64,000 nt of DNA from Nitrospirales bacterium. Lineage in GTDB: Bacteria; Nitrospirota; Nitrospiria; Nitrospirales; UBA8639. This document shows positions 1 to 64,000 of the stretch, one piece after another. Below the pieces are notes generated by a model. That model had not been told where the DNA came from. It made no database searches and saw nothing but the letters and a program-made list of their open reading frames with translations. Position 1 is the first letter of the stretch. Each line of letters opens with the position of its first letter. The position numbers and the translations under genes are program-made. Where the stretch lies: NCBI GenBank assembly GCA_022828225.1, contig JAJEJG010000013.1, positions 310,001-374,000 of the forward strand. The letters are read 5' to 3'.

Positions 1-168
1 GGGTTGGGCCGGTTGGGCTATGAAGCCATTCTCGCGCGAGATTTTCCGGTGATCCTGACCTTGAACTTTATCGCCGCGGTGTTGACGTTGGCCGGAACCC
101 TGCTTTCGGACATCCTGTACGCCGTCGTGGACCCGCGCATCAGAACGGGGTTACAGGGGGATGGATGA
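1..168 (+). CDS. Dipeptide/oligopeptide ABC transporter permease, C-terminal part (DppB/OppB-like)
   Basis: This is an open frame from the first base to a TGA at 166-168, cut by the window edge, giving about 55 residues. It contains a hydrophobic stretch followed by ADILYAVVDPRIR-like sequence (here SDILYAVVDPRIR), the usual C-terminus of the first inner-membrane permease of peptide/nickel ABC importers. The next three genes encode the second permease and both ATPases, which supports the call. The substrate-binding protein would lie further upstream, outside the window. Confidence 0.85.
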   Translation, partial: GLGRLGYEAILARDFPVILTLNFIAAVLTLAGTLLSDILYAVVDPRIRTGLQGDG

Positions 169-194
169 GAGGTGAATGGAGATGACCTCTCTTT

Positions 195-293
195 CTGTCA
201 TCCTCGACATTTTTAATCGAGGATCCAGGGTTTTTTCTTTGTCTGTGAAGAGAACGACTCTGGATTCCCGATTACTAACGTCGGGAATGACAG
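195..293. repeat. Two-arm TGTCATTCCCG repeat element (full copy)
   Basis: The left arm begins CTGTCATCCTCG and contains AATCGAGGATCCAG. The right arm reads CTGGATTCCCG and ends GGGAATGACAG, so the two ends are inverted copies with an A/T-rich centre. Related copies or half-copies lie near 3351, 12188, 21134, 21446 and 48306. It fills the gap between the two permease genes and can fold into a long hairpin. Confidence 0.75.
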
Positions 294-348
294 ATGGGAA
301 GTATCAGGATCAGAAGAAGCGGAGAGAATTCATCCTGATGAGGCAAAC

Positions 349-1326
349 GTGGAAGACGTTGTGACAAAAGACCCGGCGCAGTCCGCTGAGGAACTGCCGC
401 CGTCGGAAACGCCGTGGCAGGAGTCCCTGCGGTTGTTTCGCAAGGACCGGCTGGCGCTGGCGGGGGCCTACGTCCTGGTGTTGCTCCTGTTCACGGCCGT
501 GTTCGGAAAAGTCCTGACCGAATGGGTGGTGGTGTTCGATCCGGAAGTCGTCCGCCTGCCGGAAAAATTTCTGCCGCCGTTGACGTTTTCGTCCACCGAA
601 GAGGTCCCGGCCCATGACCGCCCATTCGGGGGTATCTACCTGTTGGGCACGGATGAGTTGGGCCGCGACGTATTCGCCCGCATGCTGCAAGGGTCGTTCG
701 TATCGTTGTCCATCGGGTTTATTGCGGTAGGGATTTCCTTGGCGATCGGGATCCTGCTGGGCGGGCTGTCCGGGTTTTACGGCAACGTCAGGCTCGGCTT
801 GGTCACGGTGGATACGCTCATCATGCGGTTTACCGACGTGATGTTGTGTTTTCCGACTTTTTTCCTGATCCTCACGGTGGTTGCCCTGCTCCCGCCCAGC
901 ATCTATAACATCATGATCGTGATCGGGCTGACCAGTTGGATGGGGACCGCCCGGTTTGTCCGCGCCGAATTTCTGGCATTGCGCAAACAGGATTTCGTGG
1001 TGGCCGCCACGTCGGTCGGGGCGCGGGACCGGCGCGTGATTTTCGCGCACATGGTGCCCAATGCCATCGCACCGGTGCTGGTCTCGGCCACCATCGGCGT
1101 GGCCACGGCCATCCTGACCGAGTCGGGCTTGAGTTTCCTCGGCTTCGGCGTGCAACCGCCCTATGCCACGTGGGGCAATATCCTGGCCGACGGCAAGGGT
1201 TTCATCTTCGACGCGCCCTGGCTCTTTTTCATTCCGGGCCTGGCGATCCTGGTCGTGGTGTTGGCCTTTAACCTGGTCGGGGAAGGACTGCGCGAAGCCC
1301 TCAATCCCAAACTGCGGAGACGCTGA
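349..1326 (+). CDS. Dipeptide/oligopeptide ABC transporter permease (DppC/OppC-like)
   Basis: This encodes an inner-membrane permease of 325 residues, the second transmembrane subunit of a peptide importer. It has an N-terminal membrane segment around residues 40-60, a periplasmic loop, then five further hydrophobic segments. The EAA loop (AATSVGARDRR, roughly residues 218-228) contacts the ATPase. I take the GTG at 349; another GTG at 361 is possible and neither has a strong ribosome site. It is followed after 3 bases by the ATPase gene, so the four genes look like one operon. The family transports di- and oligopeptides or nickel; the substrate cannot be told from the sequence. Confidence 0.9.
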   Translation: MEDVVTKDPAQSAEELPPSETPWQESLRLFRKDRLALAGAYVLVLLLFTAVFGKVLTEWVVVFDPEVVRLPEKFLPPLTFSSTEEVPAHDRPFGGIYLLGTDELGRDVFARMLQGSFVSLSIGFIAVGISLAIGILLGGLSGFYGNVRLGLVTVDTLIMRFTDVMLCFPTFFLILTVVALLPPSIYNIMIVIGLTSWMGTARFVRAEFLALRKQDFVVAATSVGARDRRVIFAHMVPNAIAPVLVSATIGVATAILTESGLSFLGFGVQPPYATWGNILADGKGFIFDAPWLFFIPGLAILVVVLAFNLVGEGLREALNPKLRRR

Positions 1327-1329
1327 TTT

Positions 1330-2313
1330 GTGAATAACTCATCCCCTCTCCTGGAGGTTTCGCATCTCTTCACGTCCTTCTTTTCGGACCAGGGGGAAAT
1401 TCGCGCGGTCGAGGACGTCAGCTTCTCGGTGCAGCCGGGACAAACCGTGGCGCTCGTCGGAGAGTCCGGGTGCGGGAAATCCGTGACGGCCCTGTCCATC
1501 ATGCAGTTGGTGGATTTTCCGGGAAAGGTGGTGGGCGGGCAGGTGGTGTTCAAAGGCGCCGACTTGCTGACCTTGCCGGACAAGGACATTCGCCGGATAC
1601 GCGGCAACCAGATCGGCATGGTTTTTCAGGAACCCATGACCTCGCTGAATCCCGTCTTCACGATCGGCGATCAGATCGGCGAGGTGCTGCAAATTCATAC
1701 GACCCTGACCAAACACGAGATCCGAAAAGAAGTCATTCGCCTGCTGGAGAAAGTCCAGATCCCTGCGCCGGACCGGCGCATCGATCAATACCCGCACGAA
1801 ATGTCCGGCGGCATGAAACAGCGGGTGATGATCGCCATGGCTTTGGCGTGCCGGCCCGACCTGCTCATCGCCGATGAGCCGACCACGGCGTTGGACGTGA
1901 CGATCCAGGCCCAAATCCTGGAGTTGCTCAAAGAACTGCAACGGGAAATGGGCATGGCGATCCTGCTGATTACGCACAACCTGGGCGTCGTGGCGCAGTT
2001 CGCGCAGGAGATCATCGTGATGTACGCCAGCCGGATCGTTGAACGCGCGAGCGTGCCGCAACTCTTTGCCGCGCCGTCCCATCCGTACACGCGGGCGCTG
2101 TTGCGTTCGTTGCCCAAGCCCGGCGCGCGGGAAACCCGGCTCGAATCCATACCGGGCACGGTGCCGTCTCCCCTGATGTATTGCCGGGGGTGCCACTTTT
2201 CCACCCGGTGCCCGGACGTGCTGGATCGTTGCCCCAACGAGGAACCGCCGCTCGTGGAAATTGCGCCGGGCCATGAGTCCGTGTGCTGGTTACATCAACC
2301 CGGGAGTTCGTAA
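1330..2313 (+). CDS. Peptide ABC transporter ATP-binding protein (DppD/OppD-like)
   Basis: This is a cytoplasmic ATPase of 327 residues that powers the peptide importer. Visible motifs are Walker A GESGCGKS (residues 44-51), the ABC signature MSGGMKQR (158-165) and Walker B LLIADEPT (178-185). The C-terminus carries the oligopeptide-transporter extension with the cysteine motif [11 protein letters not shown], a site often linked to an Fe-S cluster in this family. It starts with GTG, 3 bases after the permease stop, and ends only 4 bases before the preferred start of its partner ATPase. Confidence 0.93.
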
Positions 2314-2317
2314 CGCC

Positions 2318-3334
2318 GTGGACGTGAAGCCATCTGACCGACAGCCGAGCGGACACGCAGGTCCGCTCCTACAGGTCACGAACCTCAAGAAATATTTCCC
2401 CGTCCGGAGCGGCCTTCTCTCGAAGGTGTCCGCGTGGGTCAAGGCCGTGGACGACGTGACGTTCGACATCGAGCCCGGGGAAACCTTCGGGTTGGTCGGG
2501 GAGTCCGGCTGCGGCAAGACCACCGTGGGCCGCACCGTGCTGCGGTTGCAGGAACCCACGGGCGGCGACGTGTCGTTTGAAGGCCGGGACCTGTTCGCCA
2601 TGGATGCGAAAACGTTGCGGGCCACGCGCCGCCGCATGCAGATCGTGTTCCAGGACCCCTACAGCTCGCTGAATCCCCGCATGACCGTGGGCTCCATCGT
2701 GGGCGAGCCGCTCAAGGTGCATCACTTGGCCAAGGGCCGGGACCTGACGGAACGGGTGTGTCAATTGCTCAACCGCGTGGGCCTCAGGCCGGACCATTAC
2801 CCGCGCTACCCGCATGAATTTTCAGGCGGGCAACGCCAGCGGATCGGCATTGCGCGCGCCCTGGCGCTGAACCCGAAGCTGATCGTGTGCGACGAAGCGG
2901 TCTCGGCCCTGGACGTGTCCATTCAGGCGCAGATCATCAACCTGCTCAAGGACCTGCAAGCGGAGTATCGCCTGTCCTACTTATTTATCACGCACGATTT
3001 GAACGTGGTGCAGTACCTGGCCGACCGGATCGCCGTAATGTATCTGGGAAAACTGGCGGAAGTGGCGCCGACCGCCACCCTGTTCTCAGACGCCAAACAT
3101 CCCTATACCCAGGCCCTGCTCTCCGCCAACCCGTTGCCCGACCCCACGATCAAGCACGAACGCATCCTGCTGCCCGGCGACGTACCCACTCCGCTCAACC
3201 CGCCCTCCGGCTGCTGGTTCCACACCCGCTGCCCGCAAGTGATGGAGCAGTGCAAGACCACCGACCCGCCCCTGATCCGAATCGGCAAACCCGAAGCCGC
3301 TCACAATGTCTGGTGCCATTTGTATTCCGGTTAG
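2318..3334 (+). CDS. Peptide ABC transporter ATP-binding protein (DppF/OppF-like)
   Basis: This is the second ATPase of the peptide importer, 338 residues from the GTG at 2318. It has Walker A GESGCGKT (residues 61-68), signature FSGGQRQR, Walker B LIVCDEAVSALD and the C-terminal CWFHTRCP element. The frame is open back to an ATG at 2261, but that start would overlap the preceding gene by 53 bases. The N-terminal linker just after the start (PSGHAGPLL) is encoded by a GTAG-type REP repeat at 2349-2375, so it is probably not conserved. It ends the operon. Confidence 0.9.
   Translation: MDVKPSDRQPSGHAGPLLQVTNLKKYFPVRSGLLSKVSAWVKAVDDVTFDIEPGETFGLVGESGCGKTTVGRTVLRLQEPTGGDVSFEGRDLFAMDAKTLRATRRRMQIVFQDPYSSLNPRMTVGSIVGEPLKVHHLAKGRDLTERVCQLLNRVGLRPDHYPRYPHEFSGGQRQRIGIARALALNPKLIVCDEAVSALDVSIQAQIINLLKDLQAEYRLSYLFITHDLNVVQYLADRIAVMYLGKLAEVAPTATLFSDAKHPYTQALLSANPLPDPTIKHERILLPGDVPTPLNPPSGCWFHTRCPQVMEQCKTTDPPLIRIGKPEAAHNVWCHLYSG
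2349..2375 (-). repeat. GTAG-headed REP hairpin inside the dppF-like gene
   Basis: On the minus strand it reads GTAGGAGCGGACC, a short loop, then GTCCGCTC, that is a GTAG tetranucleotide followed by a hairpin. Similar units occur near 11432, 12368, 15056, 16937 and 25997. Here it is translated as part of the N-terminus of the ATPase. Confidence 0.65.
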
Positions 3335-3350
3335 CGACACACTCCCCCTT

Positions 3351-3442
3351 CTGTCATTCCCGACATTTTTAATCGGGAATCCAGCGTCTTTGCCTTGTCT
3401 TTTTCACCCTCTCCCACTGGGAGAGGGCCGGGGTGAGGGAGG
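3351..3442. repeat. Half copy of the TGTCATTCCCG element followed by a CTCTCCC hairpin repeat
   Basis: Bases 3351-3390 match the left arm of the TGTCATTCCCG element. Bases 3407-3442 hold CCCTCTCCCACTGGGAGAGG followed by GTGAGGG, a hairpin repeat seen again near 4037, 6601 and 6873. The hairpin lies after the peptide-importer operon and could weaken read-through, though it has no T-tract. Confidence 0.65.
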
Positions 3443-3485
3443 AGAAGACGGAACGTATGCCGGTCCAAATGAAGGCTAAAGTCTC

Positions 3486-3513
3486 TTGACAGACCCTACA
3501 ATGTACATACAAT
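3486..3513 (+). promoter_or_regulatory. Sigma-70-type promoter of the brnTA module
   Basis: The sequence shows TTGACA (3486-3491), a 16-base spacer and TACAAT (3508-3513). Transcription would begin near 3520, the A of the toxin start codon, so the message is predicted to be leaderless. The spacer and -10 region contain dyads (ATGTACAT, ATATAT, ATGCAT) where an autorepressor could bind. Confidence 0.65.
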
Positions 3514-3519
3514 ATATGC

Positions 3520-3807
3520 ATGATTAGATTTAGTTGGGATCAGAACAAAGCGAGGTCCAACCTAAGGAAGCACGGGATTTCTTTTGAGGAAGTCCGATCC
3601 GTCTTTTACGACGAGTTCGCAATACAATTCTATGATGATAGTGGCGCTGACGAAGACAGGTTCATTCTGCTTGGCATGAGCAATCAATCCCGTGTTCTGG
3701 TCGTCGTACATTGTGAGCGAGGGAAAGATGGTGAGGAACTGCGTATTGTTTCAACACGGAAGGCCACTAAAAAAGAACATCAGCACTATCGAGGTCATTC
3801 GTCATGA
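3520..3807 (+). CDS. brnT: BrnT-family toxin (type II toxin-antitoxin)
   Basis: This protein of 95 residues opens with FSWDQNKARSNLRKHGISFE, which fits the BrnT pattern of a WD near the N-terminus followed by N-x-x-KHG-x-x-FE. It ends with LRIVSTRKATKKE, the other conserved BrnT block. Family members are RelE-fold ribonucleases that cleave mRNA and are neutralised by BrnA. The stop overlaps the antitoxin start by 4 bases (ATGA), which suggests translational coupling. The start has no ribosome site, in line with a leaderless transcript. Toxin-first order is normal for this family. Confidence 0.93.
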   Translation: MIRFSWDQNKARSNLRKHGISFEEVRSVFYDEFAIQFYDDSGADEDRFILLGMSNQSRVLVVVHCERGKDGEELRIVSTRKATKKEHQHYRGHSS

Positions 3808-4022
3808 AAAAAGAATATGATTTTTCCAAAATGAAATCTCGTAAGAACCCTTACGCGTCCAGGTTGAAAAAATCTGTAACGATCCGTCTGAGCGAGGACG
3901 TGATCGAGTATTTCAAGGAAATGGCTGAGGCGTCGGGTATGCCGTATCAAAGCCTCATCAATCTTTATCTGCGAGATTGTGCACAGCGGCATCGCAAGGT
4001 TGATATCCAGTGGCAGCTATGA
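3804..4022 (+). CDS. brnA: BrnA-family antitoxin
   Basis: This protein of 72 residues shows the BrnA layout: a KKEYDFSKMK N-terminus that binds the toxin, then a ribbon-helix-helix DNA-binding domain (KSVTIRLSEDVIEYFKEMAE) and the helix MPYQSLINLYLRDCA. BrnA neutralises BrnT and represses the operon promoter, probably through the dyads around 3502-3520. The start overlaps the toxin stop. Confidence 0.93.
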   Translation: MKKEYDFSKMKSRKNPYASRLKKSVTIRLSEDVIEYFKEMAEASGMPYQSLINLYLRDCAQRHRKVDIQWQL

Positions 4023-4032
4023 CGGACCCTCG

Positions 4033-4160
4033 CCCCGACCCCCTCACCCCAGCCCTCTCCCTATTTCCCGCTTAATGCAGGAAATAAGGGGAGAGGGAGT
4101 TCCCCTCCTTTGTAAGCCTGTCCTGAGCTTGTCGAAGGGGAGGGGTAAGGGGAGGTAGAG
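4033..4160. repeat. Composite of three repeat families, one nested in another
   Basis: Bases 4037-4098 are a CTCTCCC hairpin repeat. Bases 4102-4160 are the CCCCTCCTTTGTAAGG-GGTAGAG element, interrupted at about 4115-4137 by the short CCTGTCCTGAGC-TCGAAGG repeat that also lies inside three genes in this window. The nesting shows that the short repeat inserted after the larger element. No gene is visible in this gap. Confidence 0.7.
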
Positions 4161-4207
4161 CCTAGGCAAGCCGCTTGTTGTATTCGTTGCCGGCGACCTC
4201 GCATCCG

Positions 4208-5410
4208 CTACATCCTGAGGACAACGGAGAACGCGCTGAACAATCCGAACGCGCTTGAATACTCGATGCGTGACGGAGAGTGGGATCTTCCGTCTATGAA
4301 GCTTTCTCCCAAGCTCGCGTAGCGCATCTTCGGGGTATGAGACAGGTATTCGATTCCTGTCCCAAGCTGAAAGGTGACTTTCTCCAGGCACGTGACACTC
4401 AGCGCCGTTTGGAAATTGAGGGTCGTGGCGATTGCAGAATCGCTTGTTTTCCAATCGGTCGGGGCGTCGATAGCGTCGGGCACTGATCGTATTAGCGTCC
4501 TTTGGGACCCGTCGTATTCGGCATCCAGGTAATACACCCCCAGCCTGCCGTCGAACGTGAAACGCCAGCGCTCCTTGAACGGAAGGTCGAAGCGGGTGCC
4601 GATGACCCCGCCGTAATACCCGGCTTTCAGGGTTTCTTTCAGGGTCACGCTGTTGATCTCCGGCGGACGGTTGGATTCGTAGGCGAACGTCTCGGACTCC
4701 TGATTCAGCCTCTTGTAACTCGGCCCGATGAAAAAGGAAGTTCTGGATTGGCCCGGCTGACCGAAAAACATTCCGGTCACAAGATCGACGCCATGAAAGT
4801 CAACCTCCCTTTGTGTGCTGATGCGTATGGGATCGCCCCACGCGAAAATGGGACTGCCGGGCATGGGCCCGGGCATCGCACCGCCATCGATCTTTCCAAC
4901 CCAACCGACCGCCCTGACGTCCGGGTTGTCTTTTATCAGATCCAGGAGATACCGCGACGTCTCCCGCGTAAGGCACACGCCAAATTCCGTTCCTTGTGGA
5001 CAATACGTTTTGACGAACTGCTCTCGTGTCTCAGTCCATGGGGCCGGATCCTCGCTGTAGTCGTTGACGTGCGTAGAACTGTAAAACGTGAGAAACCCGC
5101 TCAATTCGGTGAACAGGTTTTTCCCGAAGGCGTCGTAGTTGCTGCCGATTGCCAGGTTGACCAGCGGCCCGGCCTGGAATGAGGCGTCGTAGTGGTCGAG
5201 AAAGCCGACGGCCTCTTCCCGGCCGTTCGTCCTGATGAACGGGCTCGACTCCGACATGTCCAGAAAATACACGCCGCCGCCCGCCCTGGCGTAAAACTTT
5301 TCCGTCAGGGTGTCGTCCGAGGCCGCATGTGCCGGAGCACAGAACAGGAGAATAACGGGGAGCAGCACAACGGCCCGGGGGGTCGGAAACTTTCTTATTA
5401 AAGAATGCAT
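4208..5410 (-). CDS. Predicted outer-membrane beta-barrel protein, unknown function
   Basis: This protein of 400 residues has a clear signal peptide (hydrophobic VVLLPVILLFCAPAHA, cleavage near residue 29). It continues with many short alternating strands rich in G, Y, F and T, such as FYARAGGGVYFLD, AGYYGGVIGTRFDL and FDGRLGVYYLDAEY, typical of porin-like barrels. The last strand ends in FSVVLRM rather than the usual terminal aromatic residue. A good ribosome site (GGAGG) precedes the ATG. I do not recognise a named family. It stands alone between repeat-filled gaps. Confidence 0.7.
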   Translation of the reverse strand: MHSLIRKFPTPRAVVLLPVILLFCAPAHAASDDTLTEKFYARAGGGVYFLDMSESSPFIRTNGREEAVGFLDHYDASFQAGPLVNLAIGSNYDAFGKNLFTELSGFLTFYSSTHVNDYSEDPAPWTETREQFVKTYCPQGTEFGVCLTRETSRYLLDLIKDNPDVRAVGWVGKIDGGAMPGPMPGSPIFAWGDPIRISTQREVDFHGVDLVTGMFFGQPGQSRTSFFIGPSYKRLNQESETFAYESNRPPEINSVTLKETLKAGYYGGVIGTRFDLPFKERWRFTFDGRLGVYYLDAEYDGSQRTLIRSVPDAIDAPTDWKTSDSAIATTLNFQTALSVTCLEKVTFQLGTGIEYLSHTPKMRYASLGESFIDGRSHSPSRIEYSSAFGLFSAFSVVLRM

Positions 5411-5525
5411 GGCAACCTCCGAAGGGGTGCATGGATGGTTTTATTGTCAATCCGACGCTGCAATGCTGACATAAAATGAAATAATGTCAGCAAAAAACGG
5501 TTTACTGTCATCTCCGCATGTTTTT

Positions 5526-5578
5526 CTGTCATCCCTGTATGTGTTCACTAATTCGTTGACAATTTTTGCCTCTTCTTC
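5526..5578 (-). repeat. Shared 50-bp element upstream of a gene (copy 1)
   Basis: Read on the minus strand this contains TTGTCAACGAATTAGTGA, CACATACAGG and ATGACAG. A near-identical stretch lies at 48434-48483 on the plus strand. Both copies lie upstream of a gene in the same relative orientation. TGTCA and TGACA form an inverted pair. It may be a mobile repeat or carry promoter activity. Confidence 0.6.
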
Positions 5579-5695
5579 CCCTCCTTTGTAAGGAGGGGCG
5601 AGGGGAGGTAGAGCTTGCGGCTATCATGGCGACTCCTGCTCCGTGCACGGTTGACTCTACCCCTCCTATCCTCCCCTTACAAAGAAAGGGGAGGG
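5577..5695. repeat. REPIN-like pair of CCCCTCC hairpins (inverted)
   Basis: The left unit is CCCCTCCTT, loop TGT, AAGGAGGGG, followed by AGGGGAGGTAGAG. The right unit is its inverted counterpart, beginning CTCTACCCCTCC and ending in CCCCTTAC-AAAGGGGAGG. Two hairpins facing each other through GTAGAG resemble REPINs, the doublets spread by REP-associated tyrosine transposases. No such transposase lies in the window. Confidence 0.7.
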
Positions 5696-5735
5696 AAATG
5701 AGGCCATTCCCACAAACGTGTCGGATGACGTGCGG

Positions 5736-6557
5736 CTAATCCGGCGTGCTTGTTGTCCATTCCTGTTTCCACTCGAACACGTTGCGTTCGATGAAGACGA
5801 AGGCGGCGATCCAGAGAAAGGCGTCCCAGAAATCGAGAAAGGTGCCGAAGAGTCCCCAATATCCCGCGGCGGCCACGACAACGGCATAGAGCGGATACTT
5901 GGCGAGCCGGCTTGCGGTGGCAAACCAGCCCGGGAATAACCCTTTGACGTCAGGCCGCACGTCAAGCTCCAACAAGGCCACGATCAGGAGCCAGGTGCCG
6001 GAGTTCACGACGTCCACCCAGGCCAGCCGGGTCGCCTGCGCCAGCGCGCCGGCTTCGGCCAGTGTCCGGGTCTGCTCGTTGACGAACAGTACTCCGGTGA
6101 GCCCGGCACAGTTGCCCGCGGTCAGGGTCCGGTATTCGTCGAGTCCAACGAGCAAGGAGAACGGCTGCATCGCAAAGGCGCAGGCGTCCGCGACGCCGGC
6201 CGGCACGTACAAGCCGAAGCCGAGCGCCTTGCCGAGATAGCCGGTAAAGGCATACACGATGACCACATAGCATAGAACACGAAGGCCCCTGATGACGGTG
6301 CCGATGGGGCGTGCCAATATTTCCTCGGAAAGCTGGCAGGTTTCAAGTTCGAACAGCAGCAACAGGATCACCCACGCGGCGGTGTCGATGCTGGCCGCAA
6401 ACCCTTCGATGATCCGCGCGAACGGCAGGCCGTCTTGAAAGACGTGGGCGGCCGCTTCCCACTCGTCCTTGAAGAACAGCGCCACGTTGGCGATCAGCGC
6501 CGCGTACACCAGAAATTTGACAACGGAAAACCAATCGCGTCTGTTCATGTGGAGCAT
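5736..6557 (-). CDS. Multi-pass inner-membrane protein, unknown function
   Basis: This protein of 273 residues has about six hydrophobic segments, near residues 12-28, 52-70, 88-106, 165-180, 205-225 and 230-245. The first loop holds FFKDEWEAAAHVF, and an acidic ELETCQLSEE stretch follows the second segment. I recognise no domain. The ATG at 6557 is one option; a second ATG three codons later gives MNRRDWFSVVKF. It is divergent from the MEMO-family gene and flanked by repeats on both sides. Confidence 0.65.
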   Translation of the reverse strand: MLHMNRRDWFSVVKFLVYAALIANVALFFKDEWEAAAHVFQDGLPFARIIEGFAASIDTAAWVILLLLFELETCQLSEEILARPIGTVIRGLRVLCYVVIVYAFTGYLGKALGFGLYVPAGVADACAFAMQPFSLLVGLDEYRTLTAGNCAGLTGVLFVNEQTRTLAEAGALAQATRLAWVDVVNSGTWLLIVALLELDVRPDVKGLFPGWFATASRLAKYPLYAVVVAAAGYWGLFGTFLDFWDAFLWIAAFVFIERNVFEWKQEWTTSTPD

Positions 6558-6597
6558 CTGGTCGCGTATGTTTGTGTTGATGTATGCATTGACAGAT

Positions 6598-6787
6598 CCC
6601 CCTCACCCCAGCCCTCTCCCTCAAGGGGAGAGGGAGGCTTCTTCGTTCCCCTCCTTTGTAAGGAGGGGCGAGGGGAGGTAGAGAGTCCGTTGTTGGTGAA
6701 CGACGGAGAGTCGATGCTTCAGAGAGCAACTGTGCTAGGATGACTCTACCCCACCTGACCTCCCCTTACAAAGGGGAGGAAAAGAAC
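6598..6787. repeat. CTCTCCC hairpin plus REPIN-like CCCCTCC pair
   Basis: Bases 6601-6635 are a CTCTCCC hairpin repeat (CCCTCTCCCTCAAGGGGAGA). Bases 6647-6684 are a CCCCTCC hairpin ending in GTAGAG, and 6741-6785 is the inverted partner. The gap between the membrane-protein gene and the MEMO-family gene (6558-6941) is almost wholly repeat. Confidence 0.7.
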
Positions 6788-6869
6788 ACGATCGTTGTGT
6801 CCTGAAGCCCTGCCTTGCGGGAGCGGAAGGCCGGTCCGTATAATCGCCAATTCGTGCGCAATGAGCCTG

Positions 6870-6907
6870 GCGTTCTCCCTCTGGGAGAGGGTTGGGGTGA
6901 GGGGGCG
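6870..6907. repeat. CTCTCCC hairpin repeat upstream of the MEMO-family gene
   Basis: Bases 6873-6907 contain TCTCCCTCTGGGAGAGG followed by GGGGTGAGGGGGCG, the same family as 3407-3442. It ends 35 bases before the chosen start of the next gene, which is one reason not to extend that gene upstream. Confidence 0.65.
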
Positions 6908-6941
6908 TAGCTGCAATGATACCGAACCAACGGGAGTGTAC

Positions 6942-8192
6942 ATGACAGAGCAGGGCAACAATCCGAAACCGTACCCGGCGCTTCGCAATATTCAGTATTC
7001 GCCCATGAAGGAGGGTGAGGAACACTATATCATCTTATGGGACCCCTCCGGGTTGAGTGCGGAAAAACTCATCATTCCGCTCAACTTGTTCTACCTGTTT
7101 CAATTTCTTGACGGAGAGCATTCCCCCGAACAAATCGGCGTCGAATACCTGAAAAAATACGGCGAGTTCCTGTTGCCGGACAAGATTGACCGGCTCATTG
7201 CCGACCTGGACGAAAAGCTGTTTCTGGAAGGCGAGCGCTACGAGGCGGCGAAAGCCGCGGCGCTGAAGGCGTATCGTGAGGCGCCGGCGCGGAAACCCCG
7301 CTTCGCCGGCAAGAGTTACGAAGCCGATCCGCAAAAACTCCGCGAACAGATTGCCGGATTCTTCACGTCCAAGGAAGGACCGAGCCCGGATCCATCCGAG
7401 AATCAGGGAAAATTGATCAAGGGGCTGGTGGCGCCGAATTACGACGTGAACGTGGCCGGGCCGCTCTATGCATGGGCCTATAAGGAATTGCGAGAGGCGG
7501 AGGCGCCGGACGTGTATATTCTCCTGGGGACCGCCCACGCCGGGTTGGCGGAGCCGGTGGCCGTGACGGACAAGGATTTCGAAAGCCCGCTGGGAGTCGT
7601 GCCGGTCAATCGACCGATCATGGAGTATCTCCGGTCCAAGGGGGGCGATGCGTGGTTCGCGGATGAATTGCGGCATGAAACGGAACACAGCATCGAATTT
7701 CAGCTACCCTTTCTGCAGGAAACCGTGGGCGCGCGGCAGTCCATCTCCATGGTCCCGGTCCTGACTTCGTTTCCGCCGGGGTGTTGGATCGATCCGGACC
7801 TCAAGGACGTGGCCGACCAGGTCGAACGATTCGTGTCGGTGTTGAAAGACGCGATTGCCGCGTCGGGCCGGAAGGTCTGCCTCATCGCCGGCGCGAACCT
7901 CGCGCATATCGGCCTGCGTTACGGCGATGACAAGGCCCCCACGGATTTTTCGTTCCATCGTTGCATGCAAACCGATTTGGAAATGCTGAAACACGTGGAA
8001 AACGTCGATGCTCAGGGCTTTGCCGAGTTTCTCCTCAAGGAACAGGATCGCCGCCACGTATTGGGTTTCTCGGCGATGTACCTGCTTTTGCGGGTGATCG
8101 AGGCGGAAAAAGGAGAGGTCTTGCGCTACGATCGGGAGATCGTGGATCAGTTCAACTCGACTGTCACCTACGCCAGCGCCGCGTTCTTTTAA
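6942..8192 (+). CDS. MEMO1-family protein (AmmeMemoRadiSam system protein B type)
   Basis: This encodes 416 residues. The C-terminal two thirds match the MEMO family: GLVAPNYDVNVAGPLYAWAY, ILLGTAHAGLAEPVAVTDKDF, RHETEHSIEFQLPFLQ and a late AGANLAHIGLRYGD block. In this fold related to LigB-type dioxygenases, the histidines and Asp/Glu are the expected metal or substrate ligands. An extra N-terminal domain of about 150 residues precedes it. ATG 6942 follows a GGGAG ribosome site. The open frame runs 49 codons further upstream but through repeat DNA. The stop codon overlaps the first bases of a MITE. The AMMECR1 and radical-SAM partners are not in the window. Confidence 0.85.
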   Translation: MTEQGNNPKPYPALRNIQYSPMKEGEEHYIILWDPSGLSAEKLIIPLNLFYLFQFLDGEHSPEQIGVEYLKKYGEFLLPDKIDRLIADLDEKLFLEGERYEAAKAAALKAYREAPARKPRFAGKSYEADPQKLREQIAGFFTSKEGPSPDPSENQGKLIKGLVAPNYDVNVAGPLYAWAYKELREAEAPDVYILLGTAHAGLAEPVAVTDKDFESPLGVVPVNRPIMEYLRSKGGDAWFADELRHETEHSIEFQLPFLQETVGARQSISMVPVLTSFPPGCWIDPDLKDVADQVERFVSVLKDAIAASGRKVCLIAGANLAHIGLRYGDDKAPTDFSFHRCMQTDLEMLKHVENVDAQGFAEFLLKEQDRRHVLGFSAMYLLLRVIEAEKGEVLRYDREIVDQFNSTVTYASAAFF

Positions 8193-8335
8193 GGAACCGC
8201 TGCTTTACGGCACTATCGGGCGCATGGCGGCGTTGCGTCCTCGCTCAACCCTCGCCTATCTGGTTGATAAGCCTCGGGTTTCGCTGCGGGACGCCTTGCC
8301 CTGCATCCCGCTATCACCATAAATCAGGGTTCCTT
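8191..8335 (-). mobile_element. MITE, degenerate copy
   Basis: A 145-bp unit starts AAGGAACC and ends GGTTCCTT. Internally it matches, in reverse complement, the element at 52897-53038; shared blocks include GGCGCATGGCGGCGTTG, CCTCGCTCAACCCTC and AAGCCTCGGGTTTCGCT. It has no coding capacity. Its first bases provide the last two bases of the stop codon of the preceding gene. Confidence 0.7.
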
Positions 8336-8339
8336 AAAC

Positions 8340-8442
8340 AACCCCCTCAATCCCCCTTATCAGGGGGACAGCAGAGTGCCTTACCCCTCGCTCAGGGGAG
8401 CGGCAAAATTCCTCACCCCCCTGATAAGGGGGGCAAGGGGGG
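8340..8442. repeat. CCCCCTGATAAGGGGG hairpin repeat pair
   Basis: CCCCCTTATCAGGGGG lies at 8351-8366 and CCCCCCTGATAAGGGGGG at 8418-8435, followed by CAAGGGGGGTTAG. These are inverted hairpins separated by an AGTGCCTTACCCCTCGCTC segment. The arrangement resembles the CCCCTCC pairs but the sequence differs. It sits between two convergent genes and may limit read-through. Confidence 0.6.
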
Positions 8443-8477
8443 TTAGTGCTTTTAAGCAAGCCCCTCTCGGGTGCTTC

Positions 8478-9008
8478 TTACTCTTCCACCACGTCGATCG
8501 TCATGGTCACAGGCTCCAGAGGATTGTCCTGGGGGTCCCGTTCCACGGCCACGATTTGATCCACCACGTCCATGCCTTTCCGGACTTTGCCGAAGACGGT
8601 ATAGGTCCGGTCCAGGCTGCTCGCGTCTTCCACGCAGATAAAAAACTGTGACCCATTGTCGTTGACGTCCCGGGTGCGATCTTCGTTCCTGGGCATTTTG
8701 GCCATGGAGACCGTGCCGCGGCGGTGCGGCTGGTCGCTGGGTTCCGGGGTCAGGCCGAAACCCGGCCCGCCGGTGCCGTGCAGGGTGCGGTCCGGTTCCT
8801 TACTGAACGGGTCGCCCCCCTGGATGATGAAGCCGGGGATCACACGGTGAAACGCCGTGCCGTTGTAAAATCCGATCTTGGCGAGGTTCAGAAAATTGTC
8901 CACGTGGCGGGGCGCCACGTCCGTGTAAAACTGGATCGTGATGGTTCCGAACCTGGTGGAAATGACGGCTTTGGGATTTTTTTTCTTGAACGTCAGGGGA
9001 GCAGTCAT
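8478..9008 (-). CDS. Peptidyl-prolyl cis-trans isomerase, cyclophilin type
   Basis: This cyclophilin of 176 residues catalyses proline isomerisation during folding. The active-site core is plain: NFLNLAKIGFYNGTAFHRVIPGF holds the FHR catalytic arginine region, IIQGGDPF follows, and NGSQFFICVED holds the QFF element. There is no signal peptide, so it should be cytoplasmic. The length is normal for bacterial PpiB. The initial residues MTAPLTFKKKNPK precede the first strand. It is convergent with the MEMO-family gene across the hairpin repeats. Confidence 0.93.
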   Translation of the reverse strand: MTAPLTFKKKNPKAVISTRFGTITIQFYTDVAPRHVDNFLNLAKIGFYNGTAFHRVIPGFIIQGGDPFSKEPDRTLHGTGGPGFGLTPEPSDQPHRRGTVSMAKMPRNEDRTRDVNDNGSQFFICVEDASSLDRTYTVFGKVRKGMDVVDQIVAVERDPQDNPLEPVTMTIDVVEE

Positions 9009-9089
9009 CGGCGGACTGTATCAAGGCAGGCGGACGTTCGGCAACCACGGGAGTTGCTTGGCACCTCTGCCTGTTTCGGCCTGAGAGTC

Positions 9090-10403
9090 TTATGGTTTTT
9101 CAAGTCGCGTCAGGCCGTCGGCCGGGCGGATGCCGAGCCAGCAAACTGCGCCGATGCATGCCAGGACTGCGGCGATCCCGAGGGCGACGGTCCATCCGAA
9201 TTCGTTCGCGATCCAGGGCGTGAGCGTGGGGGAGAGGGTGCCGCCCAGGTTGGCGCCGGTGTTCATGACCCCGGATAGGGTGCCGGCGTGGGCTTTGGAC
9301 AAGTCCACGGTCGAACTCCAAAATGCGCCGATGGTGAAATACAGCCAACCCGCGCCCAAGGACAAGAAGGCCAGGGCGGCGTAAGGGTGCTCAATCACCG
9401 CTCCGGCGACGATGGAAACGGCGGCCAGGGCCATGCCCCCGGCTCCGACCCAGGATCGGCCCTTGTTCACGCCGAATCGTCCGGACAGGCGGTCCGTGAC
9501 CCAGCCGCCGATGGGACACAAGATCGTCATGGCGATAAAGGGGCTGGCGGCGAACACGGCGCCCCGCAGCACACTGAAGTTTCGGACTTCCACGAGGTAG
9601 AGGTAAAACCAGGACAGGTACACGTAGGCCACGTATCCGAAACACGTGTAACTCAAGACCAGCCACCACACGCTTGAGGTTCGCGCAAAGGCTTTCCAGG
9701 GAACGGGTGCCGCGGCTTCGGGCTCGCTCGGCACGGGCGCGTGACCGCGGATCAGCGCGGCTTCGCCGGCATTGACCCGTGGATGCTCGTCCGGCCGGTC
9801 CGTGGCAAACCAGAACCACAGCAAGGCAATGAGCACGCCCAGGCCTCCGGCCCAATAAAAGGCCGACTGCCAGCCGTAATTCACCATGATCCAGGCCGTG
9901 ATCGGGGGCGTGAGCGCGGACCCGATCCCGATGCCGCTGATCGTGATCGCGATGCCGAGTCCGCGTTCCTGCGGGCCGCACCAATTGGCCACGGCCCGGT
10001 TGAAATTCGGCAAGGCCGCGGCTTCCCCGACGCCGATGAGGAATCGCACGATCATGAGCGATCCCCAAATGCCCAGGACGCCCGCGAGAAACGACGACGG
10101 GGCCAGGGCGGTCATCGCCGTAAAGAGGGACCACCAGATCACGGCCAGGGTCAGGACCTTTCTGGGGCCCCACCGGTCTCCCAGCCGGCCTCCCGGTATT
10201 TGAAACAGGGCATATCCCAGGACGAATGCCGAAAAAATCTGCCCCATCTGGACGTTGGTGAGCCCGAGAGCCGGGATCATCTGCCGTGCCGTGACTGAAA
10301 TGTTGACCCGGTCAATATAGGTAACAATACTTATTAAAAGCAGGAGGGCCAGAATGGTCCAGCGCGTGTGGGACGGTTTGGGTTCGGTTGAGGGCTGGGA
10401 CAT
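9090..10403 (-). CDS. MFS transporter (ACS/organic-anion symporter type)
   Basis: This encodes 437 residues with 12 predicted membrane helices. The N-terminal helix has YIDRVNISVTA, the hallmark of anion:cation symporters for sugar acids, phthalate or similar organic anions. The family loop motif GGRLGDRWGPRKVL follows helix 2, and GGWVTDRLSGRFG marks the second half. The frame stays open upstream to 11255, but that extension is the antisense of the Lys/Ala-rich gene. The ATG at 10403 matches the family N-terminus (TRWTILALLLLISIVTYIDR). The substrate is not determinable. Confidence 0.9.
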   Translation of the reverse strand: MSQPSTEPKPSHTRWTILALLLLISIVTYIDRVNISVTARQMIPALGLTNVQMGQIFSAFVLGYALFQIPGGRLGDRWGPRKVLTLAVIWWSLFTAMTALAPSSFLAGVLGIWGSLMIVRFLIGVGEAAALPNFNRAVANWCGPQERGLGIAITISGIGIGSALTPPITAWIMVNYGWQSAFYWAGGLGVLIALLWFWFATDRPDEHPRVNAGEAALIRGHAPVPSEPEAAAPVPWKAFARTSSVWWLVLSYTCFGYVAYVYLSWFYLYLVEVRNFSVLRGAVFAASPFIAMTILCPIGGWVTDRLSGRFGVNKGRSWVGAGGMALAAVSIVAGAVIEHPYAALAFLSLGAGWLYFTIGAFWSSTVDLSKAHAGTLSGVMNTGANLGGTLSPTLTPWIANEFGWTVALGIAAVLACIGAVCWLGIRPADGLTRLEKP

Positions 10404-10581
10404 GAACGTTCTCTTCCCGGTTGAGCGCACTGTAACGGGGTTTGTCGGAGAATGCCACATTCCTCGCATTGCTTGGAAGTTTCGGTTGAAACTTGATCGT
10501 GGTCCGTGATAGAGGGACCTTTCGGCATAAGGTTTTGAGGCATCTATCCTTACGCCATACAAAATCAGGAGGTAAAGGACA

Positions 10582-11412
10582 ATGGCAACCAGAGCCCGGA
10601 TAAAACCCAAAGCCAAGGGGAAGAAGTCGGGACGGTCCGCATCCACGGCAAAGCCCAAGGCATCGAAGCCCAAGGCAAAGGCTTCCCCTTCGACTTCGCT
10701 CAGGGCAGGCTCAGCCAAAGCGAAACCGGCCAAGTCCGCGAAAAAAGTTGCGCTCACGTCCAGGAAGGCGAAGCCGGCTTCGCCGAAAAAGAAGGCGAAG
10801 ACTGCGATAAAGAAGAAGACCGCCAAGAAGGCGACGGTAAAGAAAGTTGCCGCAAAGAAAGCGGTTGTCAAGAAGACTGCCGTGAAGAAAGCGGCGGCCA
10901 AGCCCGCGCAAAAACGTCCGGTCAAGGGAAAAACGACGGCGGCGGTCAAGACGAAAAAGGTTGTCGCCAAGAAACCGGTCGCCAAGAAAACTGCCGTAAA
11001 AAAACCGGCGACGAAGCCCGCGCAAAAACGTCCGGCCACAAAGAAACCGGTTGCGAGCCCCAAAAAGGCGACGAAGCCCGCCCCGATACCTGAAACCAAG
11101 GCCGCAACGGCGGTGGCGAACTTGGCGCCTGCTGCAGTGGAAGAGGTGGCTGCAGACGTTGCGCTCGAGTCAATTGATTCGGATTTGTCCGGATTCGATG
11201 ATGAAACGGCCGATGAGTTTTCCGCCGATCTCGACGATGACATCACCGGTGACATTGCCGCCGACTTTGATGAAGACGCGGGATTCGGTCCCCTTGCCGA
11301 AGACCACGATGATGACCTGACGGAAGATTTGTCCGAGGAGTTGGAAGCCGAGAAGTATTTCAGGGAAGCGGAAGCAGGGTTGGATGACGACGATTTGCCC
11401 CGTGGGTGGTAA
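10582..11412 (+). CDS. Lys/Ala-rich histone H1-like protein with an acidic C-terminal tail
   Basis: This encodes 276 residues. Residues 1-175 are almost only K, A, P, T, V and R in repeated AKKTAVKKPA-like units, as in bacterial histone H1-like proteins that bind DNA. Residues 195-270 are very acidic (DDETADEFSADLDDD and DDDLTEDLSEELEAE). A short interspersed repeat is translated in frame at residues 36-45 (PSTSLRAGSA). The strong ribosome site AGGAGG lies at 10568-10573. Opposite charges at the two ends suggest self-association or charge-tuned DNA binding; that is inference. Confidence 0.75.
   Translation: MATRARIKPKAKGKKSGRSASTAKPKASKPKAKASPSTSLRAGSAKAKPAKSAKKVALTSRKAKPASPKKKAKTAIKKKTAKKATVKKVAAKKAVVKKTAVKKAAAKPAQKRPVKGKTTAAVKTKKVVAKKPVAKKTAVKKPATKPAQKRPATKKPVASPKKATKPAPIPETKAATAVANLAPAAVEEVAADVALESIDSDLSGFDDETADEFSADLDDDITGDIAADFDEDAGFGPLAEDHDDDLTEDLSEELEAEKYFREAEAGLDDDDLPRGW
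10686..10715 (-). repeat. Short TCGACTTCGCTCAGG-type repeat, in frame in the Lys-rich gene
   Basis: CCTTCGACTTCGCTCAGGGC plus AGGCT is the same unit, in the other orientation, as at 16165-16190 in scpB and 36421-36450 in hflX. It is translated as STSLRAGS and does not break the frame. Confidence 0.75.
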
Positions 11413-11431
11413 CGGGACTGCGACGGTTTTC

Positions 11432-11459
11432 AGGGCGAACACGCCGGTTCGCCCCTACA
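11432..11459 (-). repeat. GTAG-headed REP hairpin upstream of the peroxiredoxin gene
   Basis: On the minus strand it reads GTAGGGGCGAACC, loop, GTTCGCCC. It ends immediately before the AGGAGA ribosome site of the next gene, so it forms most of the leader between the two genes. Confidence 0.6.
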
Positions 11460-11471
11460 AAGGAGAATTTG

Positions 11472-12131
11472 ATGTCTGAAGCTGAAAGTCTGCCACGGAT
11501 AGGTGAGAATGCACCGGATTTTTCCGCAGTGACTACCTTGTCGAAGGATTTCGGATTCAGCGCCTGGCAGGAGCAGGATTGGGTCGTCTTCTTCTCCCAT
11601 CCCGCGGATTTTACGCCCGTGAGCACTACGGAATTGGTGGAATTTGCCCGCCGGCATGAGGACTTCAAGAAGAAAGGCGTCAAGTTGCTCGGGATAAGTG
11701 TGGACAGCATCCACGCGCATCTGGCCTGGCTCGCGAATATCAAGGAGAAACTGGGCGTCACGATTCCCTATCCCCTGGTCGCGGACGTCGATATGCAGGT
11801 GGCCCGTCTCTACGGCATGATCCATCCCGGCGCCAGTCCGACCGCCACGGTTCGCGCCGTGTTCGTGATTAATCCCAAACGCGTGATCCGGGCCTTGATC
11901 TACTACCCGTTGAACGCCGGGCGGAACGTGGACGAAGTCCTCCGCTTGGTCACGGCACTCCAAACGGCCGACAACTTTTCCTGCGCCACACCGGTCAATT
12001 GGCAGGAGGGTGAAAAAGTGGCCGTGTCGCCTCCCAGAACGGTTGAGGAAGTCGAGGAACGGCTCAGCCACGCCGATCGTGAAATCAAGGATTTTTACCT
12101 CACCCTGAAAGACCCGAAACCGTCAACCTGA
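11472..12131 (+). CDS. Peroxiredoxin-like protein (Prx6/AhpC-TSA family) lacking the peroxidatic cysteine
   Basis: This encodes 219 residues and closely fits the 1-Cys Prx6 family in length and order. It has an N-terminal IGENAPDF, the active-site loop HPADFTPVSTTEL, the arginine-bearing ATVRAVFVINP, and a C-terminal dimer arm with TPVNWQEGEKV. In the family the active site reads TPVCTTE; here codon 51 (11622-11624) is AGC, serine. The only cysteine visible is in NFSCATPVNW near residue 178. A peroxidase reaction by the usual mechanism is therefore unlikely. ATG 11472 has a good AGGAGA site. Confidence 0.88.
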   Translation: MSEAESLPRIGENAPDFSAVTTLSKDFGFSAWQEQDWVVFFSHPADFTPVSTTELVEFARRHEDFKKKGVKLLGISVDSIHAHLAWLANIKEKLGVTIPYPLVADVDMQVARLYGMIHPGASPTATVRAVFVINPKRVIRALIYYPLNAGRNVDEVLRLVTALQTADNFSCATPVNWQEGEKVAVSPPRTVEEVEERLSHADREIKDFYLTLKDPKPST

Positions 12132-12187
12132 GGCCGGATCGCCCTCGCCTGGAGAATGCCATTTCTCCGAACACCTTATCTTCTTCT

Positions 12188-12293
12188 GTCATCCTCGATC
12201 CTCGATTAAGAACGTCAAGGACAAGCTATTTGTAATCGAGGATCCAGCGTCTTTCAGTTCCCCTCCTTTGTAAGGAGGGGCAAGGGGAGGTAG
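12188..12293. repeat. TGTCATCCTCG element followed by a CCCCTCC hairpin
   Basis: Bases 12188-12255 are a variant of the two-arm TGTCATTCCCG element, and 12258-12293 are a CCCCTCC hairpin ending GGTAGAAG. The gap 12132-12488 holds these repeats, a GTAG REP near 12368 and the 23-bp direct repeats described separately. I see no gene in it. Confidence 0.65.
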
Positions 12294-12367
12294 AAGCCTT
12301 CGTAGCCGAATGATTCCCGCTAGGCAGCACAGGAGCCGTCCCCTACGGGGCAATGATGTCTCCTCAT

Positions 12368-12393
12368 GTAGGGACAACCCCCGTGGTTGTCCG
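12368..12393 (+). repeat. GTAG-headed REP hairpin
   Basis: GTAGGGACAACC, a short CCG loop, then GGTTGTCC form the GTAG tetranucleotide plus hairpin pattern seen elsewhere in the window. It lies 17 bases before the first 23-bp direct repeat. Confidence 0.55.
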
Positions 12394-12409
12394 ATGCGCC
12401 ATTACCTTT

Positions 12410-12501
12410 CAATCAGCCGTTATTGAAACTTTCAAATAGCCGAAGTTAAAACTTGCAATCAGCCGACACTTAACGTTACAATCAGCCGATGGCTGATCAA
12501 G
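12410..12501 (+). promoter_or_regulatory. Four direct repeats with an exact 23-bp period, ending at a start codon
   Basis: CAATCAGCCG occurs at 12410, 12456 and 12479, with a two-mismatch copy (CAAATAGCCG) at 12433, so the spacing is 23 bp each time. The 13-bp spacers of the first three units also resemble each other (TTGAAACTT, TTAAAACTT, TTAACGTT). The last unit runs into the ATG at 12489, and with codons 2-3 forms the inverted repeat ATCAGCC-GAT-GGCTGAT (12481-12497). This looks like an array of protein-binding sites (iterons or operators). Confidence 0.75.
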
Positions 12502-13835
12502 CGTTCTATTCGCGTTACGTCGAGCGCCGGCTAAGCGAGGCGTTGGAAGATTCACCGGTCATATTGATCCAGGGGCCGAGACAGTGCGGCAAGACAACGC
12601 TCGCCCAAATGGTGTGCGCTCCACGGCATCTGACCCGTGATGAAGATCGTTTGCCCCAACGTGGTCCTTCCCGGCGCTCTTTGCCCGCCAAAAATCGAGA
12701 CTATACCTACGTCAGCTTCGACGATGCGGTCGCCCGCATTGCTGCTGAGACCGACCCGATGGGCTTTGTCGCCGACCTGCCGGAACGGGTCATCCTGGAC
12801 GAGGTCCAGCGCGTCCCTGCACTCTTTGCCACCTTGAAAATGGAAGTCGATCGCAGGCGCGTGCCGGGTCGTTTCGTGTTGACGGGCTCAACCAACGTGC
12901 TGCGCGTTCCGACGATTCAGGACTCGTTGGCGGGTCGCTTGGAAGTGGTGCGTTTGCACCCGCTGGCGCAGGGTGAAATCGCTGGTCAGAGGCCTCCGGT
13001 TGAGAACGTTCGGCAGTCCCTCGGCTTTCTCGACGCCCTGTTCGGCAAGGGATTCAAACTACGGCGGACTGAACGGTTGGGCAAGGAGGTATGCGAGCGC
13101 ATCGTTGCGGGTGGCTATCCGGCCGCCCTCGTTCGGCCACCCGGCCGCCGTCGCGCCAACTGGTATCGCAACTATCTCGACGCGCAGACACAACGGGACG
13201 TGCGCGACTTGGCACGTATCAGCACGCTGGAAGCGCTCCCGAGGTTGCTCGCGTTGGCGGCTGCGCAAACGGCGCAACTGCTCAACGTGAGCGATCTGGC
13301 CGCGCCGTTCCAACTCAGCCGGCCCACTATTCAGGATTACGTCGCGCTGCTGGAGCGGGTATTCCTGTTGGAGCGGCTCCCGCCGTGGCACAGCAATCGT
13401 CTGAGCCGTCTGGTCAAGACGCCGAAACTGCACGTTGGAGACACGGGCCTTGCGTGTGCGTTGCTCGGGGTGGATGCGGCCGCCCTCGCCGCCGATCGGA
13501 CGTTGCTGGGTCAACTCCTGGAAACGTTCGTGTTCCAGGAGTTGACCCGTCAGGCAAGTTGGCACGAGGAGGCCTTCACGTTCTTCCACTATCGTGACCG
13601 GGACAAAGTGGAGGTGGACATCGTCATCGAGCGTGGGACGCAGGCCGTTGCGGGAATAGAGGTAAAGGCCGGAGCGACCGTCACGCAGGCGGATTTGCGC
13701 GGCTTGCGCAAGCTGAAAGCCGCAACGGGCCGCCGGTTCGCCGGGGGCGTGGTGGTGTATGACGGAGAGACTTGTGTGAGCTACGGTGATAGACTTTACG
13801 CGGTGCCGCTCCGCCTGCTTTGGGAGACGCCGTGA
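12489..13835 (+). CDS. AAA-14/DUF4143 ATPase
   Basis: This encodes 448 residues. The N-terminal P-loop domain has Walker A GPRQCGKT (residues 29-36) and Walker B VILDEVQ (101-107), followed by LTGSTNVL as a sensor. The C-terminal half has the DUF4143 layout: RDVRDLARIS, a winged-helix-like SRPTIQDYVALLERVFLLERLPPW, and a nuclease-fold block with FFHYRDRDKVEVDIVIERG and AGIEVKAGATV, which recall PD-(D/E)XK residues. The cellular role of these proteins is poorly known. About 25 residues (45-70) between Walker A and the next strand look inserted. The 23-bp repeats abut the start codon and there is no ribosome site. Confidence 0.88.
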   Translation: MADQAFYSRYVERRLSEALEDSPVILIQGPRQCGKTTLAQMVCAPRHLTRDEDRLPQRGPSRRSLPAKNRDYTYVSFDDAVARIAAETDPMGFVADLPERVILDEVQRVPALFATLKMEVDRRRVPGRFVLTGSTNVLRVPTIQDSLAGRLEVVRLHPLAQGEIAGQRPPVENVRQSLGFLDALFGKGFKLRRTERLGKEVCERIVAGGYPAALVRPPGRRRANWYRNYLDAQTQRDVRDLARISTLEALPRLLALAAAQTAQLLNVSDLAAPFQLSRPTIQDYVALLERVFLLERLPPWHSNRLSRLVKTPKLHVGDTGLACALLGVDAAALAADRTLLGQLLETFVFQELTRQASWHEEAFTFFHYRDRDKVEVDIVIERGTQAVAGIEVKAGATVTQADLRGLRKLKAATGRRFAGGVVVYDGETCVSYGDRLYAVPLRLLWETP

Positions 13836-13889
13836 TACGTATCACCAAATCCGTGGTCGAAGACGCTGCTTGGTAATATACGATAATTT

Positions 13890-13926
13890 CTCTACCTCCC
13901 CTTCGCCCCTCCTTACACAGGAGGGG
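13890..13926. repeat. CCCCTCC hairpin repeat (inverted orientation)
   Basis: CTCTACCTCCCC is followed by CGCCCCTCCTTAC-ACAGGAGGGG. It is one unit of the REPIN-like family, 21 bases before the start chosen for the next gene. Confidence 0.65.
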
Positions 13927-13947
13927 ATGGAGACAAGGCATTTCCCT

Positions 13948-15051
13948 ATGGCGTTTTGTGCCCGTAGTTTGATGGTCATGCCAACCTGGATCGTGAGTCT
14001 CCTCTGTGTGATCATCTGGCTCGTGGGGTCGGGCATGTCACCGGGGGTCTGCCGGGTCGAGGAGGGGACGGACCCCCGGGTGATGGTGCGCGAGTTGACA
14101 GGCACTTGTAGCGAGGAGGACCGGCAGGCGCTGGCCGTCTCCGCGGACGACGTGTTGGCGGCGTTGCAGCAGGGCAGCGGGGTGGTGTTGAAAGGGGTCG
14201 TCCTCGCGGGCGACCTTCCCCTGGACCGGCTGAGCCTCCAGCCGTTTGAGCCGGGATTGGTCAAGCATCCGGCGATTGTCGAACGCATCCAGGCCGAGCG
14301 GGTGTCCGAGGTTCGCGTCATTCACGGGCCATTCATGCTTGAAGACGTGGAGGTGCAGGGCATTCTGGCAACCAACCTCATCAAGTCCGGGTACATGGTC
14401 GTTCGAGGGCCGGTGAGCCTGCGGGGCAGCACCATCCAACGGTCCATGGACTTGTCCAGGATGGTCTTCATGGAGCGAGCCGATTTTTCCGAGATGCACA
14501 TCGGCCATGAGGGATTCTTTATTCGAGCCGTGTTTGCCAAGGATGCCGATTTTACCCGGACGGCGTTCGGCACCCATTCCCGGTTTCATCAGGCCCGGTT
14601 CCTGGGGAAAGCCGTGTTTACGGGAGCGCGGTTTGAAGGCCTTGCGGAATTGCTGGAGGTGAACTTTGCGGAGGACGCCGGGTTTGCCCGCACCCGGTTT
14701 CTTCAGGGGGCGGGTTTCTCCGGAAGCTGGTTTCACAAGATGCTGGATTTGTCCGGGTCCCGGTTTGACCGTGAAGTGTATTTCCGGTTTACCGAGTTCC
14801 GGGGGCATACGGATTTTCACCGGGCGCTCTTTCGGAACACGGCGGATTTTACGGAAGCCCGGTTTCAAGGCGACGTGGATTTTCGAGAAGCCGTTTTCGA
14901 GCAGCCCGGCTTGCTTGCCGGCATCGATCTTCCCGAGTCTGGCGGTCAGGGAGGACCCACCGGCCGGGACCGCGATTTCTTCATCCTGCTTGCGATCCTG
15001 GCCGTTCTGTGGTTGTTGCTGCTCGCGATGTGGAAGAAAAAGTCCCGGTGA
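13948..15051 (+). CDS. Membrane-anchored pentapeptide-repeat protein
   Basis: This encodes 367 residues from ATG 13948; ATGs at 13972 and 13978 are alternatives. Residues 10-35 are a hydrophobic signal or anchor (MPTWIVSLLCVIIWLVGS). Residues 165-325 contain many A(D/N)F-type pentapeptides such as RADFS, DADFT, AVFTG, DAGFA, HTDFH, TADFT and DVDFR, which form a right-handed beta-helix. The C-terminus has a single membrane helix (FILLAILAVLWLLLLAMW) and a KKKSR tail. The protein should face the periplasm. Its function is not known. The frame opens earlier (13786), but that part is repeat DNA and the end of the ATPase gene. Confidence 0.8.
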   Translation: MAFCARSLMVMPTWIVSLLCVIIWLVGSGMSPGVCRVEEGTDPRVMVRELTGTCSEEDRQALAVSADDVLAALQQGSGVVLKGVVLAGDLPLDRLSLQPFEPGLVKHPAIVERIQAERVSEVRVIHGPFMLEDVEVQGILATNLIKSGYMVVRGPVSLRGSTIQRSMDLSRMVFMERADFSEMHIGHEGFFIRAVFAKDADFTRTAFGTHSRFHQARFLGKAVFTGARFEGLAELLEVNFAEDAGFARTRFLQGAGFSGSWFHKMLDLSGSRFDREVYFRFTEFRGHTDFHRALFRNTADFTEARFQGDVDFREAVFEQPGLLAGIDLPESGGQGGPTGRDRDFFILLAILAVLWLLLLAMWKKKSR

Positions 15052-15054
15052 GCG

Positions 15055-15299
15055 GACAGGCACGGGAGCCTGTCCCTACATAATGCCAAATCCACAATAT
15101 ATAGAAGTTTCTGTTGTTTCTCTCCACTAAAAGTGGTATACAAAGTATGGCAACCTTGCGCGTTCCTTTTTTTCTTTTCCTCCCCTTTGTAAGGGGAGGT
15201 CAGGTGGGGTAGAGCCACCCTTCCGTAGCGCACGGGTTTTCGCCATCCCAGTTGCAGTCTCTACCTCCCCTCGCCCCTCCTTACAAAGGAGGAGAACAG
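15055..15299. repeat. GTAG REP hairpin plus REPIN-like CCCCTCC pair before scpA
   Basis: Bases 15056-15080 (CAGGCACGGGAGCCTGTCC and CTAC) are a GTAG-type REP in minus orientation. Bases 15178-15215 and 15258-15294 are the two inverted arms of a CCCCTCC pair (CCTCCCCTTTGTAAGGGG, and CTCTACCTCCCC to GGAGG). The 265-bp gap before scpA holds nothing else that I can assign. Confidence 0.65.
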
Positions 15300-15316
15300 A
15301 AGTTGCCGGTGGCATC

Positions 15317-16144
15317 ATGGAACAGGTTGAAACCGCATACGAGGTGAAGCTGGACGCCTTCAATGGGCCTCTCGACCTCTTGCTCCACCTCATCCGCAAG
15401 CACGAAATCAATATCTACGATATCCCGATCGCCCTGATCACCCGCCAATATCTCGAGTATCTTCAGATCATGAAGGAACTCAATCTCTCGTTTGCCGGTG
15501 ACTTTTTGGTGATGGCCTCGACCCTGATTCACATCAAATCTCGAACACTGCTTCCGCAGGACCCGGGCCCCGAGCCGGGTGACGAGGAGGGGGAAGATCC
15601 CCGGAGCGAGTTGGTGCGCCGCCTGGTCGAATACCAGCAGTTCAAGGAAATCGCCGGCCGGTTGTCCGATCAGGAACGATTGTGGCGGCAGGTGTTCCAA
15701 CGGGAGCCTGAACCGGTCCCGCCGATCCGGGAAGTGTTATCCGAGGACGTGCAGGTTTTCGATCTCCTGAGCGCTCTGCAGGAAGTCCTGGATCAGACCG
15801 CCGCGTCCCCGGGACTGGAATTCACGCCGGATACCTTGACGGTCCAGGACCGTATCAACAGCGTGATCGAACGCCTGGAGGAGACCCCGGCCCTGACCTT
15901 TGCCGCGTTGTTTGAAGGGGAGACTGACCGGTTGACCGTGATCGTCACCTTTTTGGCGTTGTTGGAACTCGTGCGGATGAAACTGGTCCGCCTGACGCAA
16001 GTGAGTTTCGGGGGGCCTATTCGGATCACTCGCACGTTCCTCGCGTGGCAATCTGAAGAACACCCGGACGGGAACGGGGCATCGCCCCGGATCATGAACA
16101 ACGATGAACATAATGGAGGCTTCGATGGGAATGGAATCCTCTGA
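15317..16144 (+). CDS. scpA: Segregation and condensation protein A
   Basis: This kleisin subunit, 275 residues, bridges the SMC heads in the condensin complex that compacts and segregates chromosomes. The N-terminal YEVKLDAFNGPLDLLLHLIR and the following IALITRQYLEYL are standard ScpA sequence, and the C-terminal winged helix contains TVIVTFLALLELVRMKLV. The tail after residue 245 (SEEHPDGNGASPRIM) overlaps scpB. The nearest SD-like sequence (GGTGG) is weak. No smc gene lies in the window. Confidence 0.93.
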   Translation: MEQVETAYEVKLDAFNGPLDLLLHLIRKHEINIYDIPIALITRQYLEYLQIMKELNLSFAGDFLVMASTLIHIKSRTLLPQDPGPEPGDEEGEDPRSELVRRLVEYQQFKEIAGRLSDQERLWRQVFQREPEPVPPIREVLSEDVQVFDLLSALQEVLDQTAASPGLEFTPDTLTVQDRINSVIERLEETPALTFAALFEGETDRLTVIVTFLALLELVRMKLVRLTQVSFGGPIRITRTFLAWQSEEHPDGNGASPRIMNNDEHNGGFDGNGIL

Positions 16145-16940
16145 CAAAACAGATATGCCTGCCCAGCCTGCCCTGAGCAAAGTCGAAGGGAGCCTGGCCG
16201 AAGGGACCGATGCCGTGGAATCGGCTGCGGATCCTTCTCTGTCGTCCTCGGTCGCCGGTCCTTCTTGTGAACCGGATGAAGGCGCGGGTCTCGCCGACGG
16301 ATTGAGTGAGCAGGAACTCAAGGGGATTATCGAAGCCCTGTTGTTCGTGTCCCGTGAGCCTCTTCTTCTCGACAAAGTCACCACGGTCCTGGCGGGCCCG
16401 CCCAAGGTGGCAATCCATAACGCCATGAAGGCCCTTCAGCAGGATTATGACCAGGACGGCCGTGGCCTCCAGATTGTCGAGTTGGCCGGCGGGTACGCCA
16501 TGGTCACGCGGGCCGATTGCGCCCCATGGATCACCAAGCTGAATAAGGTCAAGGCGTCCGTCAAAGTGTCCCGGTCGGCATTGGAAACCCTGGCGATTAT
16601 CGCCTACAAGCAACCGGCCATGCGTGCGGAGATCGAACAGATTCGCGGGGTGGAAACCTCGAGCGTGTTACGGACGTTGCTCGACCAGAAACTCATCCGA
16701 ATCGTTGGCCGAAAGGACATCCCCGGACGTCCGATCCTGTATGGCACTTCAAAGACCTTCCTTCAGAAATTCGGGCTACGGGATCTCCGGGATTTGCCGC
16801 CCCTCCGTGACTTTGCGGCATTGGGGCAAGGAGAAAATCCCGAACTGTTCGCAGAAGACCTGGATGGTCCTCAGCAAGCCGGTGCCGAACCGGTTGTCGA
16901 AGAGCCCGCCCGGGAGTATCCCGAACCCGTCGCCACGTAG
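16125..16940 (+). CDS. scpB: Segregation and condensation protein B
   Basis: This condensin partner of ScpA has 271 residues from ATG 16125, which has a GGAGG site 7 bases upstream; an ATG at 16104 is also in frame. Its two winged-helix domains are visible as IIEALLFVSREPLLLDKV and ALETLAIIAYKQPAMRAEI, then RPILYGTSKTFLQKFGL. The acidic N-terminal extension contains an in-frame short repeat (PALSKVEG). The TAG stop lies within a GTAGGGGCGG REP repeat. It overlaps scpA by 20 bases. Confidence 0.92.
   Translation: MGMESSDKTDMPAQPALSKVEGSLAEGTDAVESAADPSLSSSVAGPSCEPDEGAGLADGLSEQELKGIIEALLFVSREPLLLDKVTTVLAGPPKVAIHNAMKALQQDYDQDGRGLQIVELAGGYAMVTRADCAPWITKLNKVKASVKVSRSALETLAIIAYKQPAMRAEIEQIRGVETSSVLRTLLDQKLIRIVGRKDIPGRPILYGTSKTFLQKFGLRDLRDLPPLRDFAALGQGENPELFAEDLDGPQQAGAEPVVEEPAREYPEPVAT
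16165..16190 (+). repeat. Short TCGACTTCGCTCAGG-type repeat, in frame in scpB
   Basis: AGCCTGCCCTGAGCAAAGTC and GAAGGG form the same unit as at 10686 and 36421. It is read as PALSKVEG in the linker before the first winged helix. Confidence 0.75.
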
Positions 16941-16963
16941 GGGCGGACCTGCGGTTTCGCCTT

Positions 16964-16998
16964 GCCTCTGTGGCCTGAGACAGAGGCCTTCTCTTTCC
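16964..16998 (+). terminator. Possible terminator hairpin after scpB
   Basis: GCCTCTGT (16964-16971) pairs perfectly with ACAGAGGC (16980-16987) around an 8-base loop and is followed by CTTCTCTTTCC. The T-rich tail is weak. It lies just after the GTAG REP at 16937 and before the displaced oxidoreductase fragment. Confidence 0.45.
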
Positions 16999-17113
16999 AA
17001 ACCATCGCCTTTCCCGAATCGGAACGGATCTCAGGCGCCTGCTTGACCCGGCCAAGGTGAAGGATGACGTGTCCACCTTACGTGCGTATGCGGTCGATGC
17101 CAGCATCTATCCT
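16988..17113 (+). pseudogene. Displaced 5' fragment of the FAD/Fe-S oxidoreductase gene
   Basis: This stretch translates, without an ATG, as LFPNHRLSRIGTDLRRLLD, PAKVKDDVSTLRAY and AVDASIY, which aligns with the N-terminus of the intact protein 737 bases downstream. Bases 17060-17111 are identical to 17797-17848 over 52 bp, while the part before (17021-17059) is diverged in sequence but similar in protein. It ends abruptly at the start of the toxin-antitoxin region. It is best read as the original gene start, cut off when the module arrived. Confidence 0.8.
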
Positions 17114-17168
17114 CGGTTAGCTTGCTTTTTCCTTCACGTGAGCATAGCCTAACCGTCGGAACTATTAT
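17114..17168 (+). promoter_or_regulatory. Inverted repeat and promoter region of the toxin-antitoxin module
   Basis: CGGTTAG (17114-17120) and CTAACCG (17149-17155) form a 7-bp inverted repeat. TATTAT at 17163-17168 is a possible -10 element, followed by an AGGAGGAG ribosome site before the antitoxin ATG. Antitoxins of this class usually repress their own promoter, and this dyad is the natural candidate operator. Confidence 0.45.
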
Positions 17169-17182
17169 AGGAGGAGATAAAG

Positions 17183-17380
17183 ATGGCAACGGCTAAGAGC
17201 GAAGCGCTGAAGATGATTCAAAATCTTCCTGACGATATAACGACTGGCGTGATCATGGAGGAACTGTTTTTTAAGCAGCAGGTGGAGAAGGGGCTTCAAG
17301 ATGTCGCCGAAGGGCATGTGGTCAGCCATGAAGAATTAAAAGAAAGAATCGCTCGATGGCGAAACTCCGTTGGTCGCTGA
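17183..17380 (+). CDS. Antitoxin partner of a RelE/ParE toxin
   Basis: This small protein of 65 residues (ATAKSEALKMIQNLPDDITT at the N-terminus, then helices ending KERIARWRNSVGR) has a strong AGGAGGAG ribosome site. It overlaps the toxin gene by 25 bases, the standard antitoxin-first arrangement. The pattern EALKMIQNLPDDIT followed by IMEELFFKQQVEKGL is typical of small antitoxins paired with RelE/ParE toxins, though I cannot name the exact subfamily. The C-terminal helix should wrap the toxin. Confidence 0.8.
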   Translation: MATAKSEALKMIQNLPDDITTGVIMEELFFKQQVEKGLQDVAEGHVVSHEELKERIARWRNSVGR

Positions 17381-17673
17381 CCGCCGGAAACGATCTGCGG
17401 GATATCGAAGATTTTATTGCGAGAGATTCTGTACTGCACGCGGTCACATTTGCCGATCGCATTCTCGAAACTGCCGAACAAGTCCTCAGCACACCCAATC
17501 TCGGTCGTATCGTTCCAGAGTTCAAGCGCGAAAACCTCCGAGAGGTCATTTTCAGAGGATATCGCATTGTCTATCTGCTCCGGAACGAGGAGATCATCAT
17601 TCTTCGCGTCGTGCATGGTGCACGAGATTTGCGTGACCTTGTTCATCGGGAGCCGTGGGATATTTCTCCCTAG
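17356..17673 (+). CDS. RelE/ParE-family toxin
   Basis: This protein of 105 residues shows the ParE-type pattern: LRWSLTAGNDLRDIEDFIAR, then AVTFADRILETAEQVL, NLGRIVPEF, LREVIFRGYRIVYLL and ILRVVHGARDLRDL. In this fold, ParE members poison DNA gyrase and RelE members cleave mRNA at the ribosome. The GYRIVY and HGARDL motifs look more like ParE. It overlaps the antitoxin and precedes the intact oxidoreductase gene by 48 bases. Confidence 0.9.
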   Translation: MAKLRWSLTAGNDLRDIEDFIARDSVLHAVTFADRILETAEQVLSTPNLGRIVPEFKRENLREVIFRGYRIVYLLRNEEIIILRVVHGARDLRDLVHREPWDISP

Positions 17674-17721
17674 GTTAGTAAGGCTCATTCTTCCCGCAAG
17701 TGTTCGGAAGCAGCACGACGC

Positions 17722-20598
17722 ATGAATCTCGTACTCCCCGATAAACGCTCAGGCATTGGAACGGATCTCCGGCGTCTCCTTGGCCAGGCAAAGGTCAAGG
17801 ATGACGTGTCCACCTTACGTGCGTATGCGGTCGATGCCAGCATCTATCGCCTGACGCCCCAGGTTGTGGTGCTCCCGGAACGTGAAACGGATATCGACCT
17901 GGTCCTGGACTACGCCGTGACCCGGGGCATCCCACTGACCGCACGCGCAGCCGGCACCAACCTCACGGGGTCGGCTATCGGGTCGGGCATCATTCTGGAC
18001 GTGTCGCGTCTCAACCGAATCCTCGAAGTGAACGCCGAGGAGAAGTGGGCGCGCGTGCAACCCGGCATCGTGCTCAACGAGTTGAATGCCCAACTGGCTT
18101 CCACCGGCCTCATGTTCGGTCCGGATCCATCCAGCGGCGACATGTGCAAGTTGGGCGGGATGTTGGCCAACAATTCGTCGGGACCGCACACCCTGCGGTA
18201 CGGGTCCGTCAAGGATAACGTGATGTCCATGCGGGTCAGGCTTGAATCGGGCGGGTGGCTGACCGCAGGCCGTGAACCCTTGGACGGGGACGGCATCCCC
18301 CGGACGCTCGCAGGCTTCCAGGGGTTGCACAAAGTCTTTGACCTGGTGCGGGCCAACCTGGATTTCATTCAAGCCAAACGCCCGCGCGTCAGCAAGAACA
18401 GCGCGGGGTACAACCTCTTTGGCCTGGCGGAAGGCCTCACACAAGGAGTCTATGACCTTCCGAAGTTGTTCGTGGGGAGTGAGGGCACCCTGGGCGTGTT
18501 CAGTGAGGCAACGATCCGGCTGGTGGACCGCCCGCGTTCGACCGCGACCGGCATGATTCATTTCCGGGATCTCGAAGAAATGGGCGAAGCGGTCCATCCC
18601 TTGTTGCGGCTCGATCCGTTGGCTCTCGAAGTCATGGATGCCAACACGCTGGATCTCATCGGCCGGTCGCAGTACGGCATTCCCGACGATGCCGCGGCAA
18701 CCCTGCTCATTGAATTCGATCGAGAGGGCGACCACGGCGGGATTGCGCAACTGCATGAGGCCTGCCGGTCGTATCGTCTGTCCGGCGATCCCGTGGTCGC
18801 GACCGATCCGGAACACCAACGGAATCTCTGGAAAGCCCGAAAAGCCCTCTATCCCACGCTGTACCGGTACGACGCCAGGAAAAAGCCCATCAACTACGTG
18901 GATGACGTGGTCGTGGCCGCGGAACACATGGGCGAGTTGATTCGCTACCTGGACCGGGTTTTCGGTCCCGCGAAGGTCCGGGTGGCGATTTTCGGTCATA
19001 TCGGGAACGGCAATGCCCACGTCGTGCCGTTGCTGGACGTGAATGATGAGCAGGATTTCCAGCGCATGGTGGACACGTATTATGAGGTGCATGACACGAT
19101 TCTCGACCGGTTTCAGGGCTCCGTTTGCGGGGAACACGGGGACGGCCGCGTCCGCGCCGAAATGGTCAGACGGATGTTCGGCGACGAGTTGTACGGTCTC
19201 TTTGTGCAGGTCAAGCAGGCCATGGATCCGGCTGGGATTCTGAACCCCGGCGTGAAAATCAGCGAGACCGCATTTACCGAGCACATCGACTTCGAACGGT
19301 TAGGGAAATCCTGCGCCACCTGCGCGAAATGCAATGCGGTCTGCCCGGTGTACGACGTGTTTCAATCCGAAGACATGAGTTCGCGGGGATGGTATGAAAT
19401 CGTCACCGCGCCGGACTACAGCTATTTGGAGTCCAAGCGCGTCGTGGAAGCGTGCTTGAATTGCAAATCGTGCAGAACCATCTGCCCGGCGGGCGTGGAC
19501 GTGTCCGAACTGATCCTTGAACGACGGGCGGAACATCCGAACGCCCTGGCCGGGAAAATCTTTGCCCTGCACGCGCGACAGGAGCGGTTCGGTACGTTGA
19601 TCAAGCTGGCCGCGAAAACGCAAGCGCTTTGGGACCGGCCGCTGATTAGAAAAATCGGCGAAGCGCTGCTGCGACCGTTCCTGGCGCGTCTCTCCGAACG
19701 GGCCCGGCTGCCTTGGGACATGAAACTACCGCGCCTGGCCACGTCGTTGTTACGTGAGCGGCATCGCGCGCTCTGTGTATCGTCTCCTCCCGTGCCATCG
19801 AACGATGCAAGCGGTGAGGGGACACGGGAAGGCGGCTCCCCACCCAAAGTAGCCTATTTTCACGGCTGTGCCGCCAATTACTTCGACGACGGCGTGGGTG
19901 ACGCCGTGATCAACGTCCTGGCGCAATACGGCGTGCAGCCCGACCTGCCGCCGCAACGATGTTCCGGGACGCCCATTGAGACGTATGGCCATCGGGCCCT
20001 GGCCAAGGAAGGGGCCCGGTATAACGTAGACAACCTCGCCGGATATGACGTGATCGTGACGGGGTGTGCGTCCTGTACGCTGGCGCTCAAGGATTATGCC
20101 AAGCTCTTCCAGGGTGAGCCCCAGGAGGCAAAAGCCGAACGGGTGTCGCAACGCGTGAAGCATATCGCGGAATACGTCGTGGAGTTGGACCCTGACCGCG
20201 CGAAACCGGCCGAATCGAACGGGACGCGCAAGGTCACGTATCATTCGTCCTGTCACCTGCGCGCGGCTGGCGTGACCTCCCAACCCCGGCAGTTGCTGGC
20301 CACGACGCCGGGTCTCGACTACGTCGAGATGCAGGATGCCGACCGTTGCGCGGGCGGGGCGGGCACCTACATTGTGAAGGACTATGACACTTCCCAGAAA
20401 ATTTTCGAGCGGAAGCGACGGGCGATCGCACGCAGCGGCGCGGAGATCGTGGCCACGAGTTGCCCGGCCTGCATGATTCAATTGAAAAACGGCTTGCCCG
20501 ACGGCACGACCGTCAAGCATATTGCCCAGGTCCTGGACGAATCGGCTCGAGAGGCGCGGGAATCCGACCGGCCCGGCTCTTTTTCCCCTCCTTTGTAA
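17722..20598 (+). CDS. FAD-linked oxidase and Fe-S oxidoreductase fusion (GlcD-GlcF / D-lactate dehydrogenase type)
   Basis: This encodes 958 residues. Residues 30-260 are a FAD-binding-4 domain (RAAGTNLTGSAIGSG, PDPSSGDMCKLGGMLANNSS). Residues 270-520 are the FAD-oxidase C domain, with GHIGNGNAH and GEHGDGRVR. Two 4Fe-4S motifs follow, CATCAKCNAVCP near residue 531 and CLNCKSCRTICP near 578, then two CCG domains (YFHGCAANYF with GCASCTLA; SSCHLRAAG with CPACMIQL). It should oxidise a 2-hydroxy acid such as D-lactate or glycolate and pass electrons to the respiratory chain. The last residues and the stop come from a CCCCTCC repeat. Its 5' end is duplicated upstream. Confidence 0.9.
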   Translation: MNLVLPDKRSGIGTDLRRLLGQAKVKDDVSTLRAYAVDASIYRLTPQVVVLPERETDIDLVLDYAVTRGIPLTARAAGTNLTGSAIGSGIILDVSRLNRILEVNAEEKWARVQPGIVLNELNAQLASTGLMFGPDPSSGDMCKLGGMLANNSSGPHTLRYGSVKDNVMSMRVRLESGGWLTAGREPLDGDGIPRTLAGFQGLHKVFDLVRANLDFIQAKRPRVSKNSAGYNLFGLAEGLTQGVYDLPKLFVGSEGTLGVFSEATIRLVDRPRSTATGMIHFRDLEEMGEAVHPLLRLDPLALEVMDANTLDLIGRSQYGIPDDAAATLLIEFDREGDHGGIAQLHEACRSYRLSGDPVVATDPEHQRNLWKARKALYPTLYRYDARKKPINYVDDVVVAAEHMGELIRYLDRVFGPAKVRVAIFGHIGNGNAHVVPLLDVNDEQDFQRMVDTYYEVHDTILDRFQGSVCGEHGDGRVRAEMVRRMFGDELYGLFVQVKQAMDPAGILNPGVKISETAFTEHIDFERLGKSCATCAKCNAVCPVYDVFQSEDMSSRGWYEIVTAPDYSYLESKRVVEACLNCKSCRTICPAGVDVSELILERRAEHPNALAGKIFALHARQERFGTLIKLAAKTQALWDRPLIRKIGEALLRPFLARLSERARLPWDMKLPRLATSLLRERHRALCVSSPPVPSNDASGEGTREGGSPPKVAYFHGCAANYFDDGVGDAVINVLAQYGVQPDLPPQRCSGTPIETYGHRALAKEGARYNVDNLAGYDVIVTGCASCTLALKDYAKLFQGEPQEAKAERVSQRVKHIAEYVVELDPDRAKPAESNGTRKVTYHSSCHLRAAGVTSQPRQLLATTPGLDYVEMQDADRCAGGAGTYIVKDYDTSQKIFERKRRAIARSGAEIVATSCPACMIQLKNGLPDGTTVKHIAQVLDESAREARESDRPGSFSPPL

Positions 20599-20620
20599 GG
20601 AGGGGCAAGGGGAGGTAGAG
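20582..20620. repeat. CCCCTCC hairpin repeat overlapping the end of the oxidoreductase gene
   Basis: CCCCTCCTT-TGT-AAGG-AGGGG followed by GGGGAGGTAGAG. The TAA at 20596-20598 inside the hairpin is the stop codon of the oxidoreductase, so the final residues SPPL are repeat-encoded. Confidence 0.7.
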
Positions 20621-20704
20621 GCATTGTCAGACGGGATTGTTGGGTGACGCTACGCTCATCCACCTGCGGGCGCGATTCTGGTCTTACAGAAGGAGGTTTT
20701 CACC

Positions 20705-20983
20705 ATGGTGACGATACGTGTATTCGGACAGGTTTTGCTCCCCTGCGTGGACGAGTCCGAGATTCAATGTGAGATTTCCGAGCCGGTCAGCGTGCGGGCC
20801 TTATTGGAAGGCAACCCGGAAACCCTGGGCGGGTTGATGGAATTCCTGCGAAAAGGCGAATTGATGGTCACGGTGAATCAAAAGATCAGTACCCAGGAAT
20901 CAATGGTCAAAGACGGCGACGTGGTGAAATTGACGCACCAGTTCAACCCCGAACACGAAGGCGCCCTGTGGCATAACCCGTAG
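20705..20983 (+). CDS. MoaD/ThiS-like beta-grasp protein without a terminal GG
   Basis: This protein of 92 residues has the ubiquitin-like order: MVTIRVFGQVLLP as the first strand pair, SVRALLEGNPETLGGLMEFL as the helix, then GELMVTVNQKIS and KDGDVVKLTHQF, the late strand motif of sulfur carriers. Sulfur carriers end in GG; this protein ends EGALWHNP, so it cannot be activated in the standard way. A strong AAGGAGG site precedes the ATG. No molybdopterin or thiamine genes are nearby. It may be a structural relative with another role. Confidence 0.65.
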   Translation: MVTIRVFGQVLLPCVDESEIQCEISEPVSVRALLEGNPETLGGLMEFLRKGELMVTVNQKISTQESMVKDGDVVKLTHQFNPEHEGALWHNP

Positions 20984-21002
20984 GAAGTGAAGTTGTTGCG
21001 GA

Positions 21003-21092
21003 ACATAGCAAAAACATAGCAAACATAGCATGAAACATAGCATTTCATAGCAATAATAGCAAAAACATAGCAGGCCATAGCAAGACATAGCA
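21003..21092 (+). repeat. Degenerate tandem ACATAGCA microsatellite
   Basis: ATAGC(A) occurs nine times in 90 bases (first at 21005, last near 21085), usually as ACATAGCA, with spacers of 3-6 bases. No open frame of interest uses it. It is much more A-rich than its surroundings and lies just after the MoaD-like gene. Confidence 0.8.
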
Positions 21093-21133
21093 CAAGCCTT
21101 TAGTCTCCTTCGGTCATTCCCGCCTTTCCCCTC

Positions 21134-21484
21134 CTGTCATTCCCGACATTCTTAATCGGGAATCCAGTGTCTTTCCTTTTTATGCGGGGTGTCGCCCCCG
21201 CGCGACGAGGTTCCTTCGCTCTGCTCAGGACAGGCTCTTTTGTTTCGGCAAAAGGACCCAAAACCATTGGCGTCCGGGCGTGGCCCTTCTGGTGCCTGTG
21301 CCCCTGTCCCGGTGGTGTGGGCTGCGGAACTCGCTTCGCTCAGACAGTCCTCGCCCTCATATAGAATTTGCGGGACCGGGGCGCAGCCACGCCCGCAGGC
21401 GCCGGGAAATGGCGCTATGAGATGGTGCCGCGACAAATGCAAAAACAAAGACGCTGGATCCCGGATCAAGTCCGGGATGACAAG
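21134..21484. repeat. Repeat-filled gap before accA
   Basis: Bases 21134-21174 match the left arm of the TGTCATTCCCG element. Bases 21212-21237 carry a variant of the short TTCGCTCTGCTCAGGACAGG repeat. Bases 21446-21484 are a right arm (ACGCTGGATCCCGGATC-AAGTCCGGGATGAC). Between them is low-complexity G/C-rich DNA that I cannot assign. The whole gap 20984-21541 appears non-coding. Confidence 0.55.
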
Positions 21485-21541
21485 AGGGGGTCGGGGCCGG
21501 CCCCTGTGCCGGTCCGCAAGGGAGAGGAGAGCGTGGTGCGG

Positions 21542-22495
21542 TCAGTCGTCGGCCAGTGCGGCCATTTGGCGGAATTTTTCGTAGCGGTTGGCGAGAAGCT
21601 GTTCGGTGGACGTAGTGAGGAGTTGGTTCAGTTGGGTGTGGAGGGTTTGGGCGAGGGATTGACTGGTGCCTTCCGCGTCGCGATGCGCGCCGCCGAGTGG
21701 TTCGGGCACGACTTCGTCGGCAATTCCCAGTTTGAGCAGTTCCGCGCCGGTCATTTTCAGGGCCGCGGCTGCGGCTTGCGTCTTGGTCGCATCTTCCCAC
21801 AGGATCGCCGCGCACCCTTCAGCGGAAATGACCGAGTATATCGAGTGCTCCAGCATCACGATCCGGTCGGCCACGCCCAAGCCCAACGCCCCGCCGCTAC
21901 CCCCTTCTCCCGTGATGACGGCCACGATCGGCACCTTGAGCCGGGACATGGCGAAGAGGTTTCCGGCAATGGCCCTGGCTTGACCGCGTTCCTCGGCTCC
22001 GATGCCGGGGTAGGCTCCCGGCGTATCGATAAACGTGACGACCGGGCGTTTGAATTTCTCGGCCAACTGCATCAACCGCAGGGCTTTGCGATAGCCTTCC
22101 GGATTGGCCATACCGAAATTTCGCTTCACCCGCTCCTTGAAAGTTTGTCCTTTTTCATGACCGATGACGCAAATGGACCGGCCCCGGAACGTGGCGAATC
22201 CGCCGACGACGGCCTTGTCGTCGCCGAAGGCGCGATCGCCGTGGAGTTCGAGAAAGTCTTCGCACATGTGCTTCATATAGTCCAGGATCGACGGGCGTTG
22301 GGGATGGCGGGCGATCTGCGTTTGCTGCCAGGGGGTCAGGTTGCCGAAGATTTCCTGCTCCGTCTTGGTCAACCGGCTCTGGAGAATGCGGATCAGCCGC
22401 GGGAGGGCTTTCCTTTCGGACCCCGATTTCTTCAGCTTCTCCAGCCGTTCCTCGAGTTCTTTCAATGGCTTTTCGAATTCCAGAAAATCGCGCAT
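21542..22495 (-). CDS. accA: Acetyl-CoA carboxylase carboxyltransferase subunit alpha
   Basis: This encodes 317 residues, the normal length. The N-terminal FLEFEKPLKELEERLEKLK helix is followed by the conserved ARHPQRPSILDYMKHM, DRAFGDDKAVVGGFA, VIGHEKGQ and TFIDTPGAYPGIGAEERGQ. EGGSGGALGLGVADRI holds the glycine-rich oxyanion region. With AccD it transfers CO2 from biotin to acetyl-CoA, the first step of fatty-acid synthesis. It follows dnaE by 12 bases; dnaE-accA is the order known from other bacteria. Confidence 0.96.
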   Translation of the reverse strand: MRDFLEFEKPLKELEERLEKLKKSGSERKALPRLIRILQSRLTKTEQEIFGNLTPWQQTQIARHPQRPSILDYMKHMCEDFLELHGDRAFGDDKAVVGGFATFRGRSICVIGHEKGQTFKERVKRNFGMANPEGYRKALRLMQLAEKFKRPVVTFIDTPGAYPGIGAEERGQARAIAGNLFAMSRLKVPIVAVITGEGGSGGALGLGVADRIVMLEHSIYSVISAEGCAAILWEDATKTQAAAAALKMTGAELLKLGIADEVVPEPLGGAHRDAEGTSQSLAQTLHTQLNQLLTTSTEQLLANRYEKFRQMAALADD

Positions 22496-22507
22496 GGCAG
22501 ACTCGCG

Positions 22508-25500
22508 TCAGTGAAACGTGACGGTTTCTTTCCCGAGAATTTGCTCCACTTCATACACCAGGTTCGAACTCGGCAGCACGCCCAAATTCGGCAACGGGGC
22601 GCTTTCCGCGTGCACCTGGGAATCCAGATGGAAATGAAAGGCGACCGGGGCCGGCCCCGGGTGACGGTGTAACACTTCGTGCAGTTTGGGGAGTTTGCCC
22701 CACGTGTCCGGGGTTTCCGCGAGTTGGACCACAACCCGTTTCACCGTCCTGGCCTGCAAGTCGTTCAGGGGTTCCAGTTTGGTCGCCTTCAGGCGGGCGC
22801 CCGTATCCATGTGATCCACCGTGCCGGCCGCCTGGATGACGGTATCCGCGTTCAGAAACTCCGCACAGTTTTGGAACAGTTCGGGGAACACGATGACTTC
22901 GACCAACCCCTGCAAGTCTTCCAATTGGACGTACGCCATCCGGTTCCCTTTTTTTGTGGTGGTGACTTTGATGCTGCCGATCACCCCGCAGATTTTGATT
23001 TCCCGGCCTTCGTGCGTCTCGTGAAGCGTGGCCGTGGTATGCGTCGACAGCAGGCGAATGGCTTCGGCGTGTTGGGTCAACGGATGCGCGGTGATGTAGA
23101 ATCCGGTCAGTTCCCGTTCAAATTGGAGGATTTGGGTCTGCTGCCATTCATCGATCGCGGGTAGCGGTCGAGTCAGGCCGTCCGGGTTGGAGTCATCCGC
23201 GTCACCGGTCCCGAATAATGAGGTCTGCCCCAAGGCGCGCTCTTTTTGAATCGCGTTGGCTTCATCCAGTGTACGTTCCATGATTGCCGTTAATTGAGCC
23301 CGTTTTGCTCCCATGGAGTCAAATGCGCCGACCTTGATCAGACCCTCGATCACGCGCTTGTTGACCTTGTGCAGGTCGATCCGGCAACAGAAATCGAAAA
23401 AGGACGCAAAGGGCTCTTCGGCTTCCCGGCTCGCAATGATGGATTCAATGGCGCTGCCGCCGACGTTCTTGATGGCCGCCAGCCCGAATCGAATTCCTCC
23501 CTCCACGACGGTAAAGTTCTTCTGGCTCTCGTTCACGTCCGGCGGGAGAATCGTAATCCCGCGTTCGCGGCATTCGGTGAAATAGCCCACCATTTTGTCC
23601 GTGTTTCCCATTTCGCTCGTGAGCAACGCGGCCATGAATTCGGTGGGATGATGCGCTTTCAGATAAGCCGTTTGGAACGTCACCAGGGCATAGGCTGCCG
23701 AATGCGACTTGTTGAATCCATACCCGGCAAAGTACGCCATCTGGTCGAAGATCTTTTCGGCTTTCTTTTCCGTGAACCCCTTGGCCTTGGCCCCCTCGAG
23801 AAACAACTCCTTTTGCTTGGCCATCTCCTCGGGCTTTTTCTTCCCCATGGCCCGGCGGAGCAAATCGGCCTGCCCCAGACTGAACCCGGCCATGAGATTG
23901 GCAATGGCCATGACCTGTTCCTGATACACCATGACCCCGTAGGTTTCCTTGAGAATGGGTTCCACCGCCGGGGGGTCGTACGCAATTTTCAAGGGATCGC
24001 GTTTGCGCTTGATAAAGTCATCCACCATGCCGCTTTCCAGGGGACCCGGCCGGTAGAGGGCGAGGATCGCGATGAGATCTTCGAAGCCCTCCGGTTTGAT
24101 GCGGACCAATAAATTGCGCATACCGGAACTTTCCAGTTGGAATATCCCCGAGGTCTTACCGGAGGCCAGCAGCGCGTAGGTCTCGGCGTCGTTCAGCGGA
24201 AGCCGTTCGATATCGAGGTGTTCTCCCCGGGCCTGGTTCACCATGGTCACGGCGTGGTGAATCATGGTGAGGGTTTTCAGCCCGAGAAAATCGAACTTCA
24301 CCAAGCCCACTTTTTCGATGTCCGTCATCGAGTATTGCGTGACGACTTCGTTGTTGGCCGTTTTGTACAACGGCACGTGTTCGATCAGGGGTTTCTGTGA
24401 AATCACCACGCCTGCCGCGTGCGTGGAAGCGTGTCGCGCCAGGCCTTCGAGGGCTTGGGCCGTCTCCATGAGTTCCTTCATCCGTCCATCGCCGTCGACC
24501 AGTTCCTGCAGGCGCGGCTCCTGGGTCAAGGCATCTTTCAAGGTGATGTTGAGCTGTGCCGGCACGAGTTTGGCCACGCGGTCCACTTCGGCGTAGGGAA
24601 TATCCATCACGCGGCCCACGTCCCGGATGGCGGCTTTGGCGCCCAGTGTCCCGAACGTGATGATCTGACACACGTGGTCTTCGCCGTATTTCTCGATCAC
24701 GTAATTGATGACTTCTCCCCGGCGGTCCATGCAGAAATCCATGTCGATGTCCGGCATGCTCACGCGTTCGGGATTGAGGAACCGTTCAAAGAGCAGGTTG
24801 TACGTGAGCGGATCCAGGTCGGTGATGGAAAGGGCATAGGCAATCAAACTGCCGGCTGCCGATCCCCGTCCGGGTCCCACCGGAATGCCGCGCGACCGGG
24901 CAAACTTGATGATGTCCCAGACCACCAGGAAATAGCCGGCATAGCCCATCTGGGTGAGTACGGCCAATTCTTCCTGCAGGCGGAGTTGGTATGCCTCAGT
25001 CGGCAGGCTCGACGGCCGGGCTTTCAGGCGTTCGGCCAAGCCTTCCTTGGCCAGGGTCTCCAAATAGGTTTCATGGGTGAACCCTTCGGGTACTTGGTAG
25101 TGCGGGAGCGATATGGTGTTGTTGCTCAGGTCCAACCCGCATTGTTCCGCGATGCGACAGGTGTTCAGTACGGCTTCGGGGAGTTCGGAAAACTCCCGGA
25201 CCATCTCTGCCGTGGACTTGACGTACAGTTGGTCGGTGTCGAATTTCATGCGGTTGGTGTCGCTCAACGTCTTGCCGGTTTGCAGGCAGAGCATGATTTC
25301 ATGCGGGCGCGCGTCTTCTTTTTTCAAATAATGGCAGTCGTTGGTTCCCGCCAACGGAATGCCGAGTTTTTTGTGGATCTCCACGAGGCCCCGGTTGGCG
25401 ATCAGTTGATGATCGAGCCCATTGGCCTGGACTTCCAGATAATAATGGTCTTTTCCGAAGATCTCGCGGTACTCTCCGGCGGTTTGTGCGGCTTTCTCCA

Positions 25501-25960
25501 TATCCTGCTGGCCGATGAGATAGGGAACCTCCCCGCTCAAACACCCGGATAAGGCAATGAGGCCCTCATGGTGTTCCTGAAGGAGTTCCTTATCCATTCG
25601 GGGTTTGTAATAAAACCCTTCGAGATAGGCCTTGCTCGAGAGTTTGATGAGGTTATGGTAGCCCTTGAGATTGGTGGCCAGGAGAATCAGATGATAATAG
25701 TCGTTGTGGGCCAGCAGGCCCTCGCGTTGTCGCCGGCTGCCGGGCGCGAGATAGGCTTCGCATCCGATGATGGGCTTCACCCCGTGGGCAGTGGCCTTTT
25801 CGTAGAAGTCGATGGCGCCGAAGAGGTTGCCGTGGTCCGTGACGGCGAGCGCGGGCTGTTGAAAGTCCCGGACCTGCTTGAGAAGCGGGTTCAGTTGATT
25901 CGCGCCGTCCAGCAGGCTGTATTGGGTGTGGAGGTGCAGGTGAACGAATTGAGAAGACAA
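22508..25960 (-). CDS. dnaE: DNA polymerase III alpha subunit
   Basis: This replicative polymerase has 1150 residues from a TTG at 25960. The PHP domain opens with QFVHLHLHTQYSLLDG. The catalytic aspartates lie in PDIDMDF with GPGRGSAAGSLIAYAL just before. Later come VMVYQEQVM, the finger/thumb region GYGFNKSHSAAYALV, a helix-hairpin-helix, and an OB fold (IKICGVIGSIKVTTTKKGN). The frame is open to an ATG at 26011, but those 17 codons pass through a GTAG REP, and family N-termini begin a few residues before FVHLH. The length matches E. coli DnaE. Confidence 0.95.
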   Translation of the reverse strand: MSSQFVHLHLHTQYSLLDGANQLNPLLKQVRDFQQPALAVTDHGNLFGAIDFYEKATAHGVKPIIGCEAYLAPGSRRQREGLLAHNDYYHLILLATNLKGYHNLIKLSSKAYLEGFYYKPRMDKELLQEHHEGLIALSGCLSGEVPYLIGQQDMEKAAQTAGEYREIFGKDHYYLEVQANGLDHQLIANRGLVEIHKKLGIPLAGTNDCHYLKKEDARPHEIMLCLQTGKTLSDTNRMKFDTDQLYVKSTAEMVREFSELPEAVLNTCRIAEQCGLDLSNNTISLPHYQVPEGFTHETYLETLAKEGLAERLKARPSSLPTEAYQLRLQEELAVLTQMGYAGYFLVVWDIIKFARSRGIPVGPGRGSAAGSLIAYALSITDLDPLTYNLLFERFLNPERVSMPDIDMDFCMDRRGEVINYVIEKYGEDHVCQIITFGTLGAKAAIRDVGRVMDIPYAEVDRVAKLVPAQLNITLKDALTQEPRLQELVDGDGRMKELMETAQALEGLARHASTHAAGVVISQKPLIEHVPLYKTANNEVVTQYSMTDIEKVGLVKFDFLGLKTLTMIHHAVTMVNQARGEHLDIERLPLNDAETYALLASGKTSGIFQLESSGMRNLLVRIKPEGFEDLIAILALYRPGPLESGMVDDFIKRKRDPLKIAYDPPAVEPILKETYGVMVYQEQVMAIANLMAGFSLGQADLLRRAMGKKKPEEMAKQKELFLEGAKAKGFTEKKAEKIFDQMAYFAGYGFNKSHSAAYALVTFQTAYLKAHHPTEFMAALLTSEMGNTDKMVGYFTECRERGITILPPDVNESQKNFTVVEGGIRFGLAAIKNVGGSAIESIIASREAEEPFASFFDFCCRIDLHKVNKRVIEGLIKVGAFDSMGAKRAQLTAIMERTLDEANAIQKERALGQTSLFGTGDADDSNPDGLTRPLPAIDEWQQTQILQFERELTGFYITAHPLTQHAEAIRLLSTHTTATLHETHEGREIKICGVIGSIKVTTTKKGNRMAYVQLEDLQGLVEVIVFPELFQNCAEFLNADTVIQAAGTVDHMDTGARLKATKLEPLNDLQARTVKRVVVQLAETPDTWGKLPKLHEVLHRHPGPAPVAFHFHLDSQVHAESAPLPNLGVLPSSNLVYEVEQILGKETVTFH

Positions 25961-25996
25961 GGGGGGACCATCCCTTAGCTGACGACAGGCGGTGCT

Positions 25997-26021
25997 AAAT
26001 CGGGCGAACACCGCCCCTACG
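25997..26021 (-). repeat. GTAG-headed REP hairpin before dnaE
   Basis: The minus strand reads GTAGGGGCGGTGTTCGCCCG, the GTAG-plus-hairpin pattern. It lies about 40 bases upstream of the preferred dnaE start. Confidence 0.55.
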
Positions 26022-26132
26022 TGTCGGAGTCCGGAAAAATTCTAACCCTGGGTCCGGGTGCTGTCAATGAAGATGCCCGTCTCAACCGGGATGCCGGCGG
26101 GGACGGGACCGTGACCGGATTGAACGTGACGG

Positions 26133-26630
26133 TTATTTCCCCAAGCTCAGTTCGTATAACAGCGCTTTCCAGCCTTGCTCTTCCGTAATGAATCCTTTGG
26201 GTTGGACCACTGGGAGCATGCCGGTACCCGGGACCCGGCCGGATTGGCCCATGCTGCCGTTTTTCAGGACCCACATCAGTTCGCCGGGCTTGCGTAATTT
26301 ATGAAACTTCGGATTCGTGAAGTTGCGGGGTTGGATCGGCAGGTTCTTGGCCGCGGCCCCGTCGCCCTTGCCTTCGGGTCCATGGCAACTCACGCACCCT
26401 CCGACCCCCAGGAAGATGGCTTTGCCTTCGGCCAGGATTTCCGGTGTCGCTTCAAACGGTGGTTTGACTTTCTTGGCTTTGGCCAAATCACCGGCCGGAA
26501 CCCGTGGAACCCTGATATCGTATTCTCCGCCGGCTTGGCCGTATCCGGTCGGATTCACGCTCCAAGCCACTCCTGAAAACCCCACACACAATCCCGTAAC
26601 CAATGTGACGCATAACACACTTCTTCTCAC
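26133..26630 (-). CDS. Secreted monohaem c-type cytochrome
   Basis: This protein of 165 residues starts at a GTG with a GAGGAGAG site. A signal peptide (SVLCVTLVTGLCVGFSGVAW) targets it to the periplasm. The haem motif CVSCH is at residues 79-83, and GSMGQSGRVPGTGM supplies candidate methionine axial ligands. The fold fits class I cytochrome c, as found in electron carriers and in fused oxidase subunits. No partner enzyme lies adjacent. The open frame runs upstream to 26723, but the added part has no signal-peptide character. Confidence 0.87.
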   Translation of the reverse strand: MRRSVLCVTLVTGLCVGFSGVAWSVNPTGYGQAGGEYDIRVPRVPAGDLAKAKKVKPPFEATPEILAEGKAIFLGVGGCVSCHGPEGKGDGAAAKNLPIQPRNFTNPKFHKLRKPGELMWVLKNGSMGQSGRVPGTGMLPVVQPKGFITEEQGWKALLYELSLGK

Positions 26631-26870
26631 GGCACTCTCCTCCTCGATGAGTTGATTGAATGATGAAGACTCCCGAGTCAAACGGATGCACTCTACCATC
26701 GCCGAAGAATCCCGGGCAATCACGCTGCGGGTTTGTGCGTTTCGATAGCTTATTGGGAGGCAGGGGCAGGTTTTATGCTAGAATGCGGCGCCATTCATTC
26801 GGGGCGGCACCGGTGCCGTCCCCCACGACCGAAAACATGACTTTGATACGAACATTCCGGAGGCAGTTCC

Positions 26871-27488
26871 ATGCCGTTTGACGAGCGGGCCAAGGCTCGC
26901 TATTTCTCGGGCATGCGTCGCCGGATCGGTGAACTACGAGCCCAATCGGAACGCAGCCTGGATTTCGCCATCGACACGATGATGCTGGAACGGGCCGAAA
27001 GTTACTTCAAGGTTGAAACCGGTTTGACGGAAATCGAGCGGATGGTGACGCTCATCGAAGAGGAATTGGACGAGGTCCGGGAACTGGCCCATGCCCAGCG
27101 TTTGGAAGCCCGCCTCGAATTCATCGAGGATCGCTTTGAAGATTTCGACAGCGAAATCTATCAACGTCCCAAGCGACGCCGGCGCAAGATCAATCTGTTT
27201 AATTTCTTCAAGAAGGCGACGGGAAGTGGTGAGCCCACGGCTTCTCAAGGGGAAATCAATTCCCACCAGGAAGCGTATGAGGCTCTGGGCCTGGAATTCG
27301 GAAGTTCGATGGCCGCGGTGACCCGGGCTTTTCGTCAAAAAGCCAAAACACTCCATCCTGATATCAATAAGGGCGACCGTAGCGCCGAACCCGAACTGCG
27401 ACGCATCATCGAGGCGTACCAGTTGCTGAGGGCGGATTCCAGCATCCCGCGCACCGAAGCCCACGGCACGGAAAACCAGGCGCGGTGA
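26871..27488 (+). CDS. J-domain protein with an N-terminal helical region
   Basis: This encodes 205 residues. Residues 25-90 are helical and highly charged (ERMVTLIEEELDEVRELAHAQRLEARLEF), and a KRRRRK cluster follows near 100. The C-terminal J domain (about 130-190) has AYEALGLEFGSSMAAVTRAF, the HPD tripeptide near 161 and RIIEAYQLL, so it should stimulate an Hsp70. No zinc or G/F region is present, and no dnaK is nearby. The client is unknown. Confidence 0.85.
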   Translation: MPFDERAKARYFSGMRRRIGELRAQSERSLDFAIDTMMLERAESYFKVETGLTEIERMVTLIEEELDEVRELAHAQRLEARLEFIEDRFEDFDSEIYQRPKRRRRKINLFNFFKKATGSGEPTASQGEINSHQEAYEALGLEFGSSMAAVTRAFRQKAKTLHPDINKGDRSAEPELRRIIEAYQLLRADSSIPRTEAHGTENQAR

Positions 27489-27510
27489 GGCCTGTAAAGA
27501 TTCATTAATA

Positions 27511-27609
27511 CCTCTACCTCCCCTTGCCCCTCCTTCCCACGGTGGGGAACTAGTAAATAATGCTCGTATTTTACCTCCCCTTTGTAAGGGGAGTTCTGGT
27601 GGGGTAGAG
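27511..27609. repeat. REPIN-like pair, one arm decayed
   Basis: The left arm CTCTACCTCCCC-TTGCCCCTCC has lost its usual loop (CCCACGGTGGGG instead). The right arm (27572-27609) is CCTCCCCTTTGTAAGGGGAG with GGTGGGGTAGAG. Bases 27664-27688 beyond it hold GACGCTACGCTAATCCG and TATATGGTC, which also occur at the right edge of the insertion sequence near 34736. No gene is seen in 27489-27691. Confidence 0.6.
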
Positions 27610-27691
27610 CCAATCTGCCTGGAGCACGGGGTTGCGCCATCCTAGCCATAGGGCCGTCTGATGACGCTACGCTAATCCGTATATGGTCGAC

Positions 27692-28051
27692 TTACGACCC
27701 GTCCCAGAGTTGCTTGACCGTATCCGCGGGGCGGGCGAGGATGACGGTCTGGCCCTGCTCGACCAAGGGGCGTTGGAGCAGGTCGGGATCAGCAACTATC
27801 AATTCGATCAATTCCTCTTCGGACTTGTCGGCTTTGGCAAGGCCCAATGCTTTATATTTCTCTTCTTTCGTGCGCAGCACGTCACGGGCCTTGAGCTTGC
27901 CCTTCTTCAGGAGTTCCTTGAGTCTGGTTTTCGACAATGGCGTTTCGTAGTAATTGACGGCCGTAAACGCGCGCCCGCTTTCCTGAACGAGCTTCAGGAC
28001 TTGCCGGCACGTCGAACACGTCGGTTTCTGGTAGATGGTGATGGGTGCCAT
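27692..28051 (-). CDS. ArsC/Spx-family thioredoxin-fold protein
   Basis: This protein of 119 residues begins MAPITIYQKPTCSTCRQVLK, with a CxxC (residues 12-15) at the ArsC active-site position. It continues with the family blocks YYETPLSKTRLKELLKK and PDLLQRPLVEQG. True arsenate reductases of this class have a single cysteine followed later by three arginines; the CxxC form is more like Spx or related reductases of unknown substrate. It has no arsenic-resistance neighbours. Arsenate reduction is possible but unproven. Confidence 0.85.
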   Translation of the reverse strand: MAPITIYQKPTCSTCRQVLKLVQESGRAFTAVNYYETPLSKTRLKELLKKGKLKARDVLRTKEEKYKALGLAKADKSEEELIELIVADPDLLQRPLVEQGQTVILARPADTVKQLWDGS

Positions 28052-28084
28052 CGTTTCCCCCTTTCAGGAAATGCTCGCGTAATC

Positions 28085-28113
28085 TTGACGGATTTTTTTT
28101 GCGCGTGTTACAA
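28085..28113 (+). promoter_or_regulatory. Probable promoter of the zinc-ribbon protein gene
   Basis: TTGACG (28085-28090), a 17-base spacer with an eight-T run, and TTACAA (28108-28113). The next gene starts about 50 bases downstream. Confidence 0.45.
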
Positions 28114-28171
28114 ATCGGGACGGTTTTTCCCTTAAGGAACCTCAACCTTTTTGTACGAAACTCCCGCGATT

Positions 28172-28540
28172 ATGGCAACTCCAGAGGCTTCGGACGCGAC
28201 CCAATTTGAGGTAGCGATGGATTCCCATCGCACCTTGAAGGATCTTCGTGCACGGCAACCCGGGCAGCCGGTTTGCGTCGTGGGGTCCGGTGACGACCGG
28301 AAAGGGAAAGAAGCCGTCTTTCAACATTTCAACGTGCGCTTGGCCGTCGTGAAGTTCCCGGATGGCAAGACCCTGGGCTATGACCCGCTGGACCTGTTGC
28401 TGCCGTGCGAGATTCACGAGGATGGAGAAGCGTTTTTTGAAATTCGCATCTGTGCGACGTGCAACCAGATTTATCCGTTGACGTCCGATGAGTTCAGGGC
28501 CGAGCAGGAACGGACCGAATGCCCCGAATGCCAGCCGTGA
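28172..28540 (+). CDS. Small protein with a C-terminal zinc ribbon, unknown function
   Basis: This encodes 122 residues from ATG 28172; a TTG at 28151 would add 7. No named family is recognised. The C-terminus has two CxxC pairs (ICATCNQIYP and ECPECQP), spaced like a zinc ribbon. The middle (QHFNVRLAVVKFPDGKTLGYD) suggests a small beta domain. It is convergent with nadK, their stops 12 bases apart around a GACGC-TTAG-GCGTC hairpin. Confidence 0.65.
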   Translation: MATPEASDATQFEVAMDSHRTLKDLRARQPGQPVCVVGSGDDRKGKEAVFQHFNVRLAVVKFPDGKTLGYDPLDLLLPCEIHEDGEAFFEIRICATCNQIYPLTSDEFRAEQERTECPECQP

Positions 28541-28551
28541 TCGTCTGACGC

Positions 28552-29403
28552 TTAGGCGTCCCCCCATTTGAGCTTGTTCCTTAAAACGTCATAGTACGTC
28601 CGGTCGGGAAACCGGATGAGGCGCGTCCGGTGGGGTGAGGCGCTGATCGTGAGCGTGTCTTCATGCTCCATGTGAATCCCGATTTGCCCGTCGATCGTCA
28701 CGGTGCCCCCCTCGGTGCTGGTCAATTGAATCTCCAGTAAGAGTTGGCTCGGGACAAGGATGGGACGGTGGGTCAAGGTATGGGGACTGATGGGCGTCAG
28801 CACCAGGGTTTCGAGACTGGGTTCGAGGATCGGGCCGCCGGCGGACATGGAGTAGGCGGTGGACCCGGTCGGCGAGGCAATGATCACACCGTCCCCTCGC
28901 AGCTTCGTCACGAACTGTTTGTCGACCTGAATGCTCGTGGTGATCATGCGTCCTGACGTCCCTTTGCTGATGACCGCGTCGTTCAGCGCCGTTCGTTCTT
29001 CCTGTTCTCCGGTTGTGTGACGGATGTGGACCTGGAGGCGCAGTCGGTGATCCAGGTAAAATTCCTGCGCGAAGATTTTTTCCAGGGAATCGTACATCGT
29101 GTCTATCGTGCTTTCCGTCAGAAACCCCAAGCCGCCCAAATTGACCCCCAGGATGGGGACGGATCGTTCTTCGACGAGCCGGGCCGCCCGCAACATCGTG
29201 CCGTCTCCGCCGAGGACGAGTACGAGATCGGCTTCGGCGGCGATCTGCTGATCAATCGGTTGCGGGCCTTCGTGGTAATGATCCCCGGAAGACGAGCCGA
29301 CCAGGGCGGTTTTTTGTTTCCGTCCGAGCCAGTCGACCAGTTCCTCGAGGATGGAGCGAATCTCGGGGAGTTGAGGCTTGGTCAGGATGCCGATGACAGT
29401 CAC
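28552..29403 (-). CDS. nadK: NAD kinase
   Basis: This encodes 283 residues from a GTG at 29403; the frame is open to 29472, but family N-termini begin close to VIGILTKP. It phosphorylates NAD to NADP using ATP or polyphosphate. Visible motifs are GGDGTM (residues 65-70), GVNLGGLGFLTE, the NDAV element and SPTGSTAYSMSAGGPI. DGQIGI near the end is the usual late strand. It stands alone, divergent from clpC. Confidence 0.94.
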   Translation of the reverse strand: MTVIGILTKPQLPEIRSILEELVDWLGRKQKTALVGSSSGDHYHEGPQPIDQQIAAEADLVLVLGGDGTMLRAARLVEERSVPILGVNLGGLGFLTESTIDTMYDSLEKIFAQEFYLDHRLRLQVHIRHTTGEQEERTALNDAVISKGTSGRMITTSIQVDKQFVTKLRGDGVIIASPTGSTAYSMSAGGPILEPSLETLVLTPISPHTLTHRPILVPSQLLLEIQLTSTEGGTVTIDGQIGIHMEHEDTLTISASPHRTRLIRFPDRTYYDVLRNKLKWGDA

Positions 29404-29611
29404 AAGCGACTCATGTGTTGATGAAAAAATGGGGCAGTGAAGGGGAACGGTAACGTCGAGGCGTGCCTGCACCGCTATAAAGTGCCGGACCTAAAATTGT
29501 ATCGTTCGCCACGCTCCGGAGTCAATGAAGAAATGCCGCGAACGTTTCTTCCTCTTGACGGCAACGTTGGAATGTGAAACCTTACTCATCGTTACCAGCC
29601 GCGGGCTTGCC

Positions 29612-29641
29612 TTGACAGTTTTCAGAACGGATGGATAGACT
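29612..29641 (+). promoter_or_regulatory. Probable promoter of clpC
   Basis: TTGACA (29612-29617) and TAGACT (29636-29641) with an 18-base spacer. Transcription would start about 50 bases before the palindrome at 29680. Confidence 0.5.
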
Positions 29642-29679
29642 GACCAGCGTGTGACGGTGGGATTGAGTTGACCCGAAGA

Positions 29680-29695
29680 GGGTAAACGTTTACCC
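29680..29695 (+). promoter_or_regulatory. Perfect 16-bp palindrome in the clpC leader
   Basis: GGGTAAACGTTTACCC is a perfect inverted repeat directly before the AAAGGAGGG ribosome site of clpC. It could be a repressor operator or a leader hairpin that hides the ribosome site. Heat-shock regulators such as CtsR and HrcA use other consensus sites, so the binder is unknown. Confidence 0.55.
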
Positions 29696-29709
29696 CAAAG
29701 GAGGGATAA

Positions 29710-32139
29710 ATGTTCGAGCGATTCACGGACAGAGGTCGCAAGATTATTATTCTGGCCCGCGAAGAGGCTGAACGCCATCAGAACGATTATCTCGGCACGG
29801 AGCATTTGGTGTTGGCCATTCTCCGTGAATCCGATGGCATAGCCCTCATGATCATCAAGAAGATGGGGCTGTCTCCGGAACAGATTCGTCTGGAAGTGGA
29901 ACGCAGTTTGCCCAGTGGCGGGACGACCGTCACCTTCGGGGAAATTCCCTTCAGTCCACGCGTCAAAAAAGTCATCGAATACGGCGTTGAAGAAGCCAGA
30001 CTGCTGGGACACAACCACATCGGGAGCGAACACCTCCTGTTGGGCCTGTTGCGGGAAGAAGAAGGGATCGGCGGGAAGGTGCTTCGGAGCCTGGGCGGCA
30101 ACCTGCTGACGGCGCGGCAATTGACCGTGACCTTCCTGCGGAAATCGGGAACCCGGGAACGGGACAAGAAGAGCAGTACGCCCGCGCTCGATGAATTCGG
30201 CAGGGACCTCACGCAACTGGCGCAGGACTCCATGCTGGATCCCGTCATCGGCCGCGGCGATGAAATCGAACGGGTGTTGCAGATCCTGAGTCGCCGTTCC
30301 AAGAACAACCCGGCTCTCATCGGCGAATCCGGCGTTGGAAAAACTGCGATCGTCGAAGGGTTGGCCCAACGCATCGTCTCGATGGACGTGCCAGACAATC
30401 TCCTGAACCGGCGCGTGATCGCCCTGGACCTGGGGTCCCTGGTCGCCGGTACGAAGTATCGGGGGCAGTTTGAGGAACGCCTGAAGGTGGTCATGAAGGA
30501 AATCGTGCAGGCCGGCAACGTGATCCTGTTCATCGATGAGTTGCATACCCTGGTGGGCGCGGGCGCGGCCGAAGGATCGATCGATGCTGCGAATATGCTC
30601 AAGCCGGCGTTGTCCCGAGGCGAAATTCACTGCATCGGGGCCACCACCATGGATGAATACCGCAAACATATCGAGAAAGACGGCGCCCTCAAACGTCGGT
30701 TCCAGCCCATATACGTGAATCCGCCGTCCGTGGAAGAAACGATCAAGATCATTCAGGGCTTGCGTGATCGCTATGAAGAGCACCACGGCGTGGAAATTTC
30801 TGATGACGCGGTAGTGGAAGCCGTGAAACTGACCGATCGCTATATCACGGATCGATTTTTGCCAGACAAGGCGATCGATTTGATCGACGAGACGGGGTCC
30901 CGGGCCAAATTGCAATCCTATTCACTGCCCCCCGAGTTGAAATCGTTGGAACAGGAACTCAAACGCGTGGCGCACGAAAAGGAAGTCGCCATCGGGCTGC
31001 AAAGTTTTGAAGAGGCCGTGAAGTATCGGGAAGAAGAAGAACGGCTGCGGAAACTGCTGGAGGATGCCAAGCGTGATTGGAAGAAGAACCAGGAGCAGCA
31101 AAAACCGGTGATCGGGGCCGAGGAAGTCAGTTTTGTCGTCTCCAAAATCACGGGCATTCCGCTCTTCAAACTCGAAGAGGAAGAGTCGGAAAAACTGCTG
31201 CACATGGAAGACTTTCTCCACAAGCGTATCGTGGGTCAGGAAGAAGCCATTTCCGCGGTTTGTCGCGCCATTCGCCGGTCACGGGCCGGCCTCAAGGAGG
31301 CGCGCAAGCCGATCGGGTCCTTTATCTTTCTGGGACCGACGGGCGTCGGCAAGACCGAGTTGGCCCGGGCCTTGGCGGAATTCTTGTTCAATACCGAGGA
31401 TGCCCTGATTCGAATCGATATGTCGGAGTACCAGGAGAAATTTACGAGTTCCCGGTTGTTCGGCGCCCCTCCGGGGTACGTGGGCTATGAAGAAGGCGGG
31501 CAGTTGACCGAAAAGGTGCGGCGGCGCCCGTATTCGGTGGTGTTGTTCGATGAGATCGAAAAGGCTCATCCGGATATCTTCAACGTGCTCTTGCAGGTCC
31601 TGGACGACGGGTTGCTTACGGACAGCCTGGGGCGGAAGGTCGATTTCAAGAACGCGATTCTGGTGATGACGTCCAACCTGGGCACGAAGCTCATTCAGAA
31701 GGGCGTGTCTCTCGGCTTCCAAAAAGTCGAAGAGTCGGAAACCCGAAAGCGCATGAAGAACGATATTCTGGATGAATTGAAGCGGAATTTCAGTCCGGAA
31801 TTTCTGAATCGGATCGATGAATTCGTGGTCTTCCATCCGTTGGAAAAAGAGCATCTGCTGAACATCGTCGATATCCTGATCCGCGAATTGAACGAACGGT
31901 TGGCGGAGCGCGAGGTCCAATTGGAGATGGGCGACGACGTGAAGCAGTGGCTGATTGCGCAGGGCTATCAACCGCAGTATGGAGCGAGGCCCATGCGGCG
32001 CACCATCCAGAAGCTTTTGGGTGACCCCTTGTCGGATGAACTCATTCGAGGGCGATTCAAGGACGTCAAGAAAATCAAAGTGGTGCTTCGTGACGACGCT
32101 CCCGTGTTTGTTGAAGAGGAGGCGATGGCGGGCGTCTGA
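29710..32139 (+). CDS. clpC: ClpC-type AAA+ protease ATPase
   Basis: This unfoldase of 809 residues feeds proteins to the ClpP protease. An N-terminal Clp repeat domain ([20 protein letters not shown]) spans residues 1-145. AAA-1 has Walker A GESGVGKT (205-212), and AAA-2 has GPTGVGKT near 541. A UVR-like helical insert ([18 protein letters not shown]) between them is the mark of ClpC rather than ClpA or ClpB. In AAA-2, SMSEYQEKF is replaced by DMSEYQEKF, with the [13 protein letters not shown] pore loop following. The gene has its own promoter and a strong terminator. Confidence 0.95.
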
Positions 32140-32207
32140 ACCTTGGGCGCTGCCTCGGTTAGCGTAAAACGATAAATCTTCACGGATTGCTTCTCTTCCC
32201 TTGATAG

Positions 32208-32248
32208 ACGACTCTCGTTACCCTGCGTGGCGAGAGTCGTTGTTTTTT
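32208..32248 (+). terminator. Rho-independent terminator after clpC
   Basis: ACGACTCTCG (32208-32217) pairs perfectly over 10 bp with CGAGAGTCGT (32231-32240), followed by TGTTTTTTAT. It ends 20 bases before the start of tsaD. Confidence 0.88.
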
Positions 32249-32268
32249 ATGACGACTGTTCTCCCGTG

Positions 32269-33363
32269 ATGCCTCGAAACGGCCAAACTCCCACAAGCGC
32301 GCCTGCCCGCGTACCGACCCCCAGTCTCCTGGGAATCGAAACGTCGTGCGATGAAACAGCCGCCGCGGTGTTCTCGCTGCAAGGGCGTCTGTTGTCGAAT
32401 CTCGTGGCGTCCCAACACGAGGTGCACGGCCGTTTCGGCGGAGTGGTGCCGGAGTTGGCATCGCGTAAGCACGTGGAAAGGATCGAAGAGATCACGCAGG
32501 CCGCTCTGAACCAGGCGGATGTCCGTTGGTCAGATATTCGGGCGATTGCGGTCACCCAAGGGCCGGGGCTTGCCGGTGCGCTGGTCGTGGGGGTGAGTTT
32601 CGGCAAGGCCCTGGCCTATGCCTTGGGCGTGCCCTGCATCGGCGTGCATCATCTGGAAGGGCACATTGCCTCCGCGTGGTTGGAATATCCAGATTTTACG
32701 ACTCCCTGCATCGTACTCGTGGTATCGGGCGGGCACACCCATTTGTATCTCGTTCCTCAACGCGGTGAGTACCGGCTTCTCGGCAAAACCCTTGACGACG
32801 CCGCGGGCGAGGCGTTTGATAAAGGCGCCAAGATGCTGGGACTCTCCTACCCGGGCGGTCCCGCGCTCGATCGGCTGGCCCAAACGGGGGATGCGTCAAT
32901 CGTCCGGTTCCCGCGTCCGTACTTGAACAAGGGCGGGTTCAATTTCAGTTTCAGTGGCCTGAAAACTTCGTTGTTGTATTACTTGAGGGACCGGCGGTCG
33001 CACCAGGCGTCGTCCTCGCCGGCGCACGTCGCCGCTGGCTACCAGGAAGCCATCGTGGACGTGTTGGTGGAAAAATCGTTTCGGGCCGTGCGCCGGCACG
33101 GCGTCGCCGGCTTGGCGGTGGTGGGAGGGGTCAGCGCGAATTCCCGTTTGCGTACGGTTTTACAGGCTCGCGCTGAAAAGGAAGGCATTCGTCTGGCGTT
33201 GCCGCGGATGCATTTTTGTACGGACAATGCCGCGATGGTGGCGGCCGCCGGGTGGTGGGCCTACCAGGAACAGCGGTGGGCTTCGTGGGACCTCGATGCA
33301 CAGCCCGGTTTGGCCATCGAATCCACGACATCGGGAAACGGTTCGGGCGTTGTAGGTCGATGA
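32269..33363 (+). CDS. tsaD: tRNA N6-threonylcarbamoyladenosine transferase subunit TsaD
   Basis: This encodes 364 residues; ATG 32269 lies after the clpC terminator. It transfers the threonylcarbamoyl group to A37 of ANN-decoding tRNAs, with TsaB and TsaE. The core begins LLGIETSCDETAAAV. The metal site is GVHHLEGHIAS (two His, near residues 126-132), and SGGHTHLYLV, PGGPALDRLA, FSFSGLKTS and DNAAMVAAAG follow. About 18 residues before the core and 20 after are longer than usual. The stop overlaps the predicted left edge of the insertion sequence; the conserved C-terminal region is still complete. Confidence 0.95.
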   Translation: MPRNGQTPTSAPARVPTPSLLGIETSCDETAAAVFSLQGRLLSNLVASQHEVHGRFGGVVPELASRKHVERIEEITQAALNQADVRWSDIRAIAVTQGPGLAGALVVGVSFGKALAYALGVPCIGVHHLEGHIASAWLEYPDFTTPCIVLVVSGGHTHLYLVPQRGEYRLLGKTLDDAAGEAFDKGAKMLGLSYPGGPALDRLAQTGDASIVRFPRPYLNKGGFNFSFSGLKTSLLYYLRDRRSHQASSSPAHVAAGYQEAIVDVLVEKSFRAVRRHGVAGLAVVGGVSANSRLRTVLQARAEKEGIRLALPRMHFCTDNAAMVAAAGWWAYQEQRWASWDLDAQPGLAIESTTSGNGSGVVGR

Positions 33364-33451
33364 GATGGTCTCCTCCCTCTTAATGCATCGGCATTCAGTG
33401 TGCCAAGATGGAGAAAGTGAATACAACCATCTAGCGCAAAAGGGGGCGACC

Positions 33452-34468
33452 ATGAAAGCACTGACGACGATTGGGTTGGATGTGGCCAAGCACACGTTTC
33501 AGGTGGTGGGCTGTGACGAGCGTGGGCACGAGGTGAGGCGCAAGGTGCTCCGGCGAGGCCAGGTACGAGCGTACTTTGCGAACTTACCGGCCTGTGTGGT
33601 GGGGCTCGAGGCGTGCGCGAGCGCGCATTTCTGGGCGCGGGCGTTGCAGCAGTTGGGGCACGAGGTGCGGTTGCTTCCGCCGCAGCACGTCAAGGCCTAT
33701 GTGCGGGGGAACAAGACCGACTCCCATGACGCCCGGGCCATTGCCGAAGCGGTCCGGCGGCCGGACATGCGCTTTGTCGTGGTGAAGACGCCCGCGCAAC
33801 AAGATGTGCAAGCGTTGTATCGGCTACGCGCGGCACGGGTGGCGGAGCGTACGGCGCTGTGTAACCAGGTGCGGGGGCTGTTAGCCGAGTATGGGATCGT
33901 GCTGGCCCAGGGGGTCGGGACGGTGCGGCGGCGCCTGCCGGAGTTGGTAGAGGCCGGCTCGACCGAGTTGAGTGAGTTCTTGCGGATGTTGCTCCGGGAG
34001 TGTGCCGAGCAGTTGCGGGAACTTGACACGCACATTGCAGGCTACACCCGCGTGCTGGAAGCGCACGCGCGGCGCCACGAAGCAGTGCAGCGCTTACAGA
34101 CGGTGCCGGGGTTTGGTCCGGTCGTTGCGAGCGTGTTCCATGCGTTTGTGGGCACGGGGCAGGCGTTTCGCCGAGGGCGCGACGTGGCGGCCGCCTTGGG
34201 CTTAGTGCCCAAACAACACAGCAGCGGGGGCAAAACCGTGCTGCTGGGGATCAGCAAGCGCGGGGACCGCTATCTGCGCAGTCTGTTGGTGCATGGCGCG
34301 CGGGCGGTGCTACGCCGGGCCGCGCACCGCGACGATCGGCTCAGTCGGTGGGTCACCCGGCTTCAAGCGACGCGGGGCACGAACAAGGCCACGGTGGCGC
34401 TGGCGAACAAGTTGGCGCGGATCGGCTGGGCGGTGGTCCGAGGGGAGACGCAGTACCGGGTGGCCTGA
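33452..34468 (+). CDS. IS110-family transposase (DEDD)
   Basis: This encodes 338 residues. The N-terminal RuvC-like domain has D10 (GLDVAKHTF), E53 (GLEACASAHFW), D90 and D93 (NKTDSHDARAIAE), the DEDD set. The C-terminal Transposase-20 domain has TVPGFGPVVASVF and LGLVPKQHSSGGK, which contains the catalytic serine region, then ISKRGDRYLRSLLVHGAR. The frame opens at 33365, but that start is inside the terminal repeat; ATG 33452 has a GGGGG site and matches the family N-terminus. The gene appears intact. Confidence 0.94.
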   Translation: MKALTTIGLDVAKHTFQVVGCDERGHEVRRKVLRRGQVRAYFANLPACVVGLEACASAHFWARALQQLGHEVRLLPPQHVKAYVRGNKTDSHDARAIAEAVRRPDMRFVVVKTPAQQDVQALYRLRAARVAERTALCNQVRGLLAEYGIVLAQGVGTVRRRLPELVEAGSTELSEFLRMLLRECAEQLRELDTHIAGYTRVLEAHARRHEAVQRLQTVPGFGPVVASVFHAFVGTGQAFRRGRDVAAALGLVPKQHSSGGKTVLLGISKRGDRYLRSLLVHGARAVLRRAAHRDDRLSRWVTRLQATRGTNKATVALANKLARIGWAVVRGETQYRVA

Positions 34469-34735
34469 GGGCTGGCCCGGCGGGGGAGATCCTCAACAAG
34501 GAGGTAGCCAACCGAGCCTTGCGACGACCGAGTGACGAGCGATGACACCACAGGTCAGACCGGCGTATCGCTACCCTGGCTAATCCGACGGCGGCTCGAC
34601 GCCGATAGGTCGATAAGGACGATACGCGCGTACTTCATCGAGGCCAGAAGGGTGCGGCCCTTCGCCAACAGGCCGGATATACGAGCGCAAGCCTGTCCCT
34701 GTCAAACTCGCGTACGGTCTTGCAAGACGGGAGGA
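34469..34735 (+). other. Non-coding right end of the insertion sequence, candidate bridge-RNA region
   Basis: This stretch of about 260 bases follows the transposase stop and ends at the right inverted repeat, with no open frame I trust. IS110-family elements encode a structured guide (bridge) RNA in their long non-coding end, which in IS1111-type members is on the transposase 3' side. Local dyads are visible, for example GGGTGCGGCCC and CTTGCAAG. The RNA itself is inferred. Confidence 0.45.
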
Positions 34736-34777
34736 GACCATATACGGATTAGCGAAGCGTAACCCGACATGGAACCG

Positions 34778-34865
34778 ACCCCTCCTTTGTAAGGAGGGGC
34801 CAGGGGAGGTAGAGCCTAGGCTTCTACCCCACCTAACCTCCCCTTACAAAGGGGAGGAAAAGAAC
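34778..34865. repeat. REPIN-like CCCCTCC pair before hflX
   Basis: Left arm 34778-34814 (CCCCTCCTT-TGT-AAGG-AGGGG with GGGGAGGTAGAG). Right arm 34822-34860 (CTACCCCACCTAACCTCCCC, then TTACAAAGGGGAGG). It ends within 45 bases of the annotated hflX start and may have replaced the native 5' region. Confidence 0.7.
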
Positions 34866-34907
34866 AGGGGAGCCTCTATTCCACATGCCATTGGACATCT
34901 GACCGGG

Positions 34908-36548
34908 TTGAAGCCCGGTCAGGTTACACGACTCGAACGGTTATATCGCCGGCGCGTGCCCGTTGAAAAAGTCATTTCTCCCGAACTGGCCCGCTCCTGC
35001 ACGGAATTATCGCATGAGATTCGACGGCAAGTCGGGTTGCTGATCAATCGACGGGGCATCATCGAGTCCGTCATCATCGGCACGGATCGGCAGTTGGTGA
35101 TCCCGGAACTGGCGCGGAGCCGGTCAGGTCCCCGATTATTGCGCGGCGTCCGGTTCGTGCATACCCATCTCAACAATCAACCGTTAAACAAGGACGACCT
35201 GACCGACCTGGCGCTGCTTCGCTTGGATTTGATGGCGGTATTGGGCGTAGGACACGGAGGTGAACCGGTTTCCATCTCGCTGGCCCACTTGGTGCCGCCC
35301 AACCCGCAAGGCAAAGCGTATGAGTCTTGGGCCCCGCAGAGCTTGCAGGCGTTTCAGTGCCGATGTGATCAGTTCGTGCAATCGCTGGAAGCGGAAATTT
35401 CCAGGGCGACCCCGGCGCTTCGCCGAACGGACGACGGCCCCAGTGCGTTGCTGGTCAGTGTCACGGCGGAAAGGCGGTCCGATCAGGAGGAACGCCTGCG
35501 GGAATGTCAGGAGTTGGCGACGTCGCAGGGCATTCAGGTGGTCGGGACGGTGATGCAACGCTTGCCGCGGATCAATCCCAAGTACGTGTTGGGGGTGGGA
35601 AAGATTACCGAGGTGATCATCCACGCGCTGCAAAGCGGGGCCGATCTGTTGATTTTCGACCGGGATTTGACCCCGACGCAGATCAAGTCGTTATCCGAGA
35701 TGATTGAGTTGAAGGTCATCGACCGGACGCAGTTGATCCTGGATATTTTTGCCAGCCGGGCGCATTCACGCGACGGGAAAATTCAAGTGGAACTCGCGCA
35801 ACTCAAGTATCGATTGCCCAGGTTGTCTCAATCCAGCACGGCGTTCTCCCGGTTGGGCGGCGGCATCGGGGCCCGGGGTCCCGGCGAGACCAAACTGGAG
35901 ACCGACCTGAGGCGGGCGCGGGATCGCATCCATCACCTCGAACGCGAGTTGAAAGACTTGAGTCGTCAACGGGAGCAGCAACGCCCCAGGCGCCTGCGCC
36001 AAGGGACGCCGATGGTGTCGATCGTGGGTTATACCAACGCCGGGAAATCCACCTTGCTGAACACCCTGACTCGTAGCCGCGTTTCGGCCAAAGATCAACC
36101 GTTTGAAACCCTGGATACCGTCAAGCGACGACTCAGGCTTCATTCCGGCCGGCACGTGATTCTGACCGATACCGTGGGTTTCATTCGAGACCTGCCCCGG
36201 GATCTCCTGGAAGCCTTTCGGACGACGCTTGACGAGCTTCACCAGGCTGACGTACTGGTGCACGTCGTGGATGCGACCGCGCCGGATCGTGATCAGCAAA
36301 TTCAAGTGGTCGAAGGACTCCTGCATGAACTCGACCTGCAACACGTGACCCGGGTCCTCGTCATGAACAAGTGCGATCAATTGACGCCGGAAGACGTGGA
36401 CGTGCTCGAACGGCGCTTTCAGGCCTGTTCTGAGCGAAGTCGAAGGGCCTTGTGCGTCTCCGCGTTTCGGAAAGAGACCTTGGCCCCGTTGCGGGACGCG
36501 ATCGCCGACGCCTTGGAATCCGGAGTGCCGGTGGCGGAGGCAGAGTGA
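34908..36548 (+). CDS. hflX: GTPase HflX (long form)
   Basis: This ribosome-associated GTPase rescues or splits stalled ribosomes. It has 546 residues. The long N-terminal domain begins LKPGQVTRLERLYRRRVP. The HflX domain holds NPKYVLGVGKITEV and GRIGARGPGETKLE-like sequence (GGGIGARGPGETKLETDLRR). The G domain has G1 GYTNAGKST, G3 DTVGF and G4 NKCD. I use TTG 34908, but the homology appears to continue upstream in frame (GHLTGLKP). ATT at 34878 with a GGGGAG site is a possible rare start. A short repeat is translated near the G5 loop (QACSERSRRAL). Confidence 0.9.
   Translation: MKPGQVTRLERLYRRRVPVEKVISPELARSCTELSHEIRRQVGLLINRRGIIESVIIGTDRQLVIPELARSRSGPRLLRGVRFVHTHLNNQPLNKDDLTDLALLRLDLMAVLGVGHGGEPVSISLAHLVPPNPQGKAYESWAPQSLQAFQCRCDQFVQSLEAEISRATPALRRTDDGPSALLVSVTAERRSDQEERLRECQELATSQGIQVVGTVMQRLPRINPKYVLGVGKITEVIIHALQSGADLLIFDRDLTPTQIKSLSEMIELKVIDRTQLILDIFASRAHSRDGKIQVELAQLKYRLPRLSQSSTAFSRLGGGIGARGPGETKLETDLRRARDRIHHLERELKDLSRQREQQRPRRLRQGTPMVSIVGYTNAGKSTLLNTLTRSRVSAKDQPFETLDTVKRRLRLHSGRHVILTDTVGFIRDLPRDLLEAFRTTLDELHQADVLVHVVDATAPDRDQQIQVVEGLLHELDLQHVTRVLVMNKCDQLTPEDVDVLERRFQACSERSRRALCVSAFRKETLAPLRDAIADALESGVPVAEAE
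36421..36450 (+). repeat. Short TCGACTTCGCTCAGG-type repeat, in frame in hflX
   Basis: AGGCCTGTTCTGAGCGAAGT and CGAAGGGCCT, the third intragenic copy of this unit. It is read as ACSERSRRA between the VLERRF helix and the CVSAF loop of the G domain. Confidence 0.75.
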
Positions 36549-37222
36549 AAACTCAACCAACAGAAACCGGCAATCTCAAATCAACAAAGACCCGCGCCCG
36601 CAGGATTTTGAAACGGCTGCGCACGCAGGGGACGAATGCGCCGGTGGAACTCAGCCACACGAATCCCTTTGAGTTGCTGGTGGCGACGATCCTGTCGGCC
36701 CAATGTACGGATGAACGGGTGAACCGGGTGACGCCAGCGCTCTTCGCGGCTTATCCCGGGGCGCGTGAATTGGCTGGCGCGTCCCAAGCGAAACTCGAAG
36801 CGTTGATCAAACCAACGGGGTTTTACCGGAACAAGGCGCAACATCTGGTAAAGTGCAGTCAAGCTTTGGTGTCGGAGTTCCAAGGAGCCGTGCCCAAGAC
36901 CATGGAAGAATTGACCTCATTGCCCGGGATCGGCAGAAAGACCGCCAACGTGGTGTTGGGCGCCTGCTTCCGCGTGCCGGCGATTGTCGTGGATACGCAC
37001 GTGAAACGCGTGGCGCAGCGTTTGCACCTGACCCGGAATACCGATCCCACCAAGATCGAATTTGACTTGCAGGCAGTCTGGCCTTCCCGGGATTGGACCG
37101 ATGGCTCGCAACGCATTTTGCTTCATGGCCGCTACGTGTGCTTGGCGCGGAAACCTCAATGCGCCGGCTGCGTGTTGTATGCAGACTGTCCGTGGGAAGG
37201 AAAGGTGTTGCAGCCATGTTGA
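36545..37222 (+). CDS. nth: Endonuclease III
   Basis: This bifunctional DNA glycosylase/AP lyase for oxidised pyrimidines has 225 residues. GTG 36545 overlaps the hflX stop (GTGA) and has a GGAGG site. The helix-hairpin-helix LPGIGRKTANVVLG carries the catalytic lysine, and VDTHVKRVAQRL carries the catalytic aspartate. The C-terminal cysteines CLARKPQCAGCVLYADC give the C-x6-C-x2-C-x5-C pattern of the 4Fe-4S cluster. Confidence 0.95.
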   Translation: MKTQPTETGNLKSTKTRARRILKRLRTQGTNAPVELSHTNPFELLVATILSAQCTDERVNRVTPALFAAYPGARELAGASQAKLEALIKPTGFYRNKAQHLVKCSQALVSEFQGAVPKTMEELTSLPGIGRKTANVVLGACFRVPAIVVDTHVKRVAQRLHLTRNTDPTKIEFDLQAVWPSRDWTDGSQRILLHGRYVCLARKPQCAGCVLYADCPWEGKVLQPC

Positions 37223-38088
37223 AAAGCATGACGGGTTTCGGCAAACGGGAAGGAACCAGTCACGGGCTTGCCGTGGCCGTGGAAGTCCGGTCGGTGAACC
37301 ATCGATTCCGGGAAATCGTCCTTCGGGTGCCCAAGGGAGGGTTCGAGTGGGAAGAAGAATTGAAGGAGTTGGCGGCCCGAACCTGTCGCCGTGGACGCAT
37401 CGAACTCGTCGTTGTCTACGGGAAAGGCCATGAACGCGGTAAACACGTCACGCTTGATCGTCCCTTGGCGCGGCATTATTATCAGGCACTCAAGGATTTG
37501 CAGCGGGAGTTCCGGCTGGGGGGGCAAATCGACGTTGAACTGTTGGCCTCGTTCCGTGATATTTTTCGCGTCGCCGAGACTCCGATCGACGATAAGCATC
37601 TGAATCGGGTGGTGAAGCGGCTCGCGTCTGGCGCGCTCGGGGCCCTTGATCGCATGCGGTCGAAAGAGGGGAAAGCCCTCCAGGTCGATATCGCAAAACG
37701 GCTGAAGCTGATTCACGGGATGCACCGATCAATCGAACGCCGTCTGCCACTCGCGGTCAAGGGCCTCCAAGATCGCCTGCGGCTGCGCGTGCCTGCCTTG
37801 GCCGGGAGCGAGCAGGAAACGTGGCTGAACAAAGAATTGGCGCTCGTGTCCGACCGGTGTGACGTGACGGAAGAACTCACCCGGTTCCGCAGTCACGGCG
37901 TGCAATTCGAGGAGATGCTGAAGAAACGGGAGCCGGTCGGGCGGCAGTTGGATTTTTTGTTGCAGGAAATGGGTCGTGAGGTGAATACGATCGGGTCCAA
38001 GGCGAATGACGCGGAAATCGCCAAGCACGTCATCCAGCTCAAGAGTGAACTGGAAAAGATTCGCGAGCAGGTGCAAAATGTCGAATAA
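37216..38088 (+). CDS. YicC/YloC-family endoribonuclease
   Basis: This encodes 290 residues. The N-terminus LKSMTGFGKREG and the block VEVRSVNHRFREIVLRVP are the YicC signature. The C-terminal domain has KRLDFLLQEMGREVNTIGSK-like sequence (RQLDFLLQEMGREVNTIGSK), and ends with a helix (HVIQLKSELEKIREQVQNVE). The family includes RNases acting on small RNAs and mRNA. It overlaps nth by 7 bases and is followed by gmk after 20 bases, its usual neighbour. Confidence 0.93.
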   Translation: MLKSMTGFGKREGTSHGLAVAVEVRSVNHRFREIVLRVPKGGFEWEEELKELAARTCRRGRIELVVVYGKGHERGKHVTLDRPLARHYYQALKDLQREFRLGGQIDVELLASFRDIFRVAETPIDDKHLNRVVKRLASGALGALDRMRSKEGKALQVDIAKRLKLIHGMHRSIERRLPLAVKGLQDRLRLRVPALAGSEQETWLNKELALVSDRCDVTEELTRFRSHGVQFEEMLKKREPVGRQLDFLLQEMGREVNTIGSKANDAEIAKHVIQLKSELEKIREQVQNVE

Positions 38089-38108
38089 GCAGGGAGCGAG
38101 CGTGGCTG

Positions 38109-38750
38109 ATGTCGGCTGACGGTGTCTTGGTTGTGGTGTCGGGCCCTTCCGGGGTCGGGAAAAGCACGTTGTGCAAGAACATCGTGACCCGGGTGCCGAG
38201 TACCACGTTGTCGGTGTCGTATACGACCAGGAAGCCGAGACCGGGCGAGCGCGACGGGGTCGAGTATAGTTTTGTCGATGAGGCGACGTTTCAGGACCTG
38301 GTTCGGGCGGAAGCGTTCGTCGAGTGGGCCGAAGTGTATGGCCACAAGTACGGCACTCCGAAACAACCGTTGGTGGAGGCCTTGCAAAAAGGGACCGACG
38401 TGTTGTTGGATATCGATGCGCAGGGCGCCAGGCAGATTATGGAACGCTTTGCCGGGGCCGTGCACGTGTTCGTGGCCCCGCCGTCGCTTGACGTCCTTCG
38501 CAACCGGCTCTGCCGTCGAGCCAAGGACCCCCCGGAGGAAATCGAGCGTCGTCTGCATAAAGCGAGTGATGAGATCGCCAATTTCAGAGCCTATCATTAC
38601 TTCGTCCGGAATGATGAACTCCTGCAGGCGACGAAAGAATTGGAATCCATTATTCTGGCCGAACGGGTGAAGACCAACCGGTTGAACCCTGACGTACTCG
38701 TGGAAAACGGGTTGGTCGAATCCATGACGATGAAGAAGATTGCCACGTAA
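38109..38750 (+). CDS. gmk: Guanylate kinase
   Basis: This enzyme of 213 residues phosphorylates GMP to GDP. The P-loop is GPSGVGKS (residues 12-19). The GMP site shows SYTTRKPRPGERDGVEYSFV. The lid region has RLCRRAKDPPEEIERRL. It lies between yicC and rpoZ, the common arrangement. Confidence 0.96.
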   Translation: MSADGVLVVVSGPSGVGKSTLCKNIVTRVPSTTLSVSYTTRKPRPGERDGVEYSFVDEATFQDLVRAEAFVEWAEVYGHKYGTPKQPLVEALQKGTDVLLDIDAQGARQIMERFAGAVHVFVAPPSLDVLRNRLCRRAKDPPEEIERRLHKASDEIANFRAYHYFVRNDELLQATKELESIILAERVKTNRLNPDVLVENGLVESMTMKKIAT

Positions 38751-38776
38751 CCGTATTTACCAAAGGAGTTTCGATT

Positions 38777-39145
38777 ATGATTGATACGCTTCCCTTGCTT
38801 CCGGACGATCGAGCCGGCAAGTTCGATTCCCGCTATCGAGTCGTGCTGGTCGCCGCCCAACGGGCAAAACAGATCATGCGGGGGGCCACGCACGCACAAA
38901 CGAGTAAGTTCACCAAAGAAACCTCCATTGCGCTCGAGGAAGTGTTGGGAGACAACGTGGAGTATTTGATGGGCCAGGAAGCGCGTGAGGCGCTTCGAGA
39001 AGCCAGGAGAAGCCTGGACGGTGAATTCGAACCGGCGTTGTTGGCAGAGGCTGATGAAGATACCAAGGAAATCAAGCAGCAACTCAGCGTCTACGTGGAC
39101 GATTCGCCCAAGGAACCCGCCGCGGAAGCAGAAGCCGAGGCGTGA
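38777..39145 (+). CDS. rpoZ: RNA polymerase omega subunit
   Basis: This encodes 122 residues. SRYRVVLVAAQRAKQIMRG is the core omega helix that clamps the beta-prime subunit, followed by SIALEEVLGDNVEYL. The C-terminus (from about 85) is a long acidic tail ending in EAEAEA, longer than in E. coli. A good AAGGAG site precedes the ATG. It is co-directional with gmk and coaBC. Confidence 0.93.
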   Translation: MIDTLPLLPDDRAGKFDSRYRVVLVAAQRAKQIMRGATHAQTSKFTKETSIALEEVLGDNVEYLMGQEAREALREARRSLDGEFEPALLAEADEDTKEIKQQLSVYVDDSPKEPAAEAEAEA

Positions 39146-39169
39146 GAGGGCGAAGAAGGTGCTCTCTTT

Positions 39170-39207
39170 TTCCCCTCCTTTGTAAGGAGGGGTAAGGGGA
39201 GGTAGAG
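39170..39207. repeat. CCCCTCC hairpin repeat between rpoZ and coaBC
   Basis: CCCCTCCTT-TGT-AAGG-AGGGG followed by TAAGGGGAGGTAGAG, a single arm. It interrupts an otherwise tight gene run. Confidence 0.68.
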
Positions 39208-39248
39208 CGAGACAACGAGAAAATCATGATGCAACGCGACAAGTTAGT

Positions 39249-40505
39249 ATGAGCGAGAAGGCGTTACAAGGCAAACGAATCGTCCTCTGCGTCACGGGCA
39301 GCATAGCGGCCTATAAAGCCGTGTCCCTGCTTCGGTCGCTGGTCGAGGACGGGGCGGAGGTGTCCGTGGTCATGACCCCGTCCGCCACGCAGTTCGTGGC
39401 GCCGTTGACCTTCGAAGTGTTGTCCGGCCGGCCGGTCTTGCAACGGCTCTTTGCCGATACCCACCCCATGCCGCACCTCAAGGTGACGGAAGACGCGGCC
39501 CTGATCCTCGTAGCGCCGGCAACCGCGAACTGCCTGGCCAAATGTGCGCTGGGCTTGGCTGATGATCTGCTGGGCACGGTGTTCGTGGCCGCGCGATGTC
39601 CGATTGTCATGGCCCCGGCCATGGATGTCGAAATGTGGGACCATCCCGCGGTGGCGGCGCATACGCGGACGTTGCGCGAGCGCGGGATCATGGTGCTGGA
39701 ACCGGAGGAAGGCCCGCTGGCTTCCGGTCTGCTTGGAAAAGGCCGGTTGCCTGCCGAACACGCGATTCTGGAGGCGGTGCGTGCCCGCCTGGCTGTTCAG
39801 CGGGATTGGGCCGGGCAGCGAGTGCTCGTCTCGGCCGGCCCCACGCGGGAACCGATCGATGCGGTTCGCTTCATCACGAATGCCTCGTCGGGAAAAATGG
39901 GATACGCGATGGCGGACGCCGCGGCTCAGCGGGGAGCCGAGGTGCTGCTCGTCAGCGGACCGACGACCTTACCGTGTCCTCCCAACGTGATGCGCGTTTC
40001 GGTGACGACGGCCGAGGAGATGTATCAGGAACTGGAGGCCCGGTTCTCGTGGGCCACCGTCCTCGTGATGACCGCGGCGGTCGGAGACTTTCGACCCCGG
40101 AACCCTTCGTCCGAAAAGGTCAAAAAACACCAGTGGGACGGCGAGCCCCTGGAACTCGAGCGGACCCCGGACATCCTGCAAGCGTTGTCAAGGAAACGGA
40201 CGCACCACGTGTTCGTCGGCTTTGCCGCGGAATCCGAGGACCTGCTCGCCAACGGCCGAAAGAAACTGCGTCAAAAAGACCTCGATTTGCTGGTCGTGAA
40301 CGGGATTACGGGGCCGCAATCGGCATTCGGCAACGAGACCAATGAAGTCATCCTCCTGCCTCGTCATGGAACGCCCATCGAAGTCGAACGCCTGCCGAAA
40401 CGGCTCCTGGCCGACCGTATCCTGGATACGGTTCAGGAACAGTGTATCGGTTCCCCGTCCTCCCGGTCTCAGCAGCCCCATGAAGGAATCCGCCGGATTC
40501 AGTAG
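39249..40505 (+). CDS. coaBC: Phosphopantothenoylcysteine decarboxylase / phosphopantothenate-cysteine ligase
   Basis: This bifunctional coenzyme A biosynthesis protein has 418 residues. The N-terminal flavin decarboxylase domain has VTGSIAAYKAVSLLR, the substrate His region HPMPHLKVTEDA and APAMDVEMWDHPA. The C-terminal CoaB domain has SAGPTREPIDAVRFITNASS and KMGYAMADAAAQRGAEV, then a late FVGFAAESEDL. The terminal 20 residues after RILDTVQEQ are unusual and may be non-conserved. It ends the yicC-gmk-rpoZ-coaBC cluster. Confidence 0.95.
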   Translation: MSEKALQGKRIVLCVTGSIAAYKAVSLLRSLVEDGAEVSVVMTPSATQFVAPLTFEVLSGRPVLQRLFADTHPMPHLKVTEDAALILVAPATANCLAKCALGLADDLLGTVFVAARCPIVMAPAMDVEMWDHPAVAAHTRTLRERGIMVLEPEEGPLASGLLGKGRLPAEHAILEAVRARLAVQRDWAGQRVLVSAGPTREPIDAVRFITNASSGKMGYAMADAAAQRGAEVLLVSGPTTLPCPPNVMRVSVTTAEEMYQELEARFSWATVLVMTAAVGDFRPRNPSSEKVKKHQWDGEPLELERTPDILQALSRKRTHHVFVGFAAESEDLLANGRKKLRQKDLDLLVVNGITGPQSAFGNETNEVILLPRHGTPIEVERLPKRLLADRILDTVQEQCIGSPSSRSQQPHEGIRRIQ

Positions 40506-40535
40506 TAGTGCCCGATCACCTGTCTGCCTGACAAC

Positions 40536-40925
40536 ATGAATCCCAAACATTCGGCGGTTATCGTTCTGGTGTTCGTGGCTCTGTTTGCCGGTGGAACAGC
40601 CTTTCCCTTGCAGGGTGTGGCTGAAATCAGGGAATCACTTCCTGAATTCGATCCGGATAATCCTCAAGCCATAGGGATCATTCTTGTCTTTCATCGTTGG
40701 CCTGATGAAGACGAGCAGAGAATCATTCTTGAAAAGACAAAAGAAGCAGGGCTGACGAAGACTGACGAGATCCCTCGTTTCAAAATGTGGCTTTTTCAAT
40801 GGGACGAATGGCAGAAGGGGGAAACGGCAGAGGAGTTCTGCCGCAGCTTGCCGGAACTCTCCTCCCTCGAGTACTGTGAGCCCGACTCTTTACTCGGCCC
40901 CGCGGCTGGCTCTGTCAGGGAATGA
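40536..40925 (+). CDS. Small secreted protein, unknown function
   Basis: This encodes 129 residues with a signal peptide (SAVIVLVFVALFAGGTAFP). The mature part is acidic and has IIILVFHRWPDEDEQ-like sequence (IGIILVFHRWPDEDEQRII), a helix, and KMWLFQWDEWQKGETAEEFC, with two cysteines near the end. I recognise no family. It follows coaBC by 30 bases and is convergent with the methyltransferase gene of the glycan region. Confidence 0.55.
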   Translation: MNPKHSAVIVLVFVALFAGGTAFPLQGVAEIRESLPEFDPDNPQAIGIILVFHRWPDEDEQRIILEKTKEAGLTKTDEIPRFKMWLFQWDEWQKGETAEEFCRSLPELSSLEYCEPDSLLGPAAGSVRE

Positions 40926-40993
40926 GTCTGCCGGAAAGTTTCACTGATCACATGTCCCATGAAGAGGGAAGCCGGCGAAGGGAACTTCGTGGA

Positions 40994-42424
40994 TCAACAG
41001 TCGTGGCGTTTCAGACAGTACAAAACGCGTTTTCCGGTGGGAAGTTCTAGTCGGTCCACCGGTGAAAAATGTTTGAAGGCCTCGGTTTCAAAGGCCGGCA
41101 GGTTGTACCAAGGATAGACGTCCTCCCGGTTGGCAAGGAGCTTCTTCACCATAGGGTCCGACTTCGGCACAAACTCGATAACGACATACCTGGCTTCAAC
41201 GGCCAGCAGCAAATTAAAGACATATGCAAAGGGCACATTGTGTGTAAAGCAGAGATGATGCAGAAGGGCCAACATCAGCACAATCGTCGGCTTGCCCCGG
41301 TCCAGGAAACCTTGCCGCGCGAGGTTGTTCCAGCCTAAGCCGGGCGAGGGGTTTGTCACATCAAGGACCAACGGCAAAATCCCCGAAATGTCGTTTTGTC
41401 GACAGTGCCGATAGAGGTGATTGACTGATTCCGGATCAGCGTCCGCCGCGATGACCAGATCAGAATATTTGCGGGCAATGAGGGAGAATTCTCCTGTATT
41501 GCACCCCAGGTCCCAAACGGAAAGAGGTCGTATGGCCTCCAAATGTTTGTCCACGAACTGTTGCTTAGCCTCAATTTCCGGGGCTGTATAGGAACGGTTT
41601 TCGGAATACTCGACCCAGTGACGTTGGGACGACGATTGATGAAGATGAGCAACCACTTTTTTTACGGCACCAACAAGCGTATTGACATGATCCAAGGAAA
41701 ACTTCAGTGATTGAAAACTCGACTTCAGCTCCGGGTTGTCAGCCTGAAACCCCGTTTGGAAAAACGATTGGAGAAATACGTGTTTGAGCATGCCGGGCTT
41801 TCTCCAACCCCACCATCCGAGAAGAGATTTCATCACATCAGGCGGAATCCCCTCAAAATAACTTCTCAAGAAGGGTTGAAAATGGATGCCTTTATGGGCC
41901 GTCAAAGCCAAGGGAAACAGGAACTGTTGGCAAAACTGGGTATAGCCCAGCCATGGGTTGCCGGGAACATATTTTGCCATCGAGAGGATATCAATGAATA
42001 TTGGGCGACATCCCGGAAATTGGATGTTATAGGCGGTCGCATCCTTTAAGGTAAATCCGTGGCGGCTGCTGTGAAGCAGAAGATCCATGGTGTGTAATGC
42101 CGCATCCTTCAACATATCGAAGGACCATTCATAGGGATAGCTGATGAAGGGTATCCGGCTTTGTTCGATGACTCCCGTGATCTCAGGGAACTTCGCGGCA
42201 ATGGCACCCACAAACGCCGAATCAGTTTCCCACGTTCGAGTCACCCAATTGTCCTTCTCCAACCATTGACTCAAAGGACTTTGGCGAAAGTCATGGTACG
42301 AAGCCAACCCATCCTTCGTGAGTGCCCGAAACACCCGGTCGCCCTGAAAAAAAACAAACCCCTCGGGATCACGGTAGGATCCTGAAGCCCGCACGAAATC
42401 CGGGATGAACTCAGGACTGGTCAT
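40994..42424 (-). CDS. Kinase-like / class I SAM methyltransferase fusion
   Basis: This encodes 476 residues from ATG 42424. The N-terminal half has LKDATAYNIQF and PIFIDILS, which resemble the catalytic loop (D-x4-N) and metal-binding D of small-molecule kinases. The C-terminal half has VWDLGCNTGEFSLIARKYS, the glycine-rich SAM motif I, and then ADADPESVNHLYR, where the acidic residue binds SAM. Fusions of this type occur in polysaccharide clusters and nodulation-factor gene sets. Its start overlaps the stop of the small membrane protein by 14 bases. Base composition is poorer in G/C than in the core genes. The substrate is probably a glycan or its lipid carrier, by context only. Confidence 0.75.
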   Translation of the reverse strand: MTSPEFIPDFVRASGSYRDPEGFVFFQGDRVFRALTKDGLASYHDFRQSPLSQWLEKDNWVTRTWETDSAFVGAIAAKFPEITGVIEQSRIPFISYPYEWSFDMLKDAALHTMDLLLHSSRHGFTLKDATAYNIQFPGCRPIFIDILSMAKYVPGNPWLGYTQFCQQFLFPLALTAHKGIHFQPFLRSYFEGIPPDVMKSLLGWWGWRKPGMLKHVFLQSFFQTGFQADNPELKSSFQSLKFSLDHVNTLVGAVKKVVAHLHQSSSQRHWVEYSENRSYTAPEIEAKQQFVDKHLEAIRPLSVWDLGCNTGEFSLIARKYSDLVIAADADPESVNHLYRHCRQNDISGILPLVLDVTNPSPGLGWNNLARQGFLDRGKPTIVLMLALLHHLCFTHNVPFAYVFNLLLAVEARYVVIEFVPKSDPMVKKLLANREDVYPWYNLPAFETEAFKHFSPVDRLELPTGKRVLYCLKRHDC

Positions 42425-42611
42425 TCTTTTCCTTACGAAAAAGCTTGGTGAGTTTTCCCCAATACAGTTTGACCAAGACCCCGATGCCGGCAATGCCGCC
42501 CAGTAATATTTGAACCAGCAAACCGCCGGCCGACGGGTCAATGTAAGCCAGAGCATAGTCAGGCTCGACCATTACAATTCCTAATAAGAGGGCTGCGATC
42601 GTTTTTCGCAT
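42411..42611 (-). CDS. Tiny membrane protein with a YIDPSAGG motif
   Basis: This encodes 66 residues from ATG 42611, which has an AAGGA site; a GTG at 42641 overlapping the upstream stop is an alternative. A signal-like helix (IAALLLGIVMVEPDYALA) is followed by YIDPSAGGLLVQILLGGIAG, a second hydrophobic segment, and a basic tail KLTKLFRKEK. Small proteins with a YIDP-(S/G)-xG block next to sulfatase-like genes are something I recall from other bacteria, but I know no function. It sits between the sulfatase-like and methyltransferase genes with overlaps on both sides. Confidence 0.65.
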   Translation of the reverse strand: MRKTIAALLLGIVMVEPDYALAYIDPSAGGLLVQILLGGIAGIGVLVKLYWGKLTKLFRKEKNDQS

Positions 42612-42637
42612 GGTCTTCATCCTTGTATAAGTTACGA

Positions 42638-44128
42638 TCACTCAAGGGAAAGGTCTTTGTGGCGTTTTGTCTTTTCCATCTTGTCGAGTAAAACTCCAAA
42701 AAACTCGGCTGTATGAACAGGCTGCGGATTCACCACACCCTGGGTTTGTCCGGGCGACTTGATCAAAAACGGCACACGGGCCACTTGCTCAAGCTCAAGA
42801 TGCCGACCGGGCTTGCGAGGATCAAAACTTGTCCCATGGTCGCTCATGATCACGATAAATGATTGGTCATACAGTTTTTGGGCCTTGAGTTGGGCGACAA
42901 AGTCTCCAAATAAGGAATCGACATAAGTCATCTGTTCTCTGTAAAAGTGTTGCATTTCTTCCAGTTCGTCGTTACTCATTTCTTTGAGGGGCCCACCGTC
43001 ATATGCTGTTTGCCTGATCTCACCATTACTTGTAAATCGATAAGGGAAATGAGGCAAGCCCTCGTGAATGTAGGTAAAAGTGGGACGATCAAACGATTGC
43101 CCCATGCTGAGCGCACGAGTGATTGGGCGTCCCTGAAGAGCGAGTTGGTCAGACTGCAGGAGAATCAGTCTTTGTAATTTCCTTCCTGTTTTGGTATCGC
43201 GTAATATCCCCGGGACAGATCTACGCCAAACACTGTTGGCCAAGTGGACATAGTCGGCAAATCCGCCCTCAAGATAAACCCGACATCGTTCAGCCACTTC
43301 CCGAAAAGCATGGCAATAGGGCACATAATTTCCAAGGATGAAGACTTCCATGTTTTGAGCGATGGACGAAAGATGATTTTGGGAATTGAAGTCGTATAAA
43401 AATTCTCCTTTAAAGTCGGTGACATCTTTCTTCCCCAACAGCAGGGCTGGAATGGCTCGTTCGGTCGATTTAAAGAGGGTTCGCGCGTGAGGATACCACG
43501 TACTCGTCCGGGAGAATGTTGCCAGATTTGGAACAACGGTCACGTCAAATGCATCTCCCTCCAAACTCTGGACAAGCGAAAATTCATCGAAAATGATCCA
43601 AAATGCATGATGCCCATCCTCGTCCAAAGCAACCGGTTCTACCCTGTTATGGGTGGACTCGAGATTGGCTTCCACCTCGTGCGCCTGAAGAATGACCCGG
43701 CCAAAATTAAATACTTCATACAAAAAAAGGAGGAACAAAAATTGATGGACAAGAATGACCGTCTTTTTCTTTCCCCGTAAAAACCCTATCACGGTCGGAG
43801 CAAGCAACACGACGCAAAGAATGACATACAGGGTTCTCCATCCGGAGGGAACCATAGTCAATTGAATAAGATGCAAAAAGGACACGATGCCTATTGCCGT
43901 GAGAAATTTCTGAACACGTAAGGCAATCTTTTCACCTCCCCACCAATTCGCCAAAAACAGGGAAAAGCCCACCACGAGTATCCCACTCCCGTAGACTGTA
44001 CAAAGGCAGGAAATACAAACCGGTTCATAGGGATGAGCTAAGATGTGACTGTTCAAGGGGACCATTAACGATAACGTGACCACATTAATGGCAATAAGAA
44101 CAGCCGCAAAAACTGAGCCTGAATTCAT
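42638..44128 (-). CDS. Membrane sulfatase-like (alkaline phosphatase superfamily) protein
   Basis: This encodes 496 residues. The first 165 hold five hydrophobic segments. The soluble domain begins HAFWIIFDEFS (metal-binding Asp), then NLATFSRTSTWYPHARTLFKSTERAIPALL, where the nucleophile threonine or serine is expected. The late SDHGTSFDPR supplies the Asp-His metal pair, and TYIHEGLPHFPY and VARVPFLIKSPG are typical. Relatives move phosphoglycerol or phosphoethanolamine onto glycans, or hydrolyse sulfate. Given the surrounding glycosyltransferases a transferase acting in the periplasm is likely. Its stop overlaps the next gene's possible GTG. Confidence 0.8.
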   Translation of the reverse strand: MNSGSVFAAVLIAINVVTLSLMVPLNSHILAHPYEPVCISCLCTVYGSGILVVGFSLFLANWWGGEKIALRVQKFLTAIGIVSFLHLIQLTMVPSGWRTLYVILCVVLLAPTVIGFLRGKKKTVILVHQFLFLLFLYEVFNFGRVILQAHEVEANLESTHNRVEPVALDEDGHHAFWIIFDEFSLVQSLEGDAFDVTVVPNLATFSRTSTWYPHARTLFKSTERAIPALLLGKKDVTDFKGEFLYDFNSQNHLSSIAQNMEVFILGNYVPYCHAFREVAERCRVYLEGGFADYVHLANSVWRRSVPGILRDTKTGRKLQRLILLQSDQLALQGRPITRALSMGQSFDRPTFTYIHEGLPHFPYRFTSNGEIRQTAYDGGPLKEMSNDELEEMQHFYREQMTYVDSLFGDFVAQLKAQKLYDQSFIVIMSDHGTSFDPRKPGRHLELEQVARVPFLIKSPGQTQGVVNPQPVHTAEFFGVLLDKMEKTKRHKDLSLE

Positions 44129-44252
44129 TGTTCTTCTCTTATGGGTACTGGGGGCTGAAAAAAGTTGGAAAGGTCTTTTCGTGGCAGGTCGAATATATCA
44201 AAGTCTTCTCTTAGCACATGTCTTTTAAATGGGAAAGCTTACGACTCTCCCC

Positions 44253-45590
44253 TCAATTCTCACGGACAGAACCCCCGCCAGTTGAAGAAGAGGGCAATTT
44301 ACGATCATCGTTCAGTCCGGCGCGGGCGTACAACTCACCGATGAAGGGATCGGATACGTGCTGGCTTGCATCGAAGTTTGCGACTTCTTCGCCGAATTTC
44401 CTATCCGGTTTCCAATCCGTGTTGAGACCACGGAAGTGGTAAAAGAACATTTCTTCGGGATTTAGATTTCGAAGCGCAAACTGATTCGGAAAGAAAAAAC
44501 GAAAAATTCGATTGGGTGATAATCTTTTCCGAACGCTTCCGTAGAAGGTTCGGAGAGCCTTGTCGTGCAAACGAGGCAATCCAATCAACTTCGTAAATAC
44601 CCGGTTTTTGGGATATGCCATGTGCGGTCCAATGTAATCGATGTACTGAGGCCTGAAGGCAAATTTCAATGAGTAGCCTCGACGTTCGCGATTCCGAAAC
44701 CAGTACGAACTGACACGTCGATTCGCTATCGCTGGTTGTCCCTGATACGATGGGACGATGAACGAGTCGAACAGCACTCCGACAACACCGTTGCCTTCGC
44801 AATCCTGCAAATATTGTTTGAATGCCTCTTTGCCGCCTACCACCAAGCACTCATCTATATCCAGAACTAGGCACCAGGCGTCGGCCGAACCAAAACGAAG
44901 CAGATAGTGGTTTTGTGCCCCAGTCTGGCAGAAGCGATTCTTGTAACTCCGTCCCGGTCCATAGGGGAAGGGCCAGTCTACGAACACGACGTCGATTGCT
45001 TCGTCCATCCGGGCCAGGGCCGCCGCGAGGTCATCACGGTTGTCGCTTGCATTGTCGTATAGGACGAGACGGGACACCCCGTGCAGGCGGTGATGCCAAC
45101 GACACCAATCGAGGACCCACGGGAGGGGATTATTTCGCTGGAGCGTCATCAAGCCGAGATGGGACGCTTCTGCCGAAGCGGATAGGGGGGGCGGTGGCAC
45201 TTCGATTTCCACGTCGAATGTCGGGAACGAGAACCGTAGTGGCAGGTTTTCCCCGGCATTCGTGGTTTGGTCACGTGTCAGCTCAAGGACACAAAGCCTT
45301 CGATACTCACGTTTGCGGTGAGGGATCGTCCGTCCGCTGCAGGTGATTCTCAATTTCTTCAACTCACTCCGCAAATTGACCGGCGGAGGACCGATCGCCA
45401 CCACTTTGCGGTCGTTGTCGCAGCGGAATACGTCATAGAACATCGTCCGCGAATCGTATTCGTGGTAATCGGCGTCTGCTAGGGGGACATTATCGACCGT
45501 ACTTTCACGGGACAGGAAGTCTCTCCTGCAGGCACTATCTTCCGGTATCAGCACCGGAGTCGGTCGATAAATCAGAACGCCCATGCTCAC
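44253..45590 (-). CDS. Glycosyltransferase, GT92/DUF23-like
   Basis: This encodes 445 residues. HLGLMTLQRNNPLPWVLDWC, then HRLHGVSRLVLYDNASDN, and CLVLDIDECLVV (a DxD-type metal site) fit the GT92-like family that adds sugars at a branched position. EEMFFYHFRGLNTDWK near the end is also typical. The first 150 residues are an extra domain without recognisable motifs. There is no membrane segment. It belongs to the minus-strand glycan run. Confidence 0.75.
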   Translation of the reverse strand: MSMGVLIYRPTPVLIPEDSACRRDFLSRESTVDNVPLADADYHEYDSRTMFYDVFRCDNDRKVVAIGPPPVNLRSELKKLRITCSGRTIPHRKREYRRLCVLELTRDQTTNAGENLPLRFSFPTFDVEIEVPPPPLSASAEASHLGLMTLQRNNPLPWVLDWCRWHHRLHGVSRLVLYDNASDNRDDLAAALARMDEAIDVVFVDWPFPYGPGRSYKNRFCQTGAQNHYLLRFGSADAWCLVLDIDECLVVGGKEAFKQYLQDCEGNGVVGVLFDSFIVPSYQGQPAIANRRVSSYWFRNRERRGYSLKFAFRPQYIDYIGPHMAYPKNRVFTKLIGLPRLHDKALRTFYGSVRKRLSPNRIFRFFFPNQFALRNLNPEEMFFYHFRGLNTDWKPDRKFGEEVANFDASQHVSDPFIGELYARAGLNDDRKLPSSSTGGGSVREN

Positions 45591-45654
45591 CTCATCCAGG
45601 ACTTGGCAAACCCAAGATTCAGTAGATCAGTACGTGCCGCAGTGCGTGAAAGAG

Positions 45655-46716
45655 TCATGACCGACCTTCGCCGCCGTCCAGTAGTTCCCGGTAGAGCGCG
45701 TTGAGCGCCGCGGCCTCGTCCTCGATCCGAAACCTTTCCTCAACGTGGCGCCGGGCTGCGGCCGACCATTGCTGCAGTGTGGCCGGTGAGGAGAGCGCCG
45801 CCTCGACCGCCACGCGCATCCGCGCTGTGTCACCGGGAGGGATCAGGCGTCCGGTTTCGCCCTCCACCACCAACTCATCGAACGCGCCGACAGTCGTTGC
45901 GATCACCGGCACTCCGCACGCCATCGCCTCGAGCGGGGTCAGCCCGAAACCCTCCCAGCGCTGCGGGGCCACGAGCAGGTCGAGTGCCTGGTACCAGCGT
46001 GGCATTTCCTCTACCGGCACTTCCGGCAGGAATAGTATCCGGTCCTGGAGCCCCGCTCGCGCCACCTTCTCTCGCAGGTTCTCCAGAAACGGTCCGTGCT
46101 TGTGTGCGGCCCGGCCCATCACCAGGGCCGTGACCCCGATGTGCCGGGGCAGGATTTCAAGCATCGCATCGACGAACACGTCCGTGCCCTTCTGGCGCCG
46201 GATGCGCCCGTAGCACCCGATAGTCACGTTTTCGGACAGGCCGAGCGAACGCCGGTGAGCGCGCCGGTCCGTGGGTGGGCAAAATATCCCGGTGTCGATC
46301 CCGTGCATGATCACGCGCGACGACCGGCGCAGGTAGGATGCGGATTTGCGTGACGTGGCGACGACGGCGTCCATGCCGGATATCAACAGGCGCGTGTAGC
46401 GCGTGTGATGTCTCTGCGAGGCGGAGGTGAACACCAGCTTCAGGGGTTTTCTGAGAACGTGACGCAGGATGAGACCCATGAGCATCTCGGTGTTGCGCCG
46501 CGCATGCCAGACCCGATACGCCTGACCGGACATCAGAATCACGGACCGCAGAGGGACGCAGGGTACGTGCGCCGGCAGCCCCGGTCCGGTTGCCACGATC
46601 CCGATCGATTGAGCCTGCACCGGCAACAGCCGCACGATCGTTGCCGTGACGCCCGACAGCCGTCGCTTGAGATTCGGCGCGATCACTTCGATCCTGTCGT
46701 CGATCTTCCCAGACAT
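45655..46716 (-). CDS. Glycosyltransferase family 4
   Basis: This encodes 353 residues. The C-terminal nucleotide-sugar domain has GCYGRIRRQKGTDVFVDAML and the E-x7-E motif in PQRWEGFGLTPLEAMACGVP, with GETGRLIPPGD after it. The N-terminal acceptor domain (IVATGPGLPAHVP, VFTSASQRHHTRYTRLLI) lacks the typical first glycine loop but retains VVATSRKSASYL. Family members use UDP- or GDP-sugars with retention. It follows pyrE by 40 bases. Confidence 0.9.
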   Translation of the reverse strand: MSGKIDDRIEVIAPNLKRRLSGVTATIVRLLPVQAQSIGIVATGPGLPAHVPCVPLRSVILMSGQAYRVWHARRNTEMLMGLILRHVLRKPLKLVFTSASQRHHTRYTRLLISGMDAVVATSRKSASYLRRSSRVIMHGIDTGIFCPPTDRRAHRRSLGLSENVTIGCYGRIRRQKGTDVFVDAMLEILPRHIGVTALVMGRAAHKHGPFLENLREKVARAGLQDRILFLPEVPVEEMPRWYQALDLLVAPQRWEGFGLTPLEAMACGVPVIATTVGAFDELVVEGETGRLIPPGDTARMRVAVEAALSSPATLQQWSAAARRHVEERFRIEDEAAALNALYRELLDGGEGRS

Positions 46717-46756
46717 CTATGGCTATCCTCGACATCAGCTATTGGCCGGGTTTCAG

Positions 46757-47350
46757 TCAAGTGTGGGGTTGGGCGGCCTTTAAATCGTCCAGGGTTATGA
46801 GACTGATCACTGACACCCCCTGTGCCTCGATTGTCTGTTTGCCGTTTTGTTCTTGCCGGTCCACGATCACGAGTGCATGCGAGGCGTGCAGGTTGGCCTC
46901 GCCGACAGCTTGGAGTGCTTGCAGGAGTGATCCGCCGCTCGTCAGCACGTCATCGACGACCAGCACGCGATCATTGGGCTTGACCGCGCCTTCGATTCGT
47001 TTCCCCAACCCATGATCTTTGGCTTGTTTTCTCACGACAAAGGTACGGTAGGTGTTCCGAGGTTGAGTCGCAAAGGCGTAATCGGATATAGCTGTGGCCA
47101 GGGGAATGGATCCGATTTCCAGGCCGCCCACCGCTTCGAAGGAAAGGTCGCGGATGGCCGCGCACGCGAGTTGCGCCACGAGCCACCGGGCATCGGGATG
47201 GGCCAACAGGGCACGGCAATCCACGTAATAGGGACTGGTTTCCCCGGAGGCCAGCACAAAGCCTTTGTCCGGGTCCCATTTAAACGCCTGGTATTGCCAG
47301 AACAGCGTTGCCAGTTGTGCGGTATACATGAGAGGAAGACCGATCGACAC
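46757..47350 (-). CDS. pyrE: Orotate phosphoribosyltransferase
   Basis: This encodes 197 residues from a GTG at 47350; ATG 47329 is an alternative. It forms OMP from orotate and PRPP in pyrimidine synthesis. The PRPP-binding loop is RVLVVDDVLTSGGSLLQAL. VRKQAKDHGLGKRIEG holds the lysines of the flexible loop, and GGLEIGSIPLATAI and YYVDCRALL are standard. It heads a run of five minus-strand glycan genes that may have been inserted behind it. Confidence 0.93.
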   Translation of the reverse strand: MSIGLPLMYTAQLATLFWQYQAFKWDPDKGFVLASGETSPYYVDCRALLAHPDARWLVAQLACAAIRDLSFEAVGGLEIGSIPLATAISDYAFATQPRNTYRTFVVRKQAKDHGLGKRIEGAVKPNDRVLVVDDVLTSGGSLLQALQAVGEANLHASHALVIVDRQEQNGKQTIEAQGVSVISLITLDDLKAAQPHT

Positions 47351-47526
47351 GATCGTCGATAGGCAGTTCTAGCATTCGAGGATGAATGATGGCAATAATC
47401 AACATTGTCGCCACTCGGTCTATTGCTGGTAGAAACTCCGCTTCAATCTGCCGGCTTCTCTTTGCCAGACTGGGTTGCGTTCTCTAACATTACGAAAAAG
47501 GTTAACTTCGATTTCCTCTTAAAATA

Positions 47527-48276
47527 GTGTTTGTTAATATCATCACAATCAAATGGGGTCATCGTTACGGGCCTCATTACGTCAATCGCTTGTATGCGGG
47601 GGTTCAACGGAATTTAAGTGTACCGTTTAGGTTCGTCTGTTTTACCGACAATTCTGAGGGGATTCGACCTGAGGTTGAAGTTTATCCGTTACCGAAAATC
47701 AATCTTGACGCCGCTCCGCATTTCACAAACGGTCGAAAACTGGGACTGTTTCAGGGTGGAATCGGGGAGCTTGAGGGGCCATGTCTCTACTTCGATTTGG
47801 ATGTCATTATCGTCCGATCAATTGACTGTTTTTTCGAATACATGCCGGGCCAGTTTTGTGTCTGCCGCGAGTGGCTCCCCCCCAATAGGCGCTTGTTCAA
47901 CAAATTGTTTAATCATGCAATGGGTGTGAATACGTCGATTTTCAGATTTGAAGCCAACTCGATGCAATTCGTTATCGATAGAATGAGCGAAGCGCCGGAT
48001 ACCGTGAAGGACTTTAAACTTGAGCAGCGGTGGGTGGCCCACGTCGTGGGAGACCAAGTCAGTTTGTGGCCTCCAGAGTGGGTGTCCAGCTTCAAGCATC
48101 GAAGACCCGTGTATCCGTTCAGTTTTTTCTGGCCACCTGTACTGCCACGTCAAACACGGGTCATGATATTCAACGGACCATTGAAGCCGTCACACGCGGT
48201 GAATGGAAACTTTGACTTGTCGCCGCGGCGGGTCTGCCGTTCCGCCCAATGGGCGGCTCAGCACTGGATTGACTAA
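47527..48276 (+). CDS. Putative glycosyltransferase with a DLD motif
   Basis: This encodes 249 residues from a GTG. FVNIITIKWGHRYGPHYVNR and FRFVCFTDNSEGI are the nucleotide-sugar binding start of GT8-like proteins. CLYFDLDVIIVRSID has the DxD-type metal site, and the late FNGPLKPSHAV provides the usual histidine. There is no ribosome site; TAAAAT lies directly before the start, so it may be translated from a leaderless message. The gene is A/T-richer than its neighbours. It is divergent from pyrE. Confidence 0.75.
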   Translation: MFVNIITIKWGHRYGPHYVNRLYAGVQRNLSVPFRFVCFTDNSEGIRPEVEVYPLPKINLDAAPHFTNGRKLGLFQGGIGELEGPCLYFDLDVIIVRSIDCFFEYMPGQFCVCREWLPPNRRLFNKLFNHAMGVNTSIFRFEANSMQFVIDRMSEAPDTVKDFKLEQRWVAHVVGDQVSLWPPEWVSSFKHRRPVYPFSFFWPPVLPRQTRVMIFNGPLKPSHAVNGNFDLSPRRVCRSAQWAAQHWID

Positions 48277-48305
48277 AATTGTCATGATATGAAAATAACC
48301 TCCTT

Positions 48306-48407
48306 CTGTCATTCCCGAAGGTAGTAATCGGGAATCCAGTGTCGTTCTTTTCACGGACGAAGGAAAAAGCAAAGACCCTGGATGCCCGATCGAGCCGGGC
48401 ATGACAG
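48306..48407. repeat. Two-arm TGTCATTCCCG element (full copy)
   Basis: The left arm begins CTGTCATTCCCGAAGG and contains AATCGGGAATCCAG. The right arm is CTGGATGCCCGATCG and ends CGGGCATGACAG. It is the same design and length as 195-293 and ends the glycan region. Confidence 0.75.
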
Positions 48408-48433
48408 AAGGAGCGGTTGAGGATGACGGAAAG

Positions 48434-48483
48434 GAAGAAGGCGAGAAGTGTCAACGAATTAGTGACACATACAGGAATGACAG
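48434..48483 (+). repeat. Shared 50-bp element upstream of a gene (copy 2)
   Basis: GTGTCAACGAATTAGTGACA, CATACAGGAATGACAG. It is near-identical to 5526-5578 on the other strand. It ends 9 bases before the ATG of the next gene, which has no clear ribosome site of its own. Confidence 0.6.
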
Positions 48484-48492
48484 GGACTACGC

Positions 48493-49350
48493 ATGTTCAA
48501 GATAAAAAAGCGGCCGCTTAAGCCGGCCAAAGAGCCGCAGCTCTACAACGTGTTGGAGAATTATACGGATTTCGATCCGCCCGGGAACGTCATGGTGTGC
48601 GCCATGGCGGGTGAGGAGAATATCGAGCATCACGTCAAGGTGCTGGGGGAAAGTTATGAGATCCCGCTGGACGACATGCTCCGGCTGTTGACGGACGGGG
48701 GGCTGTATACGTATCCGGAAGCCGGGGGCGTGATCACGCGCGGGATGTTCGTGTGCCGAATCGATCCGGCCGGCCGGGAGCCCAAGCAGACCTGGGTTCT
48801 GGATCTGGAGCAGACCGCGCAGGCCGAACAGCTTGCGAGGTTTTCGGATATCCCCTTGGCCGAGGCCGTGGCGCGCGTGTTTTACCGGGGGCTCTCCGAG
48901 GAATTGCAGGAACGCCTCACACAGAAGAATCTTGGGCTCGATTACGGCAAGCTGGAGCGGTCGGTGGCTCGAGGGGGAGATATCCGGTATATTGATTTTC
49001 GGAAGGACTGGTCGCCCTATTTCAAACGGAAATGTTCGATGCCGGACGGGTCGATGGTCGAAACCGGCGGGATTGGGGAATTTGCCGAGCTTCACGGCAT
49101 TACGGTGGCACAGGCGCAGACGTTGATGGAGCAGGGGGGTACGTTGGACCTCGAAGACGGAGTGCTGGCGTGCCAGGTGATCAACAACCAGCCGACGGTG
49201 GCCCGCTTCAATGCCAAACAGTACGCCAAGGCCAAGGAGTTGATGGAAACCAAGGACCTTCACGTCATGGATGCGCTGAGCGAGATGGCCTTGAACGACC
49301 CCGTACTGATGCGCGCGTTGAGACGGGCCGAGCAGGAAAGCTCGGGCTGA
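48493..49350 (+). CDS. Conserved-looking protein of unknown function
   Basis: This encodes 285 residues, soluble and charged, with no signal peptide. I recognise no domain. Notable segments are YNVLENYTDFDPPGNVMVCA, DMLRLLTDGGLYTYPEAGG, GDIRYIDFRKDWSPYFKRKC and a C-terminal GITVAQAQTLMEQGGTLDLE. It is followed after 12 bases by a formylglycine-generating-enzyme-like gene in the same direction, so the two may form an operon. Confidence 0.6.
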   Translation: MFKIKKRPLKPAKEPQLYNVLENYTDFDPPGNVMVCAMAGEENIEHHVKVLGESYEIPLDDMLRLLTDGGLYTYPEAGGVITRGMFVCRIDPAGREPKQTWVLDLEQTAQAEQLARFSDIPLAEAVARVFYRGLSEELQERLTQKNLGLDYGKLERSVARGGDIRYIDFRKDWSPYFKRKCSMPDGSMVETGGIGEFAELHGITVAQAQTLMEQGGTLDLEDGVLACQVINNQPTVARFNAKQYAKAKELMETKDLHVMDALSEMALNDPVLMRALRRAEQESSG

Positions 49351-49362
49351 CGAGGAGAGACG

Positions 49363-50199
49363 ATGACGAAGAGGATATTGGCTATCGCCGCGTGCGTGTT
49401 GATAGGAACGGGCGTGAACGGTGCCGCTATCGAGCGGGTTCACGCGGATGTGGCCGTGTCAAGCAAGGATGGTGCGCCCATGGTGGTGATTCCCGCCGGT
49501 CCGTTTTTCATGGGCGTGCCCAAATGGGCACGGGACGGCGGGCTGGATGAATACCCTAATCACGAAGTCGAGTTGGACGCCTATGCCATCGACACCTACG
49601 AAGTGACCAATGGCCTGTATTTGGAATTTATTCGCTCGACCGGTCATCGTACGCCGTCGCACCCGACCGACTCGTCGAAAAATCTCTGGCAGGGCGGGCT
49701 CATGCCGGAGTCCATTGCGTCCCTCCCGGTGGTCAACGTGGATTGGTTTGACGCCGATGCCTATTGTCGATGGGCGGGTAAGCGGCTACCGAGCGAAGCC
49801 GAATGGGAAAAGGCCGGGCGCGGGACCGATGATCGACGATTTCCATGGGGAGACGTCGAACCCACGCACAAGCACCTGAATTTCAACCAAGCATGGCGGG
49901 GTGAAAAGACCCTGGTGCCGGTTGGGATTTATGAAAAAGGTAAGAGCCCCTACGGAGTCTATGATATGGCGGGTAACGTCTGGGAATGGGTCGCCGATTG
50001 GTATGACGCGACGTATTATTCCAGGAGCCCGCGCCGGAATCCTCAAGGACCCGAGACGGGGACCCGACGGGTCATTCGCAGTTCCGGGTGGCAGGTCGAA
50101 ACCCCGCAGGTGAGAATTTTTACCCGGGTCGCCAGTAATCCGCTCGACCGGAATCATTCGACCGGCTTTCGCTGCGCCTCCAGCCTTCCGACGCCGTAG
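49363..50199 (+). CDS. Exported formylglycine-generating-enzyme (SUMF1) family protein
   Basis: This encodes 278 residues with a signal peptide (ILAIAACVLIGTGVNG). The FGE fold is plain: VVIPAGPFFMG, YAIDTYEVTNGLYLEFI, LPVVNVDWFDADAYCRWAGKR with LPSEAEWEKAGRG, YGVYDMAGNVWEWVADWYD and STGFRCA at the end. True formylglycine-generating enzymes need a cysteine pair near the C-terminus; here only the GFRCA cysteine is seen in that region, so it is more likely a binding or other family member. Paralogues occur widely in envelope complexes. Confidence 0.85.
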   Translation: MTKRILAIAACVLIGTGVNGAAIERVHADVAVSSKDGAPMVVIPAGPFFMGVPKWARDGGLDEYPNHEVELDAYAIDTYEVTNGLYLEFIRSTGHRTPSHPTDSSKNLWQGGLMPESIASLPVVNVDWFDADAYCRWAGKRLPSEAEWEKAGRGTDDRRFPWGDVEPTHKHLNFNQAWRGEKTLVPVGIYEKGKSPYGVYDMAGNVWEWVADWYDATYYSRSPRRNPQGPETGTRRVIRSSGWQVETPQVRIFTRVASNPLDRNHSTGFRCASSLPTP

Positions 50200-50385
50200 T
50201 CGTGCCCACGCGTATATAGCAGTAAATATATGTAGTTATAAGAACTTGCATGCTCAATAGTGACGAAGGGGACTCCCTTACCAATATCGACTTTCTTTCA
50301 ACCACAACCTGTAGTTGTTTGCAAATCGTCATATTGAAATCAGCACACAATATATTGAATATTTATCGTTAAACGTGCTAGGTTC

Positions 50386-50414
50386 TTGACAGAGACGAGC
50401 ATTCCGGTTACATT
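50386..50414 (+). promoter_or_regulatory. Promoter of the lytic transglycosylase gene
   Basis: TTGACA (50386-50391), a 17-base spacer and TACATT (50409-50414). The start codon is at 50449, giving a leader of about 28 bases. The gap 50200-50385 is A/T-rich and shows nothing else I can assign. Confidence 0.65.
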
Positions 50415-50448
50415 TTCATGCCACGCGTTTGAAACGTCTGAACAAAAT

Positions 50449-51819
50449 ATGCGAAAAATCAACTGGTTGGAAGAAAAAAGGTCTTGTTTGAGCGTTGCTT
50501 CGGTCCTCACGCTCTGCCTCTCAGGGTTTCTCTTTAGTGCCGGTGACGTTGGTGCTGCCGGTAGACCCCAATCGCCGGAGGCCGCGGTTTCGTCATCTCT
50601 GCCCTTACCGGCCAGCCCCAGGGGGCTCAAGTATTTCCCCCCGGCCCCCCAACGCCGTTCTGCCGCTTCTGCCCTCTCCCGCCAAGATAGCGGGGCGCCC
50701 GGGTATGAAGCGATTCCCGTTATCGTCAATCCTGCGGTCGAGCGCAATATTCACTACTTTCAAAACGTGATTCATGACCGCTTTCAAGAATGGTTGACCA
50801 GATTCTACGCCTACCGACCCTTAGTCGAAGAAATCTTCCTTGAAGTCGGCCTGCCGAAGGAATTGATTTACCTGTCGTTGGTCGAGAGCGGATTTAACCC
50901 CAGGGCGTATTCGCGGGCGCGGGCGTCCGGACCTTGGCAGTTTATCAAGAGCACGGGCCGGCTCTACGGCTTGTCGGTCAATTGGTACGTGGATGAACGC
51001 CGGGACCCCATCAAGTCCACGGTTGCGGCAGCCGTCCACTTGCGAGATCTCTACGACACGTTCGGTTCGTGGCCCTTGGCGCTGGCGGCGTACAACGCCG
51101 GGGCCGGGAAAATCAGTCGTGCGATTAAAAAAACCGGTACGCGCGATTTCTGGAAAATCGCGAGAACTCGCTATATCCGCCGGGAAACCCGGCAATACGT
51201 CCCCAAATTCATGGCAGCCATGATTATCGCGACGCGTCCCTCGTTGTTCGGTTTTCACGTTCATTCCCAAACCGTTCACCAATACGATGAGATTCGCATG
51301 GACGAGTCCATTCATTTGCGGTCCGTCGCCAAGGAGACGGGGATTTCCTTTGATGAGCTTCGCCGGTTGAACCCCGAACTCCGTCGTAGCGTCACCCCAC
51401 CGGGTCGGGACGGCTATTATTTAAAGGTCCCCGTGGGAACGTCGGGGAGCGTGGAACAGGCCAAATCCCGAATGAGGACGTGGACGCAACCCCCGCCGCC
51501 TGCACGGACATGGTATCGCGTACGCCGGGGAGACAGCCTGTCGGTCATTGCGCATCGCTTTGGGACGAGCGTGAGGCAATTGAAAAACCTCAACGATCTC
51601 TCGGGGAATTTAATCAGGGTCGGACAGCGGTTGCGCGTGAGCAGAGACGTCAAAAAGATGACGGATACCGGAGACGTGCAGTGGTATCGTGTGCGCCGCG
51701 GCGACAGCCTCTGGAGTATCGCCCAACGGTTTCAGGTTTCGGTTCGAGACTTGAAGATTTTGAATAATCTGCGAAGCAGTTTGATTCGGGCCGGGCGGAT
51801 GTTGATGATCACTTCCTGA
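50449..51819 (+). CDS. MltD-like lytic transglycosylase with LysM domains
   Basis: This encodes 456 residues with a signal-like segment (VASVLTLCLSGFLFSAGDVG). The SLT domain (about 105-230) has the catalytic glutamate in YLSLVESGFNPRAYSRARAS, then GPWQFIKSTGRLYGL and AAYNAGAGKI. A divergent LysM is near 280-330, and two clear LysM repeats start WYRVRRGDSLSVIAHRFGTS and WYRVRRGDSLWSIAQRFQVS. It should cleave peptidoglycan glycan strands in the periplasm. The frame opens at 50386, which is the promoter, so ATG 50449 is right. Confidence 0.92.
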   Translation: MRKINWLEEKRSCLSVASVLTLCLSGFLFSAGDVGAAGRPQSPEAAVSSSLPLPASPRGLKYFPPAPQRRSAASALSRQDSGAPGYEAIPVIVNPAVERNIHYFQNVIHDRFQEWLTRFYAYRPLVEEIFLEVGLPKELIYLSLVESGFNPRAYSRARASGPWQFIKSTGRLYGLSVNWYVDERRDPIKSTVAAAVHLRDLYDTFGSWPLALAAYNAGAGKISRAIKKTGTRDFWKIARTRYIRRETRQYVPKFMAAMIIATRPSLFGFHVHSQTVHQYDEIRMDESIHLRSVAKETGISFDELRRLNPELRRSVTPPGRDGYYLKVPVGTSGSVEQAKSRMRTWTQPPPPARTWYRVRRGDSLSVIAHRFGTSVRQLKNLNDLSGNLIRVGQRLRVSRDVKKMTDTGDVQWYRVRRGDSLWSIAQRFQVSVRDLKILNNLRSSLIRAGRMLMITS

Positions 51820-51836
51820 GAACGCGACCCCATCGC

Positions 51837-52616
51837 TTATTCCCCGGTTTCCTTCCCCTCCTCCATCTCTTTTTGTGCGGGTTCCTCTTTTGCGGCTTCA
51901 GGTTGTTCCGCAGGCGGTTCAAGGATTTTGACTCGCAAGGTGGCTTCACTCGCATAGGGGGAGTTCGGATGTTCATCCAACAACTGTTTGTAACGGGCGA
52001 GCGCCTCGTCATCGTGTTTGTCATGTTCCTCGAGTTTGGCGAGTTCAAACAGCACTTGGTCCTTATTGAGGGTTTGGGGCATTTGTAGTACTTGCGTATA
52101 AGCGGTGATTCCTTTTGCGCGGTCCCCGCTTGCCAGGTAGCTGGCTCCCAGTCGTTGGTAGACCAATCCGAGCAGAGCGGGAGAGTTGCCCGCCTGGTCA
52201 ATGAACTGTTGATACGCCTCGATGGCACCGGCGTGGTCATCTTGTTCGGCTAAGGCGTTTCCGATCATATACCATGCGGAGCGGGCGCTGGCGGAACGAG
52301 GGAACTTCTCGATGATCCGCCGATACAACGTGATGGCTTCTTGCAGTTTCTCTGTGGCCGTGTCGACGTCAACAAGGGATCGATCTAGGTAGGCTTGGGC
52401 GGCTTGATGTTCAAGGGCCAGGGCTTCCTGTTCCTGTTGGTATTGCACCAGGTACAGAGCCCCGAGAAGGATCACCACCGTGATTGCCACGACGATGCCG
52501 GTAATGAGCGCCCGGCGATGGAGTTCGGCAAAGAGCCACATCCGTTCGCTTCGGGACAACAATTGCGGGATCTCCGCGCCCACCTGTTTGCTGATGTGTC
52601 TGATTTTGTAGGTCAT
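51837..52616 (-). CDS. TPR protein with one N-terminal membrane helix (YfgM-like)
   Basis: This encodes 259 residues. A single membrane helix (ALITGIVVAITVVILLGALY, near 36-55) follows a cytoplasmic N-terminus of about 35 residues. The periplasmic part has at least three TPR-like repeats (ITLYRRIIEKFPRSASARSA, AIEAYQQFIDQAGNSPAL, ALARYKQLLDEHPNSPYA). The C-terminus is charged and low-complexity (PPAEQPEAAKEEPAQKEMEE). YfgM-like proteins assist periplasmic folding and envelope stress control. It is convergent with the transglycosylase gene. Confidence 0.78.
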   Translation of the reverse strand: MTYKIRHISKQVGAEIPQLLSRSERMWLFAELHRRALITGIVVAITVVILLGALYLVQYQQEQEALALEHQAAQAYLDRSLVDVDTATEKLQEAITLYRRIIEKFPRSASARSAWYMIGNALAEQDDHAGAIEAYQQFIDQAGNSPALLGLVYQRLGASYLASGDRAKGITAYTQVLQMPQTLNKDQVLFELAKLEEHDKHDDEALARYKQLLDEHPNSPYASEATLRVKILEPPAEQPEAAKEEPAQKEMEEGKETGE

Positions 52617-52742
52617 GGTTCGGTTTCGACATTTATCCTATGACGAAGGCTGCACTCTAAAGGGTCGCACCCGTATTTCTCAAGGGTGCCGTCAATTTTT
52701 GTGCCGTCCGGGTCGTCATCACGGCCGGTTCTTCCCTTACGG

Positions 52743-52770
52743 TTGACACAACTTACTTGGCTGATATAAT
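52743..52770 (+). promoter_or_regulatory. Consensus promoter of the tRNA genes
   Basis: TTGACA (52743-52748), a 16-base spacer and TATAAT (52765-52770), a perfect match to both sigma-70 hexamers. It lies 34 bases before tRNA-Val. Confidence 0.8.
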
Positions 52771-52804
52771 GAAAAACGATGGATTTTTGAATGCATGGAA
52801 TGTG

Positions 52805-52880
52805 GGGCGGATAGCTCAGTTGGGAGAGCATTGCCCTTACAAGGCAGAGGTCGCAGGTTCGAGCCCTGTTCCGCCTACCA
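52805..52880 (+). tRNA. tRNA-Val (anticodon TAC)
   Basis: The 76-base gene folds fully: acceptor GGGCGGA with TCCGCCT, D arm GCTC-GAGC, anticodon loop CTTACAA on the TGCC/GGCA stem, T arm with TTCGAGC, discriminator A and an encoded CCA. The anticodon TAC reads GUN valine codons. Confidence 0.96.
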
Positions 52881-52896
52881 TCTATCTCAGACTATC

Positions 52897-53038
52897 GGAA
52901 CCTCTGATTTATTGTGATAGCGGGATGTAGGGCAAGGCGTCCCGGAGCGAAACCCGAGGCTTATCATAGAGATAGGTGAGGGTTGAGCGAGGACACAACG
53001 CCGCCATGCGCCAGATCGTGCACTAAATCAGAGGTTCC
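52897..53038 (+). mobile_element. MITE with perfect 15-bp terminal inverted repeats
   Basis: GGAACCTCTGATTTA (52897-52911) and TAAATCAGAGGTTCC (53024-53038) are perfect inverted repeats bounding 142 bp with no gene. The interior matches 8191-8335 in reverse complement. It lies between two tRNA genes. The near-perfect ends suggest it is younger than the other copy. No transposase with such ends is in the window. Confidence 0.82.
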
Positions 53039-53138
53039 TACCCAAATAGAACGTCGAACGTACAACCTGGCGGGTCGATTGGCCCGGGCAGGGTTTCGTT
53101 TCGACAGCACAGCCAAAAGGCTGCCCTCTTACGTGAAT

Positions 53139-53216
53139 GGGGCCGTCGTTCAGCCAGGTTAGGACGCCAGATTGTCAATCTGGAAGTCGCGGGTTCAAAT
53201 CCCGTCGGCCCCGCCA
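53139..53216 (+). tRNA. tRNA-Asp (anticodon GTC)
   Basis: The 78-base gene has acceptor GGGGCCG with CGGCCCC, anticodon stem CCAGA-TCTGG with loop TTGTCAA, T loop TTCAAAT, discriminator G and an encoded CCA. It follows tRNA-Val, and the MITE now separates them. Confidence 0.96.
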
Positions 53217-53302
53217 TTCACGTTGTTGTGGCTGTTCTCACTTGCACGGTGAGTGTTCAATTTATCACGTTACATCACGTTTCGGGCTGAACGTCACATC
53301 CG

Positions 53303-54034
53303 ATGTTTTCAACCGACCCTCTTGAACTGTTTGGTTCCCTGGGGACCATCTCCATCATCGTCCTGTTTATCCTGCTGGTGTTTTCCGTCTTTTCGTGGGG
53401 TATCATCCTGCACAAATGGCGCATGTTCCGGCTCATCAAAAGAGAGGAACGACAGTTTCTTCAGGCCTATCAGGAGGAAGGCGCGCTCAGCGAAAAGGAG
53501 CTGCATCTTCTTCAACACGTGGCCGCAGAATTGCCGCATAGTCCCAGCGGATCAGTATTACTGGACGTGTTGAATCGCGTGGGGCATCTTGTCGAGCACA
53601 ACACGGGCGACGTCGCGGTGCCGGCCCGGAAGACGGGACCTTGGCCGGACCGCCAGTATTTGGAGAAGGTCGTCCAGTATCTCATTCAACAACACATCGC
53701 CCGGCAGGAAACCTATCTGCCCTTCCTGGCCACGACGGGAAACATTAGTCCCTTCATCGGGTTATTGGGAACGGTTGTCGGCGTGATTAACGCCTTTCAG
53801 CAAATCGGCATCGAGGGTACGGCCAGTATCGCTTCGGTCGCTCCCGGTCTCTCCGAGGCCCTCCTGGCAACCGCTGCGGGCCTGTTTGCTGCGATTCCCG
53901 CCGTCATTGGGTATAATTACTATCTTGCCCAAATCCGGAAAACCATATTCGGCGTAGAAGCCTTCAGCATCGAATTTCTGAATGCTCTCGACGCGCCGGT
54001 TCTTGCCGGCAAAAAAGGTCGAAGTCGCCAGTGA
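53303..54034 (+). CDS. tolQ: TolQ, proton-channel subunit of the Tol system
   Basis: This encodes 243 residues. Membrane helix 1 is IISIIVLFILLVFSVFSWG-like (residues 16-35), with a long cytoplasmic loop. Helices 2-3 include ISPFIGLLGTVVGVINAFQQI and GLSEALLATAAGLFAAIPAV, with the conserved proline and threonine of the ion path. With TolR it forms the energised motor that drives outer-membrane constriction at division. There is no strong ribosome site. It overlaps tolR by 4 bases. Confidence 0.94.
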   Translation: MFSTDPLELFGSLGTISIIVLFILLVFSVFSWGIILHKWRMFRLIKREERQFLQAYQEEGALSEKELHLLQHVAAELPHSPSGSVLLDVLNRVGHLVEHNTGDVAVPARKTGPWPDRQYLEKVVQYLIQQHIARQETYLPFLATTGNISPFIGLLGTVVGVINAFQQIGIEGTASIASVAPGLSEALLATAAGLFAAIPAVIGYNYYLAQIRKTIFGVEAFSIEFLNALDAPVLAGKKGRSRQ

Positions 54035-54465
54035 TTGTTGAACCCCGGAATCGTCGGTTTCTTTCTGAAATCAATATCATTCCTCTCGTCGACGTGATTC
54101 TGGTGTTGCTGGTCATCTTTATGGTGACGACGCCGATGTTGCACCGGGGCATTGATATTACACTCCCGCGTTCGCAATCGAATACCGTCGTCCCCATGGA
54201 GCGTCTCGTGATCACCATTGAACCCGACAAACGGGTTTACCTGGATGAAGATCTTGTCACCTTGCTTGATTTACGGAAGCGTCTGCATGAAGCCAAAGAT
54301 TCGAATCCCCTCGTGTCGGTCTACCTTCGAGCCGACCGGCACGTTCCCTACGGACGGATCGTCCAAGTCATGGATGAAGTCAAGGGGGCGGGAATCGAAC
54401 GGTTAGGGATGGTCACGAACCCCCAGGGGAGGGTGGTGGTAGAAGAGGTCTTCGAGCCTCTGTAA
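54031..54465 (+). CDS. tolR: TolR (ExbD/TolR family)
   Basis: This encodes 144 residues from a GTG overlapping the tolQ stop. The single membrane helix is VDVILVLLVIFMVTTPML, where the first aspartate is the conserved proton-accepting residue. The periplasmic domain (LVITIEPDKRVYLDEDLVTL, VYLRADRHVPYGRIVQVMD) is the TolR/ExbD fold. It couples proton flow through TolQ to TolA. Confidence 0.94.
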   Translation: MIVEPRNRRFLSEINIIPLVDVILVLLVIFMVTTPMLHRGIDITLPRSQSNTVVPMERLVITIEPDKRVYLDEDLVTLLDLRKRLHEAKDSNPLVSVYLRADRHVPYGRIVQVMDEVKGAGIERLGMVTNPQGRVVVEEVFEPL

Positions 54466-54479
54466 GTTGGAATGACGCC

Positions 54480-56096
54480 ATGTCGTATGCGACGCCATTC
54501 AGTCTCTTGTCGTTCCATTTGCCGGATCATGACGACTCGGTGGCAGAACGGCTGTCTTGGCCTCTTGGCGGTTCGGTGCTCCTCCACGCGGTCGTGTTCG
54601 TCGCGTTGCTGGGTTTGCGTTTCGCCTCATCGCTCGAACAGTCCTCAGGGTCTTACGAGGTCACACTCGTCGCGTTGCCGGAAATCGCGGCGTCTCCGAC
54701 GGCCGCACCGCAGAGAAAGGCCGTGATTCCTCCAAGCAAAGCAGTGAGAACGACTAAAACCCGGTCCCCGGTGAGCCCGAGAGTACCCAAACGGCCGATG
54801 GATGCTCTCGTGAGCGAGTCGAAATCACAGGCCCCGGTCATACCCCCCAAGGTTGTCGCGCCACCGGTTGCGCCGGACCACAGGCCCACTTTGAAACAGA
54901 ACATAGACAAGCTTCTCCCTCCACTCCAGGCGGATGTCGCAGAAGTTCCTAAACCTGAACGGGTGACGGAGTCGTTCAGGAGCGCCCTGGACTCCGTGGT
55001 CGTGCCGAAGCCCCAAGCCCGCCCGGTTTTGCCCCAAAAGGCTGCGCCAGTCCGGCCTGCGGCACCGGCTCCCGTCAAACGGGCACCTGCCGCGGAGACG
55101 GACGTGCCGGCATTCAAGGCGCCTCCGCAACCTCCGAAATTGGTTGTCGGGAAGTCAAAAACGTCCACGCCCACTCCCGCTCCAAAAGCTAACGCGTTGG
55201 CCCCAAAACTGAAGCAAGCCGTCAGCGCCACGGTCGTCCCCAAGAAGCCGGAGCAGGTTGCTAAACGCGTGGGCCCGGCCGTCGCATCGAAACGCAGGCA
55301 GAAACAGGTTTCGCCCAAGGCTCCTGAATCACCTGCCATTACCTTGCCTTCCCGGGCCCCTCGCTTGACAGCCGTTGCCCCGCCTGAGGTGCGGAAAAAG
55401 GAGACACCACTGCAAACGGTACGGAAGAGCAGCACTGTGGAGTCGTTGAAGGAGGCGATTCAATCCGTGCGGATCCCCCAGAGAAATCCCAAGAGCAAAA
55501 CGGTACCCGCAAAGAGAGCGGTGCCGCTCGTTCCCGAAACGGTGTCCCCCGCGAAGGCCGCCGAGGCTCGAAACCGATCGCTCCCCAAGATTGTGCCCCC
55601 TCAGGCTCCGCAGTTGGCCGAAGTCCAAGCCCCGGTCCCTTCTGAACCCACGGTTGCGAGGACCGTGTCCGATCCGGATACTCCTCTGAAGCAGGAGGTT
55701 GATGTTTCAATTCCCGATTTATTGTCTTTTGACGCCCACCGGGTTTCCAAACAAACGGAGAGTGGTGAGGAGGAAAGGCGTGGTCTGCGGAGGGCGGGAT
55801 TTTGTTCCCAAAACAATCCCTATTGGAAGAACGTCGAGGATATGATTGATCGCATACATGGAAGCATTTATCGGTACCATTATCGCGTGACATCCCCGGC
55901 GGTCCTGACTTTTCGTGTCGAGCGGAACGGTCAGGTAACGAATCTGGCTGTTGTCCGATCCTCCGGAAACGAAAAATTTGATATGGTCGCGAAAAGTGCG
56001 GTCGAAGCGGCATCCCCATTACCGCTTTTTCCCGCGAAAGTGACCAAGCCCTCTTGTCAGGTCCAACACAAATTCGAGGTTAATCCAAACCGATGA
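54480..56096 (+). CDS. tolA: TolA-like protein with a TonB C-terminal domain
   Basis: This encodes 538 residues. One membrane helix (SVLLHAVVFVALLGLRFA, near 32-49) is followed by a very long Pro/Lys/Ala-rich spacer (about 60-420), then a TonB-like C-terminal domain with HYRVTSPAVLTFRVERNGQV and NEKFDMVAKSAVEAASPLP. The layout is that of TolA: anchor, trans-periplasmic arm and a domain that contacts outer-membrane partners. The spacer is Pro-rich rather than the helical Ala/Lys arm of E. coli. It overlaps tolB by 4 bases. Confidence 0.88.
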   Translation: MSYATPFSLLSFHLPDHDDSVAERLSWPLGGSVLLHAVVFVALLGLRFASSLEQSSGSYEVTLVALPEIAASPTAAPQRKAVIPPSKAVRTTKTRSPVSPRVPKRPMDALVSESKSQAPVIPPKVVAPPVAPDHRPTLKQNIDKLLPPLQADVAEVPKPERVTESFRSALDSVVVPKPQARPVLPQKAAPVRPAAPAPVKRAPAAETDVPAFKAPPQPPKLVVGKSKTSTPTPAPKANALAPKLKQAVSATVVPKKPEQVAKRVGPAVASKRRQKQVSPKAPESPAITLPSRAPRLTAVAPPEVRKKETPLQTVRKSSTVESLKEAIQSVRIPQRNPKSKTVPAKRAVPLVPETVSPAKAAEARNRSLPKIVPPQAPQLAEVQAPVPSEPTVARTVSDPDTPLKQEVDVSIPDLLSFDAHRVSKQTESGEEERRGLRRAGFCSQNNPYWKNVEDMIDRIHGSIYRYHYRVTSPAVLTFRVERNGQVTNLAVVRSSGNEKFDMVAKSAVEAASPLPLFPAKVTKPSCQVQHKFEVNPNR

Positions 56097-57463
56097 AGAA
56101 AAACGCCACGCATTTGATTGTGCTTGTCTTTTTTTCGGTTCTGCCGTTTGTTGCACATGCGGAGGATGAGAAAGCCGAAGTGTTTTTGAAAACGCCGTCG
56201 GAATTCCAAAAAATTCCCATCTGGATCATGGGGTTCGCCGGGAGTGAGAGCCCGCAAGAGAATGAAGCCGGAATCGGCAAGCAGGTCGATACGATTCTCA
56301 AGGCAGATTTGCGGCGTACCCACGTGTTCAAGGTCATTGAACGAGCCACGGACACGCTCCCGCTTTCGAAAGCGGGGTGTCAGGAAAAATCCCCCATCGT
56401 GAAAGCCAAGGCGAGCTCGGCTCCGGTGGTCACCTGGGGACGAATCGGCCGAAAAGATGGAAAATTGTTCTTGGAGGCGTGTGCCTACGATGGCGGGGAA
56501 ACGGATTTCATCGCAATCGGCAAACGGTATACCGGTAATCCGATTACCGTAAGACTCCTGCGGTCGATGGTGCACAGGTGGGCTGATGCCTTAGTCGCGC
56601 ATTACACGGGGGATCCCGGCATCGCCCAGACCGAGATCATGTATGTATCCGAAGACAAGGCAGGCAGACGGCATTTATACGAGATGGATTACGATGGGTT
56701 CGGTCCCAGGCGCGTCACGTCGGACCCGATATTGAGCCTCATGCCGGACTGGTCGCCGGACCGCCGCGCCGTTGTGTATACGACCTATCACGGCAACAAT
56801 CAGGAAATCGTTCGGCTTGAGTTAGACAAGAAATTGGATCAAAGGAACAAACGAACCCTGGTGCCCTCTCAAACGTTGAATATCACTCCGGCGGTTTCCC
56901 CGAATGGACGACTGTTAGCGTATGCTTCCGCCAGGGATTCCGCCAGGAAAGGGAGCTCCGACATTTTCATCATGAACCTGAGCACGGAAAAGAAAACACA
57001 ATTAACGAAAAAACGCAGTGCGGAATTGTCGCCGACCTGGTCGCCGGATGGACGAGAACTGGCGTTCACATCGGATAAGACCGGTCGACCGCAAATCTAC
57101 ATTATGAAGGCCGACGGCACGCATGTCCGCCGGTTGACGTATGAAGGGCGCTATAATGCCGCCCCGGCGTGGTCTCCTCGGGGAGATTGGATCGCCTACG
57201 TCTGCCGCATACCCGGCTATGGGCTGAAATTGTGCCGAATTTCCGTGGATGGGAAGCGTCGCGTTCAAATCACGAGCGGGCCCCCCGGTGAAATCGACGA
57301 TTCTCCTTCATGGGCGCCGAATGGTCGTCATTTGGTATTCAGTTCGACGCGAGGCGGACAGAGTCATATTTATATGATTCAGTATGATGGTACAGGGTTG
57401 GAACAGTTGACGAAGGGCGGGATACACCATAGTTCTCCTGCCTGGTCTCCATTGTCGGAGTAA
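56093..57463 (+). CDS. tolB: TolB, periplasmic beta-propeller
   Basis: This encodes 456 residues with a signal peptide (LIVLVFFSVLPFVAHA). The N-terminal alpha/beta domain (VDTILKADLRRTHVFKVIER) is followed by PD40 propeller blades, each with SPDGR or a variant and W-SP signatures: MPDWSPDRRAVVYTTY, ITPAVSPNGRLLAYAS, SPTWSPDGRELAFTSDKTG, APAWSPRGDWIAYVCR and DSPSWAPNGRHLVFSSTRGG. It works with TolA and, in most bacteria, with the lipoprotein Pal. Confidence 0.95.
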   Translation: MKKNATHLIVLVFFSVLPFVAHAEDEKAEVFLKTPSEFQKIPIWIMGFAGSESPQENEAGIGKQVDTILKADLRRTHVFKVIERATDTLPLSKAGCQEKSPIVKAKASSAPVVTWGRIGRKDGKLFLEACAYDGGETDFIAIGKRYTGNPITVRLLRSMVHRWADALVAHYTGDPGIAQTEIMYVSEDKAGRRHLYEMDYDGFGPRRVTSDPILSLMPDWSPDRRAVVYTTYHGNNQEIVRLELDKKLDQRNKRTLVPSQTLNITPAVSPNGRLLAYASARDSARKGSSDIFIMNLSTEKKTQLTKKRSAELSPTWSPDGRELAFTSDKTGRPQIYIMKADGTHVRRLTYEGRYNAAPAWSPRGDWIAYVCRIPGYGLKLCRISVDGKRRVQITSGPPGEIDDSPSWAPNGRHLVFSSTRGGQSHIYMIQYDGTGLEQLTKGGIHHSSPAWSPLSE

Positions 57464-57597
57464 TGATTGCCCGAACCGGCTCATGCGCTGCACAGGAACG
57501 CGGGATCACTGAAATTCGGAAGGGTTCGGTTAGTCGCTTTCCAGACGCAGAAGGATGGGAGGCCATGCAAGAAGAAATCGTAAGGGAGTGAAAAACC

Positions 57598-59439
57598 ATG
57601 TGGATTGATCGTGTTTCTTTCTTGACCTCAACAAGCTCAACACGAATAACCGGCCGTGACCTGAAAGTGGGGTTGTGCCTGGCCTGTCTGGCATTCAGTT
57701 TGACTGCCTGTGCTCAGCAGTCAGACCTCGTGAAAGTGGAAAAAGATCTTGGGGGAAAAATCACCAAATTGGATCAGGAGAAAAAAGCCTTGGCCCAAGT
57801 TCTGAAGCAGGCCAAGCAGGAGATAGCCGATGCCTTGGAGCAACAAAAGACCGAGTTAAACCAGGAACTGGTGACGGCCCAGGGCCAATTGAACGAGACA
57901 ATCATGAAGGCCCGGGCGCAGTTGAATAGCGATTTGCGGAACCTGCGAGACGAGACCTTGCCCCAAAAAATCGGCGATCTGGACACGCAAATACATCAGG
58001 TCCGCAGGAGCTTTGAGAGCGCTGTCAAGCAGCAGGGCCAAGACGTCAATGACTTGAAGGCATTGCAGAAACAACGTGCGATCGAACTGTCCAAGAAGAT
58101 TGACACCTTGAGGCTAAGCCTTGAGCAAGCCTTGTCGCAGCAGGGGCAAAAGGTGAAAGACCAGTTTGCCGCGTTTCAAAAGTCATTGGGCCAGTTTAAG
58201 AACGCCTTGACGGATGTCAACAAACAGTTCGATCAGGAGGCGAAACGGGCAAAGACTTCCGAGACGAAAGTCAGACAAGATTTCGACAGGCACTTACAAG
58301 TCTTTCGCGCCAAACTCGACGCCGATACGAAAGCGTTGAAGAAGTATTTGGAAACCGAGGTCAAGACGGCAATTGAATCCATCAATACCGCATTGGATGA
58401 AGGCAACCGGAACTTGAAGGCCGACATTGACGCCCAAGCCACACGCTTGTCCGAATTTAATGTCCAATTGGGCACTGAACTCACGGGGTTGCGACAGACC
58501 GATACTTTGCACGGCAAGAATCTGGAGGAGGTGACACGGTCCCTGGCTCAACTTCGTGACGTGTTGGGGACGACCGGAACCCAACTCGGTATGAAGCTGG
58601 ACAACCAGGGCAAAGGGTTGGAACAAACGGCAAAACGGATTGAGCAGTTACAGCGTCAATATACGGCGTTGGCCAAAAAAATGGACGTCGACCTGAAGGG
58701 CCTGCACGGGTATTTGGACAAGGACGTTCGACCGAGTCTGGAATCGATCGCCAAAGCGTTCGATCAGGAGAAGAATCGAGTTTCTCAGGAGTTCATAAGG
58801 GTCTCGTCCGGTCTCCAACGCGTCGAACAAACAAACGTCTCGAACGTGACGCAAGCTCAAAAACAATTGGAAGTTCAAGCCAAACACGTGCAGGAACTGA
58901 GTCAAGCGGTGGCAGGAATGCGGGAGGTATTGGATTCCATGGCCGGCATGTTGGGCAACCGTACCGATCAGCACATGAATCAGCTTGGGCAGTTGACGGC
59001 ACGATTGGCACAAATGGAGAAAGACCAGACAGCCGAAGCCGCCAAGCAGGCAACAAACACCCAGGCTGTTTCAACCCATCTCAACGAGGTGACGGCGAGC
59101 GTGCGGTCGGTCGGGCAATCGGTCGAACAATTCAAGAACCTGATGTCAACCAAGCTGAAAGAGCAGGCGGACCGCATTGAGTCCCAGGCCCGGCAACTGT
59201 CGAAATCGACGGGATCGTCCGCCGCCGTCTCGAATCTTCAGCAGGGCTTGAAGGCCAACGTCACGCAACTGAATGAACTGACCAAGTCCGTCGCGCAGTT
59301 GAAAGAGGTGGTCGGAGCCATGGGTGAAAAGCTGGGCTCCAAGGTGGATGCGCACGAATCCCAGCTCATCGAGGTGGAGCAGGCTCTCAAGGCGTTCAAG
59401 GCATCGGCTGATTCCACCCCTTCCAAGCCTAAGAAGTAG
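57598..59439 (+). CDS. Long coiled-coil lipoprotein
   Basis: This encodes 613 residues. A signal peptide ends in the lipobox LTAC (C38). From residue 45 nearly the whole chain is predicted coiled coil: heptad-rich Q/K/L/E segments repeat, with recurrent phrases such as QQKTELNQELVTAQGQLNE, QLRDVLGTTGTQLGMKLDNQ and MREVLDSMAGMLGNRTDQ. No OmpA-like peptidoglycan-binding domain is present. It occupies the place where pal is usually found after tolB. It may tether the outer membrane to the Tol machine or form a periplasmic spacer; that is inference. A ribosome site AGGGAG precedes the ATG. Confidence 0.82.
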   Translation: MWIDRVSFLTSTSSTRITGRDLKVGLCLACLAFSLTACAQQSDLVKVEKDLGGKITKLDQEKKALAQVLKQAKQEIADALEQQKTELNQELVTAQGQLNETIMKARAQLNSDLRNLRDETLPQKIGDLDTQIHQVRRSFESAVKQQGQDVNDLKALQKQRAIELSKKIDTLRLSLEQALSQQGQKVKDQFAAFQKSLGQFKNALTDVNKQFDQEAKRAKTSETKVRQDFDRHLQVFRAKLDADTKALKKYLETEVKTAIESINTALDEGNRNLKADIDAQATRLSEFNVQLGTELTGLRQTDTLHGKNLEEVTRSLAQLRDVLGTTGTQLGMKLDNQGKGLEQTAKRIEQLQRQYTALAKKMDVDLKGLHGYLDKDVRPSLESIAKAFDQEKNRVSQEFIRVSSGLQRVEQTNVSNVTQAQKQLEVQAKHVQELSQAVAGMREVLDSMAGMLGNRTDQHMNQLGQLTARLAQMEKDQTAEAAKQATNTQAVSTHLNEVTASVRSVGQSVEQFKNLMSTKLKEQADRIESQARQLSKSTGSSAAVSNLQQGLKANVTQLNELTKSVAQLKEVVGAMGEKLGSKVDAHESQLIEVEQALKAFKASADSTPSKPKK

Positions 59440-59474
59440 CAGACGCACCGGGATTTCTTCACGAAGCGTTATCT

Positions 59475-61250
59475 ATGCAGTCGGTTGAATCCAGAATCAA
59501 AGTCCTCCCGGAATCCGTGGCTTCTCAAATCGCCGCCGGCGAGATCGTCGAACGTCCGGCGTCCGTCGTCAAGGAATTACTCGATAACAGCGTGGATGCC
59601 GGCAGCACGGTGGTTTCCGTCGACGTTGTGGACGGCGGGAGAACTCTCATTCGCGTGATCGATGACGGCGAGGGGATGAGTCGAACCGATGCTCCGTTGG
59701 CTTGCCAACGATTTGCCACCAGCAAAATCAGTCATCCACGAGATCTGACGGGCATCGCCACCTACGGGTTTCGCGGGGAGGCCTTGCCCAGTATCGCCGC
59801 GGTTTCACGGTTTCGGATGCTGACAGCCAGACGTCATGCACTGACTGGGACCGCCGTGGTCATTGACGGCGCAGACGTCCGCTCGGTCGAGGAGCGAGGT
59901 GCCGCACCGGGGACAAGAATCGAGGTCGAAGAATTGTTTTTCAATACACCGGGCCGGCGGAAATTTTTGAAGACGACGGCCACGGAGTTCTCGCACATTG
60001 CGCACGTTGTTCAGCAAGTTGCCTTGGTCAACCTGCACACGCAATTTCGATTGACGCACAATGACCACGTGGTGTTCGACTATCCCAAGGTCGCGACGCT
60101 GGACGATCGATTACTCCAGGTGTATGGCCCGAAACTCATAAGTATGATGCTACCCGTTCACTACGAGCAAGCCGACGTCCGCGTGCGTGGTATGATCGTC
60201 AATCCGCATCATGCGAAAACCGGGCGCACGCCACAGGAAATGTTTGTGAATCGGCGTCCCGTCAAGAATGCGACGATTGCGCATGCCGTGCATGAATCGT
60301 ATGGCTCTTTTTTACCGAAAGGACGACACCCGACGTTTGCACTCATGGTAGAAATTGCCCCCGACGAGGTGGACGTCAACGTGCATCCATCAAAACGAGA
60401 AGTGAAATTTCGCAGCCCGGACTTGATCCATCGAGCGATCAGGACTGCGGTTCGCGGTCCGTTGCAAAAAGACGTGGCGGGTCCGTCAACTCTTTCATCC
60501 GGGCGCGATGAGTGGGAGGCTGGTGTTGTCGACAAGGAGACGCCCGGAGAAAGCGGTGAACTGTTTGTCACACGGTCGACCCCTTCCATGGCGCACGTGC
60601 AATCGAGTTCCGGGAATGGACAAAACAACGAAGCGGCTCAGGTCAAGGAATCCCCGGTCCTCTATCAGCTTGAGCCGGAGGTTCAGATTCTCGGACAAAT
60701 CCATACCACCTATATCGTCGCGCAAGTTGGAGATGAATTGCACGTGCTGGACCAGCATACGATTCACGAACGCGTGCTGTTTGAACGTTTGTGGAGAGGT
60801 TGGGAGGGGCGCGATATCCAGAAACAATCGCTCCTGATTCCCGAACCGGTGGACGTCCCGGTCCCGGCGGCAGCGCGGTTGACGGAAATCCTGCCGGAGT
60901 TGGTCAACGTGGGTCTCGAACTTGAGCCCTTCGGCCCGTCCTCTTTTGTCATTCGATCGGTGCCGGCGCTTGTCGGGCAGATGGACTATGGCGCCTTGCT
61001 CGAAGATATCATCGAGGACCTGTCGGAGTGGAAATCCGTGGATTCACTCGACAAACCTATCCGATCCGTCCTGGCGTCGATGGCTTGCAAGGGTGCGGTC
61101 CAGGCCGGCCGCCGGATGGAGCAGCCGGAAATGAAACACGTGGTGGACGAGTGGCTTCGTGAAGGGAGCCCCATGACGTGCCCCCATGGCCGAAGAATCT
61201 CTTTACGGTTTGGCAGTGAAGAACTGCATCGGATTTTTCGGCGTCTATGA
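59475..61250 (+). CDS. mutL: DNA mismatch repair protein MutL
   Basis: This encodes 591 residues. The GHKL ATPase motifs are IAAGEIVERPASVVKELLDN, DGEGM, TYGFRGEALPSIAAV and GAAPGTRIEVEELFFNTPGR. The C-terminal endonuclease motif reads DQHTIHERVLFE, fitting DQHA(x2)E(x4)E with threonine for alanine. The MACKGAVQAG and CPHGRRISLRF blocks add the zinc-site residues. It is therefore probably a nicking-competent MutL, as in bacteria without MutH. It is followed directly by miaA. Confidence 0.96.
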   Translation: MQSVESRIKVLPESVASQIAAGEIVERPASVVKELLDNSVDAGSTVVSVDVVDGGRTLIRVIDDGEGMSRTDAPLACQRFATSKISHPRDLTGIATYGFRGEALPSIAAVSRFRMLTARRHALTGTAVVIDGADVRSVEERGAAPGTRIEVEELFFNTPGRRKFLKTTATEFSHIAHVVQQVALVNLHTQFRLTHNDHVVFDYPKVATLDDRLLQVYGPKLISMMLPVHYEQADVRVRGMIVNPHHAKTGRTPQEMFVNRRPVKNATIAHAVHESYGSFLPKGRHPTFALMVEIAPDEVDVNVHPSKREVKFRSPDLIHRAIRTAVRGPLQKDVAGPSTLSSGRDEWEAGVVDKETPGESGELFVTRSTPSMAHVQSSSGNGQNNEAAQVKESPVLYQLEPEVQILGQIHTTYIVAQVGDELHVLDQHTIHERVLFERLWRGWEGRDIQKQSLLIPEPVDVPVPAAARLTEILPELVNVGLELEPFGPSSFVIRSVPALVGQMDYGALLEDIIEDLSEWKSVDSLDKPIRSVLASMACKGAVQAGRRMEQPEMKHVVDEWLREGSPMTCPHGRRISLRFGSEELHRIFRRL

Positions 61251-62263
61251 ATCCACCGTTTGAACAGTACCTTTCTTCGCACCACAAGCTCCGGAATCTC
61301 ATCGAGGCTGCAATCATGTCACGGCCCCTCGTCGTGCTGGTGGGTCCGACGGCCATCGGTAAGAGTCGAATCGCCATTGAAGTGGCTCAAGCCCTGGGCA
61401 CGGAGATATTGACCGCGGATTCGACTCAAGTCTATCGAGGAATGAATATCGGGACGGATACCCCCTCGGAAGAGGACCGGCAAGGTGTACCCCATCGGCT
61501 GGTTGACCTGGTGGAACCGGATGAGCCGTTTAACGCCGGGGCGTTCCGGCGTCGGGCTCTTCCGGAAATCTCACGTCTGCACCAAAAAGGCCTTCTCCCT
61601 TTGGTGGTTGGTGGGACGGGGCTCTACGTCCGCGCGCTATTGCGCGGATTATGGTCCGGTCCTCCCAGCGACCACGCTCTTCGCGGGCAACTCGAAGAAG
61701 AAGCACGGGTTCGGGGAGGGGAATCGATGTATCAGGAACTGGGGCGCGTGGACCCGGTCACGGCGCGTCGCCTGCATCCGCGCGATACGGTGAAAGTGTT
61801 GCGGGCGCTGGAAGTGTACCGGCAAACCGGCTCGCCTCTTTCGAAGGCCCATGAAAAACACTCCACAGAGGCCACCCCTTTTCGGGCTTTTGTGTTGGGG
61901 TTGACGATGGAGAGGGCCGCTCTCTATCAACGTATTGATCAGCGAGTCGAGTTGGAGTTGGCAAAGGGTTTGGTGGACGAAACCCGGACTCTGCTGGCCA
62001 AGGGATACTCCAGAGGTCTTGTCTCGATGAAAAGTTTGGGCTATCGTCAGATGGCGGGGTATCTTGAGGGGGACTATTCATTCGCCGAAGCGGTGAGGCG
62101 ATTGAAGCGGGACACCCGCCATTTTGCCAAAAGGCAAATGACGTGGTTCAGAAAGGAACCCGGTCTGGCGTGGGTTGAGGTACATCCGGATGAGTCCGTT
62201 CCATCGGTTTCTCAGCGCATCCTCTCGCTTATTGAAGGATTTGTGCACGAGCTTCGAGTGTAA
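61247..62263 (+). CDS. miaA: tRNA dimethylallyltransferase
   Basis: This encodes 338 residues from the ATG that overlaps the mutL stop (ATGA); ATG 61316, with a GAGG site, would give the more usual 315. It adds an isopentenyl group to A37 of tRNAs reading UNN codons. The P-loop is GPTAIGKS, then DSTQVYRGMNIGTDTPS, HRLVDLVEPDEPFNAGAF and VGGTGLYVRALLRGL. YRQMAGYLEGDYSFAEAV and RHFAKRQMTWFRKEP are conserved late motifs. Confidence 0.95.
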   Translation: MNPPFEQYLSSHHKLRNLIEAAIMSRPLVVLVGPTAIGKSRIAIEVAQALGTEILTADSTQVYRGMNIGTDTPSEEDRQGVPHRLVDLVEPDEPFNAGAFRRRALPEISRLHQKGLLPLVVGGTGLYVRALLRGLWSGPPSDHALRGQLEEEARVRGGESMYQELGRVDPVTARRLHPRDTVKVLRALEVYRQTGSPLSKAHEKHSTEATPFRAFVLGLTMERAALYQRIDQRVELELAKGLVDETRTLLAKGYSRGLVSMKSLGYRQMAGYLEGDYSFAEAVRRLKRDTRHFAKRQMTWFRKEPGLAWVEVHPDESVPSVSQRILSLIEGFVHELRV

Positions 62264-62281
62264 TCGACAAGGATACAGCCT

Positions 62282-63178
62282 GTGCCAGCAAGATCACGTG
62301 CCGAGATTGCCGTCATTGGAGGCAGCGGCTTATACGAAATGGAAGGGTTGGAAAACGTGCGAGAAACGCGCGTGTCCACTCCCTTCGGCCGCCCTTCGGA
62401 TGCCGTGATGCTGGGAACATTGTCCGGCAAGCGCGTGGCGTTTCTCTCTCGTCATGGACGAGGGCATCGCATCATTCCTTCGATGATCAACTATCGGGCG
62501 AACGTGTACGCGCTCAAATCACTCGGTGTGACGAGGATTTTATCCGTCAGTGCCGTGGGTAGCATGAAAGAAGGCATCCACCCCGGTCATATGGTTCTTC
62601 CCGATCAATTTATCGATCGGACGACCAAGAGATTAAGCACGTTCTTCGATCAGGGACTGGTGGCTCACGTGACGTTTGCCGACCCCATTTGTCATGCCTT
62701 GGCTGATGAACTGGGCGCGGCGGCCCGGTCGACGGGTGCCACGTTCCACGTGGGCGGAACGTATCTCTGTATCGAGGGACCGCAGTTTTCCACGAAAGCG
62801 GAATCCTTGTTGTATCGGCAATGGGGGGTGGATATCATCGGGATGACCAATGCGACGGAAGCCAAGCTCGCAAGGGAGGCGGAAATCTGTTATGCAACCT
62901 TGGCCCTGGTCACGGATTACGATTGCTGGCATCAGAATGAGGAGCCCGTCTCCGTCGAAGCGATTTTGAGCGTGATGCATGCGAACGTGGCCCAGGCCAA
63001 AACGCTGCTCCGGGACGCCATTCAACGGACCGGGGGGGCAAGAGGCTGTCCATGTGCGACGGCGCTTCGGCAGACCATCGTGACGGCACCGAAAGCCATA
63101 ACGGCTTCCGTGAAGCGGCGCTACGGCCTTTTTTTGAAACCGGTGAAAACATCAAACGGGAGAAAACAACATGGGTAG
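62282..63178 (+). CDS. mtnP: S-methyl-5'-thioadenosine phosphorylase
   Basis: This encodes 298 residues from a GTG. IAVIGGSGLYEMEGLENV, FLSRHGRGHRIIPSMINYRA, GTYLCIEGPQFSTKAES and GMTNATEAKLAREAEI are the phosphate, ribose and purine sites of this family. It cleaves methylthioadenosine, a by-product of polyamine and other pathways, to adenine and methylthioribose-1-phosphate. The protein extends about 20 residues at the C-terminus (KRRYGLFLKPVKTSNGRKQ). It overlaps the kinase gene by 8 bases. Confidence 0.93.
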   Translation: MPARSRAEIAVIGGSGLYEMEGLENVRETRVSTPFGRPSDAVMLGTLSGKRVAFLSRHGRGHRIIPSMINYRANVYALKSLGVTRILSVSAVGSMKEGIHPGHMVLPDQFIDRTTKRLSTFFDQGLVAHVTFADPICHALADELGAAARSTGATFHVGGTYLCIEGPQFSTKAESLLYRQWGVDIIGMTNATEAKLAREAEICYATLALVTDYDCWHQNEEPVSVEAILSVMHANVAQAKTLLRDAIQRTGGARGCPCATALRQTIVTAPKAITASVKRRYGLFLKPVKTSNGRKQHG

Positions 63179-64000
63179 ATTGTTGGTAGTCGGTTCCGTG
63201 GCGTTTGATACGGTGCGCACGCCTTTCGGGGAGGCCACGGAAGTGTTGGGAGGATCGGCCACGTACTTTTCCACGGCCGCCAGTTTTTTCACGGACGTCG
63301 ATTTGATTGCGGTCGTGGGAGAAGATTTTCCTGATGAATACGTCACTTTTTTGAAGAGTCGAGGGATCGACGTGTCCGGACTCGAACGCCGGAGCGGCAA
63401 GACCTTTCGCTGGCAAGGGGAATATACGTATCAACTGAATGAGGCTCATACGCTCGATACCCAACTCAACGTGCTGGAGTCCTTCCGCCCTAAAATTCCC
63501 GATCACTATCGCACTCCTGACATGTTGTTCCTGGGAAATATCGACCCCGAGCTTCAAATGGACGTTCTGAATCAAGTCGAACGTCCTCGAATCGTCGCCT
63601 GTGACACCATGAACTTCTGGATTCATGGGAAGCGCGACGCCCTATGGAAAGTGTTGGAAAAGATCGACGTGCTTGTTATCAATGACGGGGAAGCTCGTGA
63701 ACTCGGTCAGGATTTCAGCCTCGTCAAAGTTGCGAAAGACGTTCTGGCGCGTGGCCCTAAATATTTCATTATCAAACGCGGGGAGTATGGTGTCTTGATG
63801 TTTCATGAAAAAGGCGTCTTTGGCGCACCGGCGTTCCCGTTGGAAATGGTGAAAGATCCGACCGGCGCCGGCGATACGTTTGCAGGCGGCTTTATGGGCC
63901 ACCTGTCGTCGACGGGAGATTTCTCCGATGCCGGTTTGAGGCGAGCCATTATTTTCGGAAGCGTGATGGCTTCATTTACCGTTGAGGGCTTCAGTCTCGA
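63171..64000 (+). CDS. PfkB-family carbohydrate or nucleoside kinase (cut by the window edge)
   Basis: This runs from ATG 63171, with a GGGAG site, to the end of the window, about 276 residues. LLVVGSVAFDTVRTPFGEA and VLGGSATYFSTAASFF form the sugar-binding N-terminus, VVGEDFPDEYVTFLKSRGID follows, and DPTGAGDTFAGGFMGHL is the anion-hole and catalytic-base signature of the family. Coupling to the MTA phosphorylase suggests purine or methylthioribose salvage, perhaps as an adenosine kinase. The exact substrate is unproven. Confidence 0.92.
   Translation, partial: MGRLLVVGSVAFDTVRTPFGEATEVLGGSATYFSTAASFFTDVDLIAVVGEDFPDEYVTFLKSRGIDVSGLERRSGKTFRWQGEYTYQLNEAHTLDTQLNVLESFRPKIPDHYRTPDMLFLGNIDPELQMDVLNQVERPRIVACDTMNFWIHGKRDALWKVLEKIDVLVINDGEARELGQDFSLVKVAKDVLARGPKYFIIKRGEYGVLMFHEKGVFGAPAFPLEMVKDPTGAGDTFAGGFMGHLSSTGDFSDAGLRRAIIFGSVMASFTVEGFSL

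Follow-up and report, generated by a model that had tools for sequence, protein, structure and literature searches.

A direct-repeat array embedded in the promoter of a DUF4143 ATPase gene as a candidate operator for the protein's own winged helix

The window analysed here is a stretch of 64,000 nucleotides from a Nitrospirales bacterium (contig JAJEJG010000013.1), and the coordinates given below refer to it. A plus-strand gene at 12489-13835 encodes an AAA_14 and DUF4143 ATPase of 448 aa whose best PADLOC match is the candidate defence family PDC-S01. It is immediately preceded by four 13-bp units of the form TTnCAAnYAGCCG, which recur on the same strand with a period of exactly 23 bp and span 12407-12488. 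The four are unit 1 (12407-12419, TTTCAATCAGCCG), the diverged unit 2 (12430-12442, TTTCAAATAGCCG), unit 3 (12453-12465, TTGCAATCAGCCG), which includes a -35-like hexamer, and unit 4 (12476-12488, TTACAATCAGCCG), which includes a -10-like hexamer and adjoins the start codon. An earlier sequence-only reading had placed copies of the core motif CAATCAGCCG at 12410, 12456 and 12479 and a diverged one (CAAATAGCCG) at 12433, with the last unit abutting the start; the spacings are indeed 23, 23 and 23 bp, and unit 4 ends at 12488, one base before the ATG at 12489.

When the region is aligned with itself, the best lag is 23, with a score of 29, whereas the highest score among 60 shuffled versions was 12. 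The array is present once in the genome (2.36 Mb). It goes unreported by Tandem Repeats Finder because the spacers have diverged. A CRISPR array was considered and rejected: the units of about 13 bp diverge from each other, the spacers of about 10 bp resemble one another, and a promoter lies inside the array. The same reading had noted a 17-bp inverted repeat across the start codon (12481-12497, plus strand, ATCAGCC-GAT-GGCTGAT), which is present in the window and is retained in the nearest relatives only, being intact in L045, carrying one mismatch in L043, L044 and L047, and absent from L048, L049 and L054. A start-codon hairpin was accordingly rejected as a conserved feature, and, judged from these alignments, the inverted repeat is probably incidental.

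Several other elements were recorded in the window. Dispersed inverted repeats of the CCCCTCCTTTGTAAGGAGGGG type occur at 12258-12294, 13886-13927 and 15258-15302, and elsewhere in congeners too; two of them flank the array and gene in opposite orientation. A small ORF at 17356-17673 has the look of a RelE/ParE-type toxin, and a Lys/Ala-rich repeat ORF at 10582-11412 resembles histone H1-like proteins and has internal repeats that differ between congeners. At 21002-21092, nine copies of AACATAGCAA, about 10 bp each, stand in tandem. The genome has seven DUF4143 genes, one of which (L039, C1:251752-252219) has an internal TAG in its reading frame.

A sigma-70-type promoter scan of the plus strand predicts a -35 hexamer, TTGCAA, at 12453-12458 in unit 3 and, after an 18-bp spacer, a -10 hexamer, TACAAT, at 12477-12482 in unit 4, that is, 12 to 7 bp before the ATG; both are consensus matches only, and TTGCAA is a weak -35. 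The -10 assignment is consistent with the way in which the last unit differs from the others, since among representatives TA precedes CAAT in 11 of 17 last units versus 5 of 46 other units (p = 5e-5; p = 2e-8 when all loci are counted). Across 75 family representatives, with start codons set by rule, the starts of -10-like hexamers peak at -12 and those of -35-like hexamers at -35, and Shine-Dalgarno-like sites are few, which points to transcripts that start at the start codon. The -10 of the window lies exactly at the family peak, -12, and its message is expected from the sequence to begin at the ATG and thus to be leaderless. In clades whose units recur every 22 bp, the array is set 20-30 bp farther upstream, leaving space for a short leader. 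The array would therefore act as DNA, because it falls outside the message in both the 22-bp and the 23-bp types. The units overlap the promoter of the gene that they precede, which is the arrangement of an autoregulatory operator, the promoter being defined by consensus only.

This position makes it hardly credible that the repeats act in RNA, as an attenuator or CRISPR-like guide, since the transcript is predicted to begin at or after the array. Equally hard to credit is a role as replication iterons, for which the one parallel is a contig listed as viral (L271), where four CAATCAGCCG-containing repeats at intervals of 22-24 bp (6155-6211) lie beside the gene of an RPA-family replication initiator. 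The repeats of that contig look like plasmid iterons in which the motif match is coincidental; at the locus studied here there is no initiator gene, and the location is chromosomal, with ordinary flanking genes.

The protein belongs to the DUF4143 and AAA_14 families by Pfam (PF13635, 164.5 bits against a cut-off of 28.1; PF13173, 80.2 bits against a cut-off of 27), and the PADLOC model PDLC04790 (PDC-S01) matches residues 67-447 with E = 9e-160. An AlphaFold2 model with a mean pLDDT of 89.5 consists of an AAA core, with Walker A motif GPRQCGKT (residues 29-36, 12573-12596), a winged helix-turn-helix (residues 249-297, 13233-13379, mostly with a pLDDT above 90) and a PD-(D/E)XK-like domain. 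The predicted recognition helix of the winged helix comprises residues 278-290 (RPTIQDYVALLER, 13320-13358), and the motif of the last domain is made up of E375, D377, E391 and K393 (13611-13667). All of these features are encoded on the plus strand. A comparison of 94 proteins showed that E345, E375 and D377 are invariant and that E391 and K393 are kept in at least 90%; the conserved PD-(D/E)XK residues sit in the model on the strands 375-382 and 386-393. From the alignment and the model, the C-terminal domain is a putative nuclease of the PD-(D/E)XK-like type.

A sequence search of the PDB returned nothing beyond weak P-loop matches. The AAA core together with the winged helix superposes on 2qen (Z 16.2, 255 residues, rmsd 4.5), on 2fna (Z 15.6, 251 residues, rmsd 3.2) and on CED-4 (Z 14.0, 258 residues, rmsd 4.6), and likewise on NLRs and Avs5. 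The arrangement of an AAA core followed by a C-terminal winged helix is that of STAND ATPases, at the level of the fold only. Many STAND proteins, though by no means every one, have C-terminal sensor repeats. TPR, LRR and WD40 repeats are absent from the chain, which ends in the DUF4143/PD-(D/E)XK-like domain; the ATPase is therefore classed only as sharing the STAND-type fold.

Relatives were collected from a reference-genome scan, which gave 50, and from 296 genomes of the same phylum, which gave many more, and 112 further loci were read upstream. Among loci with a recognition helix of the S-R-P-T type, to which the window belongs, 30 of 33 have at least three units (CANNYRGMCG) at 22 or 23 bp and 19 of 33 have at least four, whereas shuffling the upstream sequences of related loci produced chains of three or more in 3 of 6600 cases; in the representatives, the interval between units is 22 or 23 bp in 45 of 46 instances. 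The array is thus neither a product of chance nor a local peculiarity. The sequence-only reading had stated that a specific link would be unlikely if homologues lacked the array, and homologues do carry it, although in three members of the helix class (L014, L015 and L051) the arrays are weak or undetected. Carriers of the window's helix class come from the Nitrospirota, Binatia, Latescibacteria, Dehalococcoidia and Pseudomonadota. Leucothrix arctica and Pseudidiomarina are culturable carriers of an array, and Thermus HB27 is a culturable member of the palindromic class. Many of the loci come from metagenome bins, and the cross-phylum claim also rests on two whole-chromosome records, L047 and L048. 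In at least one case, identical 6.3-kb stretches (L045 and L046) were binned as Binatia and as Alphaproteobacteria, so that one of these bins is probably contaminated.

Relatives with other recognition helices have other repeats at the same period: ACGATTGGACG in the Gemmatimonadetes, TCCGGATTGGACG in L018, L020 and L021, and GCGGCAGAACGACC and GCGACCAAACGAAC in actinobacteria; alphaproteobacterial plasmid relatives carry TTTCAATTGGTCGA and TTTAAATTGGACG arrays. Many distant DUF4143 members have palindromes at the promoter position of the array, between -35 and -10. These palindromes, together with the other DUF4143 genes of the window's own genome, which have no significant array, rule out the 22/23-bp array as a universal DUF4143 trait. 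A two-unit array was also seen some 100 bp upstream of a gene whose product has SLFN_AlbA_2 and RecG-C-like domains (L282 in genome G261); it may be a relic, or else another family uses the same operator. This array, and a solitary one in genome G187 described below, count against the operator reading proposed here.

Viral decoys of the array were considered and rejected. A unit-pair pattern matched 50 viral contigs once each, which is about chance by a hand estimate, longer chains were mostly spurious, and a stricter pattern gave no match. No relative of the ATPase was found among viral contigs, and five distant relatives (24-30% identity) were found in phage records. No convincing resemblance to the array was seen in plasmid DNA.

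The array and the gene travel together. The nucleotide similarity between the window and L043/L044 (84%) extends only from 12402 to 13832-13872, and L045/L047 and L052/L053 show the same pattern. In the congener L147, the segment 12398-13968, comprising the array, the gene and about 130 bp 3' of it, is absent and 12397 is joined to 13969. The peroxiredoxin and pentapeptide-repeat genes that border the cassette lie next to each other in congeners, with neither array nor ATPase between them. Array and gene are one transferred cassette, which has entered unrelated surroundings and phyla jointly. The possibility of a mobile unit had been raised from the sequence alone, and it holds as far as horizontal transfer is concerned; active mobility does not follow, as neither a mobility enzyme nor a terminal repeat came to light.

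Arrays without the gene were also observed. At the same chromosomal place in another congener (L144:2435-2532, G185), four units are followed by a decayed start, the ATPase gene having been deleted just after its start codon, and a three-unit array around position 1500 of L281 (G187) has no DUF4143 gene within 1.5 kb and is surrounded by HigA-like and Phd/RelB-like antitoxin ORFs. Insertion-sequence ends were considered as an explanation of these relic arrays and discarded, as neither a transposase nor terminal repeats lie beside them. Gene-less arrays, the 5' boundary of the cassette at the array, its presence or absence among congeners and its repeated transfer across phyla would all suit a site of recombination or homing, at which the ATPase-nuclease moves the cassette and the overlap with the promoter is secondary. 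We regard this as very unlikely: comparison by eye of the occupied locus with empty sites revealed no target-site duplication or terminal inverted repeats, no partner array was seen on the 3' side, an array followed by a decayed gene start fits deletion, and distant relatives have an operator in place of an array.

Since array and gene enter unrelated surroundings together, the simplest source of the array's reader is the cassette itself. A regulator encoded by the host is distinctly improbable, despite the precedent of RptR, a repressor that acts on the promoter of a type I restriction-modification locus in a defence island by way of three direct repeats (PMC12255303): no regulator gene was observed to travel with the cassette on its way through unrelated surroundings and phyla, and the similarity between promoters follows the winged helix of the ATPase. 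The latter relation was obtained by correcting for overall identity and asking from which protein region the similarity of promoters can then be predicted, with representatives less than 65% identical and pairs below 45%. When all 25-residue windows were scanned against the 50 bp before the start, the best were 259-283 and 253-277, both in the winged helix, with a family-wise permutation frequency of 2-3 per 1000 (p about 0.003), this being the second of two choices of region and uncorrected for the tree. With 90 bp upstream, the top windows again lay in the winged helix, at a family-wise p of 0.15-0.40, which is not significant and also lacks tree correction. The preplanned recognition-helix window alone was matched by 108 of 5000 permutations, again with no correction for the tree. 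The 50-bp comparison, short of proof as the second of two choices, supports statistically that similarity of the winged helix tracks similarity of the operator.

Individual pairs point in the same direction. Among distant pairs of about 40% identity, L105 (STLKRY) shares its operator with L031, L027 and L017 (TTLRRY, STLKRY and TTLKRY, respectively). Loci with PT[AVT]HRY helices have AATGA..TCATT in 5 of 9 cases versus 1 of 188 others; a Thermus member examined afterwards, TT_P0211, which shares about half of its residues with members examined before it, combines the helix SQPTVHRY with GAATGACTATCATTC directly before its ATG. The pairs outside these counts were judged by eye: TTLKRY and STLKRY helices tend to pair with GGTTRA, VNTxKAW helices with TTTGCAT, and VSTAKEW helices with ATTTACGAT or ATCGTAAAT.

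Taken together, the array probably serves as the operator of its downstream gene, to which the ATPase binds through its own winged helix and so represses its promoter, a reading built on sequence comparison. Phased binding and self-control had been suggested earlier from the repeats themselves, and the promoter inside the array, the joint movement of array and gene and the covariation of winged helix and promoter now lend weight to both, the binding itself being inferred. The winged helix, placed between the STAND-type ATPase core and the PD-(D/E)XK-like domain, would bind the repeated units. The inner two units bear the -35 and the -10, with a transcript predicted from the ATG, or from about 30 nt upstream of it in the 22-bp clades, and a row of bound protein over them would therefore exclude RNA polymerase. 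The outcome would be negative autoregulation in which the upstream units are filled cooperatively, both the sign and the cooperativity being our proposal. More speculatively, the level of a defence ATPase-nuclease might in this way stay low until the protein is stripped from the array by invading DNA or by a change in nucleotide state.

The ATPase might instead bind the array and activate its own promoter, or activate from the outer units and repress from the inner ones. Two of the four units do lie upstream of the -35, where activators frequently bind, and the predicted -35 is weak, but the gene-proximal units cover the -35 and the -10, as a repressor would, and the palindromes of distant members occupy the same place, between the two hexamers; activation or dual control thus seems unlikely. 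An extension of the repressor reading, possible yet rather doubtful, is that the array serves as a resting scaffold of a STAND-type defence ATPase-nuclease too. Binding to its own repeats would both shut off the gene and store the enzyme at rest, so that release by invading DNA or by a change in nucleotide state would bring derepression and activation together. If true, the whole defence unit would come down to one gene with some 90 bp of DNA, passed from phylum to phylum as a single cassette.

Few prokaryotic defence candidates are as common as the DUF4143 ATPases (PDC-S01; PMC12988326), which have no mechanism assigned and almost no literature among the papers searched. The conserved, promoter-embedded operator, apparently read by the protein's own winged helix, is a first candidate for a specific DNA ligand. 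It would indicate the region of the protein that is turned towards DNA and could serve as a reporter in a search for the derepressing signal, and a relation between helix and operator that holds across the family would allow operators to be predicted from protein sequence. No earlier description of such arrays was found in the open, non-preprint papers searched on DUF4143, PDC-S01 and AAA_14.

Among known systems, the closest is PDC-S01 itself, whose model the window protein matches; it is described as a very common prokaryotic candidate, an ATPase with a PD-(D/E)XK domain, from a set for most of which validation is pending (PMC12988326). The literature searched gave no description of a cis element or of regulation for this family. 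For the DUF4143 gene TT_P0211 of Thermus, a 6.6-fold rise with plasmid was reported only when Argonaute was present (PMC4406477), a response that is suggestive at most. At the RptR locus, too, a defence-type promoter contains direct repeats, which in that case are repressor-bound (PMC12255303). RptR differs in being a separate, small regulator whose site is a 6-bp palindrome, whereas here the ATPase is the proposed reader and the units are longer and spaced at 22/23 bp. Toxin-antitoxin operons are autoregulated, their product binding an operator over its own promoter. The same relation between a product and its own promoter is proposed here, but with one gene, no antitoxin and an ATPase-nuclease as the putative repressor. 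As a working model for multimers that cooperatively occupy direct repeats in a promoter, BldC and similar proteins offer a parallel (PMC5859096), although the protein is unrelated and the repeats are different. Finally, the archaeal STAND ATPases 2qen and 2fna, CED-4, NLRs and Avs5 share the AAA core and winged helix with the window protein, which differs from them in having no repeat sensor, in its C-terminal PD-(D/E)XK-like domain and in a winged helix that is proposed to read DNA.
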